DNA from: Chloracidobacterium validum
GTDB lineage: Bacteria > Acidobacteriota > Blastocatellia > Chloracidobacteriales > Chloracidobacteriaceae
DNA: 64,000 nucleotides
Assembly (NCBI RefSeq): GCF_018304825.1
Contig: NZ_CP072648.1
Coordinates: forward strand, 2,401,501-2,465,500
Reading direction: 5' to 3'
Shown: in pieces, positions 1-64,000 of the stretch
Layout of the letters: each line of letters starts with the position of its first letter
Position numbering within the stretch: the stretch's first letter is position 1
Notes under the pieces: model-generated
Told to the model about the DNA's origin: nothing
The model's input: only the letters and a program-made list of their open reading frames with translations
The model's database searches: none
Position numbers and translations under genes: made by a program

Positions 1-1785
1 AAAACCAGCCACCAGGGCAAACACCGCCAGCACGACCAGCGGTAGCGTCATGACCAACGGCGATTCGTGCGGGTGGAAGTCCTTCGAGGCTGGCCCCTGA
101 CCGTGGTCATCGCCATGGTCATGTCCATCGCCTGCCTTATGGGGCTGAAAGTCCGGGCCCTCCAGAAACCGTTCCTTGCCAAAGAAGGTCAGGCACATCA
201 GGCGTGTCATGTAAAAGGCGGTCACGCCAGCCGTGAGAAAGCCCATGGCGTAGAGTGCCAGGCCTATCTCATGACTGAACACGGGTGTGTGCAGCGCCTT
301 GGCCAGGATTTCGTCCTTACTGAAAAACCCGGCAAAGGGAATGATGCCGCAGATGGCAAACAGCGATACCATCATCGTGGCAAAGGTGATCGGCATGTAC
401 TTTCTGAAGTTGCCGTAGTAGGTCATCTCCTGCTGGTGGCCACTGGGTGAGCCACCGTGAATGACGCTCCCAGAACCAAGAAAAAGCTGGGCTTTGAAGA
501 AAGCGTGCGTCACGACGTGAAACACACCAGCGACAAAGGCCCCGACGCCGCAGCCGACAAACATGTAGCCAAGTTGGGAAACCGTTGAGTACGCCAGGGC
601 TTTTTTGATGTCGGTTTGGGTGATGCCAATCGTGGCCGCGACAAACGCCGTGGCAATCCCGATTACGGCTACGGTCAACATGGCCGTTGGCGCACGCTGG
701 AAGAGTGGGTTACACCGCGCCACAAGATAGACCCCGGCCGTGACCATCGTCGCCGCGTGGATGAGTGCCGACACCGGAGTTGGACCGGCCATAGCATCGG
801 GTAACCACGTGTAGAGTGGAATCTGCGCGCTTTTCCCAGCCGCACCCAGGAAGATCAGCAGGGCAATGACCGTCAGCGTGCCGCCTGTGAAGCTCAATGC
901 TGCCAGGCCCAGTGGTTCCTGCGGCAGGGCCTTGACCATCACCATGACATCGGCGTAGTCGAGCGTCCCAAACACCGCAAAGGTTGCCATCATCGCCAGC
1001 ATCAACCCGAAGTCACCGACGCGGTTCATAACGAAGGCCTTCTTGGCGGCCACCCCGGCTTCGGGTTTCTTCAGGTAGTAGCCGATGAGCAGGTACGACG
1101 CCAAGCCGACGCCTTCCCAGCCGACGAAGGTCATCAGGAAGTTTGCGCCCAACACCAGGTTGAGCATCATGAACATGAACAGGTTCAGGTACGCAAAAAA
1201 CCGATGAAAGCTTGGGTCGCCATGCATGTAACCGATGGCGAACAAGTGAATGAAGAACGCCACAAACGTGACAAACAAAATATAGAGGCCCGAAAGCTGG
1301 TCAAGCTGGTAAGCCCACTTGACCGAAAAATCCGCCATCGCCTGGCCGGCGTTTGGGCCCAGGGTTGCCGCCATCGCCCCGCCGGGCATCCACTCAAACA
1401 ACGTCACGATGTAGGGCGTGGCAACAACTTCGTGTCCCTCATCTTTGGGGTCACCAGCGGCGGTGTGGTCGCCCGCCTCGGTCGCCGACTGGGCCTTGAT
1501 GGCTTGCTTGGCGCGGAGTGCTTCTTTGTCTTCCGCGCCAGACATCTGGGACATCAATGCAGCTTCACGCTGCTTGGCCGCCTTTTGCACGTTGGCGTCG
1601 TGGGCATAATGACTGAACTCATACACAGCAACGGCCGAACACACAAACGAGGCTGCCACCATGGTGCAGGCAATGGCCCCGATAACTTTTTCAGAAAAGC
1701 CCAGCCGCTTGGCAAACAAGCCGTTGATGACAAATCCCAGCAGCGGAAAGAAAGGCACCAGTGCAACGAGATACATAAACGGCAT
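1..1785 (-). CDS. nuoL: NADH-quinone oxidoreductase subunit L (partial, 3' end outside window)
   Basis: This is the large antiporter-like, proton-pumping membrane subunit of respiratory complex I. Reading the minus strand from the ATG at 1785 gives a hydrophobic protein beginning MPFMYLVALVPFFPLLGFV. It includes FVGWEGVGLASYLLIGYY and PDAMAGPTPVSALIHAATM, which are specific to NuoL rather than NuoM or NuoN. A polar, Ala/Lys-rich stretch at about residues 50-85 separates the first two membrane helices and is longer than usual. The start codon shares one base with the nuoK stop (TGATG), indicating translational coupling. About 595 codons are present and the stop lies beyond the left edge. A His/Asp-rich segment near the truncated end (HKAGDGHDHGDDHG) sits between predicted helices. 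Confidence 0.95.
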   Translation of the reverse strand, partial: MPFMYLVALVPFFPLLGFVINGLFAKRLGFSEKVIGAIACTMVAASFVCSAVAVYEFSHYAHDANVQKAAKQREAALMSQMSGAEDKEALRAKQAIKAQSATEAGDHTAAGDPKDEGHEVVATPYIVTLFEWMPGGAMAATLGPNAGQAMADFSVKWAYQLDQLSGLYILFVTFVAFFIHLFAIGYMHGDPSFHRFFAYLNLFMFMMLNLVLGANFLMTFVGWEGVGLASYLLIGYYLKKPEAGVAAKKAFVMNRVGDFGLMLAMMATFAVFGTLDYADVMVMVKALPQEPLGLAALSFTGGTLTVIALLIFLGAAGKSAQIPLYTWLPDAMAGPTPVSALIHAATMVTAGVYLVARCNPLFQRAPTAMLTVAVIGIATAFVAATIGITQTDIKKALAYSTVSQLGYMFVGCGVGAFVAGVFHVVTHAFFKAQLFLGSGSVIHGGSPSGHQQEMTYYGNFRKYMPITFATMMVSLFAICGIIPFAGFFSKDEILAKALHTPVFSHEIGLALYAMGFLTAGVTAFYMTRLMCLTFFGKERFLEGPDFQPHKAGDGHDHGDDHGQGPASKDFHPHESPLVMTLPLVVLAVFALVAGF

Positions 1786-2192
1786 CACCACTTGAGGAGA
1801 TTGATTTCATCTACCGCGATGGTTTCGCGGTTGCGGTAGAGCGCCAGGAGCAGCCCCAGTCCAAGCGCGGCTTCTGCCGCCGCCACAACAATTACGAAAA
1901 TCGTCATGACGTGGCCGTTATAGGCATACAGACTGCCCTGGGTCTGCCAATAGCGTGCAAAGGCAATGAAGTTCAGATTGGCAGCGCTGAGCATCAACTC
2001 GACGGCCATGAAAATGACGATGATGTTGCGCCGAATGAGGACGCCGCCAATGCCAATGCTGAAAATGATGGCGCTCAAGACAAGGAATTTCGAGGTATCA
2101 ACTTCCTTGAGTCCCTGAATGTAACGCTCCATGAGCGAGGCATCAGCAGACTGTTGAGCTGCCCAGCATAATGCCAAAGCCAATTGTGTCAT
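1785..2192 (-). CDS. nuoK: NADH-quinone oxidoreductase subunit K
   Basis: NuoK is the small three-helix membrane subunit of complex I (MrpC-like) that takes part in the proton channel. The core FLVLSAIIFSIGIGGVLIRRN and ELMLSAANLNFIAFARY, with the conserved membrane Glu residues, identifies it. The reading frame gives about 135 residues, some 30 more than usual, because of an N-terminal extension. I place the start at the ATG at 2192 (a GTG immediately precedes it), behind an AGGAG. An internal ATG at 2132 would give the usual length but has no ribosome binding site. The gene lies between nuoJ and nuoL and overlaps nuoL by one base. Confidence 0.93.
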   Translation of the reverse strand: MTQLALALCWAAQQSADASLMERYIQGLKEVDTSKFLVLSAIIFSIGIGGVLIRRNIIVIFMAVELMLSAANLNFIAFARYWQTQGSLYAYNGHVMTIFVIVVAAAEAALGLGLLLALYRNRETIAVDEINLLKW

Positions 2193-2213
2193 CACGGTGA
2201 AGCTCCTCGGCTG

Positions 2214-2798
2214 TTAGTCGTAAGTTTCTTCCTGTTTCCGGTCACGTGCGAGCAACACGGCTCCCACAATCGCCATTAGCAAGAGAACCGACGCGATCTC
2301 GAACGGCAGCACGGCGCGGGTGTAAAGCGTAATGCCCAGTGTTTCCGTATCGGCCGAAATGACGCCGGCCGGCGCATTTGGATCCGGCCTGGCGTTCTCT
2401 ATCGCCATCCGGTCCGCCGATGGGCGCGTCTTGAAAAAGCCGCCCTTCTGCTGGGTGTAGGTCACCGCTCCCAATATCGAGAGTCCCACGAGCGCGGCAA
2501 TGACCACGCCGGCCTTATCTTGCCGATTGAAGGGATTTTCAACCTCGCTGCGCGTGTTGACGAGCATCAACACAAACAAAAACAGCACCAGAATGCCGCC
2601 CACATAGACCAGAATCTGCGCCCCGGCGACAAACTCAGCCCGCAGCAAGAGAAAGAGCGCGGCGGTGGCAATCAGGGTTGAAATGAGAAAGAGGGCGCAG
2701 TGAACCGGGTTACGCGCCGACACCGTAAACACCGCCGCAAAGAGCGCCGTCAGCGTCAGCATCCAAAAAAAGACCGCTTCCCAACCAACAAGCAGCAT
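2214..2798 (-). CDS. nuoJ: NADH-quinone oxidoreductase subunit J
   Basis: NuoJ is a five-helix membrane subunit of complex I. The first 90 residues carry the family pattern: SARNPVHCALFLI, then EFVAGAQILVYVGGILVLF, with the pi-bulge helix region GAxQxxVYVGGI. The C-terminal half has a non-conserved polar loop at about residues 110-155, followed by a last helix (IASVLLLMAIVGAVLLARD). At 194 residues the length is normal. A GGAGAG lies just before the ATG. The gene directly follows nuoH, with no nuoI between them, although NuoI (the two-cluster ferredoxin subunit) usually separates H and J. Confidence 0.93.
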   Translation of the reverse strand: MLLVGWEAVFFWMLTLTALFAAVFTVSARNPVHCALFLISTLIATAALFLLLRAEFVAGAQILVYVGGILVLFLFVLMLVNTRSEVENPFNRQDKAGVVIAALVGLSILGAVTYTQQKGGFFKTRPSADRMAIENARPDPNAPAGVISADTETLGITLYTRAVLPFEIASVLLLMAIVGAVLLARDRKQEETYD

Positions 2799-2854
2799 AC
2801 ATCTCTCCGTGTAAGGTAGCGCCGCAAAACGCCAACCGAATCAATCACCCTGGA

Positions 2855-4216
2855 CTAAGCGGTCTTAACCCCTGGCGAGAGCTTGACCTTGCGCGTGCTG
2901 ATGGGAATCGTCGTTCGCTGGGCGCGCAGATTGAAGCTCTTCGAGTTGCGGTTGATCGCGTTGAGCAGGGCCAGAATCGGAAACATCGAAAGCAGGCTAG
3001 CAACGGTGAAAAACAACTTGCCCTGCCATTCCATTTCCAGCACCCCACCGACTGAGCGGACCAGTCCCAGTTCCTTGCCGATGATGAAGACGGTCGCCGT
3101 CAGCACGATGTTGGCCAGTGCGGCCGGCATGAGCCACTTCCATCCCAGTTCCATCAACTGGTCATAGCGGTAGCGCGGAAACGTCCAGCGCATCCAAATA
3201 AAGAGATAGAGGATTGCCCCAGACTTGATGGCGAAGGCCGTCACGCCCAGGAGCGTCAACACGGCTTCCCGATAGGCTTCCGGGAACTGCGCGGCAACCC
3301 AGTCCATGCCCGGCACGTACCAACCACCCAAGTAAAGCGTCGCGCCAATCGCCGCCACGACGACCATATTGGCGTACTCGGCAATGAAGAAAATCGAGAA
3401 CCGAAAGCCACTGTATTCCGTGTGAAATCCACCGACCAGCTCTGACTCAGCCTCGGCCAAATCAAACGGGGCGCGATTGGTTTCGGCAATCACCGAAACC
3501 AGAAAGACAATGAATGAGGGAAACAAAAAGAGCACAAACCAAACGCCCAGGCTCCGTTGGGCCTCGACGATGCCCTGCATCGAGAAGGTGCGCGTAAAGA
3601 TGAGCGCTGAAACAATGGTCAACCCAATCGCGGCTTCATAGCTCACCATCTGCGCCGAAGAACGGAGTGCGCCCAGCAGCGGGTACTTACTATTGGACGC
3701 CCAGCCGCCCAAGATAATGCCCAGCACGCCCACTGACGACACCGACAGGATAAACAACAACCCAATGTTGATGTTCGTGATACTGGCGAAATGGGGTCCA
3801 TAGGGCAGTACGGCCAAGACGATAAACGCGCACACCATGCTGATGATGGGCGCGAGCGTGAAAACCGTCTTGTCGGCCTTGAAGGGGATGACATCTTCCT
3901 TGATGAGCAGCTTGATGCCATCGGCAGCCGGCTGAAGCAAACCGAGCGGCCCAGTACGATTTGGCCCAACGCGCACCTGAATCCAGGCGCTCACCTTGCG
4001 TTCAGCTAAGGTCAAGTAGGCGACTGCCGTCAGCACCGCCACGAGCATGACTCCAATCTGAATCAGCGGCCACACGATGAAATCCGCGGCGTCCGTCGGC
4101 GTCAGATTGGCCGTCAACCAAGTTGGTAGGTAGGCATAAACCTGCTGCACAAGCGATTCAAGCCACTGCGGAGATGCATTGAGCGCCGGCATCCACGGCC
4201 ACGGGGTCATCATCAT
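2855..4216 (-). CDS. nuoH: NADH-quinone oxidoreductase subunit H
   Basis: NuoH is the eight-helix membrane subunit that joins the peripheral arm of complex I to the membrane arm and helps form the quinone chamber. Diagnostic segments are [56 protein letters not shown] and [19 protein letters not shown]. At 453 residues it is longer than most NuoH proteins, with an N-terminal extension of about 45 residues and a basic tail of about 40. The start codon overlaps the nuoD stop as ATGA; three consecutive ATG codons leave the exact start open by two residues. Confidence 0.95.
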
Positions 4217-5349
4217 CGGTCAATCTCACCCAATACAATGTCAAGCGAACCAATCACGGCCACCACATCCGACATCAGCGAACCAACCGCCATTTTGCGC
4301 AGCGCGCCCAAGTTAATGAATGACGACGGGCGCATGCGCAAACGGTACGGTTTCGTCCCGCCATCGGACACGAGGTACAAACCCAACTCGCCCTTTGGCC
4401 CTTCAATCGAGTGATACACCTCGCCGGCCGGAACTCGTATGACTTTCGGAACCTTTCCTATCACGGGTCCGTCAGGTAACTTGTCGAGTGCCTGCATGAT
4501 GATGCGCCGGCTCTGGCGCATTTCCTCCATACGCACCAAGTAGCGGTCAAAGGTGTCACCGTTTTCACCAATCGGAATGTCAAACTCCAAGTCGGCGTAG
4601 CATTCGTAAGGGTCTGTCTTACGGACGTCATAATCCACGCCAGAGCCGCGCAATGGCGCACCCGTCAAACCGAGACTGATGGCATCTTCCGCCGATATGA
4701 CGCCGATCCCCACGGTGCGTCCCAGCCAGATGCGATTTTCGTTGAGCAGTGTCTCATACTCTTCGATCCGCTTGGGAAGCAGGTCACAGAACGCCCGGAC
4801 TTGGGCTTCAAATTCCGGATAAGCGTCATAGCTCATGCCACCAATTCGGAAGGCATGGCAGGTCAGACGCGCGCCAAAGAAGTTTTCAAAAATCTTGAGA
4901 ATCTCTTCACGCTCGCGGAAGGCGTACAGAAAAACCGTAAACCCGCCAATATCAAGCGCGTGGGTCGCCAACCAGAGCAGGTGACTCGCCAGCCGATTGA
5001 GTTCGGTCAGAATAACCCGCAGGTACTGCGCACGTGGCGGGACCTCCAATCCCATCGCCTTTTCCACCGTTTCCACGTACAGCAACCCGTTGGAGACGGC
5101 GGCAATGTAATCCAGCCGGTCCAGGTATGGCGCAATCATCGGATACAGCCGATTTTCAAAAATTTTCTCGGCCCCGCGGTGGAGATAGCCAATGTCGCAG
5201 TCGAGGTCAACGACCCGCTCGCCATCCAGCTTCAGAATGACTCGGAGCACGCCGTGGGTGGATGGATGTTGCGGCCCCATGCTCAACACCATCTGCTCCG
5301 AGTCGAACAGGGTTTCAGTGTGATGGGTAACGAGAGGAATCGTGCTCAT
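4213..5349 (-). CDS. nuoD: NADH-quinone oxidoreductase subunit D (49 kDa subunit)
   Basis: NuoD is the [NiFe]-hydrogenase-like peripheral-arm subunit that forms the quinone-binding pocket with NuoH and NuoB. The family hallmarks are [14 protein letters not shown] near residue 24, [32 protein letters not shown] and the C-terminal end [11 protein letters not shown]. At 378 residues it is complete but has a short N-terminus. An AGGAG lies about 13 bases before the ATG. A 59-base spacer separates it from nuoC and contains a perfect 16-bp tandem duplication. It is co-oriented with the rest of the operon. Confidence 0.96.
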
Positions 5350-5367
5350 CGGTCGTACTAACTCCTA

Positions 5368-5399
5368 GCAAGGTCAAGGCTCTGCAAGGTCAAGGCTCT
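5368..5399. repeat. 16-bp direct tandem repeat in the nuoC-nuoD spacer
   Basis: The unit gcaaggtcaaggctct occurs twice head to tail (5368-5383 and 5384-5399) without mismatch. It lies in the 59-base spacer between the nuoC stop and the nuoD ribosome binding site. It looks like a recent slippage duplication; no function is evident. Confidence 0.9.
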
Positions 5400-5408
5400 G
5401 GCCGGGGG

Positions 5409-6251
5409 TTACTCGAATTTTCCAGTCAGGTCAGCCCCTTCTGGAATTTCAAGGATATTGAGATTTTCAGCGACCCATTCATTGTGGCGGTATTCAACCG
5501 GATATTCTTTGCGCAGCGGAAATCCCACCCAGCCCTCTGGCAACAAAATGCGGCGGAGATCAGGATGTCCCTCAAAGCGGATGCCGAACATGTCATACAC
5601 CTCCCGCTCCAGCCAGTTGGCTGTCGCCCAAATATCACAAACGGTGTAGATGGACTGTTCTTCCGGCAACTCAGCTTTGACGCGCAGCCGCCGATTTTCT
5701 GGGATTGAATAGAGCTGGTAAACCACCTCGAAAGCCTTGCGGTCTGGATAGTGCACCGCCGTGACGTCGGTTAGGAGGTCGAACCGAATCGCAGCGTCGT
5801 AGCGCAAGTACCACAGCAGATCACGGGCGCGTTCGGGAACAACCCGAAGGATTTGCTGACCATTGCTGGTCACGGCTTCCTTGATGTCTTCTTGAAAAGC
5901 GGCCCGCAAACCGGCAATGAAGTTATCATCTTTGATGTCGGCATAGGCCGGAGCCGCTTCCTTCTTGGCTGGAGCCTTGGCAGCGGCCTTGGCGGGAGCT
6001 TTGGCCGCCACTTTTGCCGGCGCAGCCTTTGGCGCGTCCCCGTCGCGAGCGCCATCACCGGCTGCTGTCCCAGCGGAAGCTGCTTCGCGGGCGGCTTTAG
6101 CCGCGGCTGCCTTGGCCTTGGCGGCCGCAATCTTGGCTTCACGCTCAGGGTCAACTGGCGGGTCAGGTGCCGCCGTTGCGGCAGGGCCGTTGGCGGGAGC
6201 TTTCTCGGTTGGTGACGCCGCCTCTGGTACCGGCTTCGTTTCGTCGGACAT
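5409..6251 (-). CDS. nuoC: NADH-quinone oxidoreductase subunit C with Ala/Lys/Pro-rich N-terminal extension
   Basis: NuoC is the 30 kDa-type peripheral-arm subunit of complex I. The C-terminal 165 residues hold the conserved domain, ending with the signature WLEREVYDMFGIRFEGHPD and LRRILLPEGWVGFPLRKEYP. The first 115 or so residues are low-complexity, rich in Ala, Lys and Pro (AKAPAKAAAKAPAKKE), like histone-H1-type or PAK tails. Such an extension is not part of the family and is probably disordered and strongly basic. No clear ribosome binding site precedes the ATG at 6251. This is the first gene of the visible operon; nuoA and nuoB are not upstream. Confidence 0.93.
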   Translation of the reverse strand: MSDETKPVPEAASPTEKAPANGPAATAAPDPPVDPEREAKIAAAKAKAAAAKAAREAASAGTAAGDGARDGDAPKAAPAKVAAKAPAKAAAKAPAKKEAAPAYADIKDDNFIAGLRAAFQEDIKEAVTSNGQQILRVVPERARDLLWYLRYDAAIRFDLLTDVTAVHYPDRKAFEVVYQLYSIPENRRLRVKAELPEEQSIYTVCDIWATANWLEREVYDMFGIRFEGHPDLRRILLPEGWVGFPLRKEYPVEYRHNEWVAENLNILEIPEGADLTGKFE

Positions 6252-6440
6252 GGTCTATTGAAACCCCAATTGGTGCAGACTTGACGCTTCACTGTGCGCA
6301 GGCGTGCCCTGCGCAAGGCCCGCTTATAGACGAAGGCGCGTGCTGGTGGCTAGGCTAATTTCCACCTTTTTTCCGTTGCAAGTATATGATTCTGAATATG
6401 TTAGAAAACTTACGCTACTAATCTAGAAGGGTATCGAGGG

Positions 6441-6476
6441 CAAAAAATGGCGGGACGACTCATAGGTCGCCCCGCC
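6441..6476 (-). terminator. Rho-independent terminator of the radical SAM gene
   Basis: An 11-bp stem (ggcgggacgac / gtcgccccgcc, one mismatch) with a 6-base loop occupies 6449-6476. On the minus strand it is followed by a run of six T (6442-6447). It lies about 40 bases after the stop of the radical SAM gene and separates it from the nuo operon. Confidence 0.8.
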
Positions 6477-6516
6477 AGCCACGAGAGATTAGCCCGGTTC
6501 AGCGCAATCGTCCTGA

Positions 6517-8622
6517 TTACTTCACTACCGACACCCCATTGGCGCTTGCCGCGGCCGCCGCACCCGCCTGAGCCGCTTGGACCGCCACGCCATTACTGTT
6601 AGCGGTTGCCTTCTTGGCGCGACCAAGCTGGACGAGCTTCGTCTCGCCGTTCTTGATACCGAGGACTTTTTCTTTGAAGAGTTTTTCCATCAGGCGCTTC
6701 TCTTCAGCCGCCGTCATGGGTACGTCTTCATCGCGTGGGCGGACCCGTGCGGCGTCTTCAGCGTTGATGTTGAGGGTGTATGGGGCTTCCGACAGCGCGA
6801 CATTGCGGCCCTTGGCGTAGATTTCATGCTTGCCATGCTCTTTGTACCACTTGGCGACAGTGGCGTTTTTGTGCATGTCTTCGATGATGTTTCGCCAGCC
6901 AACCCCGGTGTTGTAGGCGCAAAAGGAAATTTCACCTTCCTGCGTGCCGTAGGGGATGATGCACATTTCCGTCCGACGGAAGTCGTAATTGAACAGGTCC
7001 TGGAACCACATGCCGGCAATGAACAGGAAGTTCCACCGATCACGCCGGCGCTTCTCGATGTCTTCACGGGTTCGGTTGCCCTTCACGCTGCCGTAGTCGC
7101 GGCCGGAAATACCCAGCGATTTGTCAAACTTCTCTATCAATGACTTGAGGGTAAAGTGCGTGGGCGACTTGTAGGCGTCATAGTTCCGCAGCAGTGACAG
7201 CGCCATCATAAACGACGAGAAAGCCCGCCCGCGTCCCGCGTCCGTGATGGTCTGCATGTCCTTGAGCAGTTGCGGCACGTTGATGAACTCTGGCACGGGC
7301 ACCATTTCCTTGGTTTCTTTGTCAATCATCACAGCCGTGCCAACGCCACAGTTTGGATGGCATCCGCAACTCAGGTGACCAAACTGGGCCTCTGGCCCGT
7401 GGGCGAGGTCGGCAAAGTCAGCGATGGTGCTCATGACCGAGATCGGAAACCAGTCACGGGTTGGTTCGGTAATCCCCACTTGGTCTTTCACGTCGTGCGC
7501 CAAGTGCGACAGGGTGTAGCGCTGACGCAGCCGCCGTTCATCGGTGATGTCTTCGTCGCGCCCGGTGAACGAAACTGGCTGGAACGAAATAAAGGCGATT
7601 TTCTTGGGGTTATCGAGCGCGAACCGAATCACCGGCGCGACCTGATCGTTGGTAATGCCGTTGACCAGCGTGACGACAAGGACGATTTCCACCCCGGCTT
7701 CATGAAGGTTTTCGATTGCCCGGAGCTTCACATCAAACAGGTTGCCGACCTGGCGATGGCTGTTAGCGTCGTTTCCAATGCCGTCAAACTGAAGATAGAC
7801 ATAACGCAGTCCAGCTTCGGCAGCCCGGCGGCAAAACTCCTTGCTCTTGGCAAACTCAATGCCGTTGGTGGCGCACTGGACACTGTTGTAACCCAGTTCA
7901 CGTGCATACCGAATGGCCTCAAAGAAATGTGGTGATAACGTCGGCTCACCGCCCGAAAACTGGACTGACATTTGTCGGCGGGGCTTGATGCTAATGGCGT
8001 TATCCAAAATCTCTTTGACTTCCTCAAGTGACAATTCATGCACGAAGCCCACTTGGTTGGCGTCCATAAAGCACGGATCACACATCATGTTGCAGCGATT
8101 GGTCAGATCAATGGTCAACACCGAGCCGCGCCCATGCTTGATTGAACTCGTGCCGTGATTGTGCAGCTTCGCGTCGTTGTGGGCATCAATGTCACGCCCT
8201 GGGAACTGAGCCTCGATATGGGACAAAAAGTCAGCATCCATGGCCATCAGGTCTTCAAACTTGCCATGGATTGGGCATTCCTTTTCCATCCAGACTTCGT
8301 CGCGCCCGGTCTCTGGATTATGCCGCTTGACGATTTGGGCTTTGATTTCGCCAACACGCTCGTTGATGAGAATCGTGTAATCCACTTCACCACTCAGAAT
8401 TTTCTCGCGCGCCTCTTTGACGCATTTTGGGCAAAGCGAGTCGGTCGTGCGTGGCCAGCCAAGGGTTGGCTTGGTCTTTTGCCACGACTTGAGCATCGGC
8501 TTATCTGACCACTTGGGGGTGAACGATGGCGCTGGGCGGTACTTATTGACCGATTGAATGGCTTCGAACAGCCCTCCCGCAATTTTCGACAGCGCTTTCT
8601 CAGCGTGTTTGATGGGCTTCAT
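6517..8622 (-). CDS. Radical SAM protein of the Tes/Mss (MJ0619-like) type; candidate membrane-spanning lipid synthase
   Basis: This is a 701-residue radical SAM protein. The N-terminal quarter has a Cys4-type motif (SLCPKC ... KECPIHGKFED), followed by LTIDLTNRCNMMCDPCFMD, whose CxxxCxxC binds the SAM [4Fe-4S] cluster, and SVQFSGGEPTLSP. A further Cys-rich block, SCGCHPNCGVGTAVMID, could ligate an auxiliary cluster. This order (rubredoxin-like Cys pairs, ThrAsn-Arg-Cys motif, auxiliary Cys) is that of the archaeal tetraether synthase Tes and the related bacterial Mss, which couple lipid tails. That it makes iso-diabolic acid or another membrane-spanning lipid is inference. The last 70 residues are Ala/Asn-rich. 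I chose the ATG at 8622, which has an AGGAG, over the longer frame that starts at 8736. It forms a single-gene unit with its own terminator. Confidence 0.75.
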   Translation of the reverse strand: MKPIKHAEKALSKIAGGLFEAIQSVNKYRPAPSFTPKWSDKPMLKSWQKTKPTLGWPRTTDSLCPKCVKEAREKILSGEVDYTILINERVGEIKAQIVKRHNPETGRDEVWMEKECPIHGKFEDLMAMDADFLSHIEAQFPGRDIDAHNDAKLHNHGTSSIKHGRGSVLTIDLTNRCNMMCDPCFMDANQVGFVHELSLEEVKEILDNAISIKPRRQMSVQFSGGEPTLSPHFFEAIRYARELGYNSVQCATNGIEFAKSKEFCRRAAEAGLRYVYLQFDGIGNDANSHRQVGNLFDVKLRAIENLHEAGVEIVLVVTLVNGITNDQVAPVIRFALDNPKKIAFISFQPVSFTGRDEDITDERRLRQRYTLSHLAHDVKDQVGITEPTRDWFPISVMSTIADFADLAHGPEAQFGHLSCGCHPNCGVGTAVMIDKETKEMVPVPEFINVPQLLKDMQTITDAGRGRAFSSFMMALSLLRNYDAYKSPTHFTLKSLIEKFDKSLGISGRDYGSVKGNRTREDIEKRRRDRWNFLFIAGMWFQDLFNYDFRRTEMCIIPYGTQEGEISFCAYNTGVGWRNIIEDMHKNATVAKWYKEHGKHEIYAKGRNVALSEAPYTLNINAEDAARVRPRDEDVPMTAAEEKRLMEKLFKEKVLGIKNGETKLVQLGRAKKATANSNGVAVQAAQAGAAAAASANGVSVVK

Positions 8623-9447
8623 GAGTCCTGTGTTTCTCCTGTGTGGGTGTAGTGATTCCCCGGTAATGAATCTGACTTCGGGCGACAATCTCGGGTTGCA
8701 CCAGCCGCTCACGAGCCTAGCGCAATCCACGGTCAAACGTTCTCAAGCCTGGGTGTCTGAACCGCGTATCTGAAGCACAAGCGATAACATACGGGTCCAG
8801 CCACACTGAACGCTTTGTGATGCGCCCGAATCTTGTGGGCCGCCTTGCAAGGTGTCAAGACCAACCCGTGTAGAGGGCTGGGCATGGCTCAAATAAATGT
8901 TAGTCCTGGTAGCCTGTGACGCTCGATGTCGCCACCGGTGTCAACGCTCGGCAGAACCGCTGTGGCCTCATATCACGAGCGCTGGTACGGGTGAAGGGGG
9001 ACAGTGCATCCGGCTCCATCCGCCCTTGTAAAGCTTCCCGGGTTCCACAAAGCATCCACAGGCAACTGTAAATAACCCATGAGAAGCTACACGAACTCTA
9101 AGCAACTAAACTGAACAAAAAAAAAGATTTCAGTCAGTCAATTGCACTAACTCGATGTAGATCAACAAGTTGACGCATCAGAAGTCACACGACTGGCGGT
9201 CGAAGCGCAAATGAGGGCTTGACACTTACTTTAGCCTTCAATAGATAAATATATGTCCAAAAAAGATTTCGCAGATTTGTCAAGAGTGAGCAAGGGGGGA
9301 ACGGACCACCGACCGGTCACGGCGTGGGCGTTGTTTTTCCACAGCCATCGGCAGGCGTGGTGGTGTGAGCGGAAGCATTGGTCAGGGTAACCCCCGCGCC
9401 CCGCATTTGCGGAAGGAAGGGAGTCAACACTTTAAGGAGCTATGTTC
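8623..9447. other. Long intergenic region, divergent promoters expected
   Basis: No gene is supported in these 825 bases between the divergently read radical SAM gene and the zinc-ribbon gene. The right half is AT-richer than its surroundings. Short open frames here (for example 9253-9390) lack a ribosome binding site and any recognisable sequence. A weak sigma-70-like element lies at 9219-9247. I recognise no tRNA, riboswitch or known small RNA. Confidence 0.6.
9219..9247 (+). promoter_or_regulatory. Possible sigma-70-type promoter upstream of the zinc-ribbon gene
   Basis: A perfect -35 box TTGACA (9219-9224) is followed after 17 bases by TAGATA (9242-9247), a poor -10 box, in an AT-rich stretch about 200 bases before the zinc-ribbon start. 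The -35 box is good but the -10 matches in only three positions. Confidence 0.3.
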
Positions 9448-9840
9448 ATGATAGACGCCGAGGACAACGTACTCGCGCCAACCTTTGAAGACATCCACCT
9501 CAACTGCGTTGAGTGCAATGCGCCATTTGTCTTCACGGCTGGCGAGCAGCAATTCTTTTTTGACAAGGGCTTGAAAAATCCTCCGAAGCGCTGCAAGCCG
9601 TGCAAAACACGCAAGAACGAGCGCTTCAATCAACTGTTGAGCATGATGGCGACAGATGGCAGTCGCCCGCGCATCCAGGTTGAGGTTGAATGTGCGGAGT
9701 GCGGCATCCAAACCACCGTTCCCTTTTTACCAACCCAGGGCCGGCCAGTGCTGTGTCGAGACTGTTTCGTGCGAGCACAGGTTTCCGCGCCGGTCTGCGC
9801 CAAGCCAATCGTCAAGTATCTGCCGCCAACCGCGGCCTAA
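9448..9840 (+). CDS. Zinc-ribbon domain protein, function unknown
   Basis: A small protein of about 130 residues with two Cys pairs in the N-terminal 50 residues (NCVECNAPF ... RCKPCKTRKNERFNQ). The spacing is that of the CxxC-x(n)-CxxC zinc ribbon found in bacterial proteins followed by a basic helix. A second set (VECAECGIQTTV ... LCRDCFVRA) forms another probable zinc-binding module. I take the ATG at 9448, which has AAGGAG eight bases upstream; the ATG at 9442 is only two bases from that Shine-Dalgarno. The gene stands alone and ends at a strong terminator. A nucleic-acid-binding role is possible but unproven. Confidence 0.8.
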   Translation: MIDAEDNVLAPTFEDIHLNCVECNAPFVFTAGEQQFFFDKGLKNPPKRCKPCKTRKNERFNQLLSMMATDGSRPRIQVEVECAECGIQTTVPFLPTQGRPVLCRDCFVRAQVSAPVCAKPIVKYLPPTAA

Positions 9841-9958
9841 ACCCTTTCGCCATAGAAAAACCAAGAACAAGTAGAGCTGAGGGCAGCCAAACGAACCGGG
9901 TTCAAAAATCATGTCACCCTAGCGAAAGGCCCACACTTTTCCATGACAAAGCCACAAG

Positions 9959-9998
9959 GGCGGTGTCACGGCGCAAAGCCACTGACACCGCCTTTTTT
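9959..9998 (+). terminator. Rho-independent terminator of the zinc-ribbon gene
   Basis: A perfect 10-bp stem (ggcggtgtca / tgacaccgcc, arms 9959-9968 and 9983-9992) is followed directly by six T. It lies about 120 bases after the stop at 9840. Confidence 0.9.
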
Positions 9999-10050
9999 CT
10001 GCTGGCTTGCGGTTTTTCTGCTGGCTTGCGGTTTTTCTGCTGGCTTGCGG
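9994..10050. repeat. Three perfect 19-bp tandem repeats after the terminator
   Basis: The unit tttttctgctggcttgcgg occurs three times without mismatch (9994-10012, 10013-10031, 10032-10050). It starts inside the T-tract of the terminator and lies between the zinc-ribbon gene and the 3' end of the HtrA gene. It does not encode a conserved peptide in a gene frame. Slippage expansion is the simplest explanation. Confidence 0.93.
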
Positions 10051-10100
10051 TTCGGTGAGTCCTTTTGTGGCTTTGGTTTCCAAGCTCGCCAGGTTGGCCG

Positions 10101-11273
10101 TCAGCTTGGTCGCTCCTGGAGCGTTATGTTGACCGTCAGCGATTGTCCGGCACGGATGACAGTAACAGGCACGCTGTCACCAATCTTCTTGTCGCGGAGC
10201 GACCGGTATAAGTCGTCGTTTGACTTGATGGAAACTTCTCCAACTTTGACAATCACATCGCCAACCACAATTTGCGCCCCCCGCTGGACGACCCGATCAC
10301 TTGCGTATAGACCGGCTTGCGCTGCGGGACCACGGGGCGCAATGCCGGTCAGAATCAAGCCTTCACTCACTGGTAAGTTGAGGCGCTGCGCCAGCCGCGC
10401 ATTGAGTTGATAGGTGTTCGTGATGCCCAGCCACGGACGCCGGACACGACCATATTCCAGCAGGTCGGGAATAATCTGCTTGGCGACCTCGACCGGCACG
10501 GCAAAGCCAATCCCAACACTTCCGCCACGCGGCGAGTAAATCGCCGTGTTGATGCCAATCATCTCTCCGGCTGAGTTGAGTAGCGGACCACCAGAGTTAC
10601 CAGGATTGATCGAGGCATCCGTCTGGATGACATTCTCTATCGTGCGCCCATTCTCACTGCGGAGCGGCCGCCCCAGAGCGCTGATGATGCCAGAGGTCAG
10701 GGTCTGGTTCAGCCCAAACGGGTTGCCGATTGCCAGGACTTTCTGCCCGACTCTCAGGTTGCGCGACGAACCAAGCGGCACGACCCGCAAGCGATCGGCC
10801 GGGGCCTGGATGCGAATGATGGCCAGGTCATTGTCAGGATCAGCACCGACCACGGTCGCCGGATAAGACGTGTTGTCGGACAGCGTGACATCCAACCGGC
10901 TCGCGCCTTCGATGACGTGGTAGTTGGTCAAAATATGCCCTTTGGCGTCAATGATCGAACCCGATCCGCTGCCTTGTTGCGGGTACGCCCCAAAGAAGAA
11001 ATCCTCGACGAAAGAGGTCGTGTTGATGTTGACCACGCCGGGACTGACCCGCTCATAAACGGTGATGTTGTTCCGCTCATCCGCGTCTAACTGCTGAGGT
11101 GGCTCGGCGTCTGGCAGCGGGTCGGAGTTGACGGTCGGCGAGACAGCCGGCGGTGACGGCTGGGCATCGAGCCACTTTGCGGTGAAGTAAGCTGCGATGG
11201 TGATCCCACCGCCGCCAAGAACGGACGCGGCAATGACTAGCCAAATAACTTGACGAATCGTCAGGCGAAGCAT
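10101..11273 (-). CDS. HtrA/DegP-type trypsin-like serine protease with PDZ domain
   Basis: An envelope serine protease of the HtrA/DegQ/DegS family, 390 residues. An N-terminal membrane anchor (IWLVIAASVLGGGGITIAAYF) and a Pro-rich linker precede the chymotrypsin fold. The catalytic triad is visible: His in TNYHVIEGA, Asp in DPDNDLAIIRI, Ser in NPGNSGGPLLN. The last 90 or so residues form a single PDZ domain (SEGLILTGIAPRGPAAQAGL). One PDZ domain and an uncleaved anchor resemble DegS or cyanobacterial HhoA-type proteases. The gene ends close to the 19-bp repeats and is followed upstream by an SDR gene in the same orientation, with 34 bases between them. Confidence 0.93.
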   Translation of the reverse strand: MLRLTIRQVIWLVIAASVLGGGGITIAAYFTAKWLDAQPSPPAVSPTVNSDPLPDAEPPQQLDADERNNITVYERVSPGVVNINTTSFVEDFFFGAYPQQGSGSGSIIDAKGHILTNYHVIEGASRLDVTLSDNTSYPATVVGADPDNDLAIIRIQAPADRLRVVPLGSSRNLRVGQKVLAIGNPFGLNQTLTSGIISALGRPLRSENGRTIENVIQTDASINPGNSGGPLLNSAGEMIGINTAIYSPRGGSVGIGFAVPVEVAKQIIPDLLEYGRVRRPWLGITNTYQLNARLAQRLNLPVSEGLILTGIAPRGPAAQAGLYASDRVVQRGAQIVVGDVIVKVGEVSIKSNDDLYRSLRDKKIGDSVPVTVIRAGQSLTVNITLQERPS

Positions 11274-11307
11274 CGTTGAAAGTTATAACCTTTTGATTGC
11301 GAAAGCT

Positions 11308-12135
11308 TTAGACAAAAAAATCGGGCAGCAGGTCTGCCGTTGGATCGACGGCGTAGCGCGTGAAGTCGGTGACCCCCGTCGCCCGCAATACATCTTCATC
11401 AATGAAAAAGTTGCCGGTGCAGTCCCGACTTGACCGGGTGAGAATGGCATGGGCGGCGTCGGCCATGATTTCTGGAGTCCGGCAGCGGCGGATGGTCTCA
11501 TCACCACCAAGCAAATTCTGGACAGCCGCCGTGGCAATTGCCGTGCGCGGCCACAGGGCGTTGACCCCAACGCCTTGATGGCGAAACTCCTCCGCCATGC
11601 CGAGGACGCACATGCTCATGCCGTACTTCGCCATGGTGTAGGCCACATGCGGCGCGAACCACCGCGCTTCCATGTTGAGTGGCGGGGAGATGTTCAGAAT
11701 GTGGGGATTTTCGGACCTCAGCAAGTGTGGGAGCACCGCCTGAGAGCACACAAACGTGCCGCGCGTATTGATCCGATGCATCAGGTCGTAGCGCTTCATT
11801 GGCGTCTGCAAGGTCGGGGTCAAGCTGATGGCACTCGCGTTGTTGATCAAGATATCAATGCCACCGAATGTGTCCACGGTGCGGGCCACGGCGGCGGTAA
11901 CTTGGTTCTCATCTTGAATGTCCACGACGAGTGGTAGCGCCTTGCCACCCGCAGCTTCAACCTCAGCCGCTGCTGTATAGACAGTGCCGGGTAGCTTTGG
12001 GTGTGGCTCGGCTGTTTTGGCCGCAATGGCAATGTTGGCACCATCGCGGGCCGCGCGCAGCGCGATGGCTAGCCCGATACCACGACTGGCACCTGTGATA
12101 AACAATGTTTTTCCGGTCAAACCCGTAGGCGTCAT
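11308..12135 (-). CDS. SDR-family oxidoreductase, HSDL2-like
   Basis: A 275-residue short-chain dehydrogenase. The Rossmann motif TGASRGIGLAIA is near residue 14, NNAS near residue 97, and the catalytic Ser/Tyr/Lys are in ISPPLN and YTMAKYGMSM. The run NALWPRTAIATAAVQNLLGG is typical of hydroxysteroid-dehydrogenase-like protein 2 (HSDL2). The C-terminal SCP2 lipid-transfer domain of animal HSDL2 is absent, as in most bacterial forms. The substrate is unknown; fatty-acyl or steroid-like alcohols are suggested only by the family. It may be cotranscribed with the HtrA gene downstream. Confidence 0.88.
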   Translation of the reverse strand: MTPTGLTGKTLFITGASRGIGLAIALRAARDGANIAIAAKTAEPHPKLPGTVYTAAAEVEAAGGKALPLVVDIQDENQVTAAVARTVDTFGGIDILINNASAISLTPTLQTPMKRYDLMHRINTRGTFVCSQAVLPHLLRSENPHILNISPPLNMEARWFAPHVAYTMAKYGMSMCVLGMAEEFRHQGVGVNALWPRTAIATAAVQNLLGGDETIRRCRTPEIMADAAHAILTRSSRDCTGNFFIDEDVLRATGVTDFTRYAVDPTADLLPDFFV

Positions 12136-12336
12136 TTGGTTACCTTACTTGAACGTGGTTTTGTCTGTGGAGCACTCAGTTACCTAGCAACTGGCCGGTT
12201 TTTCAACCGGTTGACTTTTTCTTGTAGCATAAGCGTCCACAAAAAAGGTCTTCTTTCACACAATGCCAAGTGTGGTAGCATGATTGACAAAGCGTCCCAC
12301 GTCTAACTTTTTGAAAGTGATTTGGAGGATGCCATC

Positions 12337-12459
12337 ATGGAAGACATCAGCAAAGTAGCTTGGGCTTGGTTTGGCGTGCTGCTCGCCATCTGCATCATTG
12401 GCGCGTTTGGTAACTACATACCAAAGCTTTTCGTCAAGATGCTTATGTTCCTCAGTTGA
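12337..12459 (+). CDS. 40-residue single-pass membrane peptide
   Basis: A short frame begins with ATG at 12337, eight bases after a perfect GGAGG, and encodes 40 residues. It starts MEDISKVAWAWFGVLLAIC, continues as one hydrophobic helix to GAFGNYIP, and ends in a short amphipathic tail with Lys residues. An independent rho-independent terminator follows at 12543, so it looks like its own transcription unit. I recognise no family. Its size and topology fit a small subunit or assembly factor of a membrane complex. It lies directly upstream of the phytol-kinase-type fusion. Confidence 0.6.
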   Translation: MEDISKVAWAWFGVLLAICIIGAFGNYIPKLFVKMLMFLS

Positions 12460-12542
12460 GGAGTCAGGTGAGGAGGTCGAGCCTTTTCTACCATCCCCCA
12501 CCCAAAACAGTTTGCCCAGCAAGGCACAGGTTCAGTAGGTTG

Positions 12543-12576
12543 AAGGCAGGCGGCACAGGCGTCCCCTGCCTTTTTC
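12543..12576 (+). terminator. Rho-independent terminator after the 40-residue peptide gene
   Basis: An 8-bp stem (aaggcagg at 12543-12550, cctgcctt at 12565-12572) runs into a T-rich tract (12571-12575). It lies between the small membrane-peptide gene and the following kinase gene, so the two are probably not one simple operon. Confidence 0.7.
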
Positions 12577-12596
12577 CTTTGAAGTGAGTGCGCGTG

Positions 12597-13952
12597 ATGG
12601 AAGTTTTTGACCATCCTTGGCGCGCGGCGTCGTTGGCCGGCGTAGCGGACAGCTCGGAGATGCGTCGGCGACTGGTGCATGTCGGCATGGGACTTTTTGC
12701 GCTAGTCGTCGTTTCGTTCTGGCAGACGCTCCTGATGGGGCTATCGGGACTCGCCCTAGCCTGGGTGCTGCCCAAGTGGATGCCCAGCCTGCTTCGCTCT
12801 CATGAGCAAGCAAAGGGCTATTCAGTCGGTGTGATTGCCTATCCGGCCGCTGTGGTCGTTTTGACATTACTCTTTCCCAATGATTTGTGGATTGTCGCGG
12901 GTGGGTGGGCAATGATGGCCTACGGAGACGGTATGGCCGTTGTTTGCGGGCAAGGCATCCGCGGCCCCCGTCTGGGGTGGAATCCACGTAAGAGTCTTTT
13001 TGGAACCCTGGGGTTCATCCTCTTTGGGTGGCTTGGCACATTGGCCACGGTTCTCGTGGTCGGGGGGTATCCCTTTACCCCATTGGGACTGGCGGTGGTC
13101 ATTTTGGTGGCGGCCATCGTTGCCGCACTGCTTGAATCACTTCCGTATGATATTTGCGACAATCCACTGGTCGCCGGCGCGGCAGCCCTAGTCTTTTTCC
13201 TGGCAGCGCAAGTTGATCTGAACGCCTGGCAAGCAGCACAGGCTGGTGTCCTGTCCCGAATGCCCACGGCACTCCTGCTCGCCGTCTCACTCGGCGTCAT
13301 TGCCAGCGCAACCAAATCGGTAGATTGGTCTGGCGTCATCACTGGCGTGATCTTTGCATTTGCCCTTTATGCCGGGCTTGGTTGGCCGGGTGTCGCTGGA
13401 CTGATGGCTTTTTTTATCGTTGGGACAGTGTCCTCGAAGATTGGCTACGAGAAAAAGCGGGCCAAGAAGGTCGCTCAGGCGAAGCGAACTTGGCGCAACG
13501 CTGTCGCTAATGCTGGGGTTGCCGCCCTGTGTGCGCCACTTGCCGTGCTGACACCGCATACGGAGCTGTTCACCATAGCCGCGCTGGGTTCATTTGCGGC
13601 AGCGGCCTCGGACACCGTGGCCGGTGAGCTTGGCCGAGCCTACGGCGGCACGCCCTACAGCATCCTTACCTTTCGTCCGGCTCAGATTGGTGATAACGGC
13701 GCGGTCTCGATCCTTGGACTTGTGGCCGGGCTGGTCACGGCACTTGGCTTTGGCACATTGGCTTGCCTGATGGCAGACGCCAACCTATGCCGCGCCCTCT
13801 GGTGTATTACGATTGGTGGCATGGGTGGCAATCTCGTGGATAGCCTGCTTGGCGCGACAGCCGAAAACGCCGGTTATCTCGACAACGAGGCCGTCAACGT
13901 TGCCTGCACCCTCGCTGGTGCGGCCCTTGCTGTTTTTCTGTTCACATTGTAG
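12597..13952 (+). CDS. Fused phytol kinase (VTE5-like) and DUF92/phytyl-phosphate kinase (VTE6-like) membrane protein
   Basis: A polytopic membrane protein of about 451 residues made of two families. The N-terminal 200 residues resemble the phytol/dolichol kinase and CdsA-like group: RRRLVHVGMGLFAL at the start, GDGMAVVCGQ, KSLFGTLGF and the LPYDICDNPLV signature of CTP-dependent polyprenol kinases. The C-terminal half is DUF92 (VTE6/TMEM19): WSGVITGVIFAFALY, SSKIGYEKK, ASDTVAGELGRAYGG and MGGNLVDSLLGATAEN. In plants and cyanobacteria VTE5 makes phytyl phosphate and VTE6 makes phytyl diphosphate, so one chain may carry out both steps. The substrate is inferred. I use the ATG at 12597; a GTG at 12588 is possible. 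Confidence 0.85.
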   Translation: MEVFDHPWRAASLAGVADSSEMRRRLVHVGMGLFALVVVSFWQTLLMGLSGLALAWVLPKWMPSLLRSHEQAKGYSVGVIAYPAAVVVLTLLFPNDLWIVAGGWAMMAYGDGMAVVCGQGIRGPRLGWNPRKSLFGTLGFILFGWLGTLATVLVVGGYPFTPLGLAVVILVAAIVAALLESLPYDICDNPLVAGAAALVFFLAAQVDLNAWQAAQAGVLSRMPTALLLAVSLGVIASATKSVDWSGVITGVIFAFALYAGLGWPGVAGLMAFFIVGTVSSKIGYEKKRAKKVAQAKRTWRNAVANAGVAALCAPLAVLTPHTELFTIAALGSFAAAASDTVAGELGRAYGGTPYSILTFRPAQIGDNGAVSILGLVAGLVTALGFGTLACLMADANLCRALWCITIGGMGGNLVDSLLGATAENAGYLDNEAVNVACTLAGAALAVFLFTL

Positions 13953-14005
13953 AAACTAAAGCCAACACTGGTATTTCTCCTAGCAAAAGCGCAGGGGCGG
14001 CGAGC

Positions 14006-15940
14006 ATGACGCTTCTCAAAAATCAGTACCGGCTGCTCCAAGAACTTGGCAGTGGCGCGTTTGGTAAAACGTACTTAGCGGAGGATACCCATTCTCCATC
14101 GAACCGGCGCTGCGTCATCAAGCATCTGACGTGGAACCATGACCCACAGATGGCCCCAGCAGTGCGCGAGCGGTTCAAACGCGAAGCGGCACTCCTGGAA
14201 ATGCTAGGGCGTGGCTCGCAGGGCAGTATCCCGGAGTTGTATGCCTACTTCATTGAGGGCGAACAGTATTATCTCGTTCAGGAGTGGATTGACGGTGAGA
14301 CGCTCACGCAAAAACTTCGCCGGGAAGGCCCCCAGTCTGAAGCCGCCATTGTGAGCATCCTGTTGGGAGCATTGCGGGCAATTGACTACATTCACACGCG
14401 CCCGAACCCAATCATTCACCGTGACATCAAACCGGACAACATCATGCTGCGCCGTGCCAATGGACAGCCTGTTCTCATTGATTTTGGCGTTGTTAAGGAA
14501 GTGACGCAGGTGGATGGCAGTGGGTCGGGAGCCAATACCATCATGGCTGGTACAAGTGGCTACATGCCACTGGAACAGGCGGCCGGGCGACCAACGCTGG
14601 CCAGTGACATCTACGCCCTTGGTATGACCGCCATCACCCTGGCCACCGGACGCTCTCCGCGTGAGCTGGTTGACCCGCTCAGTGGCGAAGCGAACTGGCG
14701 GCCGGCCGCCCCACAAATTTCTCCAGCGCTGGCTGCCACCCTCGATATTGCTGTCCGACGCAATGACCGCGAACGCTTTCAGACGGCACGTGATTTTGCC
14801 GTGGCTCTTCAGAGCGTGATTGGCAACGCTAACGGACTGAGTGCGCCTACGGCCGCCGCACTAGTCAATCCGTCTGCCAATCAGGCAGGTGCGCTGCCAC
14901 AGGCCACGCTGTCGCCCATGCCTTCCCCAGCCCCCTTACACCCCATACCATCTGCCATCTCCAATCCACCCACATCCCCGACACCAGGGAGCGGCGTGAC
15001 AGCCATCATCAACCAGATTCAGGCACAGCACAGCCAGTCCCAGCATAAGCAGAAGGAGTCATCAAATGTGATTCTGCCGCTGCTCAGCATCGGACTTGCG
15101 CTGATTCTGCTCACGGCGGCCGGCATCACGTTCTGGTGGGTCATCGCGCCATCGTCCGGCTATCGCTCAAGTGCCGCTAGGTCAACAGACCCAAAACCGA
15201 CCGACCCCAAGCCGCAACCACCAGACAGAGAAGTGCCGTCACCGCCGCAGCCAACACCGCCGCCGGGCATGGTTTTCATTCTAGGCGGTGACTTTCGCAT
15301 GGGGAGTGACCAAGCAGAAGACCCAGCCGAAACCCCGGCCCACCGCGTTACTGTTGCGCCATTTTTTCTTGATAAGCACGAAGTCACCAACATTGAATAT
15401 GAGGCGTTCATCCGGGCGACTGGACACCCTGCGCCACCGGATTGGGTAGATAGGAACTATCCAGCCGGCACGGCAAACTATCCGGTCAGCAATGTTTCCT
15501 GGGACGATGCCCGCGCCTATGCGGCCTGGGCCGGCAAGCGGCTGCCAAGTGAAGTCGAATGGGAGTTTGCAGCGCGCGGCACCGCTGGCCGCCAGTATCC
15601 GTGGGGAAATCAGTTTGACGCACGCTGTCTCAACTCAGCCGAGACGAAGATTGGACGCACCAAAGCAGTTGGGAATTTTCCATCGGGTGCCACTCCAGAG
15701 GGGGTCCTCGATCTAGCGGGCAACGTCGCCGAGTGGACTGCATCGGATGATAGTCCGTACCCAGGAAGCGTCGTTAAGCCAGTTGCCAACACCAAGATTG
15801 TCCGGGGCGGTGGGTTCTCACTTCCGCGCAAGTATGCCTCCACAACAAAGCGGACTCAGGTGCCCCCTGAGACACGCGATCCGGCACTCGGCTTTCGCTG
15901 TGCCAAAGACATTCCAACAACACCAAACCGTCGTCCATAA
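14006..15940 (+). CDS. Ser/Thr protein kinase with transmembrane segment and C-terminal FGE/sulfatase-modifying-factor domain
   Basis: A 644-residue membrane-anchored signalling protein. Residues 8-270 form a Hanks-type kinase: Gly loop GSGAFGKTY, catalytic Lys in CVIKHL, HRDIKPDN, DFG in LIDFGVV, and APE-like MPLEQA. A Pro/Ser-rich linker leads to one membrane helix (about 355-378). From about 422 an FGE-sulfatase (SUMF1) domain follows: GGDFRMGSDQAEDP, FFLDKHEVTN, NVSWDDARAYAAWAGKRLP, LAGNVAEWTA and the end GFRCAKD. The kinase lies inside and the FGE-like domain in the periplasm, as in Pkn1-type proteins. The latter is probably a ligand-binding fold. A second gene with this domain follows 22 bases later. 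Confidence 0.92.
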   Translation: MTLLKNQYRLLQELGSGAFGKTYLAEDTHSPSNRRCVIKHLTWNHDPQMAPAVRERFKREAALLEMLGRGSQGSIPELYAYFIEGEQYYLVQEWIDGETLTQKLRREGPQSEAAIVSILLGALRAIDYIHTRPNPIIHRDIKPDNIMLRRANGQPVLIDFGVVKEVTQVDGSGSGANTIMAGTSGYMPLEQAAGRPTLASDIYALGMTAITLATGRSPRELVDPLSGEANWRPAAPQISPALAATLDIAVRRNDRERFQTARDFAVALQSVIGNANGLSAPTAAALVNPSANQAGALPQATLSPMPSPAPLHPIPSAISNPPTSPTPGSGVTAIINQIQAQHSQSQHKQKESSNVILPLLSIGLALILLTAAGITFWWVIAPSSGYRSSAARSTDPKPTDPKPQPPDREVPSPPQPTPPPGMVFILGGDFRMGSDQAEDPAETPAHRVTVAPFFLDKHEVTNIEYEAFIRATGHPAPPDWVDRNYPAGTANYPVSNVSWDDARAYAAWAGKRLPSEVEWEFAARGTAGRQYPWGNQFDARCLNSAETKIGRTKAVGNFPSGATPEGVLDLAGNVAEWTASDDSPYPGSVVKPVANTKIVRGGGFSLPRKYASTTKRTQVPPETRDPALGFRCAKDIPTTPNRRP

Positions 15941-15962
15941 CCATTTCGGTAATGTTGACGTT

Positions 15963-16727
15963 ATGCTGGTTTCACGACTTTTCAACAGTAGCGCCTGGGT
16001 TCTGACACTTAGCGTGTGGCTCACACCGTATAGCTTCGGGCAGGACAACCCTTTCAAAAAAGAGCCTTCCAAGCCAGAAGCGCCCAAGCGAGAGTCGGGG
16101 CGCCGTCAACCTGTCCGACGCGAACCCACGCCCCGCCCAACGCTCCCCCAGCCGACGCCAGCGCCTCAGCCATCAACGGCACTGACCCCGTTTGTCAACT
16201 TGGTGGGAATCGAAATGATCCCGGTCCGCTACGGTGGGAGGGACATGTATTTCAGCAAATACGAAGTTACCCAGGAACAGTGGCAGGCGGTCATGGGCAA
16301 CAATCCGAGCTTCCACAAAGGCAGTGACCTCCCGGTCAGCAAAGTCTCCTTTGAAGATGTTGCCAAGTTCATCGAGACCCTCAACCAGTTGGAGCGTGGA
16401 AAACCACTGCGTTACCGCTTGCCGACGGTTGAGGAATGGGACGCTGCCGCGCGCGGTAACGGAGCGCTCAACCTGGAAGCCGAAGGCTGGTACAACCGCA
16501 ATTCGGGCGGACGCCCGCAACCTGTTGGACGTAAACGGCCAAATGCATTTGGCCTCTACGACATGGCCGGCAATGTCTGGGAATGGTGCGCCGGCAGCTT
16601 CGTGCGTGGCGGTGCGTATGACAGTCCATCCGAACGCTGCGGCGCCGGCATGGGCTATAAAGAAGCACCCCAGGGGCGCGACAGTAACATTGGCTTTCGG
16701 GTGGTTGCCACGCCGATTGGTCAGTAA
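15963..16727 (+). CDS. Secreted FGE/sulfatase-modifying-factor domain protein
   Basis: A protein of about 254 residues with an N-terminal signal peptide (SAWVLTLSVWLTPYSFGQ), a Lys/Pro/Arg-rich linker to about residue 75, and a compact FGE-type domain. The domain shows YFSKYEVTQEQWQAVMGNN, PVSKVSFEDVAKFIETLN, YRLPTVEEWDAAARG, GLYDMAGNVWEWCAG and GFRVVA. It is shorter than true formylglycine-generating enzymes and lacks a clear catalytic Cys pair. It follows the FGE-domain kinase in the same direction with 22 bases between them and ends at a terminator, so the two are probably cotranscribed. I use the ATG at 15963; the open frame extends further upstream inside the kinase gene. Confidence 0.85.
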   Translation: MLVSRLFNSSAWVLTLSVWLTPYSFGQDNPFKKEPSKPEAPKRESGRRQPVRREPTPRPTLPQPTPAPQPSTALTPFVNLVGIEMIPVRYGGRDMYFSKYEVTQEQWQAVMGNNPSFHKGSDLPVSKVSFEDVAKFIETLNQLERGKPLRYRLPTVEEWDAAARGNGALNLEAEGWYNRNSGGRPQPVGRKRPNAFGLYDMAGNVWEWCAGSFVRGGAYDSPSERCGAGMGYKEAPQGRDSNIGFRVVATPIGQ

Positions 16728-16753
16728 TGTTTAGCGATGCGCTCACGTACGCC

Positions 16754-16783
16754 CTTGAGTGTTGTTCACCCTCAAGTTTTTTT
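16754..16783 (+). terminator. Rho-independent terminator of the kinase/FGE unit
   Basis: An imperfect stem (cttgag / ctcaag plus further pairs) at 16754-16776 is followed by seven T. It overlaps the last codons of the convergent thymidylate-kinase-like gene. Confidence 0.7.
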
Positions 16784-17638
16784 CACGGTCTTGCGCTTGG
16801 CAGCAGGCGCTTTGTGGTTCGTCGAGGTAGCGGACTCAGTCTGCGACAATCGGGCAAACTCTTCCCGGCGACCTTCGACGTCGTCCGTGTCGGCTGGCGT
16901 CGGTAGCAGCGGAGCCGCGGATGTTGGCAGAACGGCGTTCACGACCGGCGCTGTTTTAGGGAGAACCTTCTGAATCTTGCGCTGCAACACGCTGAAGACC
17001 TTATTGACAGTCTGCGTGGCATCCACAGTTTCAAAGCCATGCTGCCGCGCCAGTTGGTCAAAGGTCGCCAGCAAGCGGGTTTGGTACTGCACAAAGCAGT
17101 CGTACATGTCATCGCCAGGGAGAAAGTCCATCCCGGATTCCCAGTAATCAAAACCGGTACTCGTCAGGACGCGCGGGATGAGATGCGACAGATCTATTTT
17201 CAGATAAAAGACTGCATCGGGTTTGAGGGCGAAGCCATAGACGCTCTGAATCCATTCGGACGAGGCTCCGCGCACAATCGCGCGTGCCATCAATGAATAC
17301 ACATAGCGGTCAGTCAAAACAATGAAGCCGGCCCGCAGCGCCGGTATCATCTGGTTTTCCAAGCGGTCGGCCAGGTCGGTCGCGTAGAACAAGTCCATGG
17401 TCTTGGCGCCCAGCGTGTGACCTTCCTTGGCCTTTTTCAGGCCACGTCCAGCAAGCAGCGAACGGGTCAGCCCGGTATCCAGCACGGCAAAGCCAGAAGA
17501 TTCAAGCCAAGTCTTGAGCAAAGCGATCTGGGTTGAACGCCCAACGCCGTCCGTACCCTCGAGGACGATAAGGCGTCCGGGGAGGGTCTTTTCTTGAAAG
17601 CCGGGCAGTCCAGCGCCAAAGAACTGAATTTTAGTCAT
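16772..17638 (-). CDS. Thymidylate-kinase-like protein with altered P-loop (Lys to Arg)
   Basis: A 288-residue P-loop protein of the dTMP kinase family. The Walker A region reads LEGTDGVGRSTQ, so the usual GKST lysine is Arg. The DR(Y/H) motif is kept (LTDRYVYSLMAR), as is ATDLADRLE. The first 210 residues align with the neighbouring gene, which has an intact GSGKST. The last 75 residues are a Pro/Ala/Lys-rich tail not seen in the paralogue. It lies downstream of cysE and the second kinase-like gene in one minus-strand run, with a GGAG before its ATG. Loss of the P-loop Lys suggests weak or no nucleotide kinase activity; a regulatory or partner role is inference. Confidence 0.85.
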   Translation of the reverse strand: MTKIQFFGAGLPGFQEKTLPGRLIVLEGTDGVGRSTQIALLKTWLESSGFAVLDTGLTRSLLAGRGLKKAKEGHTLGAKTMDLFYATDLADRLENQMIPALRAGFIVLTDRYVYSLMARAIVRGASSEWIQSVYGFALKPDAVFYLKIDLSHLIPRVLTSTGFDYWESGMDFLPGDDMYDCFVQYQTRLLATFDQLARQHGFETVDATQTVNKVFSVLQRKIQKVLPKTAPVVNAVLPTSAAPLLPTPADTDDVEGRREEFARLSQTESATSTNHKAPAAKRKTVKKT

Positions 17639-17691
17639 GGAAATACTCCAGGTTAGCCACCGTTGCGGTGAGCAAGCTTGTCACGAGCCGA

Positions 17692-18399
17692 CTAACGACG
17701 GCGCTGCCGAAACTGTGGATCACGCATGACATCTTTCAAGTGGGGCTTGACCAAACTGCGCACGATACGTTGCTGCTCGGTGATGGGGAGCGTAGCGTCA
17801 ATAACCGTCAAATTATACTCACTCACAAGCCGGTCATACTCTTCGAGTATTTTCCCCTGAAAAATGCGGAACGACTCGTATGGATCCTCAGACCATCCCA
17901 TATCGAGTCCGGCTTCGTAGTATTTCAGCTCTGGTCGCCCAACCAAAATGCGGTCAAGTGCGGTTTCAAGCGGAACGCGAAAATAGAAACCTATCGTCGG
18001 CGGCACGGCAAAACCATAGACCTTGCGCACCCAATCGCGGTCGTTGCCGCGGGCTGAATCACGCGCAAATGCCGTATAGACATAGCGATCAGCCAGGACA
18101 ATCGCCCCGGCCTTGAGGGGCGGGATAATGTCGCGCTCAGTGCGGTCGGCAAAATCCGTGGCGTGAATCAGACTAAAGGTGGTTGGGGAAAGGGCATGGG
18201 TATCTTTGCCGAGCTTGGTCGTTTTCTTGACCAGTGGCGAGGAATTCCACGCGCTGAAGAAAACGCAATACCCCTCTGCCACCAACCATTTGTGCAGCAG
18301 ATCGAGTTGGGTACTTTTGCCTGAGCCATCAATTCCTTCAACAATAAACAGCTTTCCAGGAAAGCCCGTTGTTAGACCAGCTTGCATGGCATTCTCCAA
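17692..18399 (-). CDS. Thymidylate-kinase-like protein with intact P-loop
   Basis: A 235-residue dTMP kinase family protein. Walker A is complete (VEGIDGSGKSTQLDLL), the DR motif is in LADRYVYTAFARDSARG, and the lid/base region contains DFADRTERD. A distinctive insertion (KLGKDTHALSPTTFSLIHA) replaces the usual early segment, so it is not a standard Tmk. It could phosphorylate another nucleotide or a related substrate. It is the better-conserved member of a tandem pair; the partner 53 bases downstream has Arg in place of the P-loop Lys. The gene follows cysE by about 27 bases. Confidence 0.85.
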   Translation of the reverse strand: MENAMQAGLTTGFPGKLFIVEGIDGSGKSTQLDLLHKWLVAEGYCVFFSAWNSSPLVKKTTKLGKDTHALSPTTFSLIHATDFADRTERDIIPPLKAGAIVLADRYVYTAFARDSARGNDRDWVRKVYGFAVPPTIGFYFRVPLETALDRILVGRPELKYYEAGLDMGWSEDPYESFRIFQGKILEEYDRLVSEYNLTVIDATLPITEQQRIVRSLVKPHLKDVMRDPQFRQRRR

Positions 18400-18426
18400 G
18401 CCAACGTGCGCCGTTGGTGGGGTGAC

Positions 18427-19344
18427 TCAGTTGGCGCGCGTCGTCTCCGTGCGGGTTACAATTCGAATGTGCGGGTCGTCAATAACCACCTTGCTATAGG
18501 GCGGGACCGAGTGGGTGAGCCACACGTTGCCGCCAATGACGCTGCCCCGTCCAATAACGGTTTCGCCACCCAGAATGGTTGCGCCAGCATAAATGACAAC
18601 ATCATCGTCAATCGTCGGATGACGCTTGATATGACGCACCAGCGCGCCGTTCGCGTCTTTGGGAAATGAAAGCGCGCCGAGTGTGACACCCTGATAGATT
18701 TTCACATTGTCGCCAATGATCGTTGTCTCGCCGATCACCACCCCAGTCCCGTGATCAATAAAGAACCGGCGGCCGATTCGCGCGCCTGGGTGAATATCAA
18801 TTCCCGTCCGACCGTGGACGTACTCAGCCATGATGCGTGGAATGAGCGGCACGCCGCGCGTGAACAGATCATGCGCAATACGGTGCACCAAAATGGCTTG
18901 CACGCATGGGTAACTCAAAATGACCTCATCCCGATCATGCGCCGCCGGATCGCCCAAGTAAGCGGCATCCACATCTTGGGCCAGCATTTCGCGCAACACT
19001 GGCAAATGGTCGAGCAAATCCCAGACAACGGCTTGGGCTTCCGCTCGGCACTCAGCACACTCAGCACAGTCCGCCTTTGGCACTTGGCGGTCATGGCAAA
19101 GCGCCAGGGCAATCTGGGTTGGAAGCTCCGTGGCAATGTCCTCCACGAGTTCGCGTACCCGTTCCGTTGCGGCGGCTCGTGCCACGACGCCGTAGTAACC
19201 TGGCAAGAGTAACTCACGAAAGTCGAGCAGGGCCTTGATGATGGCATCCCGCGAGGGGAGCGCCCCACAATCGTGCCGGAGCGCCGAAGACACGGCATAC
19301 GATTGCGTGATGGACTGAACGACTTGGGTCAATCGTGGATGCAT
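18427..19344 (-). CDS. Serine O-acetyltransferase (EpsC/CysE type)
   Basis: This enzyme transfers acetyl from acetyl-CoA to L-serine, the first committed step to cysteine. The 305 residues show an all-helical N-terminal half followed by a left-handed beta-helix: [43 protein letters not shown] and [19 protein letters not shown]. The catalytic HGTG and the Asp/His pair are present. The N-terminal half is longer than in E. coli CysE and contains a short Cys cluster (ADCAECAEC), unusual and possibly redox-responsive or metal-binding. It heads a minus-strand run with the two thymidylate-kinase-like genes and is divergent from the HPPD gene. Confidence 0.92.
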
Positions 19345-19526
19345 GGCTACGCGCAGCGCCGGCGGCCGACCGCAGTGAGGCTCTTGAAAACCGATTCAAA
19401 CTCTAAACCAGAAAGGATTGGGCGGAAAAGGGTTCTTCACGTTACACAGCGACTTGCGCAAAGTGTCTGACCAGATGACAATCCAGTGTCACGTTTCGCA
19501 CACTTTCCCGCCAGAGGTATCAGGTT

Positions 19527-20642
19527 ATGTCCGCACCTAAAGAAGCACCGCAGCCGCCGACGCCGCTTGCCGTCGTGGATTTTGACCATGTTGAGTTCTA
19601 CGTTGGCAACGCCAAGCAGGCGGCGCACTTCTACCGAACGGCCTTCGATTTTGACATCGTCGCCTACCGGGGACCAGAAACTGGCGTCCGCGACTGCGTA
19701 TCGTACGCGCTCCAACACGGCACGATATGCTTGGTTCTGACCGGTGCGCTCACGGCTGACCATCCGATTGCCGAACACGTGCGACGGCATGGGGACGGTG
19801 TCCATGCCGTGGCATTCCGCACACCAGATGCGGCCGCTGACTTCGCCAAGGCAGTCGAGCGTGGGGCCTCAGCGCGCCGTACGCCGGAGGAACTGACCGA
19901 CGTCCACGGTACGGTGCAGATTGCTGAGATTGCCGCGTATGGCGATACCATCCACCGCTTCGTGAGCCGCGAACACTACACCGGACCCTTCCTGCCGGGC
20001 TTTGAGCCACGGTTGATCAAGGCCAACCAAACTGGTTTTCTGCATCGGATTGACCACGTCGTAGCCAATGTCGGCTGGAATGAAATGGAAACCTGGGTGA
20101 AGTTCTACGAAGATATTTTTGGGTTCTTTCAGTTCCGGCACTTCGACGAAAAAGACATTTCAACCGCATACACGGCGCTGCGCTCAAAAGTCATGGCCAG
20201 TCCGAGTCTGGCCATCAAGCTGCCAATCAATGAGCCAGCCGAGGGCAAAAAGCGATCCCAGATCGAAGAATACGTGGACTTTTACGGTTCGCCAGGCGTG
20301 CAACACATCGCAATCGCAACGCCAGACATCATTCAGGCCGTATCCCGGCTGCGGGCGAATGGCGTTGAGTTGCAGCGCGTGCCGGAGAGCTACTACGACA
20401 CGGTGACGGAGCGCGTTGGCGCAATCGAGGAAGACCTAGCTGCACTCCGTGACCTCAACATCCTCATTGACCGGGATGACCAAGGTTACTTGCTACAAAT
20501 CTTCACCAAACCGCTTCAGGATCGCCCAACGGTGTTCTTTGAAATCATTCAGCGCAAGGGCAGCGAAAGCTTTGGCAAAGGCAACTTCAAAGCGCTGTTC
20601 GAGGCAATTGAAAGTGACCAGTCCGCTCGTGGAACGCTTTGA
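19527..20642 (+). CDS. hppD: 4-hydroxyphenylpyruvate dioxygenase
   Basis: This non-haem iron enzyme converts 4-hydroxyphenylpyruvate to homogentisate in tyrosine breakdown, which is also the head-group precursor of tocopherols and plastoquinone. It has 371 residues with two VOC domains. The iron ligands are visible as His in RIDHVVANVGWNEM, His in GVQHIAIATPDII and Glu in VFFEIIQRKG. The N-terminal VOC repeat begins FDHVEFYVGNAKQAAHFYR. The length and motifs are standard. No homogentisate dioxygenase or phytyltransferase lies nearby, so catabolic or prenylquinone use cannot be decided from this window. Confidence 0.96.
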   Translation: MSAPKEAPQPPTPLAVVDFDHVEFYVGNAKQAAHFYRTAFDFDIVAYRGPETGVRDCVSYALQHGTICLVLTGALTADHPIAEHVRRHGDGVHAVAFRTPDAAADFAKAVERGASARRTPEELTDVHGTVQIAEIAAYGDTIHRFVSREHYTGPFLPGFEPRLIKANQTGFLHRIDHVVANVGWNEMETWVKFYEDIFGFFQFRHFDEKDISTAYTALRSKVMASPSLAIKLPINEPAEGKKRSQIEEYVDFYGSPGVQHIAIATPDIIQAVSRLRANGVELQRVPESYYDTVTERVGAIEEDLAALRDLNILIDRDDQGYLLQIFTKPLQDRPTVFFEIIQRKGSESFGKGNFKALFEAIESDQSARGTL

Positions 20643-20685
20643 GGTTTGCACGAGCAGCACCTTGACCGGGAGAGGAGAACCGACC

Positions 20686-21513
20686 ATGTCCGCCTCATAC
20701 GAATTGGCGTTGCCGACCATGGATGATCTCCCCAGCGAGTTTGAAGGAGAGGAAGCCTTGCCCGACGAGTTTCACGCTTTTCTGGCTTACCTGCTCATCG
20801 AGACCTTCCGTCCCCCCAAGTTCCTCCCCGACCGCTACTTCTCGGCACTCGACATGTATCTCTACTACCAGGCGCAGCCGACCTTGCACGGGCTGCGTCC
20901 CGACTGGTTTGGCGTCGTGGACGTGCCGCTGCTGCGCGAGGGGCGGCAGCGGACGAGCTTCGTGGTGTGGGAGGAAAAGGCCACGCCGCTCATCATCGTG
21001 GAGGCACTTTCGCCCGGCACGACGCGGAATGACCTTGGCCGGGGGGCGTTGCCGGCGCAGGACGGCCCGACGAAGTGGGAGGTGTATGAGCGGCATTTGA
21101 AAGTACCGTACTACGTGACGGTGAATCACCATCGGCGGCCGGCGGAGGTGCGGTTTTTCCGGCACGATGGGGTTGGGTTGCGGGAGGTGACGAGTGGGGA
21201 GGGGCGGCTGTGGCTGCCGGAAGCCGGGTTGGGGATCGGGGTTTGGCGTGGGCGGTTCAAGCGGTTGGAGGGGGACTGGGTGAGGTTTTACGACGCGGAA
21301 GGGCGGTGGCTACCGACGGACGAGGAGCGGGCGGCGGCGGAACAGGCGGCAAAGGAACGCGAACGCACTGAAAAAGAGCGTGAGCAGGCAGAGAAAGAGG
21401 CCGCCTGGCGGCAAGCCGAACGGGAGCGTGCCGAGAAAGAGCGTGAGCGTGCCGAGAAGGAACGCCTGGCAGCGAAGCTTCGCGCCCTGGGCGTTGATCC
21501 AGACGCCCCTTGA
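20686..21513 (+). CDS. Uma2-family PD-(D/E)xK endonuclease-like protein with charged coiled-coil tail
   Basis: A protein of about 275 residues. Residues 30-185 match the Uma2/DUF820 restriction-endonuclease-like fold: RPDWFGVVDVP, TPLIIVEALSPGTTRND, and KWEVYERHLKVPYYVTVN, with the acidic/Glu-Lys pattern of the active site. The last 70 residues are almost wholly Glu, Arg, Lys and Ala in heptad-like order, a long charged coiled coil. Such proteins occur in many copies in cyanobacteria, Chloroflexi and Acidobacteriota; their biological role is unknown. An AGAGGAGA precedes the ATG at 20686. The 3' half is clearly GC-richer than its neighbours, which may indicate transfer. Confidence 0.85.
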   Translation: MSASYELALPTMDDLPSEFEGEEALPDEFHAFLAYLLIETFRPPKFLPDRYFSALDMYLYYQAQPTLHGLRPDWFGVVDVPLLREGRQRTSFVVWEEKATPLIIVEALSPGTTRNDLGRGALPAQDGPTKWEVYERHLKVPYYVTVNHHRRPAEVRFFRHDGVGLREVTSGEGRLWLPEAGLGIGVWRGRFKRLEGDWVRFYDAEGRWLPTDEERAAAEQAAKERERTEKEREQAEKEAAWRQAERERAEKERERAEKERLAAKLRALGVDPDAP

Positions 21514-21671
21514 TCCCTTCCCCAAGCTGAAGGCGAAACTGTACGGCGCATTGAGTAAACGATGCAGTCTGCTAGTCGCCCGCATCGGCGTAGCTACTGA
21601 CCAAGTGCGCGGCAAGCCTCGTTCTTCAGGCAGGGTGTCAATCAGGTGTGGACACAGAACCAAGCCAAGGT

Positions 21672-23633
21672 TCACTCGAAGCGGCGCTTCTCAATCCGAG
21701 CGATGCCACCAGCCGTACCAACAAAAACCGCGCCTGCCCGCAGAGCCACCGCGGTTACATTCGCGGACGGCAAGCCATCTCGCCAAACGCGCCACTTGTT
21801 TCGGTGGACGTCATACACGAGCAACCCGCGATCCAGCGTTCCGACGTATAGCCGCTCGCCATCAGTAGCCATGGCGTTGAGGTTGACTTCGATGCCGTGC
21901 GTCTCTGGAAAATGGACAATGTCGCCCGAAGGACGCACGGCGCACACGCCGCCGCCATAGGTTCCGACGTACAATGTGCCGTTGACATCCAAAAGTGCGT
22001 TAATCCAGTTGGCAGGCAAGGCTGAGTTGTCCGTCCGCCAGGTACGGATGACTCGTAATCCATCCAGTTCCGCCAGTCCGCCGAGCGTACCGACGTAAAG
22101 CTTTCCATCGCGCGGTTCACAGCAGTAGAGATAGTTGCTTGGCAAACCGTGAAAGGCAGTCAGGCTGCGACCGATGCCATCTTGCCAAATCGTAAGCCCT
22201 TTGGCGGTAGCGACTGCCAGCGCGATCTGGCCGGAACCGGCCTCAAGTGGACGCACCTGTGAAACAGCGTCGCCGACCAGTACGGCAGACTTCGCGTCAT
22301 AGCGCCGCGTGACGTTGCCGGCCGCGTCAAAAACCACAAGACCATTTGAGGTTGCGGCCAGCATCGGCGACAAGCGCGACGTAGCGCACAGGTGATTGAT
22401 TTCGCGCACGGTTTCATCCTGCACGTGGCGCAGTAAGTCACCGGTTTCAGGGTCAATGATGTCGAGTCCGCGCTCAAAGGTTCCAACCCACAATCGTTCG
22501 GAAGGGTCAAAGGCAAGCGTTGTCACGTGACCCGACGTCAACCGCCCACTGAACGTACCGGAGCGGTCAAAGCGCTGCCAGTCAAAACGTCCGTCGCTTT
22601 TGGCTCGCAAGGTATAGACGCCAGTCTGGGTCAGCGCCAACAGCCGTTCACCAATTGCCGCGAGGGTGACGTTGCGCCGTGCCATCTCAGTATTTGCCTG
22701 AATTGGGGACAGACGCGCCGCGCGCAAACCGGTTTGGCTCATGGGCCGAACCTCCACCATGCCGCCAACCACCAGTCCGGCATAGAGCTTCCCGGCATAA
22801 ACAGCCAGGGAGCGTACGTTGGGTTGACGGGATACCAAGTCGAGTCGGTCATCGGCCGCGAGTCGGACGATCCCGGCATCCGTTGCTACGTAAAGGCAGT
22901 TGTCATGCCAGGCCAGCGCCGTGACGTGTGGTGAAGGGAGGCCACGCGCTGGTGGCAAGTGGGTGAGTTCACCTTCGCGCCAGATGAATAAACCGTGGGC
23001 GAGTGTGCCAATAAACAAGCGCGTGCCCACGGCATGAAGCGCTGTCACGCCGGCAATCGGGGTAGCGCGCAGCGGCTGGAAGCGCTGTGCGAACTGGCTG
23101 CCGTCAAAGTCATAAAGTCCACCGTCAAGCAGCCCAATCAACAGGAAATCGGGTGTGGCAAGGAGACAGTTCACATGAACGGCCGCCGGCTGGCGAAACT
23201 CGTGGCGGAGCAGCCGCGCCCCATCATACTCAACCAGACCGGCCGTGCGCGTCCCAATAAAGAGCCGGTCACGAAACACGGCCAGCGCCGTCAGGTCGTT
23301 GTCTGGCAAGCCATCCGCGGTCGTGAGACGACCAACCACGCCACCGTCGTCATTCAATATCAACAGTCCACCGCAGGTTGCCGCATAGAGTTGCCCACGG
23401 AAGTCAACCACGGCCTGGGCCTCGGATGTATCGAGCCAACAGGTCACACCATCCATGTCCGGAGCTGACAACGGCGTCGAGCGGACTTCAAGCCGTCCGC
23501 TCGCGGCGGCGGTCAGCCGAACCTCCCGCGCGGCTCGCCACGCGGACCACCACAACCATCCTCCGACCACGACGAGCACGGCGACGAAGCCAGCGGCAAG
23601 ATAGACAACGGATTGCCGGATATTTCTTTTCAT
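21672..23633 (-). CDS. Membrane-anchored beta-propeller protein
   Basis: A 653-residue protein with an N-terminal membrane anchor (VYLAAGFVAVLVVVGGWLWW) and a large extracytoplasmic part built of repeated blades. Recurring segments of the type LYAATCGGLLIL, RLFIGTRTAGLVEYDG, LWVGTFERGLDIIDPETG, LYVGTLGGLAELDG and LYVGTYGGGVCAVR are Reg_prop-like propeller repeats, spaced about 40 residues apart. Such repeats form sensor domains of hybrid two-component proteins, but no kinase or output domain is present. A binding or assembly role in the periplasm is inferred. The gene stands alone on the minus strand. Confidence 0.8.
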   Translation of the reverse strand: MKRNIRQSVVYLAAGFVAVLVVVGGWLWWSAWRAAREVRLTAAASGRLEVRSTPLSAPDMDGVTCWLDTSEAQAVVDFRGQLYAATCGGLLILNDDGGVVGRLTTADGLPDNDLTALAVFRDRLFIGTRTAGLVEYDGARLLRHEFRQPAAVHVNCLLATPDFLLIGLLDGGLYDFDGSQFAQRFQPLRATPIAGVTALHAVGTRLFIGTLAHGLFIWREGELTHLPPARGLPSPHVTALAWHDNCLYVATDAGIVRLAADDRLDLVSRQPNVRSLAVYAGKLYAGLVVGGMVEVRPMSQTGLRAARLSPIQANTEMARRNVTLAAIGERLLALTQTGVYTLRAKSDGRFDWQRFDRSGTFSGRLTSGHVTTLAFDPSERLWVGTFERGLDIIDPETGDLLRHVQDETVREINHLCATSRLSPMLAATSNGLVVFDAAGNVTRRYDAKSAVLVGDAVSQVRPLEAGSGQIALAVATAKGLTIWQDGIGRSLTAFHGLPSNYLYCCEPRDGKLYVGTLGGLAELDGLRVIRTWRTDNSALPANWINALLDVNGTLYVGTYGGGVCAVRPSGDIVHFPETHGIEVNLNAMATDGERLYVGTLDRGLLVYDVHRNKWRVWRDGLPSANVTAVALRAGAVFVGTAGGIARIEKRRFE

Positions 23634-23792
23634 GACTGCTCACTTGCGTTTGAAAACGCCACGTAATACATTTGAAACCTCACCGCTTCACGAATCGCCG
23701 TCCCTTACTTGTCTTGTGTTTCGCCTTGGTTTCGCTGTCAGATGCGATGACTTTCATGACTTTTCGTGGTCCTAAACAAGGAGAGTGCCCCC

Positions 23793-24029
23793 ATGAGTCT
23801 TGCCACTTTGGAATCGCTCAAACAACACCTGTTCCAAACCCATGCGGAATATCGGAGTCTCGTCCGCGAACATCAGCGTGCCGACATGCGGTTGCAGGAG
23901 ATACTAGCACTGCCCCACCCGCGCCCAGATGAGATCGAAGAATCGGCGCTACTCAAACGTCGCAAGCTCTACCTGAAAGACCGAATGGAAGAAATCCTAC
24001 GCCTCCAGCAAGTTGGGGCGACGGTCTAG
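23793..24029 (+). CDS. DUF465/YdcH-family small coiled-coil protein
   Basis: A 78-residue helical protein: LKQHLFQTHAEYRSLVREH followed by LLKRRKLYLKDRMEEIL, the two-helix pattern of DUF465 (YdcH). The family has no established function. AAGGAGAG at 23778-23785 lies eight bases from the ATG at 23793, which fixes the start; the frame itself opens earlier. A perfect hairpin 40 bases after the stop closes this single-gene unit. Confidence 0.88.
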   Translation: MSLATLESLKQHLFQTHAEYRSLVREHQRADMRLQEILALPHPRPDEIEESALLKRRKLYLKDRMEEILRLQQVGATV

Positions 24030-24068
24030 TCTGCGGCTGGCCACACCTGCGCAAGGCCCAGACCTTTG

Positions 24069-24103
24069 CGAAGCGCCGCCAGTTTGGCGGCGCTTCGTCG
24101 TTT
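24069..24103 (+). terminator. Terminator-like hairpin after the DUF465 gene
   Basis: A perfect 12-bp stem (arms 24069-24080 and 24086-24097, loop agttt) is followed by a short T run (24101-24103). The T-tract is short, so termination efficiency is uncertain. Confidence 0.6.
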
Positions 24104-24204
24104 CCCGGCCCGGCGTGTGATACGCTAAGTTTGAGTCTAGCAAAGCCGACGCGCGCGAGCCTAAGTAGCCCAATCCTCAAGACACTTCCAAGGCGAGACA
24201 CACG

Positions 24205-25434
24205 ATGACGGCGAACCGACGGGAACGCATCCGCTTACCAAAGTTGCGCGCCGCCGATTTCCAGCATCCGCTCGACATTGCCGCCCTGGATGCGGTCAAA
24301 CAAGCCCGTGGGCTTGATTTCATCGTCCGCAAGCTCAACGAATACGGCTGGGAGCGCTGGTTTCGCGTGACGAACATCGCGGATAACGTGCGCGTCAGCC
24401 AGCGCCAGTGCAAACGCATTCACGATCTCCTGCGTGAGGCGTGCGCCATTCTGGCCGTCCCGGAGCCAGAGCTTTACCTGGACCAGGACCCGATTGTGAA
24501 CGCCTACACCTTCGGCACTGAGCAACCGTTCATCGTCCTCCAGTCGGGATTGGTGGACTTCTTGTCGGAAGAGGAATTGCTGGGCGTCATCGCCCACGAA
24601 CTCGGCCACATCAAGTGCGGCCATGTGCTCTACAAAATGATGGCCAATTTCCTTTCCATCATCATCGAGCGCATTGGCGAGGCAACGTTTGGGCTTGGCG
24701 CGCTGGTCGGGTCGGGGTTGCTGCTGGCGCTCTACGAATGGGACCGCAAGGCCGAACTGTCCTGTGACCGCGCCGGACTGCTCGTGGTTCAGGACATTGA
24801 TGCTTACCTCACCCTCCTGCTCAAGCTGGCCGGTGGCAGTCGCGCGACCTTTGACCAACTCAATACCGACGAATTTTTGCGCCAAGCTGACGAATACGAA
24901 GAACTCGACCGAGACCTGCTGAGCCGGGTTTACAAGTTCTTGCAGGTCTATCGTCGGACACATGCGTTTCCAGCCGTACGGGCCAAGGAAATCAAACACT
25001 GGGCCGAGGCCGGAGCTTACCAGTCGCTTCTGGACGGCAGCTATTGGATGCGTCCCGCGCGCCCGGACGAACCACCCGGCTGGTACGGGCAACCAGCACC
25101 GACCGCCCCGCGCGGCGACGGCCCGCCATCGGTTGGTCTCGTTGTTTTGCCGGTGTGCCCGGCCTGTGGGGCCGGACAAGTCGATCCCAAGGCTCGCTTC
25201 TGTTACCGGTGTGGACAGCCCATGCCGTCCGGCGTCCAAACCATCCCGCCCAGAAACTGGCCTGACTTGTCCGAACTGTGGCGCGGCCATTCTCAAAAGC
25301 GATGTGTTCTGCCCGGCCTGCGGGTTGAACACCCAACTTGGGTGAGGTTTCCGTGTTGGCCAAACGCATCATTCCCTGCCTCGACGTGGACGCCGGGCGC
25401 GTCGTCAAAGGGGTTCGTTTCCTTGATTTGGTAG
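24205..25434 (+). CDS. M48-family metallopeptidase with C-terminal zinc ribbon, frame change near the end
   Basis: A zinc protease related to HtpX/Ste24. The HExxH motif is in [13 protein letters not shown], with the third ligand Glu in [12 protein letters not shown] short hydrophobic helix separates them. After about residue 310 a zinc ribbon begins (PVCPACGAG ... FCYRCGQPM). The frame then reads unrelated sequence to 25434, overlapping hisF. In the next frame the missing second ribbon is perfect: [24 protein letters not shown], stop at 25345, eight bases before hisF. The true product therefore probably ends at 25345 after a one-base shift between about 25216 and 25262. A sequencing error, mutation or recoding could explain this. 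Confidence 0.8.
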
Positions 25435-26123
25435 ATGCCGGCGACCCGGTCGAACAAGCGCGGCGGTACGATGCGGAAGGGGCGGATGAGCTGGTTTTCC
25501 TTGACATTACGGCGTCGTCTGACCGGCGCGCGATTGTGACTCGCATGGTGCGCGCCGTTGCCGATGAAGTGTTCATTCCCTTCACGGTTGGCGGTGGCAT
25601 CCGCACCGTTGAAGACATGCGCGCGATTCTGCTCGCCGGCGCCGATAAGGTCTCGATCAACACCGCCGCGTTTGAGCAGCCGACGCTCATTGCGGAAGGC
25701 GCACAGCGATTCGGCAGCCAATGCATGGTCGTGGCCATTGACGCCCGGCGTATTCCGGGAACACACCCGACACGCTGGGAGGTCTTCCTGCATGGGGGGC
25801 GAACCCCGACCGGCAAGGATGCAGTTGCCTGGGCCAGCGAAGCCGAACAGCTCGGTGCCGGGGAAATTTTGCTGACGAGCATGGATCGGGACGGTACTCA
25901 GGAAGGTTACGACCTCGAGCTGACGGCCCAGGTCGCGGCAGCGGTTTCCATTCCGGTCATTGCGTCTGGCGGCGTCGGTCGGCTCGAACACCTCCACGCG
26001 GGGTTGACGACCGGCTGCGCCAGCGCGGCATTGGCCGCGTCCATCTTTCACTTCGGCCAACACACCATTCGGGAAGCCAAGGCTTACCTCCAGGCGCGCG
26101 GCGTATGCGTCCGTCCGGTTTGA
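25353..26123 (+). CDS. hisF: Imidazole glycerol phosphate synthase subunit HisF
   Basis: HisF is the cyclase subunit that joins ammonia from HisH to PRFAR, giving IGP and AICAR in histidine synthesis. The TIM barrel begins [20 protein letters not shown], with catalytic Asp in CLDVD and [13 protein letters not shown], and phosphate loops GGGIRT and [10 protein letters not shown]. It has 256 residues, a normal length. I start at the GTG at 25353, preceded by GGTGAGG and fitting the family N-terminus; the open frame starts 15 bases earlier. No other his gene is adjacent. It begins just after the true end of the M48 gene. Confidence 0.95.
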
Positions 26124-26216
26124 GTGCTCGACTCGGCCCTTGGTGAGACATTTCCTTGAGCCTACCAAAGCGAAGACCGGGGGCGAGACTGAACGATGGC
26201 TCCAAGCAAGTCCCCG

Positions 26217-27335
26217 TCAACCCGGCTGTGATCTCGGCACTACGCCGCTGGCTTGCTCCTGCAAACCGTTCCCGCCATTGGTCACGGTCGCCGACTTCGC
26301 GCAGACATAGGGATACACCGTCGGACTCAGCCACTGTGGCGTTTGAAACCGCGGATAGACCGGTAAGCGAAGATGCAAGACAAATCCCCACTCGGCCAGT
26401 TCGGCGGCATAGTGTTCCGGGGAAAGCCAGGGTTCGTCTGGGTTGATGTGATCCGGTTCGGGTGAAATGCCCCCGAAGTCGCGCGCGCCGGCCAGCAACA
26501 ACTGTCGCCGCGCCTCAGCACTCGGCGTGAGGTTGGGTGGGATTTGGATGACAACGTCAGGTGGTAGAGTGTCGCGCGCCATCCGCACGGTCTTGACCAG
26601 CGTTGACAGGTCGGGTCCCGGATAGGCTGCCATGGCCGTCCGCGGATGCGGTGTGAACGGTTGAATGATGACTTCCTGGATGTGGCCGTACTGCCGGTGT
26701 AGGGTGGCAACGGCAGACAGCGCCGCCTGGCGGTCGGCCCAAGTCTCGCCAATCCCGACGAGGAGTCCGGTCGTAAACGGCACACGCACGCGCCCGGCCG
26801 CGGCCAGGGTCGCCAACCGCGCCTGCGGATGTTTGCCTGGGGCGTGCCGATGCGCCGGGTGGCGCATGAGCGCCACACTAGTTGTTTCCAACATCATGCC
26901 CATCGAGGCGCAGAACGGGCGCAGACGTCGAAAATCCAGCTCCGATTGATTCCCGATGTTGATGTGCGGCAGCAGCCCGTGGTCGAGTGCCAACCGGCAG
27001 ACGGCGCTCAAATAGTCGTTGTAGTCTTGAAACCCCCACTGCGTCAGTTGCTGCCGAATGGATGGAAACGCCATGACCCCTTCGCCGCTCATGATGAGGA
27101 CTTCGTGACAACCGGCTTGCACACCACGGATAAAGCAGGCCGCCGCTTCCTCCAGCCCGGCCAGTGGGGTTGGGCGAGCAAAGGCGCAGTAACCACAGGC
27201 GAATACACAGCTATAAGTCGGAATGAACGTGATGCTGCGTGAGTAGGTGACACCCACCGACTCGCCCAGGTCAGGATGCCCACCGAGCTGGATGTTCGCG
27301 GTCAAATCCTTACTTGGAAAACCTCTGCTTTGCAT
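26217..27335 (-). CDS. cofG: 7,8-didemethyl-8-hydroxy-5-deazariboflavin synthase subunit CofG
   Basis: A radical SAM enzyme that, with CofH, makes the deazaflavin FO, the chromophore of coenzyme F420 and of some photolyases. The cluster motif is CVFACGYCAF (CxxxCxxC), preceded by YSRSITFIPTYS. Other family segments are HEVLIMSGEG, MMLETTSVAL, VRVPFTTGLLVGIGE and IQEVIIQPFTPH. I choose the ATG at 27335 (372 residues); the frame runs open to 27704 but would then overlap the divergent hflX gene. No cofH or other cof gene is adjacent. The gene is convergent with hisF. Confidence 0.9.
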   Translation of the reverse strand: MQSRGFPSKDLTANIQLGGHPDLGESVGVTYSRSITFIPTYSCVFACGYCAFARPTPLAGLEEAAACFIRGVQAGCHEVLIMSGEGVMAFPSIRQQLTQWGFQDYNDYLSAVCRLALDHGLLPHINIGNQSELDFRRLRPFCASMGMMLETTSVALMRHPAHRHAPGKHPQARLATLAAAGRVRVPFTTGLLVGIGETWADRQAALSAVATLHRQYGHIQEVIIQPFTPHPRTAMAAYPGPDLSTLVKTVRMARDTLPPDVVIQIPPNLTPSAEARRQLLLAGARDFGGISPEPDHINPDEPWLSPEHYAAELAEWGFVLHLRLPVYPRFQTPQWLSPTVYPYVCAKSATVTNGGNGLQEQASGVVPRSQPG

Positions 27336-27404
27336 CTTTCCGAGTCGTGCGTATGCTGAAGGCAAACGATCATCCTTGCCGCCGCGCCCCGGCCTGGCGG
27401 CTGA

Positions 27405-29156
27405 ATGCGAGGTATGCCTATCTCGAAGGTCGAAGGTAACACACAGGGACTCAAGTCTAGCCAAGTCAAACGGCTGGAGCGCCTGCTCACCCGCCGCGTT
27501 CCGGCCCGCGACATCATCACGCCTGAACTCGCCCGCCAAATGACCGAACTCTCGGCTGAGATTCGGCGGCAAGTCGGCGTGCTGCTGAGCCGGCAGGGAC
27601 AAGTCGAGTATGTCATGGTTGGCGACGCGGGCGGGATCGTGATTCCCGACATCAAGCGCGTGCGCACCGGACAGGGGCGCTTTCGTGGGCTGCGTTGCTT
27701 GCATACCCAGTTTTCCGGTGAAGGACTGACCCGCGATGACCTCAACGACTTGGCGCTTCTGCGCCTTGACCTCATGGGCGTCATCCTCGTGGACGGCGAC
27801 GGATTACCGAGCTGGATTCAGGCCGCCCACCTGCTTCCGGCTACGAATGTAACCGCCGATCAGGGAAGCGAACCTTGGGCGTATCTTGACAAGGTTCACC
27901 CCAGCCGCTTGAAGGTGGACTTCCTTGACCTTATCGAAAACCTCGAAGCTGAATTTGCTCAAACCCGCAAGCTGCGTGACGCGCGTGACCAGCGCGACCG
28001 AGCCATGCTCGTCGTTGTCACGACCGAGGCGCTGGCGGACGCCGAAGCCGCCATGGATGAACTGGTCGAGCTGGCCGAATCCTGCGACTTGGTTGTCGTG
28101 GACAAGCTCATTCAACGCCGCCGCGAACTTGACCCCAAAACCTTGGTTGGCAAGGGAAAGCTCCAGGAAGTGATCATCCGCAGCCTGCAACATGCCGCCG
28201 ATGTGCTGCTTTTTGATCGGGACTTGTCACCGGCTCAGGTACGCACCATCGAGGCCGCAACCGACCTCAAGATTCTCGACCGAACCCAGCTCATCCTCGA
28301 CATTTTTGCTCAACGCGCCCGAAGCCGCGAAGGCAAGGTGCAGGTCGAACTGGCACAGCTCAAGTACCTCTTGCCGCGCCTGGCCGGACACGGTGCCGAC
28401 ATGTCCCGCCTGGCCGGCGGCATTGGGGCGCGCGGACCCGGTGAAACCAAGCTCGAAGTGGATCGGCGGCGCGCGCGCGACCGCATTGCCGACCTAGAAA
28501 AACTTATCGCCGGCCTGCGCAGCCAGCGCCAGACGCGCCGGGCACAGCGTGACCGCCAGCAACTACCCGTGGTTTCGATTGTGGGTTACACCAACGCGGG
28601 TAAATCCACCCTACTCAATGCGCTGACAGCCAGCGAGGTCGTGGCAGAGCGTCGGATGTTTGCCACGCTTGATCCAACCAGTCGGCGACTTCGCCTGCCG
28701 CGCGACCGGGACATCATCATCAACGATACCGTGGGATTCATCCGCGACCTCCCCCCAACCCTGATGGCGGCCTTCAAGGCGACGCTGGAAGAAATTGAAA
28801 CATCGAGCCTGCTGCTCCATCTGGTGGATATTGCCGCACCCGATTACGAGCGACGCATTGCCGCCGTCGAAGACATCCTGGCGCAACTTGGGTTATCCCA
28901 TTTGCCGCGGCAACTTGTCTTCAACAAAGTGGATTTGCTTCCGGCCGAGCGAGCGGCTGTGCTGTGCGCGCGGCACCGCGCCATTCCGCTCGTAGCCCGT
29001 GACCGAACAACCTTCCTGCCGCTTCTTCAGTCTATGGACGCAGCCCTTTGTGCCCGGGACGAGGGGTATCCGGCCACCAGTGGAGAGCCACCACGCCCGA
29101 CGCCGTGGGCAGTTCCCCGGTCCGTCCCAGAGTCGCGCTTCACAATTGAAGGTTGA
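27405..29156 (+). CDS. hflX: Ribosome-associated GTPase HflX
   Basis: HflX is a translation-factor-class GTPase that splits stalled or heat-damaged ribosomes. Residues 200-370 form the HflX N-terminal domain (LVGKGKLQEVI, LSPAQVRTIEA, GGIGARGPGETKLEVDRRR) and 385-560 the G domain (VGYTNAGKSTLLNAL, DTVGFIRDLP, FNKVDLL). At 583 residues it is longer than E. coli HflX because of a 190-residue N-terminal extension (starting near SSQVKRLERLLTRR) found in some Acidobacteria and Firmicutes relatives. The start codon is not well fixed, with ATGs at 27405 and 27414. It is divergent from cofG. Confidence 0.93.
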   Translation: MRGMPISKVEGNTQGLKSSQVKRLERLLTRRVPARDIITPELARQMTELSAEIRRQVGVLLSRQGQVEYVMVGDAGGIVIPDIKRVRTGQGRFRGLRCLHTQFSGEGLTRDDLNDLALLRLDLMGVILVDGDGLPSWIQAAHLLPATNVTADQGSEPWAYLDKVHPSRLKVDFLDLIENLEAEFAQTRKLRDARDQRDRAMLVVVTTEALADAEAAMDELVELAESCDLVVVDKLIQRRRELDPKTLVGKGKLQEVIIRSLQHAADVLLFDRDLSPAQVRTIEAATDLKILDRTQLILDIFAQRARSREGKVQVELAQLKYLLPRLAGHGADMSRLAGGIGARGPGETKLEVDRRRARDRIADLEKLIAGLRSQRQTRRAQRDRQQLPVVSIVGYTNAGKSTLLNALTASEVVAERRMFATLDPTSRRLRLPRDRDIIINDTVGFIRDLPPTLMAAFKATLEEIETSSLLLHLVDIAAPDYERRIAAVEDILAQLGLSHLPRQLVFNKVDLLPAERAAVLCARHRAIPLVARDRTTFLPLLQSMDAALCARDEGYPATSGEPPRPTPWAVPRSVPESRFTIEG

Positions 29157-29248
29157 TCAGCCTGAACGCTCGAATAAAGTTTTGAACCAAGGTATGGTGT
29201 CAGACGTTACCGAAGAAATCGACGTCAGAAAGATTGAAACGACTTTCC

Positions 29249-29276
29249 TTGATTGCGAACACGGTTTGGTTATGAT
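29249..29276 (+). promoter_or_regulatory. Sigma-70-type promoter upstream of bamA
   Basis: TTGATT (29249-29254) and TATGAT (29271-29276) are separated by 16 bases, a good match at -10 and four of six at -35. It lies about 95 bases before the bamA start, in the spacer after hflX, and argues against the earlier in-frame start at 29253. Confidence 0.5.
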
Positions 29277-29369
29277 GCGCGACTTGTTTGTCCACTCATA
29301 CACCCGTTTACACACCCGCGTGCCGATGTGATCGCTTTTACCGTGTTACGTTCCCTGCTTTGCTTTTCC

Positions 29370-32339
29370 ATGCCTGCCATGTTTCATTTATACCGCCAAT
29401 GGGTTAGGTTGTTGCTCACGGCACTACTTCTATGTTGTTTTGGGCCAACGCACCTGACCTGTGCCCAGGGGATCAATGCAGCCGACCCGCAAGACCCCGT
29501 CCAGCAACAACTCATCGAAGATGTTCAATTCCGAGGCAACCGCCGTATCCCGACCGATACCCTACGTCTCTATGTGACCATGAAGCCTGGCGACCTCTAC
29601 AGCGCCGAGCAGGCGCAGCGCGATTACCAGGCCGTGCTGGCGCAGGGGTTCTTTGACCCGCTTCGGAGCAATGTCACGCTTGAGCCAGGCAATACGGGCG
29701 GCGTCTTCGTGGTGTTCAACCTGACCGAGTATCCTGTCATCCGGGATATTCAGTACGAAGGGCTGAAGTCCATCCAGCTCAGCGATGTGCTGACGCGCTA
29801 CAAAGAAAAGCGTATTTCGCTGACCAAGGATTCGCCCTATGACCCAGTGCAAGTCAAGCGGGCGGAAAGCGAACTCAAAAGCATGCTCAGTGAGCGCGGT
29901 CGCCCGAACGCGGTTGTCACGGCTGAGATCGAGGACGTTTCCAAGACTTCCATTATCGTCATCTTCAACGTGGATGAAGGTGGTCGCGTTCGGGTCGCCA
30001 AGATTGACTTCGAGGGCAATCAAGTTTTTTCAAGTCGCTTGCTTCGCAAGCAGATGAAATACACGAAGCAGTCCAGCTTTCTAACGCGCTTCACCTCAAA
30101 GGATATCTATTCACCGGAAAAGTTCGAGACCGACATGCAGTTGGTTTCGCAGTTCCTGCGTGAAAAGGGTTATCTCCGTCCAACGATTGGCACGCCACGC
30201 ATCGAGAACATCGGTAAGGTCGGCGGGGGCATCCCCCTCATCAGCAAGAAATCCGATGGCTTGCGAATCGTCGTCCCGATTGACGAAGGCATCCGCTACC
30301 GGTTTGGTGACATTACCTCGGAAGGCTCGACGATCTTTACCCCAGAGCAGGTCATCCTGATTTCCGGGATGCGCAAAGGTGACATTGCCAGCGCCAAAAC
30401 CATCCGCGAAGGCGTCTATGAACGGCTCAAGAAGGCCTATGGCAGCCGTGGCTATATTCAGGCGGATGTCAACGTCCAACCAACCTTCAAACCACCGGCC
30501 GCAGGCGAGTCGGAAGGCGTGGCCGACTTTACCATCTACGTTGAAGAAGGTTCGGTGTACACGGTCGAGCAAATTGAGTTTGCCGGCAACAACACAACCC
30601 GCGACAAAGTCCTGCGGCGAGAGTTGCTGGTCAGCGAAGGCGAGCCTTACAACCAGGAGCTGATGGAATACTCAATTTTGTTGCTCAACCAGCTTGGCTA
30701 CTTTGACGAAATCAAAAAGGAAGACATCCAGACGACGACAGATGAACGCCGCAAAACGGTCAATGTCGTCATCAAGGTCAAGGAACGGGGGCGACAGCAG
30801 ATTCAGTTTTCCGGTGGTGTCTCTGGTATTGGGGGATCGTTTATCGGGCTGACCTACACCACGAATAACCTGTTTGGGTATGGGCAAAGTGTTTCCGTGG
30901 ACGTTCAGGCGGGAAACCTCTTTCGTAACATTGCCCTTTCGTACAGTGATCCGTATTTCCTTGACCGCCGGATCGGGTTCGGCCTCTCGGTCTTTAGCCA
31001 GCGTTTCCGCTACGCCAGTGGGATTAGCGGGGCAGCGATTGCCGGCGGATTCTTCAATAGTTTCACCGGACTTGACGAGCGCAATCTATTCACGCAAGAC
31101 ACGACTGGGGCCTCAGTTTCGTTTTCCGCTCCACTTGCCGTGCTGACCAGCCGCTTTCCCAAATTTGGCCGGGTGTCGCGGGTTGGGATCAGCTACAGCT
31201 ATAGTACGTCGCGGATCACCGATCCACCCGTCAACCGGGATGACAACCCCGACAACGACATCATCGTCACCTTCGCTCAACCCGGCATCACGATTAGCTC
31301 CCTGACACCGTCGTTTGTCTATAACACAATCAATAACCCAATCAATCCCACAACCGGGCGCAATCTGACGTTTAGCTTCACTTGGTCAGGCTTGGGTGGG
31401 CGCGTGAAAACACTTGCGCCGTTGCTTGAATATCGTGAGTTTCGTCCATTTCGCTTTCTTGGCCAAGGTATCGAGAAACCAGCGGTTCTGGGCATGCGGT
31501 TTCGGGCAGCGCATGTGAGCACCTATGGGACGCCCTTTGACAGTAACTCGTTGGCCTTCATCGGGGGTGTGCCACAATTCAACCGGTTTTACACCGGCGG
31601 CGAATTTGAGATTCGGGGCTATGGGATTCGCACGATTTCGCCAGTTGCCCCAATCGAGGACCGACGCACCACGACCAATGTGCGCGTCATTGACGGTCTC
31701 ACCGGACAGGTCTTGCAGCCCGGCCTACAGGTCAGCCCATCGGTGATTCAGGAATATACCTACACGGATAAGCTTTTTCCGCTCCCGATTGGGTCGTTTC
31801 AATTCATTCCGGTCGGCGGCGACTCCCAGTTGCTGTTGAATGTGGAATACCGAGTGCCGATCGTTGGGCCGCTCTCGCTGGCACTGTTTGCTGACGCCGG
31901 GTCAGTCTTCAACGTGCGCTCACTGAGTGACCAAAGCATTCGCGCCCGCGCGCTGCCAGCAACGCTTGGCTCGACACCGGACTCCCCAGTTCCCGGTCCG
32001 ATTATCCTGCGCCCAGATGGAACCCGCCTCGACGGCACGCGCCCCAATGATCCCAATCCCGGCGGGCCATTGCCAGACGGCTTCCGCGTTGCGTTTGTGC
32101 AGGCGCAGCAGTCCACCCGAACACAAGTCAACCTCAGCCAAACACTCGGCGGGATTGGGCGCAATTTCCGGGCGTCGGTCGGCGCGGAGATTCAGGTCAA
32201 CCTGCCGGTTCTGCAAGTGCCGTTCCGGCTTATCTTTGCCTACAACCCTGGCGCGAAAACGAACGTCTTTGATCCCCGCCAGCTTGGTATCATCGAGGAG
32301 CGGGGTGTGATTCGTTTTACCGTGGGACGAACGTTCTGA
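29370..32339 (+). CDS. bamA: Outer membrane protein assembly factor BamA (Omp85 family)
   Basis: BamA inserts beta-barrel proteins into the outer membrane. About 989 residues: a signal peptide (LLLTALLLCCFGPTHLTCAQG), several POTRA domains to about residue 475 (first VQFRGNRRIPTDTLRLYV, last IEFAGNNTTRDKVLRREL), and a C-terminal barrel. The barrel shows NNLFGYGQSVSVDVQAGN, the loop-6 motif EIRGYGIRT near residue 747, and a C-terminus ending in aromatic Phe (VGRTF). A Pro/Asp-rich insertion at about 865-905 (RPDGTRLDGTRPNDPNPGG) interrupts the last strands and is unusual. I place the start at the ATG at 29370, downstream of a promoter. ompH follows 45 bases later. Confidence 0.93.
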   Translation: MPAMFHLYRQWVRLLLTALLLCCFGPTHLTCAQGINAADPQDPVQQQLIEDVQFRGNRRIPTDTLRLYVTMKPGDLYSAEQAQRDYQAVLAQGFFDPLRSNVTLEPGNTGGVFVVFNLTEYPVIRDIQYEGLKSIQLSDVLTRYKEKRISLTKDSPYDPVQVKRAESELKSMLSERGRPNAVVTAEIEDVSKTSIIVIFNVDEGGRVRVAKIDFEGNQVFSSRLLRKQMKYTKQSSFLTRFTSKDIYSPEKFETDMQLVSQFLREKGYLRPTIGTPRIENIGKVGGGIPLISKKSDGLRIVVPIDEGIRYRFGDITSEGSTIFTPEQVILISGMRKGDIASAKTIREGVYERLKKAYGSRGYIQADVNVQPTFKPPAAGESEGVADFTIYVEEGSVYTVEQIEFAGNNTTRDKVLRRELLVSEGEPYNQELMEYSILLLNQLGYFDEIKKEDIQTTTDERRKTVNVVIKVKERGRQQIQFSGGVSGIGGSFIGLTYTTNNLFGYGQSVSVDVQAGNLFRNIALSYSDPYFLDRRIGFGLSVFSQRFRYASGISGAAIAGGFFNSFTGLDERNLFTQDTTGASVSFSAPLAVLTSRFPKFGRVSRVGISYSYSTSRITDPPVNRDDNPDNDIIVTFAQPGITISSLTPSFVYNTINNPINPTTGRNLTFSFTWSGLGGRVKTLAPLLEYREFRPFRFLGQGIEKPAVLGMRFRAAHVSTYGTPFDSNSLAFIGGVPQFNRFYTGGEFEIRGYGIRTISPVAPIEDRRTTTNVRVIDGLTGQVLQPGLQVSPSVIQEYTYTDKLFPLPIGSFQFIPVGGDSQLLLNVEYRVPIVGPLSLALFADAGSVFNVRSLSDQSIRARALPATLGSTPDSPVPGPIILRPDGTRLDGTRPNDPNPGGPLPDGFRVAFVQAQQSTRTQVNLSQTLGGIGRNFRASVGAEIQVNLPVLQVPFRLIFAYNPGAKTNVFDPRQLGIIEERGVIRFTVGRTF

Positions 32340-32384
32340 GACTGACCATGGTTTAGCCTGCTTTTTTGTGAGGGATAAATCCTT

Positions 32385-33002
32385 ATGTCTTTACTTACGT
32401 GCCTTGCTTTCAGCTTGGTGAGCGCTTTCAGCCTGGTGAGCCTTGGCGGGAGCCCGTTGCCTTCCCAGCCAGCCACGGTCACGGAACCGCCGGCGCAACA
32501 ACCAACGCCGGCCGGTCCGCGCATTGCCGTCGTCAACACGCAGGCCTTTGGCGAGCTTATCAATGAATATCGCCAGCAAGTGACGACGCTTCAAAACGAG
32601 TTTCGCCCGACGATTGATACGCTCCAGCGGCTCAGCGCGGAAATCAAAGCTGAAGAAGATGCGCTCCAGCGACTGGCAGACCAGCTCACCCCGGATGTGC
32701 GCATCAAGCGCACGGAAGAACTCGAACGCAAGAAAAAGGACTTCCAACGTCGCCAGGAAGACCTCAATGAAGCGGCTGAAAAGCGGGCGACCATCCTGCT
32801 CAACCCCGTGCGTGAAAAACTTTCCAAGGCGCTTGAAGCCTATGCCAAGGAGCGGGGCATCCAAATCCTCATTGACATTGCCACGGCGGCTGAAGCTGGT
32901 GGCTTAGTCTATCTAGCGCCCGGCATGGATATTACTGAGGATTTTGCCGCGCGCTACAATCAGGCAAACCCGCTGGCAAAGCCAGCCGGTGCGGCGCGAT
33001 AA
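32385..33002 (+). CDS. OmpH/Skp-family periplasmic chaperone
   Basis: Skp-type chaperones hold unfolded outer-membrane proteins for BamA. The 205 residues show a signal peptide, the beta-strand start IAVVNTQAFGELINEY, a long charged coiled coil (about 60-135: AEEDALQRLADQLTP ... KKKDFQRRQEDLNEAAEK) and the end ILIDIATAAEAGGLVYLAPGMDITEDF, the usual Skp C-terminus. The signal peptide contains an in-frame duplication (AFSLVS twice, 32406-32441). The gene follows bamA directly, as is common in Gram-negative bacteria. Residues are few enough for a short Skp trimer tentacle. Confidence 0.9.
   Translation: MSLLTCLAFSLVSAFSLVSLGGSPLPSQPATVTEPPAQQPTPAGPRIAVVNTQAFGELINEYRQQVTTLQNEFRPTIDTLQRLSAEIKAEEDALQRLADQLTPDVRIKRTEELERKKKDFQRRQEDLNEAAEKRATILLNPVREKLSKALEAYAKERGIQILIDIATAAEAGGLVYLAPGMDITEDFAARYNQANPLAKPAGAAR
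32406..32441. repeat. 18-bp tandem repeat within the OmpH signal peptide
   Basis: Two 18-bp copies (32406-32423 and 32424-32441, one mismatch) each encode AFSLVS in the hydrophobic core of the signal peptide. The in-frame duplication lengthens the core. Confidence 0.85.
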
Positions 33003-33046
33003 TCGCAAAAGAGAGTTTCTCATCGAGCGATTGTTTCACGATTTGT

Positions 33047-33123
<77 letters not shown>

Positions 33124-33242
33124 TACCCGTCACCCCGCGACAACCCTCAAGCCCGACTTGGGGAATAGCCAGCCTCGCCAAGGCAGTTCCAATCAACTGC
33201 CGACAGACAGTTTCCCTATTCCTTTTCGCCCAAAGGCTCGTC

Positions 33243-34649
33243 ATGCCACGCGCTCTCGCTGTTGTCTTTCTAAGTATCTGGCTACTCTGCGGCTGGCCGG
33301 TACAGCACGCCACCGAACTGGCATCCAGGGCGACCCGCCCGACGCCAATGCTCGCCGAGCAACCGCTAGCCGATTTCAAGGCGCGACGCACTCAGCTTCA
33401 AAAACAACTGGCGGATGGCATGGTACTCGTTCCAGGCCGCATTGAAGAATCACAGGGCGTGAGCGAAAAGTTTTTCCAGGATGAGAACTTTTTCTACCTC
33501 ACGGGGATTGAAGCCCAGGGCGCGACGCTGCTTCTCACGCCGACCCCGTACCAGGGCGCGCGTGAGATTCTGTTTCTCCCGCGCCGCAATCCACAAGCCG
33601 AACGCTGGACGGGCCCACAGCCTGGTCCAGACCGGGAAGCCGAGACCTTGTTCGGTGTTGAAAAAGCGCTCCCGGCCGATACCTTGGCGCAAGTCCTACG
33701 CGAGCTTGGTTCGTCCGACTTTTTCAAGGATGGCGGTACAATTCACCTGGTCGCCAACCCGGATGAACTGCGGGAACGGCCAGTTCGGCAGCTTGTCGAA
33801 CTGTTAGGGCGCAACGTGCCTGCGCTCCGCATCAACGACGCCCGTTCAGCCGTGAGTTTGATGCGAATGTGCAAAACGCCGGCCGAGCTGGCCTTGCTCA
33901 AAAAGGCGATCCGCATCACGGATGAAGCATTTCGGGACATCCCCAAGCACTTGACGGTCGGGTGCTACGAGTATGAGATCGAGGCCGTGGTCCTGGCCGC
34001 TTTTTATCGCAACGGCGCGGAGCGTCCAGGCTACCCCTGCATCATCGGCGCGGGACAAAACGCGACCATCTTGCACTACAACCGGAACCGGGACCAAATC
34101 AAGGATGGCGACTTGGTGGTGGTGGACGTGGGCGCTCAGTACCGTGGCTATACGGCCGACATTACCCGCACCTTCCCGGCCAGCGGGAAGTTTACGGCTC
34201 GGCAGCGGGCGCTCTACGAGGTCGTCCTGGCGGCTCAGGAAGCGGCGGTCAAAGCCTTTACACCCGGCAAAAGCCGCATGAGTGACCTCAACTTGGCAGC
34301 GCGCGAGCGGATGCGGTCGAGTCCGCTACGCGCCGGCAACGGGCTGACACTCGACAACTTTTTCATTCATGGGCTAGGCCACTTCATCGGACTCAACGTC
34401 CACGACGTGGGCGACTATGCGCGACCACTGCCCCCAGGTAGCGTCATCACCATCGAGCCGGGCATCTATATTCCGTCTGAGCGCATTGGGATTCGCATTG
34501 AAGACGACTACTTGGTGACAGAGACGGGACTGGTCAAGCTCTCCGGCGCGCTTCCGTCATCGCCGGAAGCCATCGAGCAAGCCATGCAGGAAGCGCGGCG
34601 GTCGCCAGCGCGCACCAGCACAACCAGGACCAGCGAAACCAGGGATTGA
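33243..34649 (+). CDS. Secreted Xaa-Pro aminopeptidase (aminopeptidase P, M24 family)
   Basis: A dinuclear metallopeptidase that removes N-terminal residues before proline. The 468 residues begin with a signal peptide (ALAVVFLSIWLLCGWPVQHA). An AMP_N domain follows (ENFFYLTGIEAQGATLLL), then the pita-bread domain: VVVDVGAQYRGYTADITRTF (Asp ligands), HGLGHFIGLNVHDVGD (His), TIEPGIYIP (Glu) and IRIEDDYLVT (Glu). All five metal ligands are present. Export to the periplasm is unusual among bacterial PepP proteins but frequent in Acidobacteriota and Bacteroidota. It is the last plus-strand gene before a long minus-strand block. Confidence 0.93.
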   Translation: MPRALAVVFLSIWLLCGWPVQHATELASRATRPTPMLAEQPLADFKARRTQLQKQLADGMVLVPGRIEESQGVSEKFFQDENFFYLTGIEAQGATLLLTPTPYQGAREILFLPRRNPQAERWTGPQPGPDREAETLFGVEKALPADTLAQVLRELGSSDFFKDGGTIHLVANPDELRERPVRQLVELLGRNVPALRINDARSAVSLMRMCKTPAELALLKKAIRITDEAFRDIPKHLTVGCYEYEIEAVVLAAFYRNGAERPGYPCIIGAGQNATILHYNRNRDQIKDGDLVVVDVGAQYRGYTADITRTFPASGKFTARQRALYEVVLAAQEAAVKAFTPGKSRMSDLNLAARERMRSSPLRAGNGLTLDNFFIHGLGHFIGLNVHDVGDYARPLPPGSVITIEPGIYIPSERIGIRIEDDYLVTETGLVKLSGALPSSPEAIEQAMQEARRSPARTSTTRTSETRD

Positions 34650-34652
34650 GTC

Positions 34653-34967
34653 TTACCCAAGGATGGAGTTTGACGGCCGCCGCCGGTCATACCGCACACT
34701 GATGCGCTGCCCGGGCCAGTACTGGTTTCCAGTCGCGTCAATGACATCGAGCGATTCATACTCGACGTTGGCCACTTCGTAGCGATACCGCACCAGCAGG
34801 CCCTGATTCGCGCCAGTTGGGCGCACGTCAAGCACTTCGCCTTCAATAATGCGGCCGGCTTGGCGCAACCAGCGCCGTCGCGCCGCGTCAGGGTCTTCCC
34901 TGCCTAGCAGGCGCTGCCACCAGGCACGCCATCCGCCGAGCGCTGGTTGGGGACGAACTTCTGCCAT
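34653..34967 (-). CDS. Small DUF3592-like protein
   Basis: A 104-residue protein with the core GRIIEGEVLDVRPTGANQGL, VRYRYEVANVEYES and WPGQRISVRYDRRRPSNS, the pattern of DUF3592-type beta domains (a short barrel in membrane-linked proteins). No membrane helix is present, unlike most DUF3592 proteins. Function unknown. It begins four bases after the stop of the gene at 34972-35685 on the same strand, so they are probably cotranscribed. Its 3' end lies next to the convergent aminopeptidase gene. Confidence 0.7.
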   Translation of the reverse strand: MAEVRPQPALGGWRAWWQRLLGREDPDAARRRWLRQAGRIIEGEVLDVRPTGANQGLLVRYRYEVANVEYESLDVIDATGNQYWPGQRISVRYDRRRPSNSILG

Positions 34968-34971
34968 GGCA

Positions 34972-35685
34972 TCACCGACTCACCGCAGAGGATGACCGGC
35001 CCGGTGTTTGTCCTGCGGAAACAAACACCCCATCCCGAAGCACCAAATCATCGGCGGTGCCGAACTCACCATCTTCACCGGCGGAAATGATGCTGTACTG
35101 GGTCAGGAGCGGTGCGGTCAGCGGGTTCGTCGCCGCCAACTCACCAGTTGGACGGTAGCGCAGGGACTTACCCCATTGGTCGGTTATCAACCCGTTGGCA
35201 AGTCCCGTCGCGCGCAGTTCATCAAGCTGGGGTGACGGCAGCGCGCGGTATTGTTTCTGGTAAGCCTGGATGGCGAGCGCCAGTTCGAGCATCCGTGCCC
35301 GGCTCGCAGCCCGCGCGCTTTCTTGCTGACCGATATACCATTCGCGCGCATGGTAGCTGCCAAACAGCAGTAGTCCTGGCAGGACGAGGCTTGAAAGCAC
35401 AACGCCAGCCCGCGCGAAAGGGAGTCCGCCAAAACGCGACGGTTCACGGCGCGCCCGCTTATACGCCGTAACACTTGCGTAAGCGCCCAGGAGCGCGGGC
35501 GCGAGCAACCAGGGTGTCAGGAAGCTGCCCAGACCAGCAATGGCGCACGCCAACCCGGTCAGGGCGCGGCCGAGCCGCGGCAGCTCAACAATCTCGTCAG
35601 TTTGTGGGGCAGCAACCGACCGCGCACCACAGATGCAACCCCGTTGTAGGTCTTGATGTTTCCGACCGCAGCAAGGACATACCAT
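34972..35685 (-). CDS. Zinc-ribbon, membrane and pseudopilin-like C-terminal domain protein
   Basis: A 237-residue protein in three parts. It starts with a Cys4 zinc ribbon (MVCPCCGRK ... GCICGARSV), then two or three membrane helices (about 40-110, GLACAIAGLGSFLTPWLLAP and GVVLSSLVLPGLLLFG). The last 110 residues resemble the globular part of type II secretion/GspG pseudopilins: LELALAIQAYQKQYRALPS, DQWGKSLRYR and ISAGEDGEFGTADDLVL with its calcium-loop-like DGxFGTxDD. There is no prepilin peptidase site. The combination suggests a membrane-held adaptor; function unknown. GGAGG lies 11 bases upstream of the ATG. Confidence 0.75.
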   Translation of the reverse strand: MVCPCCGRKHQDLQRGCICGARSVAAPQTDEIVELPRLGRALTGLACAIAGLGSFLTPWLLAPALLGAYASVTAYKRARREPSRFGGLPFARAGVVLSSLVLPGLLLFGSYHAREWYIGQQESARAASRARMLELALAIQAYQKQYRALPSPQLDELRATGLANGLITDQWGKSLRYRPTGELAATNPLTAPLLTQYSIISAGEDGEFGTADDLVLRDGVFVSAGQTPGRSSSAVSR

Positions 35686-35794
35686 CGTTGCTGAACCCTC
35701 CTCAGTCCGGCGTACTCCAGCGGCTTCGTTTCATCATCGTAGTCTTTTTCTTTTTCCGTTCTTTTCCCGCGCCGCAGATTTGGCACGCGCCGGC

Positions 35795-36520
35795 TCAGTA
35801 CCAGGAAGCCGCTTGATCCTTGGGTAAAGCCGGCTCCCAACCGTCACCAGCGGGCGACGGCTGGGTTCCCACCGGGGCAGGTGCATCCACGCCAGCGTTG
35901 TCCAACCGCTGGGCTTCGAGATAGGTATGGTACATCCGATGCACGACGGTCCAGTGTGAGAGAACGGCCAAAACCCAAAGCACCGCCCGCATCTTATGCA
36001 AAAAGGGATTGTCTTCGGGGCCAATCTCGGTAAGTGAACCAATGATAATCAAGACGACCCGTTCCGGTCGCTCCAGAAAGCCAACTTTACACTGTTGAAT
36101 GAGGTTCTCCGCCCGCGCCCGCGTGTAGCTCACCAGCACGGAGCCAAGCAAGGCAATGCCCGTGAGTGTGACGTAAAGCGTGCTGTGGTGGGGCGTATTG
36201 CGGGCATAAAAAACCATGATGCCAATCAGCACGATGACATCCGAATAGCGGTCGAGCACTGAGTCAAAAAAACCGCCAAACCGCGTGACTCGGCCTGTCA
36301 GCCGGGCCACCCTCCCGTCGAGCATGTCGAAGAGATTGGCGAAAATCATCACCAGGCCCGCAATGAAAAAGTGCCCCCAACCGTAGAGCACTGCGCACCC
36401 GATGTTGATGAGCAACCCAATGAAGGTCAGCGTGTTGGGGTTGGGAAAGATTCGAGCGAGACCTCGAACCAGCGCGTCCAGAACTTTTTGGCCAGCACTG
36501 CCAATGCGCTCACTTAGCAT
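35795..36520 (-). CDS. CDP-alcohol phosphatidyltransferase family protein
   Basis: A phospholipid-synthesis membrane enzyme of about 241 residues that transfers a phosphatidyl group from CDP-diacylglycerol to an alcohol. The family signature DG-x2-AR-x8-G-x3-D-x3-D is complete (DGRVARLTGRVTRFGG, then FDSVLDRYSD). Six hydrophobic segments follow the usual layout. The segment YTRARAENL ... GFLERPERV is shared with phosphatidylinositol-phosphate and archaetidylinositol-phosphate synthases, so inositol phosphate is a possible acceptor, but this is not certain. I use the ATG at 36520 rather than the earlier frame start. A charged C-terminal tail lies beyond the last helix. Confidence 0.88.
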   Translation of the reverse strand: MLSERIGSAGQKVLDALVRGLARIFPNPNTLTFIGLLINIGCAVLYGWGHFFIAGLVMIFANLFDMLDGRVARLTGRVTRFGGFFDSVLDRYSDVIVLIGIMVFYARNTPHHSTLYVTLTGIALLGSVLVSYTRARAENLIQQCKVGFLERPERVVLIIIGSLTEIGPEDNPFLHKMRAVLWVLAVLSHWTVVHRMYHTYLEAQRLDNAGVDAPAPVGTQPSPAGDGWEPALPKDQAASWY

Positions 36521-36630
36521 GAAGCTGCTGGAAACCTTTCTCGCCAGGGCAAGCCACAAGCCCGTAAACGATTGAAAATCGCAGCCTAGACTATGTTGGC
36601 CCACCTTCGGCTGTCAAGAAACAGTCTGTG

Positions 36631-38841
36631 TCACATCACGCCCTCACGCAGCGCCGATGTCAGCCAAGTGTGGCGCTGTGCGGCCTCGATCCGCCGCAGC
36701 GCCAACCCAATGGCGCGGGTCGTCCCCAGCAGCACCGCCGTTCGTTTGGCGCGAGTCAGCGCCGTATAAACCAGGTTGCGGCTCAGCACCGGAAAGGCCT
36801 GCGGATGCAGCACGATCACCACGGCCGGATATTCCGACCCCTGGCTTTTGTGGACGGAAAGCGCAAACCCGTGCGCCAACTCATTGGCATCCGCCCAGTC
36901 GTAGGTCACCCATCGGCCGTCGTAGTCCACGGTCAGCGTTTGATCTTCAAGCTGGAGGCCGACCAGGCGGCCGATGTCGCCGTTGAAGACTTCGCGCGGG
37001 TAGTTGTTGACGCGCTGCACGACCTTGTCGCCGACGCGGAAGATTCGCCCCAAGCGTTCGACTTCCGGCTCCCCAGGCCGCGGTGGATTGAGCACGGCCT
37101 GCAACCGGCGGTTCAGCTCGACTGCCCCAATCTCGCCCCGGTTCATCGGCGTCAGGACTTGAATATCCCGAATTGGGTCATACCCAAACCGCTTCGGGAG
37201 GCTGCGCGCCACGATGTTTTCAAGTCGCTGGTGAATGTCTTCGGGGGTTTCGGCATCCACGAAATAGCAATCCGTCGTGGTTTTTCCATCTGGCCGGATG
37301 AGATTTGGAAAGCGTCCGGCGCGAATCCGGTGGGCATTTTGAATGATGGCGCTGCCTTCAGCTTGCCGAAACACCTGCGTCAGATGACAGACCGGAATGA
37401 CGCCAGACGCAATCACGTCACCCAAAACGCGCCCCGGTCCGACCGACGGAAGCTGGTCCACATCGCCGACCAGCAAAAGTCGCCCCTGGGCCGGCAGCGC
37501 CCGGAGCAGTGCTGCCGCCAGGGGTGCATCGAGCATCGAGGCTTCATCCACAATGACGGCATCGGTATCCAGTGGGTAATCGCTGTCGTGCGTGAAGCGT
37601 CCACGAGATGGGTCGTAGGCCAGCAACCGATGGAGCGTGCGCGCCTCCACGCCGGCCACCTCGGATAGACGCTGGGCCGCGCGCCCGGTCGGCGTGGCTA
37701 GCTCGACCCGCAGGCCAAGCGCCTGAAACAGCTTTACGATGGCGCGCAATGTCGTGGTTTTGCCGCACCCCGGCCCGCCGGTTATCACCAGGACGCGCTG
37801 CGTCGCGGCCGCGCAGACGGCCTGGCATTGCTCCGGCGACAAGGCAAGCTGCTCGCGTGTCATGTAGGACTCAAGCCACCGAACGGCCATCGCCTCCAAA
37901 TCGGTAGGCGGTCGGCTGATCAGCCCGCGTAGCAACCGCGCCAAGTGCTGCTCGGCGTAAAAAAGATATGGCAAGTGGTAGTGCGTTTCGGGTGGTGCAT
38001 CGGGCGCGGCAACCGCGCGGGCAACAAGCTCGCCTTCCGTTGCCAGAACGGCTGCCGTGGCCCGGAGCCGATGCTCATCGTCCAGCCCCAGCAGGGCCTG
38101 CAACTGGGCAAGCAGCTTGGTTTCAGGAAGAAAGCAATGCCCTTGGTCGGCAGCTTCCTGGAGCACGTAGGCACAGGCCGCGCGCAGTCGGGTCTCGGCA
38201 TCGGGGGCGATGCCCAAGTTAGCAGCAATTCCATCAGCCGTTTTGAAGCCAATCCCGTAGATGTCTCGCGCCAGTTGGTAGGGGTTTTCGATGACCGTCT
38301 GGATCGCGCGCGCGCCGTATTGCTTGTAAATCTTGGCAGCATAATGTGTCGAAACGCCATGGGACTGCAAAAACAGCATGACCTCCTTGACCGCCCGCTG
38401 CGCTTCCCAGGCCTGCGCAATCATGTTCACGCGCTTCTCGCCAATGCCCGGCACTTCGCTCAACCGCTGGATGTCGGTTTCGATAATGTCCAGCGTGGCT
38501 TCTTTGAAGTGCGCGACGATGCGCCGGGCCGTCACCGGACCGACGCCCTTGATGAGTCCAGAGCCAAGGTACTTCTCGATACCGGCAAGGGTCGCTGGCT
38601 GGCAGATCTCATGGCTGGTCGCCTTGAACTGCGCGCCATGCGTAGGATGCGTTATCCAAAAGCCGGTGAGCCGCAGCGTTACCCCTGGCGACAGTGCTGG
38701 AAAGTAGCCGACGACCGTCAGGGTCTCGCGCTCGCCGGCTACCCGAAGGCGGAGAACAGTGTAGCCGCTCTCCGGGTTGGCATACGCGATCCGCTCGACG
38801 GCGCCCACCAACCCTGACGCCCTGGCCGAACCGGTCATCAT
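36631..38841 (-). CDS. recD2: RecD2-type SF1B DNA helicase
   Basis: A 5'-3' DNA helicase of the RecD2 (RecD-like, without RecBC) family, 736 residues. The N-terminal OB-type and helix-hairpin-helix parts (VPGIGEKRVNMI; YGIGFKTADGIAANLG) precede the helicase core: Walker A ITGGPGCGKTTTLRAI near residue 345, Walker B AVIVDEASMLD, LLVGDVDQLPSVGPGRVLGD, and motifs V/VI in FALSVHKSQGSEYPAV and YTALTRAKR. RecD2 proteins act in mismatch repair and replication-fork maintenance. The start overlaps the stop of the Rieske gene by four bases (38838-38841), indicating coupling. ATG pairs leave the start uncertain by one codon. Confidence 0.94.
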   Translation of the reverse strand: MMTGSARASGLVGAVERIAYANPESGYTVLRLRVAGERETLTVVGYFPALSPGVTLRLTGFWITHPTHGAQFKATSHEICQPATLAGIEKYLGSGLIKGVGPVTARRIVAHFKEATLDIIETDIQRLSEVPGIGEKRVNMIAQAWEAQRAVKEVMLFLQSHGVSTHYAAKIYKQYGARAIQTVIENPYQLARDIYGIGFKTADGIAANLGIAPDAETRLRAACAYVLQEAADQGHCFLPETKLLAQLQALLGLDDEHRLRATAAVLATEGELVARAVAAPDAPPETHYHLPYLFYAEQHLARLLRGLISRPPTDLEAMAVRWLESYMTREQLALSPEQCQAVCAAATQRVLVITGGPGCGKTTTLRAIVKLFQALGLRVELATPTGRAAQRLSEVAGVEARTLHRLLAYDPSRGRFTHDSDYPLDTDAVIVDEASMLDAPLAAALLRALPAQGRLLLVGDVDQLPSVGPGRVLGDVIASGVIPVCHLTQVFRQAEGSAIIQNAHRIRAGRFPNLIRPDGKTTTDCYFVDAETPEDIHQRLENIVARSLPKRFGYDPIRDIQVLTPMNRGEIGAVELNRRLQAVLNPPRPGEPEVERLGRIFRVGDKVVQRVNNYPREVFNGDIGRLVGLQLEDQTLTVDYDGRWVTYDWADANELAHGFALSVHKSQGSEYPAVVIVLHPQAFPVLSRNLVYTALTRAKRTAVLLGTTRAIGLALRRIEAAQRHTWLTSALREGVM

Positions 38842-39149
38842 GGCAACTCAACCCATATCTCACCGTTTTCAACCGAGGCCGGAAAGACCGTCAGGGACTT
38901 AGGTGCGAGTGGATTGCTGGTGCACTCGCCGGTGGCGACATCAAACGACCAGTGGTGCCACGGACAGGTAACCTCCGTCCCCATCAGGACGCCTTCGTTC
39001 AACGCCGCTCCCATGTGAGGACAGCCTTGCTCGCTGGCGTAGATGACACCATTGCAGTTGTAAATGACGAGCTTCCGCTGCTCGGTCACGACCAAATGCA
39101 TGCCTCCCGGACGAATATCCGTTGCCGACGCAACTCTCATGCGTGCCAT
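38838..39149 (-). CDS. Rieske [2Fe-2S] protein (NirD/ferredoxin-like)
   Basis: A 103-residue soluble Rieske protein. The cluster motifs are QGCPHMGAALN (CxH) and VTCPWHHWSFD (CxxH), 17 residues apart, as in NirD and dioxygenase ferredoxins. No membrane anchor or catalytic domain is present, so it would carry electrons to a partner not found in this window. Its stop overlaps the recD2 start by four bases, an uncommon neighbour. Its own start is ATG at 39149. Confidence 0.9.
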   Translation of the reverse strand: MARMRVASATDIRPGGMHLVVTEQRKLVIYNCNGVIYASEQGCPHMGAALNEGVLMGTEVTCPWHHWSFDVATGECTSNPLAPKSLTVFPASVENGEIWVELP

Positions 39150-39311
39150 GGCTCACCTGCTCCCCAAAATAAAAACGCCCCGGTGGCCCGAGACGCTTGG
39201 TCAATACTGACAGTAACCTAGCCTGTGAACGCTATATTCCCCAGCCCACCAGACTGAGGCTGACCGCGCACCTGATGCATCACACCAGCGATTAGGGCTA
39301 GTTGATTGAGA

Positions 39312-39887
39312 CTAGTTGCAGGCGGCATCCGGGCAAATGCGATCCGCCGGCACGCCTGGATGGAAAATAAATATCAGCCGCCGATCGGTTGGAATTTCTT
39401 GCCCAAGACCATAGTCATTCCAAAGTGAAGCATTATTGGTAATGCTGCCATCTGCCGGAGCGCCACGCAATCCGCAATAGCATAACCCAATATAACGCGC
39501 TCCTGGCATAATGGGGCTATTGTGAACTTGGTAATCGATTGACCATGTTGGACTCTGCGCTGGATTGGAAAATCCAATCCACGGCATCCCTGAATCTTGT
39601 TCCCACTTGACTGGGTCTCCGCCAGGCGCTTCAAAGAAAATACCATCGCGCGGGTAACGACCACGATTGGCCTGGGCAAAAACTTCCAGCGACGAACCAA
39701 TGGCACGCGCTGTGGATTGAAACCAACCGCGCCGTGCGGCATCACGGGCGACGATCAGGTTGGGCACGGCAATCGCGGTGATGATCCCCAACACAGCCAC
39801 GACGATGATCAGCTCGATCATCGAGAAACCATGCTGGGCGCCAAACCGAGGCTGACGGCAAAGCTTGGGTGGAAACATTTTCGGCAT
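39312..39887 (-). CDS. Type IV pilin / prepilin-like protein
   Basis: A protein of about 191 residues with a class III signal: GFSMIELIIVVAVLGIITAIA, cleaved after Gly, with Glu at +5 and a helix continuing VPNLIVARDAARRG. The rest is a globular domain with four Cys residues, LCYCGLR and ICPDAACN, able to form disulfides, and a C-terminal end typical of pilins. It could be a major pilin or a T2SS pseudopilin. AGGGAG lies about nine bases before the ATG at 39887. A sigma-54-like element lies about 130 bases upstream. No other pil gene is adjacent. Confidence 0.85.
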   Translation of the reverse strand: MPKMFPPKLCRQPRFGAQHGFSMIELIIVVAVLGIITAIAVPNLIVARDAARRGWFQSTARAIGSSLEVFAQANRGRYPRDGIFFEAPGGDPVKWEQDSGMPWIGFSNPAQSPTWSIDYQVHNSPIMPGARYIGLCYCGLRGAPADGSITNNASLWNDYGLGQEIPTDRRLIFIFHPGVPADRICPDAACN

Positions 39888-40302
39888 CGCAAAACTCCCT
39901 TCTCCGTACGCTCCGGGTGTCAAACGGCGACTCCCATCGCCGATAGCCTTCGGATCAATTCAGGCTACGGGAATGACATTGCCTCACTGTGGGCGTTAAG
40001 TTGCACCTGATTTCCGCAAGACCGGCTCCAATCACTCAGATCAGTCCTTCCAGTTTCCTCGCAAAATGTTCGGTGAAGGCAGCTAAACCATTGGAGGGAT
40101 GGGTTTTAGTAGAAACGGAAAATTCATCGGACAAACATTGGAGACGTGATGAAATCTTGGTAAGACACAACCCAATGACGGATTTTTGTTACCATATTAC
40201 GGAAACCTGACGTGTTTTGTCAGTCTTCCAAGTTCGGCTCTCCCACGTTGAATGCGCTCGCGCTGTGACTCACCGGCGGGTAAGGCCGTCTGCAATCGAT
40301 CT
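39888..40302. other. Intergenic region between divergent pilin and zinc-ribbon genes
   Basis: No gene is supported here. The stretch is AT-richer than its flanks and carries the leader of the pilin gene and of the zinc-ribbon protein gene. I see a sigma-54-like element for the minus strand and no clear sigma-70 promoter for the plus strand. Confidence 0.6.
40014..40031 (-). promoter_or_regulatory. Possible sigma-54 promoter of the pilin gene
   Basis: On the minus strand ttggagccggtcttgcgg has GG and GC separated by exactly 10 bases and TTGC at -12, close to the RpoN consensus (TGGCAC-N5-TTGCW). It points toward the pilin, about 115 bases before its start. Many pilA genes are RpoN-dependent. 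No enhancer site was located. Confidence 0.35.
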
Positions 40303-40887
40303 ATGCGATGTCCACGTTGTTTCCAGGAAGTACCTGTAGATGCCACGCAGTGTCCGAAGTGCAAGCTGGCTACGCCTAAAGTGCAGCAGTCAGGGGTCTC
40401 CACCGGTATCACCGGTAAGTACGCTCCGGCGCAAGTTAGGACGAAAACGCCAGCCCAAAAGACTGCTAAACTAGCACCTGCCAAGGCCACGTCTGGACTT
40501 CCGCTAGCTCGTTGGCAACTTGTGGCAATCACCAGTGGGATTCTAGTGGTTTTTGGGCTGCTTGGTTATGGCATCAGTGAGTACTGGTTTTGGAGTGCCA
40601 CACCGCCAACGACAGAACTAGGTGCGCTCCATCTCGTCGAGCGCGCGCGGGCAAGTGAAGGCGGAACCGTTGGGCAGGTACTGACGGATTACATCGCCAA
40701 GCTGGCGCAGGAAAAAAAAATTGACCAAGTTGATGGTTGGCGTGTCGAATGCCAGGACACCAAATGCCGGGTGACATACACGATCAAACTCACTGGCCAG
40801 GATCCACAGTCCGCCGTCTGGGAAGTGGACCTTGCAGCACAGACGGTTTCCCCCCAGAATGGCTGGGCAATTGATCTCACGAAGTAG
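40303..40887 (+). CDS. Zinc-ribbon single-pass membrane protein
   Basis: A protein of about 194 residues: N-terminal zinc ribbon MRCPRCFQEVPVDATQCPKC, a Lys/Ala/Pro-rich linker, one membrane helix (QLVAITSGILVVFGLLGYGI) at about 75-95, and a C-terminal extracytoplasmic domain of about 95 residues ending with a beta segment (WRVECQDTKCRVTYTIKL ... VWEVDLAAQTVSP). I know no family for the last part. I use the ATG at 40303; the longer frame has no better start. A DCC-family gene follows 28 bases downstream. Confidence 0.75.
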   Translation: MRCPRCFQEVPVDATQCPKCKLATPKVQQSGVSTGITGKYAPAQVRTKTPAQKTAKLAPAKATSGLPLARWQLVAITSGILVVFGLLGYGISEYWFWSATPPTTELGALHLVERARASEGGTVGQVLTDYIAKLAQEKKIDQVDGWRVECQDTKCRVTYTIKLTGQDPQSAVWEVDLAAQTVSPQNGWAIDLTK

Positions 40888-40915
40888 CTCTGGAAACCCA
40901 AGACACAAACTGCTC

Positions 40916-41344
40916 ATGCCGCCAGCCCAAAGCACACAAGCGAGTCAGGTCCTCCTCTACGACGGCGTATGTGGCTTTTGTAACTGGGCAGTTCAGTTCA
41001 TCATTACCTGGGACAAGCAAAAAACGATGCGGTTTGCGGCACTCCAAAGCGAATACGGCGCGCAGGTCGTGGCCCGTCACCCCTGGTTGGCAACCGTGGA
41101 TTCGGTTGTCCTTGTTGAAACAACTGATGCCGGCACTGAGCAAGTCACGATTCGCTCGACGGCGGCGCTCCGAGTTTTTGAGTACCTTGGGGGTTGGTGG
41201 CGACTGCTAACCATCGGATATGTCATCCCAAGGCCACTGCGCGACTGGCTCTACGATGCCTTTGCCAAGGTGCGCTACCGGCTTTTTGGGAAGTATGATA
41301 CGTGCTTACTCCCCTCTCCAGACCTTCGCGCGCGCTTTCTGTGA
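40916..41344 (+). CDS. Thiol-disulfide oxidoreductase DCC family (DUF393)
   Basis: About 142 residues with the family hallmark YDGVCGFCNWAVQFI (DxxCxxC) at the N-terminus, then MRFAALQS and RSTAALRVFEYLGGWW, RPLRDWLYDAFAKVRYRLFG. DCC proteins are thought to be thioredoxin-like oxidoreductases but their substrates are unknown. A ten-base spacer precedes the aroD-aroE fusion. I start at the ATG at 40916, which places the DxxC motif at about residue 16 as usual. Confidence 0.9.
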   Translation: MPPAQSTQASQVLLYDGVCGFCNWAVQFIITWDKQKTMRFAALQSEYGAQVVARHPWLATVDSVVLVETTDAGTEQVTIRSTAALRVFEYLGGWWRLLTIGYVIPRPLRDWLYDAFAKVRYRLFGKYDTCLLPSPDLRARFL

Positions 41345-41353
41345 ACCCCGCTC

Positions 41354-42937
41354 GTGATTTGTACGCCGCTCGCTGCCGAGACACCCGAAGCCCTTTTCAC
41401 CGCCTTGGCATCCGCGGACACCGCCTCCGATTGGCTGGAGTTACGGCTGGATGCGCTCCGTGACCTGACAGCCGACGCCGTGAACCACACGCTCCGTCAG
41501 GCGCTGGCGAGGCGAAGGAAGCCAGTCATTGCCACATTCCGTCCCCGTGAGCAAGGTGGCTTGCGCGACCTAACCCGCGCTGAGCGCCTGCGGTTCTGGG
41601 GCAACGCCTTGCAGACCGACGCCGATGCCTTTGACATCGAGTCCGACCTCATCCCGCACTTGGTTTCGGCTTATCCACCCGACCATCCGGTTTGGTTGCG
41701 CGTCGTCGCCTCGCACCACGACTTCCAGACCACGCCGGCCGACGTCACCGGCTTCGTAGCGGCGCACTTTCCACCGTACGCTGGGACGATCAAGTTAGCG
41801 ACCAGCGTGGAGCGTCCCGATGCGGTTTGGCGGCTCTTTGCGTGGCTGACCGGTTCACCTCAACAACCAATGAAAATCCCGGTTGGGATGGGGTCGGCCG
41901 GGATATTGACACGCATCTTGGGACCAGCCTATGGCGCGCGGTGGACCTACGCTGCCAGCCAGGATGGTCGGACACTCGCCCCCGGACAGCTACCGGCCGA
42001 CGAGCTACGTCATACGTTTCGCCTTCCCGACCTCAATCGCCACACGGTTGTGGCTGGGCTGCTGGGGCAGCCGGTTGGGCATTCACTCTCGAAATACTTG
42101 CACAACGCCGCCTTCACTCACCTTGGCCTGAATTGGGTATATATTCCAGTTGAAGTGTCACCCGCTGACCTCGGTTCGTTTGTCCGGGACTTCATCCATC
42201 CACGCACGCGGCGCGTCCCCTGGCCGGTGGGTGGCTACAGCGTGACACTGCCGCACAAAGTCGCTGTGATAGCGCATCTCGACCAACTGACGCCAACCGC
42301 CGAGCGGGTTGGGGCGGTCAATACCATCCTCATTCGTGACCAGGCACTGATTGGCGACAACACGGATGTCTGCGGGGCACTGCATCCGCTGACGCAACGC
42401 TTTGAACTTGCCGGGCAGCCGGTGGCCGTCCTTGGCGCGGGTGGCGCAGCGGCCGCCGTCACCTGTGGACTGGTTGACGCTGGCGCACAGGTGACGGTGT
42501 TTGCTCGCAATCCCGAACGTGGAAAAATGCTCGGAGAACGGTTTGGGATTTCGGTGATGCCGCTTGACCAGTTCCAGGGCCGGCGCTTCACCGGACTGGT
42601 CAACACCACGCCTATCGGCATGATGGGCTATGCCGCAGAGAGCGAGTTCCCCGTGTCGCCGACCACACTTGACGGACTGACGTGGGTGTATGACCTCATT
42701 TACCGTCCGCGCTGCACGCCACTGCTTCAAGCGGCCAGCCGGCAGGGACGGGCGACGCTGGATGGTCTCCCCATGCTGGTGACGCAAGCCGCCGCCCAAT
42801 TCGCCCACTGGACCGGACAAGCGCCGCCCGAAACCGTCCTTCAGGCGGCGGCGGAACGCGCCCTGGCGACTCAGCCCGCCGGCGTGACCTCCAGGAGCGA
42901 CTTGACCATTTTGAACGCATCATCGCCATCCGCGTAG
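41354..42937 (+). CDS. Fused type I 3-dehydroquinate dehydratase and shikimate dehydrogenase (AroD-AroE)
   Basis: One chain of 527 residues carries two shikimate-pathway steps. The AroD part (1-215) shows WLELRLDAL, VVASHHDF with the catalytic His, IKLATS with the Schiff-base Lys, and PVGMGSAG. The AroE part (about 235-500) shows GQPVGHSLSKYLHNAAF, SVTLPHKVAVIAHLD with the catalytic Lys, GDNTDVCG with the catalytic Asp, AVLGAGGAAAAVTCGL for NADP, and NTTPIGM. Such fusions are known in plants, Chlamydia and some Planctomycetes. Translation starts with GTG at 41354. The last 20 or so codons overlap the convergent GNAT gene. Confidence 0.94.
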   Translation: MICTPLAAETPEALFTALASADTASDWLELRLDALRDLTADAVNHTLRQALARRRKPVIATFRPREQGGLRDLTRAERLRFWGNALQTDADAFDIESDLIPHLVSAYPPDHPVWLRVVASHHDFQTTPADVTGFVAAHFPPYAGTIKLATSVERPDAVWRLFAWLTGSPQQPMKIPVGMGSAGILTRILGPAYGARWTYAASQDGRTLAPGQLPADELRHTFRLPDLNRHTVVAGLLGQPVGHSLSKYLHNAAFTHLGLNWVYIPVEVSPADLGSFVRDFIHPRTRRVPWPVGGYSVTLPHKVAVIAHLDQLTPTAERVGAVNTILIRDQALIGDNTDVCGALHPLTQRFELAGQPVAVLGAGGAAAAVTCGLVDAGAQVTVFARNPERGKMLGERFGISVMPLDQFQGRRFTGLVNTTPIGMMGYAAESEFPVSPTTLDGLTWVYDLIYRPRCTPLLQAASRQGRATLDGLPMLVTQAAAQFAHWTGQAPPETVLQAAAERALATQPAGVTSRSDLTILNASSPSA

Positions 42938-43380
42938 TAATGCGCCAGCCGTTGTGTCACCGTATATCCAGCCGTGGCATAGAGTTGACAAGCCGCGCGG
43001 TTCGAGGCGTGGACTTCCAAGTGAACCATGGTCATGCCACGCCGCCGAAACCCTTGTTCAGCAGCTTGGAGCAAACGCCGAGCGTGTCCCTGACGGCGCG
43101 CCTCCGGGGCCACACCAACTGCGATAATGTGACCGCTGCCGAGCAGATGGCCGCGGCCGCGGGCTGGCGTCGGCTCGCGGTCAACCAGCCCGACCAGAAA
43201 CCCCACCATGCGCCGCTGCCCATCAAAGACCTTGTAGGAAACGGAGTCGGGCGAATCGAGCAGGTGACGAAAGGTAGCGAGATCATAGGTTTCACTGCTG
43301 GCAAAGCAGCGCCGGTTGAGTTCCCAACAAGCATAGGCGTCCAGCAAGTTGAGCGGTAAGACATCCAATGCTTCTGGCAC
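42871..43380 (-). CDS. GNAT-family N-acetyltransferase (RimI-like)
   Basis: A protein of about 169 residues with the GNAT acetyl-CoA motif IIAVGVAPEARRQGHARRLLQ (the R/Q-x-x-G-x-A/G loop) and the segment LEVHASNRAACQLYATAGY, which resembles RimI. It probably acetylates an N-terminal amine or small molecule. I start at the GTG at 43380, two bases after the stop of the PTPS-like gene, suggesting coupling; a frame with ATG at 43425 would overlap that gene. Its 3' end overlaps the convergent aroD-aroE gene by 67 bases. Confidence 0.82.
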   Translation of the reverse strand: MPEALDVLPLNLLDAYACWELNRRCFASSETYDLATFRHLLDSPDSVSYKVFDGQRRMVGFLVGLVDREPTPARGRGHLLGSGHIIAVGVAPEARRQGHARRLLQAAEQGFRRRGMTMVHLEVHASNRAACQLYATAGYTVTQRLAHYYADGDDAFKMVKSLLEVTPAG

Positions 43381-43382
43381 GA

Positions 43383-43769
43383 TTAGCTGAGTCCATAGGC
43401 CGCCATGGTGGAGGCCGTCTCCCAAGCGCGGACAAGCGAGACTTGACAGTGGGGTGTGTTGATCCGCGCTGATACCTGATGAAACACAAAGGCCGCAATG
43501 TTTTCGGTCGAAGGGTTGAGTTCTTTATCGAACGGCGCCAGTTCGTTGAGATGCTTGTGGTCAAGATAGTGCATGACTTCCTCCGTTGCCTCACGCACCG
43601 TTCGAAAGTCAACCAGGATGTGATTCTCGTCAAGCTTCTCACCACGCACGAAAACTTGAATTCGCCAATTGTGGCCGTGAACCGTCTCACCCTGCCCCCG
43701 GTAGTGGCGCAGGGCATGCGCGGCGGAGAATTGCGTTTCGACCATCACCTCGTAGAAACGGTTGCTCAT
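43383..43769 (-). CDS. PTPS/QueD-family protein with PTPS-III (ExxHGH) motif; candidate folate enzyme
   Basis: A 128-residue member of COG0720. Zinc ligands are His in FSAAHALRHY and the two in VHGHNW, and LDHKHLNEL and STENIAAFVF are conserved. The usual catalytic Cys four residues before HGH (CxxxHGH, as in QueD and animal PTPS) is Gly, and Glu occupies the position three residues before (GETVHGH, that is ExxHGH). This pattern defines PTPS-III, which replaces dihydroneopterin aldolase (FolB) in Plasmodium and some bacteria, making 6-hydroxymethyl-7,8-dihydropterin for folate. A role in folate rather than queuosine synthesis is therefore likely, but is inferred from the motif. Confidence 0.85.
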   Translation of the reverse strand: MSNRFYEVMVETQFSAAHALRHYRGQGETVHGHNWRIQVFVRGEKLDENHILVDFRTVREATEEVMHYLDHKHLNELAPFDKELNPSTENIAAFVFHQVSARINTPHCQVSLVRAWETASTMAAYGLS

Positions 43770-43895
43770 ACTATGTTTAGGCTATGCGTGCGTCATAGAC
43801 AGCACAAAGTCGCCTCTTCGTTTCGATTACTTGGCGTGACTCGCCTAGGCACCTCAGCGCCATAACGGGGACGCCACCCACCTGGGCCGCTGGCG

Positions 43896-44945
43896 CTAGG
43901 TGGCGCTTATCGAAAGCTCGCGCCCAAGTGTGAAGGTTGGCTTGCGCCGGGACTTGATTTGGCGTGCCGCGCTCTGGGTAAGCGCCGTTACCAGCATGGG
44001 GAGTGCGATGGTGGGGTCGCAGTGGGTGGTCACGACCCGAAGGTCCTTTGCCGCCCGACTCCAGTTGTCGGCATCCTCTACTGGATGAAGTAGTCCGCCG
44101 CCGTAATGGAGCGTGTCGAGCGTAATGTGCACGACATACTTGAGCGGACGCAAACGCGCATTCACGACCGCGCCCGTGGACTGGGCCTGGCGCATGAAGT
44201 CACTGCACAGGCTCGTCCCGAAGTACAGCGCGCCAGCATTCGTCGAACCGACCAGGATATGTGCCATCTCCACGACATCCTGAATCACGTCAAAAAGAAA
44301 CGGTGACTTGCGGTCAATCCGGCCTGCCGCAATGCCACGCACGAGCGGCGAGGTGGTCACGCCGGGGCAAAATACCGGGACACGTGCTTTGTAGGCTGCC
44401 GTCAAAATGCCATCTTCGCTTGTAATTTCGGAGAGTTCATGCCCAAGCAAAGTCAGAAACTCGCGCGTTGCATAGGGGCGCGTCACATCCTGGGTGTTGA
44501 CAAAGTTGCGCAGCCATTCATCCGCTTCCTGCACCTCCTCTTCGCTCAAAAGCGTATCGTACAAGCGCGCAATCCCATGGGCTTGCAATTCACCCATTGG
44601 CGTGAGTGGTGAGCCTTGGTAATGCTGGCGTCCCAGTGATTCGTGAATGTCGTGAAACACCGTCAGTCCGTCCGTGACGATGACATCCACGTAGCGATTC
44701 CGAATCAACCACGCAATGAGTCGCCGCATCCCGGCCGGAATGAGGGGTCCGCTCAACCCAAGCACGACGGTGCAGGCGTCGTCGAGCATGTTGAGCCAAA
44801 TGTTGTGGGCAATGGCGAGATTTCGGGCTTGAAAAGAGGTCGCCTCAAACTTCGCCAACAGCCCGGCCACGCTTCGGTCACGGTCGATTTCCACCGGGTC
44901 GGTTGGTCGTTTCAAATAAGGCGATGCTTTCGCTTTTTTGCTCAT
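43896..44945 (-). CDS. Deoxyhypusine-synthase-like protein
   Basis: A 349-residue protein of the deoxyhypusine synthase fold: VVLGLSGPLIPAGMRRLIAWL, VDVIVTDGLTVFHDIHESLG, VPVFCPGVTTSPL and GALYFGTSLCSDF. Bacteria lack the eIF5A substrate; some of these proteins make homospermidine from putrescine and spermidine. Near the C-terminus the usual SWGK, whose Lys forms the enzyme-substrate intermediate, seems to read NWSRAAKDLR, so the catalytic Lys may be shifted or absent. It begins 52 bases after the stop of speA on the same strand, which ties it to polyamine metabolism. Confidence 0.82.
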   Translation of the reverse strand: MSKKAKASPYLKRPTDPVEIDRDRSVAGLLAKFEATSFQARNLAIAHNIWLNMLDDACTVVLGLSGPLIPAGMRRLIAWLIRNRYVDVIVTDGLTVFHDIHESLGRQHYQGSPLTPMGELQAHGIARLYDTLLSEEEVQEADEWLRNFVNTQDVTRPYATREFLTLLGHELSEITSEDGILTAAYKARVPVFCPGVTTSPLVRGIAAGRIDRKSPFLFDVIQDVVEMAHILVGSTNAGALYFGTSLCSDFMRQAQSTGAVVNARLRPLKYVVHITLDTLHYGGGLLHPVEDADNWSRAAKDLRVVTTHCDPTIALPMLVTALTQSAARQIKSRRKPTFTLGRELSISAT

Positions 44946-44997
44946 GATCTCCCGTTTCCTGCGTTGGCGCGCAAATCCAACGCGCGGTGTTTCAGCG

Positions 44998-46887
44998 TTA
45001 GCTCAGATAGGTATAGCAAGAAACATAGCTTTCATATTGCCGACACAGCTCATTGGCGCGCTCGGCCGACAGCCGGCCACGCTTGACCTGCTCGGCCGCC
45101 AATTCGCCAAAGCTTTCCTGGAGCGCGGCGCGCTCGTAACGGGCGGTTTCCACAGATTCACCCAAGTTTCCACCAGGCACGACCTTGGTAATCAAGTAAC
45201 CCTCATCCTCAATGACGATATGCGCCTCGTTGAGCGAACCAAACAGGTTATGCCCGCTTCCCATGACTTCCTGGTAAGCGCCGATGAGGAAAATGCCCAG
45301 AAAGTACGGCTCGCCCTTGAACGGATGAAGTTCCAGGGTTTCCTTGATGTCTTTCAAGTCCACGAACTTGTCAATGACACCGTCTGAATCGCAGGTGATG
45401 TCCACCAGGGTCGCCAACTCGGTCGGCGTCTTGTCCAACTTGTGGAGCGGCATGATTGGAAAAAGCTGATCGATCGCCCAGCTATCCGGCAGTGAGCGAA
45501 AAATTGAAAAGTTGCACAGATACTTGGCGGCCAGCATCTGACGCAGCTCTTCATACTCATCTATCATGCTTTTGTCATTTTGCGCGTATTTCGCGGTTCT
45601 CTCACAAACTTCCCAAAACAGAATTTCTCCCTTGGCACGGTCCTCAAGCGAAATGAGTCCAAGGTTGAATAGCGTGTACATTTCATCCTTGTGCTCGATG
45701 GCATCGTGATAGTACTCGGCATAGTTTTTTGAGTTGATGCCCATACACAAGTCTTTGAGTTCGACAATGACCTGTGGGTCGTCATCATCTACCTTGACCG
45801 ATTCATATTCACCAACGACGGTTTCGATTTCAGCGCGGATGTTAGCCACCAACACCGCGTGGTAGGAGGTCAGCATCCGTCCTGATTCAGTAATGATGTT
45901 TGGCTCCGGTACATCTTCGTCTTCACAAACGCTCTTGATGGTGTACACCACATCATTAGCAAATTCCTGAACCGTGTAGTTTGCGGATGACTCTGAACTG
46001 GTTTTGCTGCCATCGTAATCAACACCGAGACCGCCACCCACGTCCATATAATCAATGTTGATTTTCATTGCGCGAATCTTGGCATAGACCCGCGCGGCCT
46101 CCTTGATGGCGTTCTTGACGCGCTTGATGCTCGTGATTTGTGACCCGATGTGAAAGTGCAGGAGTCGCAGCGAGTCAACCATTTCGTTTTCACGAAGCAC
46201 GCGAATCACTTCAAGGATTTCGCTCGTTGTCAGCCCAAACTTGGCTGATTCACCGCCGGACTTCTCCCAGCGTCCACTTCCTTTCGAGTAAAGCTTGACG
46301 CGGATGCCAATAAGTGGGCGGACGCCAATCTCCTGGGACAACTGAATAACGGTTTCCAGTTCGCCGATTTTCTCAATAACAATGACAACGTTTTTACCTA
46401 ATTCCGTGCCAAGCAGCGCCAGGCGGATGTAACTTTCATCCTTGAAGCCGTTGCAAATCATTACGGAGTCGGAGGCTTGTTCGTTGGCCAGGGCCGCGTA
46501 AAGTTCGGGTTTACTACCGACTTCGATCCCAAAGTCATACCGCCGGCCAGCGCGCAGAAATTCCTCTACGACTTCGCGCCGCGGATTCACTTTCATCGGA
46601 AACACACCGTAGTAACGGCCGTTGTAATCAAATTCCTTGATGGCACTTCGGAAAGCCCCGGTCAACTTCTTCATCTGATTGACCAGGATTTGCGGGAAAC
46701 GTAAAAGCAGCGGCGCCTGGATTCGCCGCCGCTGAAGGTCTTCGAGGATTTCCATGATGTCAGCGCCACGCCGGTCATACTCGCTTGGGTGGACGACCAA
46801 ATGGCCTTTTTTATTGATACTGAAGTACCCCGCACCCCAGTTCTCAATCCCGTAGGTCTGAGCGACCTCCTCCAGCTTGGCTTTCAT
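44998..46887 (-). CDS. speA: Biosynthetic arginine decarboxylase
   Basis: A PLP enzyme that converts arginine to agmatine, the entry to polyamines. The 629 residues show the alanine-racemase-type barrel: FPMKVNPRREVVEEF with the PLP Lys, EVGSKPELYAAL, IRVKLYSKGSGRWEKSGG, LHFHIGSQITS, VGGGLGVDYDGSKT and ITESGRMLTSYHAVLV. The end contains CDSDGVIDKFVD, typical of SpeA. At 629 residues it is standard for the family. It precedes the deoxyhypusine-synthase-like gene; no agmatine ureohydrolase is visible nearby. Confidence 0.95.
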   Translation of the reverse strand: MKAKLEEVAQTYGIENWGAGYFSINKKGHLVVHPSEYDRRGADIMEILEDLQRRRIQAPLLLRFPQILVNQMKKLTGAFRSAIKEFDYNGRYYGVFPMKVNPRREVVEEFLRAGRRYDFGIEVGSKPELYAALANEQASDSVMICNGFKDESYIRLALLGTELGKNVVIVIEKIGELETVIQLSQEIGVRPLIGIRVKLYSKGSGRWEKSGGESAKFGLTTSEILEVIRVLRENEMVDSLRLLHFHIGSQITSIKRVKNAIKEAARVYAKIRAMKINIDYMDVGGGLGVDYDGSKTSSESSANYTVQEFANDVVYTIKSVCEDEDVPEPNIITESGRMLTSYHAVLVANIRAEIETVVGEYESVKVDDDDPQVIVELKDLCMGINSKNYAEYYHDAIEHKDEMYTLFNLGLISLEDRAKGEILFWEVCERTAKYAQNDKSMIDEYEELRQMLAAKYLCNFSIFRSLPDSWAIDQLFPIMPLHKLDKTPTELATLVDITCDSDGVIDKFVDLKDIKETLELHPFKGEPYFLGIFLIGAYQEVMGSGHNLFGSLNEAHIVIEDEGYLITKVVPGGNLGESVETARYERAALQESFGELAAEQVKRGRLSAERANELCRQYESYVSCYTYLS

Positions 46888-47093
46888 CGCGTGTCCTCGC
46901 GGCTTGAAATCACGTCACCTGACAACAATGCAAACAAGCCTGTAAATGTAGCAAACACAAGGCAGAGCGTCAAAAAAAAATCCCTACCTACTTATTCGAC
47001 TTAAGCCACGCTAGTTCAACAATATAGAAAGCCTTTTCCCCGTGCCAGAGAGGTTGCGGAAGCCGACCTGGCAAGCCGGGCTGAAAGGAACCT

Positions 47094-47123
47094 TTGCATT
47101 TCACCTGCTCGCTGCACTATAGT
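47094..47123 (+). promoter_or_regulatory. Probable promoter of tRNA-Leu
   Basis: TTGCAT (47094-47099) and TATAGT (47118-47123) are 18 bases apart. The -10 box matches five of six positions and the -35 three of six. The predicted start falls about 12-15 bases before the tRNA. Confidence 0.45.
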
Positions 47124-47143
47124 TCCGGGTCTGTCACTAACTT

Positions 47144-47226
47144 GCCGGAGTGGTGGAATGGTAGACGCGCCGGACTCAAAATCCGGTGGGGGCAACCCCG
47201 TGAGAGTTCGAGTCTCTCCTCCGGCA
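47144..47226 (+). tRNA. tRNA-Leu (anticodon CAA)
   Basis: A class II tRNA: acceptor gccggag / ctccggc, D-arm region with ggtagac, anticodon stem ccgga / tccgg with loop ctcaaaa and anticodon CAA, a long variable arm (gggggcaacccc), and T-arm gagag-ttcgagt-ctctc. CCA is not encoded after the discriminator A. It stands alone between speA and the UbiB-family gene. Confidence 0.96.
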
Positions 47227-47262
47227 CTCATGTGCCAGTTCGCCTGCTTTCCAACCCTCAAC

Positions 47263-48729
47263 CTACCGACGGTCGATGTCGCCGACTGGTTCGCGCTGAA
47301 TCGCCGCCGCCTGATCGAGGCGGTCGGCGACCGGACCCAGTGTCTCTTGTAGGGTCTGAAACAAGCGCCGTACCGGACTCCCCACAGGGCGCGTGCCATT
47401 GACCGGCGGGGACGATGGCACGCGGGCAACCGGCTGCGCGGCTGTCCGGCGAACGAGGTCTTCCAGTGCCGCCTGTAACCCTGCGCTGCCATCGGCAATG
47501 ACATTCCAACCCGGTTGGTAGTAGGACGCGACCCCTTCCAGCATCTGGATGAGCCGAAAGGCATAGGCTAGGTCTTCCGGCAGCAGAAACCGAACTTGGC
47601 TGCGCTCGACCGCCTGGCCGACGGCGGCTATCCGGTTCTTGGTGTTGGACTGCAAAATGTTGATCTCGCCAATCTGGGCAATGGCCGCGCGTGCCTGCGC
47701 GCGTGGCGTGTCCGGTGAGACGAGTCCAATTCGGTAAAACCCATCCACCACCTCATCAAGGCGTCCCTGCGTAGCCGCGCGCACCATATCCGCCAACGCT
47801 TTGCGTGTTGACGCCGACATGGTCTGCACCATACCGAAATCCAACAGGGCCAAGCGGCCGTCCGGCAGCACCAGGAAGTTCCCTGGATGTGGATCGGCGT
47901 GATAGTACCCTTCGCACAACATCATGTAAGCGTAGAGATGCACCAACCTATCCAGCAGCCGCTGCGGCTTGCGGACAATCCGGCACACGGCATCAGCGTC
48001 GCTAATCCGGCAGCCGGCAATGAAGTCCAAGACCAGCACCCGTGGCGTGCACAACTCATCAACCGTTTCTGGAACTACAACGCCAGGAAAGTCGGCTAGC
48101 ATTTCCCGTATCCGAACGGCATGTTGGCGCTCGGAGGCAAAATCAGCCTCTTCTCGAAAACCAGCTTCAAAGCGGCCGACGACCGTCAGGATGTCTTCCC
48201 AGAGTGGGTTGCGAGAAATGCGCCGCAGTCCATTGGCGATTCGGCGAATAAGCTCAAAGTCGGTCTCCAGCAGTGCCAGCGTATCCGGCTTGAGAAACTT
48301 GATCACGACGTCCCGTCCGCGCCACCGCGCCCGGTGAACCTGCCCAAGGCTAGCTGTCGCCAGCGGCTCTGGGTCGAACCACTCGAAAAGCTCAGACAGC
48401 ACGCGCCCATATTCGCGTTCGAGAAAAGGCTTGACGATATGGATTGGGACAGGGCGCACGGCATCCTGCAACTTGGCCAGTTCGGCCGCGTAGGGCGGCG
48501 AGAGCGTATCCGTTCGGACGCCAACGACTTGCCCAACCTTGATAAACACAATCCCCAAGCGCTCCAAAGCCTCGCGCAACCGCTCTGCGGCGCGCTGTGT
48601 TCGTGCCGCACGGTCGCCGGTCGGCAAACAACTTGCCAACCAAGCACGGCAGAAGGGCCAGAAGGTTTTCAGAATCGTCACGAAGCGACGGCGCAGGGTG
48701 GTGGCATTTGGGCGCGGAGAGGTTGGCAT
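47263..48729 (-). CDS. ABC1/AarF/UbiB-family protein kinase-like protein
   Basis: A 488-residue ADCK/UbiB-type atypical kinase. Markers are the KxGQ motif in FIKVGQVVGVRTDTLSP, the Ala-rich loop replacement TASLGQVHRA, VVIKFLKP with the Lys, EADFASERQ, the catalytic YHADPHPGNFLV and the metal Asp in LALLDFGMV. These proteins support ubiquinone or other isoprenoid-lipid metabolism, sometimes in thylakoid-like or lipid-droplet contexts. The two C-terminal membrane helices of E. coli UbiB are absent here; instead there is a Pro/Arg-rich end of about 70 residues. The gene ends 36 bases from tRNA-Leu. Confidence 0.88.
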   Translation of the reverse strand: MPTSPRPNATTLRRRFVTILKTFWPFCRAWLASCLPTGDRAARTQRAAERLREALERLGIVFIKVGQVVGVRTDTLSPPYAAELAKLQDAVRPVPIHIVKPFLEREYGRVLSELFEWFDPEPLATASLGQVHRARWRGRDVVIKFLKPDTLALLETDFELIRRIANGLRRISRNPLWEDILTVVGRFEAGFREEADFASERQHAVRIREMLADFPGVVVPETVDELCTPRVLVLDFIAGCRISDADAVCRIVRKPQRLLDRLVHLYAYMMLCEGYYHADPHPGNFLVLPDGRLALLDFGMVQTMSASTRKALADMVRAATQGRLDEVVDGFYRIGLVSPDTPRAQARAAIAQIGEINILQSNTKNRIAAVGQAVERSQVRFLLPEDLAYAFRLIQMLEGVASYYQPGWNVIADGSAGLQAALEDLVRRTAAQPVARVPSSPPVNGTRPVGSPVRRLFQTLQETLGPVADRLDQAAAIQREPVGDIDRR

Positions 48730-48944
48730 GACGATAAGACGCGGCGCGGCGCTCGGTTTCAGTCGGCTGCTTGGGCAGCACTAAGGACAACGTAGCTCAC
48801 GCCGGGCAGTTTTTGTGTATCAGGATCGTGGATTTGGAAACGATAAATTACCCACAACCGCCGGAATCGGTGTAAAACTACTGGTGTAATGCCATCGGTA
48901 GCGCGCCCACCCGCCGCCAGGATTCAAACCCCAAGGAACCGTTT

Positions 48945-50252
48945 ATGAGTAACCCCCTACTTTCACTGTCCTCGCACTCGCTCCCGCAACTCGACGCTAC
49001 CAGCGATGGTCAGTCACGCATGACCCGCGTCGTGAGCAAGTATTTCAACCGGGCTGCCGATATTCTGAACCTCGATCCAAACTATCGCCTCATTCTGGGG
49101 CTTCCAAGCCGGGAGTTGGCTGTCAACTTGCCGGTGCAACTCGACTCTGGCGAGATCCATATCTTTCCGGGCTACCGCGTGCAGCATCATGTGGCGATGG
49201 GTCCGATGCAAGGTGGACTTCGCTACCGCCCAGACCTGACGCTAGACGACCTGCGCGCCCTGGCCCTGTGGGCTACCTTGACGGCGGCCGTGGCTGACGT
49301 GCCATTTGGCGGCTCGATGGGCGGCATTGTGTGTGACCCATCCACCATGTCGAGCCAGGAACTTGAACGCCTCACTCGGCGCTACGTAGTTGAGATTCTC
49401 GACATCATCGGCACCGAACGCGACATCCTCTCGCCGGATTTCAGCACGGACCAGCAGGTCATGGCCTGGATCATGGACACCTATTCCATGCACGCCCGGC
49501 AGACGGTTACAGCCATCGTGACCGGCAAACCGCTGGAACTAGGCGGCTCGCATGGCTCGCACGAATCAATTGGCTACGGCGTATGGTGCTTGCTTGACGC
49601 GGCGCTCAAACACCTTGGGCGGCAACCAACTCAAACGAGCGTCGCCATCCAGGGCGCCGGTCGCCGTGGCGGCTCCGCCGCAGTGCTCCTTCATGAAGCC
49701 GGCTATAACGTCATCGCCATCACCGACTCCGGCGGCGGGGTCTATCGTCCTGATGGACTCAACATTCCCGACGTGCTGGACTACTTCACGCGCACTGGCT
49801 CGTTGGCCGGCTACAAGGAAGCCGATGCTCTTACGGATGCTGAACTCCTGTCCCTTGACTGTGACGTGCTGGTGCCAGCCTATTTGCAGAACCAGATCAC
49901 GGCAGACAATGTCAAAAACCTGCGCTGCCGCATCTTATGCGAAGCGGCCTATGGCGCCAGTACGTCCGAAGCCAGCGAAGTTCTCGATAACTCCGACATT
50001 TATGTCATTCCCGCCATCATGGGTGAATCGGGGGGCATCATCGTGCGCTACTTCGAGTGGGTACAGAACCGGATTGGTTTCCGTTGGCGACGGCATATCG
50101 TACTCGAACGTCTCCGTGATCGGGTCGTGGCCATGTATCGGAATGTGGTCAAGGTTGGCGAGGAGCATAGCGTGAGCCTCCGGGAAGCCAGCTATATTCT
50201 GGGCGTCCAGCACATGGGCCGCGACCTTTCCCTACGCGGCATCTATGCCTGA
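48945..50252 (+). CDS. Glu/Leu/Phe/Val dehydrogenase-family protein lacking catalytic lysines
   Basis: A 435-residue protein aligned throughout with hexameric glutamate dehydrogenase: MGPMQGGLRYRPDLTLDD, DVPFGGSMGGIVCDP, SPDFSTDQQVMAWIMD, GGSHGSHESIGYGV and the NAD site VAIQGAGRRGGSAA. In active enzymes the first motif is PxKGG, the second GGxKGG with the catalytic Lys, and another Lys lies near WxTxK; here these are Gln, Met and Thr/Ala. The Asp of PDxxT is kept. It is therefore probably not a functional dehydrogenase. Thermus has a similar non-catalytic partner, GdhA, that regulates GdhB. It heads a run with a methyltransferase and lpxD. Confidence 0.9.
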   Translation: MSNPLLSLSSHSLPQLDATSDGQSRMTRVVSKYFNRAADILNLDPNYRLILGLPSRELAVNLPVQLDSGEIHIFPGYRVQHHVAMGPMQGGLRYRPDLTLDDLRALALWATLTAAVADVPFGGSMGGIVCDPSTMSSQELERLTRRYVVEILDIIGTERDILSPDFSTDQQVMAWIMDTYSMHARQTVTAIVTGKPLELGGSHGSHESIGYGVWCLLDAALKHLGRQPTQTSVAIQGAGRRGGSAAVLLHEAGYNVIAITDSGGGVYRPDGLNIPDVLDYFTRTGSLAGYKEADALTDAELLSLDCDVLVPAYLQNQITADNVKNLRCRILCEAAYGASTSEASEVLDNSDIYVIPAIMGESGGIIVRYFEWVQNRIGFRWRRHIVLERLRDRVVAMYRNVVKVGEEHSVSLREASYILGVQHMGRDLSLRGIYA

Positions 50253-50850
50253 TGTTCTGGCCCAGTGGATCACGCGGCTGGATGGTCAGCGGGTGCTCGA
50301 TATTGGATGCGGACGCCACAAAACGCCGGGCGCGGTTGGGCTGGATGCCAACCCACAAGTAGACGCCGACGTCGTCCATGACCTCGATGACGTGCCTTAC
50401 CCTTTTGCCGAAAGCAGCTTTGATGCGGTGATCGGGCGGCACGTCATCGAGCATGTACAAGCGCCGCTGGCCGTCATCACCGAACTGCATCGCATCGTGC
50501 GGCCGGGTGGGTGGGTTCTGTTGGTAGCGCCACACTGGACGAATCCCGATTTCGCCACCGACTTGACGCACCGCAACCACTTGAACAGCTATTCCTTTCG
50601 CAACTTGACTGTGGGCAACGAGGTGTTTGATTTCTACGCCTCGGCGCGTTTTCACCAGCGCCCGCCATACGTTACCCTACTCAACCTGTGGCGCGCCTGC
50701 GGCATCGAATGGCTCGTCAACTTGGATCGGCGTCATGCTGGCTGGCGTTTCTTGCGGCGCTTCTGGGAACAATACGGCAACGCCATCGCGCGTGGGAAAG
50801 AGATTTACTTTGAACTTGAAGTCGTCAAGACGGCGGCTTCGTCAACCTAA
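50245..50850 (+). CDS. Class I SAM-dependent methyltransferase
   Basis: A 201-residue Methyltransf_11-type enzyme. Motif I is RVLDIGCGRHKTPGAVGLD, followed by ADVVHDLDDVPYPF, VIGRHVIEHVQAPLAVI and LHRIVRPGGWVLL. The substrate cannot be told; it may be a lipid or cell-envelope intermediate, judging from lpxD beside it. It overlaps the GDH-like gene by eight bases and is followed by lpxD after three bases, so the three are surely cotranscribed. Confidence 0.88.
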   Translation: MPDVLAQWITRLDGQRVLDIGCGRHKTPGAVGLDANPQVDADVVHDLDDVPYPFAESSFDAVIGRHVIEHVQAPLAVITELHRIVRPGGWVLLVAPHWTNPDFATDLTHRNHLNSYSFRNLTVGNEVFDFYASARFHQRPPYVTLLNLWRACGIEWLVNLDRRHAGWRFLRRFWEQYGNAIARGKEIYFELEVVKTAASST

Positions 50851-50853
50851 GTC

Positions 50854-51921
50854 ATGACCAATACCCAGTCGGGACACGCCCTACGTGAAATTGCAGCCGC
50901 CTTTGGCTACGCCGTGGAAGGCTTGGATGCCACAGCAGATGCGATGATTACCGGTGTCGCCGGCCTCGACGATGCCGGGCCGACCGACCTCACCTTTCTA
51001 TCGAATGCGCGATACGCCGCCAAAGCCCGTGCCACCCGCGCGGCCGCTGTAATTCTCAGCCACGGTGTTTCGGCGGACGGCATTCCGTGCCCGGTTTTGC
51101 GCGCGCCGGATGCCTACCTGGCCTTTGCGCAGGTGGCGCAGTGGTTTTACCAATCGCCACTCCCGCCCCCCGGTATTCATCCAACAGCCGTCATTGCGCC
51201 CTCGGCCCAGATCGGACAGGAGGTCAGGATAGGTCCCTATGTCGTCATTGGCGCCGGCGTTGTGCTCGGCGACCGGGCGGCGCTCTACCCGCACACGGTT
51301 GTTTACGACGGCGCGCGCATCGGCGATGACTGCGTTCTCCATGCCCATGTCGTCATTCGGGAACAAGTCGAACTCGGACGCCGGGTCATCGTCCACAATC
51401 ACGTCACCGTTGGCTGTGACGGATTTGGCTACGCCAAGCGCCCGGACGGACGGTGGGAAAAAATTCCCCAGGGCGGACGGGTCATCATCGAAGACGACGT
51501 GGAGATTGGCGCGGGCACGCAGATTGACCGCGCCAGTGTGGGCGAAACCCGCATCCGGCGGGGCGCGAAACTCGACAACCTCGTGCAAATCGGCCATGCC
51601 GTCGAAGTGGGTGAAGATACCCTCCTCTGCGCTCAGGTCGGCATTGCCGGGAGCGCTACGATTGGGTCGCGGGTGATTCTGGCCGGACAGGTCGGCGTCG
51701 CCGGACACCTGACCATTGGGGATGGAGTGACGGCGCTGGCCCAGAGCGGCATCCCAAATGATGTGCCGGCCGGACGCCAAGTCGCTGGCTATCCGGCGGT
51801 TGACCGTCGCCAGTGGCTGCGTGTTTCGGCGGCCCAGGCAAAACTTCCTGACTTACTCAAATACATTCACGCCCTTGAAGCGCGGCTTGCCGCGCTTGAA
51901 AAGGCACATCCCACGGAGTGA
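50854..51921 (+). CDS. lpxD: UDP-3-O-(3-hydroxyacyl)glucosamine N-acyltransferase
   Basis: LpxD is the third enzyme of lipid A synthesis; it adds the second hydroxyacyl chain to UDP-GlcN. The N-terminal uridine-binding domain (residues 1-100, with [14 protein letters not shown]) precedes the left-handed beta-helix: [21 protein letters not shown], the catalytic His in [27 protein letters not shown] and GIPNDVPAG. At 355 residues the length is normal. It follows the methyltransferase by three bases. Its presence implies lipid A and an outer membrane. Confidence 0.95.
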
Positions 51922-51929
51922 AACGCTAT

Positions 51930-52487
51930 ATGACCCGCACTTACCAGTCCACCACCCGACTCGGACTCACGGCGCTCCTGGTGCTAGCTTGTCTGCTCTT
52001 GGCGATACCGAGCCGAGCGGCCGCGCCAGTGGTCTTCACAAGCGCCTACACTGACCTGAACACCCAGTGCCGTTATGCTCGGTCAGGCGCGGAAGGGAGT
52101 GATGCGCCCATGATTTGCCCAGGCCAGGGCGGCTATCGTCTCACCATCAGCTTTAGCGCCTTTGCGGCAGATATTTTGGTCGAATCCCGTGATGGGCGAT
52201 TTTCGCGGCCGATTGCCAGCGACCAAGCGCCGAACTACGCCAGGGAAAAAGGACGTAAGGCCGAGTGGCGGCTGGCCAATGGCAAGCCATTTGCCGTGAT
52301 TTTGCGTACCTTTGCGTACCGCAGCAATGACCTGGGTGAACCGGATTTTTCTAAAAAGGTCGGGGAGAAACTCGTGGTCAAGGGACTCGAAGGCTTCGAG
52401 CATATTGATGTTGAAGTGGACGCTCGAACAACCCCAAACGCGAACGCGCGGGCGCGTCAGCTCGCCGATGAGCATTACGCCAAGTAA
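51930..52487 (+). CDS. Secreted protein of unknown function
   Basis: A protein of about 185 residues with a signal peptide (GLTALLVLACLLLAIPSRAAA) cleaved near AAA. The mature part contains two Cys (TQCRYARSG, MICPGQGGYRL) likely to form a disulfide, and a small mixed domain with DILVESRDGRF and KPFAVILRTFAYRSNDLG. I recognise no family. An upstream GTG at 51918 overlaps the lpxD stop, but GGAG lies 11 bases from the ATG at 51930, which I prefer. It belongs to the GDH-like/lpxD run. Confidence 0.72.
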   Translation: MTRTYQSTTRLGLTALLVLACLLLAIPSRAAAPVVFTSAYTDLNTQCRYARSGAEGSDAPMICPGQGGYRLTISFSAFAADILVESRDGRFSRPIASDQAPNYAREKGRKAEWRLANGKPFAVILRTFAYRSNDLGEPDFSKKVGEKLVVKGLEGFEHIDVEVDARTTPNANARARQLADEHYAK

Positions 52488-52504
52488 AGCCAGAAGTGAA
52501 GTCA

Positions 52505-53521
52505 ATGCGCGCTGGTCAGCGCCGGCGTCAGTCACAAGGTGGCTGGCGGGGCGGTCTCCTCATTGTCGGCGGGCTGGGCCTCGTTGCCACCGCAGTCTGG
52601 TTCCTGTGGCAGTTTCGGGACAGACTGACCCCTGCGCCAACCCCGATCACGGGCAAGGTGTTGTATGTCCATGCCATTGATGTCGGGCAGGGGGATAGCT
52701 ACCTGATTGTCACGCCGGAACGAAAGACCGTCTTGATTGACGCCGGTTTGGCGGAGTCGGGCGCGCGGGTGACAGCGTTTCTGCGTCAGCAGAAGATTTC
52801 GTCCCTGGACCTTGTGATTGCTACCCATCCCCATGCCGACCACATCGGCGGCATGGGTTACGTGCTTGAAGCGGTCAGTGTCAAAAACGTTCTCGACAGT
52901 GGACAGGAACACACGACGCTGACGTACCGCCGGATGCTCGAAGCCGTCAAAAAGCATGTCGGACGACTCACCATCGCCAAGGCCGGGCAACAATTCAACC
53001 TCGACAATGGGATCGTGCTGTCGGTGCTCGGCCCACGTCAACCGTGGCTCCAGAATGTCTCCGGCAGCGATCTCAACGCCAATTCGGTTGTCGTTCGGCT
53101 GGATTACGGTAACTTTTCCATGCTGTTTACTGGCGATGCGGAAGATGAGACCGAAGACCGTCTCCTGGCGGATGGCGCACCACTTCAGGCAACGGTTCTC
53201 AAGGTGGCGCATCACGGCTCGCGCCACTCGACTAAGGACCGGTTCTTGCGCGAGGTCAAGCCGACCATTGCCATCATCTCCTGTGGCGCAACCAACCGTT
53301 ATGGACACCCGACCCAGGCGACGCTCGACCGCCTGAAGCGCGTTGGGGCGACCGTCTATCGCACCGATCTGCACGGCGACATCACGATTGCCGCGAATGG
53401 GACGGAATATGCCGTCACTACGGCGCGCCAAGCCACCCCGGCTGACATTTGGCGCGGCCGGCAGCCTGGTACCGACAACGATTCCGGCGACGAGATGCCC
53501 CGCCAACGCACCGGACGGTGA
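52505..53521 (+). CDS. ComEC/Rec2-type MBL-fold hydrolase, membrane anchored
   Basis: A protein of about 338 residues: an N-terminal membrane anchor (GGLLIVGGLGLVATAVWFL) and an MBL domain like the ComEC C-terminal domain. Motifs are AIDVGQGDSYLIVTP, LIDAGL, the metal site THPHADHIGG, FTGDAEDETEDRLL, KVAHHGSRHSTKDRFL and CGATNRYGHPTQATLDRL. No competence membrane channel is present, so it resembles the stand-alone ComEC-like hydrolases. Role in DNA degradation or phosphodiester cleavage is inferred. It is the last gene of the run and converges on a TPR gene 22 bases away. Confidence 0.9.
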   Translation: MRAGQRRRQSQGGWRGGLLIVGGLGLVATAVWFLWQFRDRLTPAPTPITGKVLYVHAIDVGQGDSYLIVTPERKTVLIDAGLAESGARVTAFLRQQKISSLDLVIATHPHADHIGGMGYVLEAVSVKNVLDSGQEHTTLTYRRMLEAVKKHVGRLTIAKAGQQFNLDNGIVLSVLGPRQPWLQNVSGSDLNANSVVVRLDYGNFSMLFTGDAEDETEDRLLADGAPLQATVLKVAHHGSRHSTKDRFLREVKPTIAIISCGATNRYGHPTQATLDRLKRVGATVYRTDLHGDITIAANGTEYAVTTARQATPADIWRGRQPGTDNDSGDEMPRQRTGR

Positions 53522-53543
53522 GCTTGGCCGAAGCCCTATGGCG

Positions 53544-55424
53544 TCACGGTTGGCGCAGGGTATCGAGCGCGGTGCGGGCTGGTGACAAACTCGGGTCAAG
53601 GCGCAAGGCCGCCTCGAAGTATTGCTTGGCCGCAGCCCGATTGCCTTGTTTGAGAAGGACCGAACCCAGGTTGAAGCGAATGGTTGCCGTATCCACGCCA
53701 TCGGCGATGGCGTCACGCAGCAGCGCTTCTGCCTCGGCCAGCCGGCCCAGCGTGACATAGGCAATGGCGCAACTGGTGAGGGCTGGGGCATCTCGTGGCG
53801 CGTACCGGCGCGCCTCACTAATTTGCTCCAACGCACTGGCAGCATTCTGTTGGAGGGCAAGCGTCCGGGCATAGAGGGCATGCGCGAGTCCCCAATCGGC
53901 ATCTAGCGGGACAACTTCCGGAGGCTTGGTTGCTATCATCTGCGCTAGGGTCGCCTGTGCGTCTTCCAGTCGCCCACTTCGCAAGTCAAGCTGTGCCAAA
54001 CCGAGCAAAGCGAGGAAAAACCTTGGCTCTCGTGCCAGTGCCTGCTCGTAATAAAGGCGGGCTTGTGCAGGATCGGCCAGTTGACAAGCATTGCCCAGGA
54101 ACGTGTAAGGCAATGGGTGCTGGGGATCGGTTTCCATGAAGCGCGAAAACAACACGAAGTCGTTGCGCCAGTCCAGGTTGCGCCGGGCCGCTCCAAAGGC
54201 ATAGCTCGTCAAGAGTACCAGGGCTAGCCCAACGCTGGTTCCCAGCCGCCAGGGCGTGGTAGCCGACTGACCAATACATCCCCCCAGCCGCACCAAGGCC
54301 CAGGACAGCGCAATGGCATAGGACACGGACGGGACATAGAGCCAGCGCTCGCCAACGGCCGTCCAAATCGGTACGATCACGTTACTGACCAGAGCGAGCG
54401 TGATGAACCAGAAGCCAACTGCAAAGGTCAGCAGCGGCACCCGGCGCACCGCCGCCAGCGCCCCAACCACCAAGCCCAGGGTGATACCTCCGCCAAGGAT
54501 GGTGCGCCAGTCCCAGACTGGTACCAAGATGAGGTTATGAGCGTCGTACCAAGGTTTGAGTGGAAAGCCCAGGGTGACAAGGCGGTACCATTCCAGCGAG
54601 ACGCCAGCCATAGTGACCAAGCGTTCACCCAGGGTTTGGGTGGACATTGGGTTGCCAGCCAGTGCGCCCATCGGACGAAATCCCTGCTCACTCAAGTAGC
54701 GTAGCCCAGCGTAGGGTAGCCAGGCCATCGCCAACCAGAGGTGTGGCAGCGTCACATGCCACAGCACCGACCAGTCGCTCCGCCGAATCCGGCGCCGGAC
54801 CCGTAACATCTCGGCGAGCCACAGCCCGGCCGGTAGAACCACCATGTTTTCCTTTGACAGCATAGCCGCCAGATAGGCCATCACCGCCAACGCCCGCCAC
54901 CATCCGGCCTGGTGCAACGCCTGACGCGCGCGCAGCCAACTCCACCACATCGCTCCACCACAAAACATCCCCAGCAGTTCGGCCCGCCCAATGATATTCG
55001 CCACAGCTTCGGTATGTACGGGATGCACGGCAAAGACCAGCGCCGCCAGTCCAGCCGCCCACGGCGTCACGCGGTACTGCCGGAGGAGGTAAAACAGCCA
55101 CCCCACATTGGCGGCATGGAGCAAGACATTCACAAGGTGGTAGCCGAGGGGACGCAGCCCCCAGAGGGCATAATCCAGTGCGAGCGTGGTGGTTAGAAGT
55201 GGACGGTAGTTGCTCAACCCAGCTTGTCGGTGGTCCCAGTACCCAGCTAGAAACAAGTTGGGAATATTCACCAGTGATCGGATGAACGGGTTGTTGACAA
55301 TGATCGGTGTGTCGTCATAGGTGAAGCCATTGGCCAAGGTGTTGGCATAGACCAGCAGAGCCACGCCGACGGGGAGCAACCAGCAGGTCCGTGGACGCTT
55401 AGCGAACTTCAGTACGGTCAACAT
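53544..55424 (-). CDS. TMTC-like integral membrane protein with C-terminal TPR repeats
   Basis: A protein of about 626 residues with 10-11 membrane segments and at least four TPR-like repeats near the C-terminus. The first loop carries NGFTYDDTPIIVNNPFIRS, the DD motif, followed by NYRPLLTTTLALDYALWG and VFAVHPVHTEAVANIIGRAE, the pattern of TMTC/DUF1736 O-mannosyltransferase-like proteins. The tail includes AQARLYYEQALAREP and NRAAAKQYFEAALRLDP. A glycosyltransferase using lipid-linked sugar is the likely role but the substrate is unknown. I use the ATG at 55424, where the membrane region starts. Confidence 0.85.
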   Translation of the reverse strand: MLTVLKFAKRPRTCWLLPVGVALLVYANTLANGFTYDDTPIIVNNPFIRSLVNIPNLFLAGYWDHRQAGLSNYRPLLTTTLALDYALWGLRPLGYHLVNVLLHAANVGWLFYLLRQYRVTPWAAGLAALVFAVHPVHTEAVANIIGRAELLGMFCGGAMWWSWLRARQALHQAGWWRALAVMAYLAAMLSKENMVVLPAGLWLAEMLRVRRRIRRSDWSVLWHVTLPHLWLAMAWLPYAGLRYLSEQGFRPMGALAGNPMSTQTLGERLVTMAGVSLEWYRLVTLGFPLKPWYDAHNLILVPVWDWRTILGGGITLGLVVGALAAVRRVPLLTFAVGFWFITLALVSNVIVPIWTAVGERWLYVPSVSYAIALSWALVRLGGCIGQSATTPWRLGTSVGLALVLLTSYAFGAARRNLDWRNDFVLFSRFMETDPQHPLPYTFLGNACQLADPAQARLYYEQALAREPRFFLALLGLAQLDLRSGRLEDAQATLAQMIATKPPEVVPLDADWGLAHALYARTLALQQNAASALEQISEARRYAPRDAPALTSCAIAYVTLGRLAEAEALLRDAIADGVDTATIRFNLGSVLLKQGNRAAAKQYFEAALRLDPSLSPARTALDTLRQP

Positions 55425-55614
55425 AGGTAGGTTTGGGTAGGCTATTTCAAGCCTGTGCCAAGCATTCCCTTGCGTCAGGGCCGCCGACATACGCACGAGT
55501 GAGGCACACAAAGAGGGATTGCCTCAGGCCCACAGCCCACACTAAGCTCGGCGTCGAATTTGTTGGAAACTAGGTTGGAATATCTTTTCGCTCACAAGAA
55601 CCAAAGCAACGCTC

Positions 55615-55860
55615 ATGAAGCCTGTCATCTGTACATTTTGCAACTCAGAAATCTACACCTACGTTGGGCCGGAGCCGGTTGAAATGAAGGCGGCGCACTT
55701 CAAGCCGACCCGGACTGACTGGCCGGCGCCAAAGTCTGGCGACCCCATGTTTTGCCCGGTTTGTGGCAGCCGTTTCGTTGGCGTTTCGGTGCAAAACAAG
55801 CAGCTTCGCATGGCGGTCAGCTCGGAGTATGCCGGTTCCGGCAATGTCGGCAAGCTGTGA
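55615..55860 (+). CDS. Small zinc-ribbon protein, unknown
   Basis: An 81-residue protein with CTFCNSEIY near the N-terminus and FCPVCGSRF at about 45-50, a two-CxxC zinc ribbon separated by about 40 residues. No further domain is visible. A following stretch of 314 bases has no gene. I know no family for this arrangement. Confidence 0.65.
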   Translation: MKPVICTFCNSEIYTYVGPEPVEMKAAHFKPTRTDWPAPKSGDPMFCPVCGSRFVGVSVQNKQLRMAVSSEYAGSGNVGKL

Positions 55861-56174
55861 GTGTGCGTCTGAAAACGCCCAAACCGCACGCCCTGGCCTA
55901 CCCACCCATGGCACGCCACGGCACGAAGCGCCAATGCCTTTAGCCACGCCGTGAGGGCGTGGGCGCAGTCTCATCCATGCATCCTCAAGGTACGCTTGGG
56001 CCGATAGGCTTGGCCATGGTCTGTCCGGGACAGTGTGGCAGGCTGGCGCGGGGGCCGGACCCTGTGACGGTTTTGCGCTCAAACACTGCCTCACATCGCC
56101 GGCTGGCCGGTCAAACCTGACCTTTTAGACGCACTTTCAGAGATAGCAGTCACCGGTGTGCTACTGTCTGACTG
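55861..56174. other. Intergenic stretch without recognised features
   Basis: No gene supported. A 7-bp hairpin (ccacgcc / ggcgtgg at 55944-55962) is present but has no T-tract. Confidence 0.55.
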
Positions 56175-57173
56175 ATGACCGACGCGGCCCACCACAACGC
56201 CTACGACCAGGCCTTCAAGTACCTCGCCGATGCCGACCCCCGCGCCCTGCTGGTTCTCGTCGGCGCACTCCCACCCGATGCCCCGGCCGCCATCACCCCG
56301 CTGGCCAGGGAACTCATCACTTCCACCCGCATTCCCGATGAAATCTACTTGATTGAATCTGGGGAGGAGCGTTGGATTGCCCACATTGAAGTCCAAACTC
56401 GCTACGACCCGGAGATACCCCAGCGGCTGGTGGACTACGCCGACCGCTTGCGGATTGTCCACAAAAACGTGCCGGTGCGGACATTTCTGGTGCTGCTGAC
56501 GGCACGGGGGAGCCCCGACCCCATCCCGACGGAAGCGACGGTTGAGCTGGGACAGTTACGCCTGAGCTTGAGGTATGGGGTGGTGAAGTTGTGGGAACTG
56601 GCGGCAGAGCAGGCGTTGGCAACCGGGCAACCGGCTTTGCTTCCGCTGGTGCCGCTCATGCGGGGTGAGCCGGTGGCGCTGGCGCAGGCGGCAGAGCGGT
56701 TGCGGGATGTAGCCGATGCCAAGCAGCGGCAGGAGCTACAGTTGCACTTTTTGGTACTGGGTGGACTTCGGTATGATATTGAGGCGCTAATTGGGGTCTT
56801 GGGAGGAGCGGCGATGATTCGATTGGAACAGCTACGGGAATCGAGTGTGTATCAGATGATCTTGCAGGAAGGTCATGCTGAAGGACTCCGGCAAGGGCTT
56901 GAACAAGGGCTTGAACAGGGACTCGAACAGGGACTCGAACAGGGACTCGAACAAGGACTCGAACAGGGGCGTGAGCAGGGGTTGGCTCACGAACGCCTCT
57001 TGATGACCCGCCTGCTGCAGCGCAAGTTTGGGGCGTTGCCGTTGGAAACCATCTCGCGTGTGCAGACCCTGGGACGCGATGCCCTCGAACGGCTGGCCGA
57101 CGACCTCTTTGACCTTCCTGACGCAGAGGCTCTCGCGGCTTGGCTCAACCGCATGGCATCGGACGCGCGTTGA
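56175..57173 (+). CDS. Rpn-family PD-(D/E)xK nuclease/transposase-like protein with GLEQ repeats and DUF4351-like end
   Basis: A 332-residue protein. The N-terminal part, AYDQAFKYLADADP, then IYLIESGEERWIAHIEVQT and QRLVDYADRLRI, matches the Rpn/YhgA group (recombination-promoting nuclease) with the HIEVQT pattern of a PD-(D/E)xK fold. Residues 237-268 consist of tandem GLEQ units (six GLEQ flanked by GLRQ and GREQ). The C-terminal end (LLMTRLLQRKFGALPLETISRVQ) resembles DUF4351. Such proteins are multi-copy in many bacteria and often mobile. No SD is visible before the ATG. No terminal inverted repeats were seen, so it is not called an insertion sequence. Confidence 0.82.
   Translation: MTDAAHHNAYDQAFKYLADADPRALLVLVGALPPDAPAAITPLARELITSTRIPDEIYLIESGEERWIAHIEVQTRYDPEIPQRLVDYADRLRIVHKNVPVRTFLVLLTARGSPDPIPTEATVELGQLRLSLRYGVVKLWELAAEQALATGQPALLPLVPLMRGEPVALAQAAERLRDVADAKQRQELQLHFLVLGGLRYDIEALIGVLGGAAMIRLEQLRESSVYQMILQEGHAEGLRQGLEQGLEQGLEQGLEQGLEQGLEQGREQGLAHERLLMTRLLQRKFGALPLETISRVQTLGRDALERLADDLFDLPDAEALAAWLNRMASDAR
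56883..56978 (+). repeat. Tandem 12-bp repeats coding GLEQ
   Basis: Eight consecutive 12-bp units (56883-56978) each code for GLRQ, GLEQ or GREQ. They vary only at third positions and in the first and last units, so they are recent expansions in frame. Confidence 0.95.
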
Positions 57174-57234
57174 AGTGATATGTCTGGAGACGGCTACGCT
57201 TTAGGTTTGAAACAAGTGGTTTCGGTAACAACTT

Positions 57235-58797
57235 CTAGATGCGCTTCAGGCTTCCGTTGGCGTGTCGGTGAACCTTACCTTCCCGAAGCAACTTGATGAG
57301 GTGGGACTGGACGGAGCGCGTCGCCAAGGGGTGTAGCGCGGCCGGCATCTCGGCATAGACCGTCGCCACTAGCTCCGGCACAGTCGTTTTTCCTTCCCGG
57401 AGCGCCGCCAGAATGCTGGCTTCGCGTTGCTGGCGGTGCGCGATGTAACTGTGGATGACAGTGCGCGGCTCGTTCAGCGCCGGCCCGTGACCCCCGGCAA
57501 TCAAGCGGACTGGCAAATCCAGCAATCGCCGTAGTGAAGCCAAATAATCGGCCATGTCACCCTCATCGGGGTCAATCAGGACGCTCCCCAGGCCAACCAC
57601 CATGTCGCCACTAAACAAGATGCCGGTCGTTTCCTCGAAAAAGCACAGATGGCCGCGGGCATGGCCGGGCGTGAATACGGCGCGAAGCCGCCATCCCGGC
57701 CAGGCTGGTGGCACAACGCCATACGCCACCGAGGTTGACGCGGCCGGCACGTCAACCGTATCGCCATCCCGGAGAAACCTTGAGATGCACACCTCATCAC
57801 CCAACAGTTGCGCAGTGAGGGGATGCGCAGCTACCGGTGCGTTCCAGCGCCGACTCAAATGTGCCGCGCCACCAACATGGTCTGGGTGGTGGTGCGTTAG
57901 CCAAATTTCCCGAATCGCTGCTCCAGTCTGGTCAGCGAGCTGGGTCACGTAGGCGTCCAGCCGAGCCTGTTCATCAGAATAGGGGGACGCCGGGTCAATC
58001 ACCACGAGTTCCCGGTCGCCGATGACATAGCAGTTGGTATGGGTTGCTGGCGGCAGTGTTGGCGTTCGGACCGGAAAGGTGACAATTCCAGGTGCCAGTT
58101 CGATGAATTCCGGTGGCGCACCCTGCGCGGCCGGGTGATCGTGGAAGAGGAAGCGTAAGCGTTCAAAATCAGCTTGTTGCGCAGCCGCTTCGGAAGTCCA
58201 CCGAAACAGACTGCGCACGCTGTGGAGTGTCGGGGGCACCAGCCGTACCTCGCCCCGCGCCCAAGCGGCGAGCGCCTCGCTCGGCGTCACCCATTGCCCA
58301 TCAACCATCTCCTCTGCCCAAAGGTGCGGCTCCTGTTGCCAGTCGAGTTGACTGATGAAAAACGTGGTGTCATAGCGCCGTGGCACGCCCACCGGTGTCA
58401 CCCAGCGTCCGGCCGGTATGAAGCGGCGCGCGTCAATCGTGACGGCAAATCGCGCGCAAACTTCCGCAAACGTCAGGCGTCCGGCCATCAGGTCAGCGCG
58501 AACGGCCAGCCGGCTTTCAGTCGTCGTCAGCCGGCTTTCGGCCAACAGAACACCCGATTCCTCAAAGACTTCCCGCGCGGCGCAGGCACACTGGGCGGCG
58601 TGTTCGGCGTCAGTCGCGTGACAGACAGCCACCTGGCTATCTTCGGGGTCGCGGCGGCCGCCAAGAAAGGCATGGTAGCCACCTAGAAACGGAGTTGCTT
58701 CAGCCCGCTTGGCCCAGAAAAAGCGCCAGTCGCCAGCCTGGTCTGGCCGGAGTAAGATCACAGCCGATGCGTACTTTGGGATAGCAGTAGATGTCAT
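57235..58797 (-). CDS. Nudix (NUDT19-like) and metallo-beta-lactamase (LACTB2-like) fusion protein
   Basis: A protein of about 520 residues. The first 220 resemble NUDT19-type Nudix hydrolases: ASAVILLRPDQAGDW, FLGGYHAFLGGRRDPEDSQ, and REVFEESGV, with the usual G and REUxEE parts separated by an insertion. Then a MBL domain starts (IVTFPVRTPTLPPATHTNCY) with the metal motif LTHHHPDHVGG, TPGHARGHLCFF, FSGDMVVGLG and a C-terminal winged-helix-like part (RSVQSHLIKLLREGKVHRH), as in LACTB2. NUDT19 hydrolyses CoA esters and LACTB2 is a ribonuclease, so the substrate is uncertain. I start at the ATG at 58797. Confidence 0.88.
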   Translation of the reverse strand: MTSTAIPKYASAVILLRPDQAGDWRFFWAKRAEATPFLGGYHAFLGGRRDPEDSQVAVCHATDAEHAAQCACAAREVFEESGVLLAESRLTTTESRLAVRADLMAGRLTFAEVCARFAVTIDARRFIPAGRWVTPVGVPRRYDTTFFISQLDWQQEPHLWAEEMVDGQWVTPSEALAAWARGEVRLVPPTLHSVRSLFRWTSEAAAQQADFERLRFLFHDHPAAQGAPPEFIELAPGIVTFPVRTPTLPPATHTNCYVIGDRELVVIDPASPYSDEQARLDAYVTQLADQTGAAIREIWLTHHHPDHVGGAAHLSRRWNAPVAAHPLTAQLLGDEVCISRFLRDGDTVDVPAASTSVAYGVVPPAWPGWRLRAVFTPGHARGHLCFFEETTGILFSGDMVVGLGSVLIDPDEGDMADYLASLRRLLDLPVRLIAGGHGPALNEPRTVIHSYIAHRQQREASILAALREGKTTVPELVATVYAEMPAALHPLATRSVQSHLIKLLREGKVHRHANGSLKRI

Positions 58798-58861
58798 GGT
58801 GACCCAGAGATAGCGGCCAAAACGCCGGAATACACAATACACGTTTCAGGAGCAAACCGTC

Positions 58862-59965
58862 ATGCGCCGGCGGCTGTTTTTTTCTTGCGTCTGGTTGGCA
58901 GGGTTCGTTCTTTATGGGCAAGCCCAAGAGCAAAAACCATTTACCGTAGCCGTACTTCCTCCACACATCACAGACGAAGTTGGCGGGGTCTCGGCGGACA
59001 CCGTGCTCGATGTGGTCGAGCAGGCTCTGGCTCGCCAGGGGTTAGGCGTACTGCCGCGCGCGCGAACCCGTTCAGCCGCGCCACCGGTTGCCGACCTCAA
59101 CTTCAATCCAACCTGCATCGAAGCGCAGGCGCTTGGTGCGCGCGTCGGGAGCGAAGGTTACGTCCTGGTGGCGTTGCGCCGCGGCGAACGCAGCGCGCCC
59201 AACCGCCAAACCGTCATTGGCGGTTCACTGCATCTGTTCGCCGTGGCTACCCGCACCGGACAGCTTGTTGCCAGCGAGCATCTTGACTTCACCGAAAGCG
59301 AGCTGGGGTTTCTTCCGACCGTAGCGCCACTGGTGACAACCGCAGCCGGAAAACTGAGTGCCGGCTGGCGGACGATACAGACCCAGCTTTTGGGTTCGGC
59401 CGGGCAAACTGCCACCTGCCAAGCAGATGTGGATTTCCGCCTGGCCGACTCGCCGCCCGGCGTAACGCCGCCGGTTCCACTGGTGCGCCCCCGCCCCGAA
59501 CCAACGAACCTAGCTCGTGTCGCCGGAGTGTCCGCTACGGTCGGGGCAGAGGTCCACCTCACTGCGGACGGACAAGTTTGCGAAGTTATGATCACCCGAT
59601 GGGCCGGCTACGGGCTTGAAGCTGCAGTTGAGAAGGCATTGCGAGCGGCTCGGTTCAAGCCTGCCACACGCGATGGTCAACCGATATCGGCGCGATTCCT
59701 GGCGGAGTTCAATTTTCGTACCGTAGGGTCTTCGCTGCCAGCAAAACCAAACCAGACCTTCATATCGAGCGAGTTCGGGCTTGCACACACGCCGCCAAGG
59801 GTGGCTTGCCTCTCACCCATGCCCCCCCCAAGGACAGCCACATCTTCGGCACATCGGGTCACGTGGTTTTTGCGCCCAAGCTCGCGTTTGCTGGGAGAAC
59901 ACCGCCATGTCTGCACCGGCGGCCAGCGTCCCAACTCACCGGTTGACCATCAAAGCCTTCGCTAA
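58862..59965 (+). CDS. TonB C-terminal domain protein with abnormal tail
   Basis: A 367-residue frame beginning with a signal peptide (FFSCVWLAGFVLYGQAQ). Residues 20-200 are an uncharacterised secreted region. Residues 212-287 match TonB_C: GVSATVGAEVHLTADGQV, GYGLEAAVEKALRAARFKPA, GQPISARFLAEFNF. The normal end would fall near residue 287; the last 80 residues resemble no domain and are Pro/Arg/Ser rich, and the frame contains a C8 run at 59822-59829. The tail is probably the translated downstream sequence after loss of the stop. The protein lacks a TonB N-terminal anchor. Confidence 0.75.
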   Translation: MRRRLFFSCVWLAGFVLYGQAQEQKPFTVAVLPPHITDEVGGVSADTVLDVVEQALARQGLGVLPRARTRSAAPPVADLNFNPTCIEAQALGARVGSEGYVLVALRRGERSAPNRQTVIGGSLHLFAVATRTGQLVASEHLDFTESELGFLPTVAPLVTTAAGKLSAGWRTIQTQLLGSAGQTATCQADVDFRLADSPPGVTPPVPLVRPRPEPTNLARVAGVSATVGAEVHLTADGQVCEVMITRWAGYGLEAAVEKALRAARFKPATRDGQPISARFLAEFNFRTVGSSLPAKPNQTFISSEFGLAHTPPRVACLSPMPPPRTATSSAHRVTWFLRPSSRLLGEHRHVCTGGQRPNSPVDHQSLR

Positions 59966-59995
59966 GGACAGCACGTTGGGGCGCCGTGACCTTGG

Positions 59996-61072
59996 TCAAG
60001 CCGGCTCGCCAGAGAGCGCCACAACCAGACCTTGTGGACTCCCGACGGCAAGCCACATTCCGGTGGGGTGCCAGTCCAGGACGGTCACGCCCTCCGGCAA
60101 GGTGTAGCGTCCGACCGGTGTTGTCGGACGACCCGGCTTTTCCGGTGGACGCCACAGCAGCAACCCATCCGTGCCCCCCGAGGCCAGCGCCTTGCCATCG
60201 GGACGATAGGCCAGCGCCGTTACCAATCCCGCATGTCCTTCTAGCACGACCGGCGTCGAACCTGCCGGGCCGCGCCCTGAAAAGTCCCAAATCGTGACGG
60301 CCGAACCGCCACCCGTCGCCAGAAACCGCCCGCGTGGATGCCAGGCCAGCTCGCGGACTTTGGTGGCATAGCCCGACATCATTAGGTCTTCACCGGTTGT
60401 CGTATCCCAGACATGAATGGTGGCATCCTGGTCGCCGACCACGAGATACTTGCCATCCGGTCGCCAGCGGACGGTCAGATGCGAACCCTTCCAGGCAAAG
60501 ACTTCGCCGGGCGTCGTTTCGCCAGGCTGCCAAACCGTGAGCAGCCCGTAACTGGACGTGACCAGGCACCGCCGCGCCGGATGCCACTGCATATCGGTAA
60601 TCGTGCTGGTATGGCGCGTGTGTTCGCTCACCACGTCCCCGGCAGGCGTCCAGAAGCGCAGGCACTTGCCGGCCGCCGAGGCGAGCATCACCGGTTTGCC
60701 GTCCGGGTATGGCGGACTCCAGACAACTCGCTCCACCCAGCTTGCGCCGGCCGGCAGGTCAGCCGCCAGTTCGCCGGTCGCCGCGTGCCAGATACGCGCG
60801 CGGCCGTCCTGACCACCGGTTGCCAGCCAGACGCCATCCGGCGCGCCATGCAGCGCCATGCCGCCGACCGAGTGGGCAGCGCGCGACCACCGGATGGCAT
60901 CCGTCGCGCCGTCCAGTACGACGAGCGTCCCAGCGGATGAAAGTACCGCCAGCCAATCCCCATCCGGCGCCCAGTGCAGGGCCAGCACGTGGTCATCGAG
61001 CGCCACCTGCCAACGGGTGGCAAGCTCGCGCATCGTGCTTTTCAGAAAATCGCTCAGCGAAGGCAACGGCAT
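59996..61072 (-). CDS. WD40-repeat protein
   Basis: A 358-residue beta-propeller with about seven WD40-type repeats: LATGGQDGRARIWHAATGEL, LVVGDQDATIHVWDTTTGED, FLATGGGSAVTIWDFSG, ALASGGTDGLLLWRPPE and related blades about 42 residues apart. The GH-WD spacing is standard. There is no membrane segment or other domain, so it may be a cytosolic scaffold; the partner is unknown. It is convergent with the TonB-C gene. Confidence 0.88.
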   Translation of the reverse strand: MPLPSLSDFLKSTMRELATRWQVALDDHVLALHWAPDGDWLAVLSSAGTLVVLDGATDAIRWSRAAHSVGGMALHGAPDGVWLATGGQDGRARIWHAATGELAADLPAGASWVERVVWSPPYPDGKPVMLASAAGKCLRFWTPAGDVVSEHTRHTSTITDMQWHPARRCLVTSSYGLLTVWQPGETTPGEVFAWKGSHLTVRWRPDGKYLVVGDQDATIHVWDTTTGEDLMMSGYATKVRELAWHPRGRFLATGGGSAVTIWDFSGRGPAGSTPVVLEGHAGLVTALAYRPDGKALASGGTDGLLLWRPPEKPGRPTTPVGRYTLPEGVTVLDWHPTGMWLAVGSPQGLVVALSGEPA

Positions 61073-61369
61073 GGCTTCCTCATGGCAAAAGCGACAAAGG
61101 TTTTCGGCGCAAGGTTACGAAGGTTGAACTCGCCAACCCAAGCCAACCCGGACCGGACCGGCCGGCTAGAGGCTGCCAAAACAGTGTGACGGAGACACAG
61201 CGCCGTCGGCAAGTGAGCAGCCAGGCCCATGCCTTGCCGCATCCGGCTTCGGCGGCCGGTGTGAGGACGGCTCACCTTGGCGACGACTCGACAGGCAAGC
61301 CATTTTTGTTCAGAATCGCGCACCGACAAGTTCCAGGCCAACGACTTCAGGAGTATTTCAGGAGTAGTT

Positions 61370-62554
61370 ATGGTTACGTTTCGACGCGCCCTGCGGCTCG
61401 ACCACATGCAATCTTCCTCGACGATGGCCGCGACGGCCGCCGCCGCGCGGCTGCGCGCCCAGGGACACGCAGTGATTGACTTGGGCGCGGGCGAGCCAGA
61501 TTTCGACACGCCCGAAAACATCCGCCAGGCGGCCATCCAGGCGCTCAACGAAGGCAAGACCCGCTACACGCCGGCATCGGGGACAACCGAACTCAAGCAG
61601 GCCATTGCGGATTACATCGCCCACGAAACCGGGACGCGATACCCCCTCAGCTCGGTCATCGTCTCGGCCGGTGGCAAGCAGACGCTCTTCAATGCCCTCG
61701 TGAGCATCCTGAACCCCGGCGACGAAGTCATCATTCCGGCGCCATACTGGGTCACGTTTCCTGAAATCGTAGCGTTTTGCGGTGGGGTCAGCGTGTTCAT
61801 TCCAACCCACGAGCACGGTTTTCAGCTCACGGCCGACATGATCGAGCGCGTTCTGACGCCACGCACCAAAGTTGTCATCGTCAACTCGCCGTCCAACCCG
61901 TCTGGCGTGGTCATCGCGCCGGATGCCATCCGCCAGATTGCCGAACTGTGCGCGGCGCGCGACCTGTGGCTGATTTCCGACGAGTGCTATTACAAGTTTG
62001 TCTATCCACCGGCGCGTCCCTTTTCGGCCGCCAGTCTGCCACCGGAGCTACGGGAGCGGGTCCTGGTCTCCGGCTCGCTTTCAAAGACCTACGCCATGAC
62101 CGGTTGGCGGATTGGCTATGCGCTGGCGCACCCTGACTGGATTGCCGAAATGACCAAGGTGCAAAGCCACTCGACCTCCAATCCGACGACCTTTGCCCAG
62201 TGGGCGGCCATTGAAGCCCTCCGGGGAAGCCAGGCTTCCGTGGCAACCATGCTGGCCGAATATCAAGCCCGGCGCGATTGGATCGTTCCGGCACTGGCGG
62301 CGCTGCCGGGCGCGCGCTGTCGCCAACCGGAAGGCGCGTTCTATGCCTTCCCCGATGTTTCCGGCGTCCTTGAACGGGCCGGAATCCGCGATGTGGATTT
62401 CGCCCAACGGCTGCTGGAAGAAGCCCATGTCGTGGTAACGGCCGGCTCAGCCTTTGGCGCCGATGGTTATTTGCGCATCTCCTATGCCAACTCACTCGAA
62501 AACATTCGGCGCGGCATTGAAAATATCCACGCCTTGATCAAGCGGCTCGGCTAG
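61370..62554 (+). CDS. PLP-dependent class I/II aminotransferase (aspartate aminotransferase type)
   Basis: A 394-residue fold-type I aminotransferase of subgroup I-gamma. Markers are IDLGAGEPDFDTPENIRQA, RYTPASGTTELKQAI, VSAGGKQTLFNAL, VNSPSNPSG, SDECYYKFVY, the PLP Lys in SGSLSKTYAMTGWRIGYA, and YLRISYANSLENIRRG with the carboxylate-binding Arg. It is similar to the Thermus AspAT/PAT group; transamination of aspartate and oxaloacetate is likely, and prephenate is possible. AGGAG lies seven bases before the ATG at 61370. DUF937 and gyrA follow in the same direction. Confidence 0.92.
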   Translation: MVTFRRALRLDHMQSSSTMAATAAAARLRAQGHAVIDLGAGEPDFDTPENIRQAAIQALNEGKTRYTPASGTTELKQAIADYIAHETGTRYPLSSVIVSAGGKQTLFNALVSILNPGDEVIIPAPYWVTFPEIVAFCGGVSVFIPTHEHGFQLTADMIERVLTPRTKVVIVNSPSNPSGVVIAPDAIRQIAELCAARDLWLISDECYYKFVYPPARPFSAASLPPELRERVLVSGSLSKTYAMTGWRIGYALAHPDWIAEMTKVQSHSTSNPTTFAQWAAIEALRGSQASVATMLAEYQARRDWIVPALAALPGARCRQPEGAFYAFPDVSGVLERAGIRDVDFAQRLLEEAHVVVTAGSAFGADGYLRISYANSLENIRRGIENIHALIKRLG

Positions 62555-62627
62555 CGAGTGGGGTCTCAAACTGGCATCACCACAACAGCTTGGGACAAAC
62601 CACCAAGCAAGACGCGGAGCAAGAACG

Positions 62628-63206
62628 ATGAGTGACCTTATCGGCGGTTTACTTCAACAGTTAGCCGGCCCGGCCCTGTCTCGATTGAGCCAAACCATCG
62701 GGGCCGACGAAGCCGCCACCAGCAAGGCCGTCGCCGTCGCTGTGCCGTTGCTGGTAGGCGCACTGGCGCGCAACACTGTTCAGCCAGAAGGCGCGCAGGC
62801 GCTGCACCAAGCCGTGGTCAAAGACCACGACGGCAGCATCCTCGATGATGTCGTCGGTTTCTTGGGCGGGGGTCAAGCCGGGAGTGGGGCCGGTATTTTG
62901 CGCCACGTTCTCGGAGAACAACGCCCAGCCGTAGAGCAAAACCTTGCGCAGGCGGCCGGACTGGCCCCAACTGCCGCCGGGCAGATGCTCGAACTGCTCG
63001 CCCCGGTCGTCATGGGGTGGATCGGTTTGACCCAGCGCCAGCAGGGCCTCGATGCCAGCGGCGTGGCGAACCTGCTTTCAGGACAAGCGAAAGCCACCCC
63101 AGGCAACGTTCTGGGCGCGCTCAACACGCTGCTGGATGCCGACAAGGACGGTTCCGCGCTCGATGACGTCGCCCGCTTCGCCATGGGCTTCTTCAAAAGA
63201 AAGTGA
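62628..63206 (+). CDS. DUF937-family protein
   Basis: A 192-residue protein with two similar halves of helix-Gly-rich sequence (LVGALARNTVQPEGAQALHQAV; LLSGQAKATPGNVLGALNTLL), LDDVVGFLGGGQAGSGAGIL, and the C-terminal acidic loop LDADKDGSALDDVARFAMGFF, which has an EF-hand-like DxDxDG. The pattern is that of DUF937 (YidB-like). No function is established. An AAGAACG sequence precedes the ATG, and gyrA follows 87 bases later. Confidence 0.88.
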   Translation: MSDLIGGLLQQLAGPALSRLSQTIGADEAATSKAVAVAVPLLVGALARNTVQPEGAQALHQAVVKDHDGSILDDVVGFLGGGQAGSGAGILRHVLGEQRPAVEQNLAQAAGLAPTAAGQMLELLAPVVMGWIGLTQRQQGLDASGVANLLSGQAKATPGNVLGALNTLLDADKDGSALDDVARFAMGFFKRK

Positions 63207-63257
63207 TGGACGCGCCGCGTTCGTGACAATCCTGGGCAACCCACCTGATTCAGACCT

Positions 63258-63292
63258 CTTTTCCAAAACTTCACGCTTTTCCAAAACTTCAC
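63258..63292. repeat. 17-bp direct repeat at the gyrA start
   Basis: The sequence cttttccaaaacttcac occurs twice (63258-63274 and 63276-63292), ending one base before the gyrA ATG. No Shine-Dalgarno is visible in it. Confidence 0.9.
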
Positions 63293-63293
63293 T

Positions 63294-64000
63294 ATGGATG
63301 AACAAAAGCTCATACCGGCGAACATCGAAGACGAAATGCGCCGGAGCTACCTCGACTATGCGATGTCGGTCATCATTGGCCGCGCGCTGCCGGATGTCCG
63401 TGACGGCTTCAAGCCCGTCCATCGGCGCGTCCTCTGGACGATGCACGAGTTGGGCAATACCCACAACAAGCCCTACAAGAAAAGCGCGCGTGTCGTCGGC
63501 GACACGATTGGCAAGTACCATCCGCATGGCGACCAGGCCGTTTACGACACCATCGTGCGGCTCGCGCAGGACTTCTCCATGCGGGTGCCCCTCATTGATG
63601 GGCAGGGCAACTTCGGCAGCGTGGACGGCGACGCCCCGGCGGCGATGCGGTACACCGAAGTCCGGCTGGCGCGCATCGCCGATGCCATGCTGGCCGACAT
63701 CGAAAAGGACACGGTTGACTTCCAAGAGAACTACGACGGTTCACTGGTCGAGCCGGAAGTCCTCCCGACGCGCTTTCCGAACCTGCTCGTCAACGGCTCG
63801 TCGGGCATTGCCGTCGGGATGTCCACCAACATTCCGCCGCACAACCTGACCGAAGTTCTCGACGCCACGATCCATCTCGTCAACAACCCAACGGCGACGG
63901 TCGAAGACTTGATGAAGTTCATCCAGGGGCCGGACTTCCCGACTGCCGGCTTCATTTGCGGGCGCAAAGGCATCCGGGACGCCTACATGACCGGGCGCGG
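63294..64000 (+). CDS. gyrA: DNA gyrase subunit A (partial, N-terminal part)
   Basis: GyrA is the DNA-breaking subunit of gyrase. The visible 235 residues begin [20 protein letters not shown] and [20 protein letters not shown], with [20 protein letters not shown] and the catalytic Tyr in [13 protein letters not shown], and [14 protein letters not shown]. The QRDR residue equivalent to E. coli Ser83 is Gln (GDQAVYD), while the Asp87 equivalent is kept. ParC is less likely because of the fully GyrA-like N-terminus. The gene continues past the right edge. A 17-bp duplication abuts the start codon. Confidence 0.95.

Follow-up and report, generated by a model that had tools for sequence, protein, structure and literature searches.

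The gene designated P0001 in Chloracidobacterium validum encodes a Tes-derived variant, a pared-down bacterial form of the tetraether synthase Tes with which archaea join two lipid tails end to end, and we regard it as the best candidate for the iso-diabolic-acid-making enzyme of many soil and hot-spring Acidobacteria. By analogy with the archaeal enzyme MJ0619, the protein probably links two iso-C15 acyl chains through their methyl ends to give iso-diabolic acid. For P0001 the gene, the family, the residues, the tree and the distribution are established, while substrate, product, electron supply and membrane docking are inferred. Palaeothermometers in wide use for soils and lakes rest on the brGDGTs and on iso-diabolic acid, from which these are built, and a candidate that consists of one gene, is found throughout the class and has a defined active site is directly testable.

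The general idea has a precedent: Zeng et al. 2022 (PMC8941075) reported Tes homologues in Acidobacteria, including one with 32% identity in Edaphobacter aggregans that may well belong to the P0001 family, and suggested that they make brGDGTs. What is added here is the definition of a cluster-poor subfamily that is nested in Tes and universal in the sampled Blastocatellia, its contrast with two paralogues, and the pairing of Tes with Ger-like genes.

The gene and its surroundings

P0001 is a single open frame of 701 codons in the window, the whole stretch of 64,000 nucleotides that was analysed, within a genome of two replicons (2.66 and 1.00 Mb, 3.66 Mb in total). Its start codon is the ATG at 8622; an alternative TTG at 8736 was rejected, since the ribosome-binding site and a first methionine that is invariant in the 26 aligned orthologues favour the ATG. 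The sequence-only reading had described a single gene with its own terminator, which is borne out by the hairpin that sets it apart from nuoC (Table 1). Named loci of the family come from Chloracidobacterium, Pyrinomonadaceae, gp2, gp4, gp5, gp18, subdivision 13, Terriglobia, Acidiferrales and Sulfopaludibacter, and in the flanks of 80 such loci no lipid gene recurs throughout the phylum, the neighbours that do recur being lineage-specific. On the opposite strand, some 800 bases away from where P0001 starts, lies a gene for a small protein that has a pair of treble-clef zinc fingers (zf_Tbcl and zf_Tbcl_2; 9442-9840, +). The window also encodes a fusion of a serine/threonine kinase with an FGE-sulfatase domain, a sulfatase-modifying factor (14006-15940, +), and a fusion of type I 3-dehydroquinase with shikimate dehydrogenase (41354-42937, +).

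Table 1 Features of the P0001 gene and of related loci (positions are those of the window unless a locus is named)
Feature	Position	Strand	Evidence
Tes-like radical SAM gene P0001, candidate iso-diabolic-acid synthase	6517..8622	-	ORF, start, family match
AGGAG ribosome-binding site, 13 nt 5' of ATG 8622	8636..8640	-	sequence
Amphipathic N-terminal helix, residues 3-26, family-conserved	8545..8616	-	AF2 helix, pLDDT about 90; hydrophobic moment about 0.5
Rubredoxin/HMPTM-type zinc-ribbon domain, C64/C67/C116/H119	8242..8454	-	PF23545, E 4e-12; equivalent to C9/C12/C33/H36 of MJ0619 (PMC9433317)
Site of the Tes N-terminal [4Fe-4S] motif, cysteine-free in P0001; H154/H156 invariant	8143..8175	-	alignments
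Radical SAM core, CX3CX2C C177/C181/C184 (C177NMMC181DPC184), Q348/S351 adenosine site	7567..8121	-	PF04055, E 1e-22; alignments
CGCHPNCG in the C-terminal cluster region: C425 equivalent to MJ0619 C338; additional pair C419/C421	7345..7368	-	alignments
C-terminal cluster segment: M538 (M439 in MJ0619), C554 (C455), Y558 (Y459), C568 (C470)	6919..7011	-	alignments
Ala/Asn-rich C-terminal tail, variable among orthologues, predicted disordered (residues 660-701, pLDDT <50)	6520..6645	-	alignment, AF2
Intrinsic terminator: 12-bp stem, 6-nt loop, then TTTTTT	6448..6477	-	sequence; fold z-score -3.3
nuoC, next gene on the same strand	5409-6251	-	
Canonical Tes and adjacent Ger-like BcrAD/DUF2229 gene	L204 8528-10183 and 5181-8279	-	
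Canonical Tes and adjacent Ger-like BcrAD/DUF2229 gene	L205 4514-6151 and 1298-4438	-	

Family assignment by sequence and fold

The best NCBIfam match of P0001 is Tes/GDGT-MAS (NF045702) at 322 bits and an E-value of about 6e-96, below the curated cutoff of 450 bits for this equivalog, and the orthologues tested score 302-334 bits. The best match in the PDB is the Methanocaldococcus jannaschii GDGT-MAS/Tes MJ0619 (7tol; E 9.5e-62); the TrsS model NF045646 yields 208 bits, under its own cutoff of 490 bits. The 26 orthologues are 49-79% identical to P0001 with well over 100 invariant columns, and judged by these alignments the match to Tes is not due to chance. An AlphaFold (AF2) model built from the 26 orthologues (pLDDT 82) retrieved 7tom/7tol first in a Foldseek search (E 3e-31, TM 0.85-0.86 of target), followed by MoaA at E 5e-8, the SPASM protein SuiB reaching E 9e-5. 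P0001 thus matches Tes far better than SuiB, and it lacks the SPASM-type AuxI/AuxII C-terminal domain by which Gms, the GMGT synthase (PMC11186832), would be recognised. A search of plasmids for relatives returned distant Tes/TrsS-like proteins only. Sequence and fold, together with the ligand residues and the tree, lend strong support to the Tes-like nature proposed in the sequence-only reading, and the outcome that would have refuted it, another radical SAM subfamily as the best match, was not seen.

Metallocofactor sites and active-site residues

The ligands of MJ0619 were taken from Lloyd et al. (PMC9433317), with the numbering checked against the PDB sequence, in which every named residue tested matched. 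C338, C455 and C470 of MJ0619 were set as the cysteines of the C-terminal cluster by conservation, whereas the Met ligand is the one named by Lloyd et al.; at the rubredoxin site C33/H36 were matched by alignment and the CX2C pair (C9/C12) by motif.

P0001 and archaeal Tes (MJ0619, 7TOL/7TOM, NF045702) are about 28% identical and have in common the core fold, the rubredoxin-type site and the radical SAM cluster, as well as the C-terminal cluster cysteines, the labile Met, the active-site Tyr and the Gln/Ser of the SAM site. The rubredoxin-type CX2C...CX2H quartet is invariant in the P0001 family, in a domain whose loop is about 28 residues longer than that of MJ0619; the radical SAM cysteines correspond to C98/C102/C105 of MJ0619 and Q348/S351 to Gln268/Ser271, and the coupling-site residues (C-terminal cluster Cys, Met and Tyr) are kept in every aligned member of the family. 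In contrast, one of the four metallocofactor sites, the N-terminal [4Fe-4S] motif, is absent: C73/C77/C80 of MJ0619 (CX3CX2C), which sit between the rubredoxin and radical SAM motifs, are replaced by gap/H156/S159 in P0001 and in all aligned orthologues. P0001 further differs from archaeal Tes in the C419/C421 pair, which is invariant in its own family and has no counterpart in MJ0619, in a C-terminal extension of about 130 residues and in an additional N-terminal helix that, going by the model, is possibly a membrane-docking element.

The cysteine motifs quoted in the sequence-only reading (C64PKC67, C116PIH119, C177NMMC181DPC184 and C419GC421HPNC425) are all present and the Ala/Asn-rich end is real. 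Their order, which had been likened to that of Tes, agrees at three of the four sites and departs from it where the N-terminal CX3CX2C is missing and the C419/C421 pair is extra; the further expectation of three clusters of Tes type is not supported, as the ligands of the N-terminal cluster are absent. MJ0619 keeps activity after mutation of Met439 or Tyr459 (PMC9433317), so that the Met/Tyr pair marks lineage and does not prove activity.

Phylogenetic position and paralogues

In trees of 43 sequences, and of 40 sequences with three long branches left out, the P0001 family forms one clade (100/100) inside Tes, beside the acidobacterial Tes families f53 and f10. The joint clade of Tes and the P0001 family, with the TrsS-like proteins outside, has a support of 100/98, and a topology that keeps the two apart is rejected (p-AU 0.012); the stem branch of the family is long (1.74 changes per site). 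Canonical acidobacterial Tes (for example L139, L159, L171 and L189 5818-7596) constitutes the parent clade and has the same coupling-site residues, but differs from P0001 in keeping the N-terminal cluster, in scoring above 450 bits and in its length of about 550 residues. One of the canonical Tes proteins nearest to the family (L171, in genome G089) combines the N-terminal cluster motif with the extra Cys pair of the P0001 family and, from its sequence, looks like an evolutionary intermediate between the two.

The C. validum genome encodes two further Tes-like proteins, on C2 at 297 kb and on C1 at 208 kb. The N-terminal cluster motif, CPxDCG(L/I)CPDH, is retained in each, and in the tree they sit among further TrsS-like proteins, not within the Tes clade. 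The coupling-site Met/Tyr is lost from each, being Q/F in L002 and V/I in L003, where C470 is in addition replaced by Asp and the C-terminal cluster cysteines are missing. Only P0001 among the three thus keeps the coupling site, and its paralogues would appear to be poor candidates for lipid coupling. TrsS-like proteins in general (NF045646) share the Tes-like N-terminal and radical SAM domains with P0001 but have lost the coupling-site Met/Tyr and some cluster Cys, and several adjoin a methyltransferase gene. On the second chromosome of C. validum a Tes-like/TrsS-like radical SAM gene overlaps a SAM methyltransferase gene and adjoins a disulfide oxidoreductase-like gene (L200 3211-5768, -), and at L199 1838-4061 (+) such a gene overlaps one resembling Lgt (prolipoprotein diacylglyceryl transferase).

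Distribution and lipid phenotype

The survey covered 297 Acidobacteriota genomes that were 90% complete or more. The P0001 family (best E <1e-150) occurs in 138 and canonical Tes (>450 bits) in 32, with both in 12 and neither in 139. Mutual exclusion of the two types is not supported by these 12 genomes (Fisher p 0.35). All 37 sampled Blastocatellia, C. validum included, carry the family, and in 12 near-complete Blastocatellia it accounts for the sole Tes-family gene at E<=1e-35.

Chloracidobacterium itself contains iso-diabolic acid (PMC12816986) and the lipid is common to subdivision 4 strains (PMC4644332), as the sequence-only reading had stated for this subdivision; a survey of seven subdivisions, cited in PMC13274423, found it in subdivisions 1, 3, 4 and 6. 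The agreement between gene and lipid holds only at the level of groups (genus or class), not genome by genome. Solibacter usitatus has Tes homologues, yet no detectable iso-diabolic acid (PMC10087280), and some organisms that are not known to have membrane-spanning lipids also encode Tes-like radical SAM proteins, which makes homology by itself a poor proof. The proposed role in membrane-spanning lipid synthesis accordingly gains indirect support: the genus makes iso-diabolic acid, the gene is class-wide, and the coupling site is confined to P0001 among the paralogues.

Thermotoga and Bacillota possess a membrane-spanning lipid synthase, Mss (Sahonero-Canavesi et al. 2022, as described in PMC13274423 and PMC11868695), for which the coupling of fatty-acyl tails of bacterial lipids is proposed, as it is here for P0001. 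Tes and Mss had been treated as one group in the sequence-only reading and should be split. No protein of T. maritima, a source of Mss-type lipids that was used as a control, matches the Tes model at E<=1e-22 (compared with 5e-96 for P0001), which at this genome-level comparison would place the Thermotoga enzyme outside the Tes clade; in a recent survey, too, Tes and Mss were searched for with a query each (PMC11868695). Bacillota with Mss also produce iso-diabolic acid (PMC13274423), so that another enzyme type can give the same product. Once the P0001 family is told apart from full-length Tes (with Ger) and from Mss of the Thermotoga type, makers of ester-linked iso-diabolic acid and makers of brGDGTs could be predicted from their genomes.

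Proposed mechanism and alternative functions

For MJ0619 it has been demonstrated (PMC9433317) that hydrogen is abstracted twice, each time with SAM, that the first carbon is held on the C-terminal cluster through a C-S bond and that a second radical attacks it there. By our reading of the structures, the iso-diabolic junction -CH(CH3)-CH2-CH2-CH(CH3)- is identical to the middle of the archaeal biphytane, the bond in both joining the methyl ends of chains that terminate in isopropyl. P0001, possibly docked on the membrane by its amphipathic N-terminal helix, would take iso-C15 acyl chains of bilayer lipids as its substrate and yield iso-diabolic acid. By analogy with MJ0619, its radical SAM cluster would cleave SAM, and the resulting 5'-deoxyadenosyl radical would abstract hydrogen from the terminal methyl of the first chain; the C-terminal [4Fe-4S] cluster (C425, C554, C568 and the labile M538) would then hold the carbon radical in a C-S bond until a second SAM generates a radical on the second chain, whose attack on the parked carbon would form the C-C bond. 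With the N-terminal surface cluster of Tes lost, electrons must presumably reach P0001 by another route, and this natural loss suggests which Tes cofactor the coupling chemistry can spare.

We consider it unlikely that P0001, although it has the Tes fold and modifies lipids, gives a different product (by coupling at other carbons, by coupling ether lipids only, or by another radical modification of the tails such as methyl-branching) and that iso-diabolic acid is made otherwise. The lost N-terminal cluster, the invariant C419/C421 pair that was gained and the long stem branch would all suit such a change, and the coexistence of both types in some genomes, side by side in one, means that the two need not do the same thing; set against this are the coupling-site Cys, Met and Tyr kept throughout the aligned family, and the 12 near-complete Blastocatellia that have no other Tes-family gene in a class reported to make iso-diabolic acid. 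Proximity of the two types also invites the reading that P0001 acts with, or helps, canonical Tes in brGDGT synthesis rather than being a synthase in its own right: in genome G243 (L189) an orthologue at 7842-10001 (-) is followed by canonical Tes at 5818-7596 (-), 245 nt apart, and in G107 and G065 the two lie about 4-6 kb from one another. A helper of this kind is nonetheless quite improbable, with canonical Tes missing from 126 of the 138 genomes that have the P0001 type, Chloracidobacterium among them.

Less probable still is that P0001 belongs to the wider Tes/TrsS/HMPTM group of radical SAM enzymes and acts on something other than a lipid. The name of PF23545 in Pfam is still the discarded pterin-methyltransferase annotation, and relatives in the wider group adjoin methyltransferase genes in haloarchaea and a mycolicibacterium, but P0001 has no methyltransferase neighbour, groups with Tes instead of the TrsS-like proteins and keeps the coupling-site residues that these have lost; the pterin role was moreover rejected for MJ0619 itself (PMC9433317). 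The slimmest chance is that another Tes-like protein of the genome makes iso-diabolic acid. Both paralogues do retain the N-terminal cluster motif that P0001 lacks; against them stand the missing Met/Tyr pair in both, the loss of the C-terminal cluster cysteines from L003, their place outside the Tes clade, their absence from many Blastocatellia and their company, a methyltransferase gene in one case and an Lgt-like gene in the other. Coupling of acyl chains by P0001 itself remains our preferred reading.

Canonical Tes and Ger-like genes

The C. validum genome has no match to PF09989 (DUF2229), the marker of Ger/PlsA that does match in T. maritima, which implies that the known anaerobic ester-to-ether route is absent there. 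Of the 32 genomes that have canonical Tes, 24 contain DUF2229, as against 48 of the 265 that lack canonical Tes (odds ratio 13.6, p 1e-10, uncorrected for kinship), and it turns up in only 16 of 126 genomes with the P0001 family alone; the domain occurs in other enzymes too and is hence only a marker of Ger. In two genomes (G164 and G218) canonical Tes adjoins, on one strand, a gene for a Ger-like BcrAD/DUF2229 protein of 1032-1046 residues (Table 1), and such adjacent genes are likely a tetraether (brGDGT) gene pair. This arrangement suggests that full-length Tes with a Ger-like gene may serve ether-linked brGDGTs, separate from ester-linked iso-diabolic acid, which would fall to the P0001 family. 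The wider scheme, in which the phylum-wide cluster-loss derivative of Tes is the iso-diabolic-acid synthase while full-length Tes and a Ger-like ester reductase make brGDGTs, is put forward tentatively, as a proposition that might almost equally be right or wrong; if true, two routes to bacterial membrane-spanning lipids would be distinguishable by gene content.

Further relatives

In two haloarchaea and one mycolicibacterium (L195, L196 and L198) a recurring two-gene unit consists of a TrsS-like radical SAM gene and, immediately after it, one for a methyltransferase. A second subfamily with the motif CNCHPNCG and about 50-55% identity to P0001 (L055, L056 and L058; for example G268:C4:906578-908440) is found as second copies in many Blastocatellia and in family f32, and possibly has a second product or substrate.
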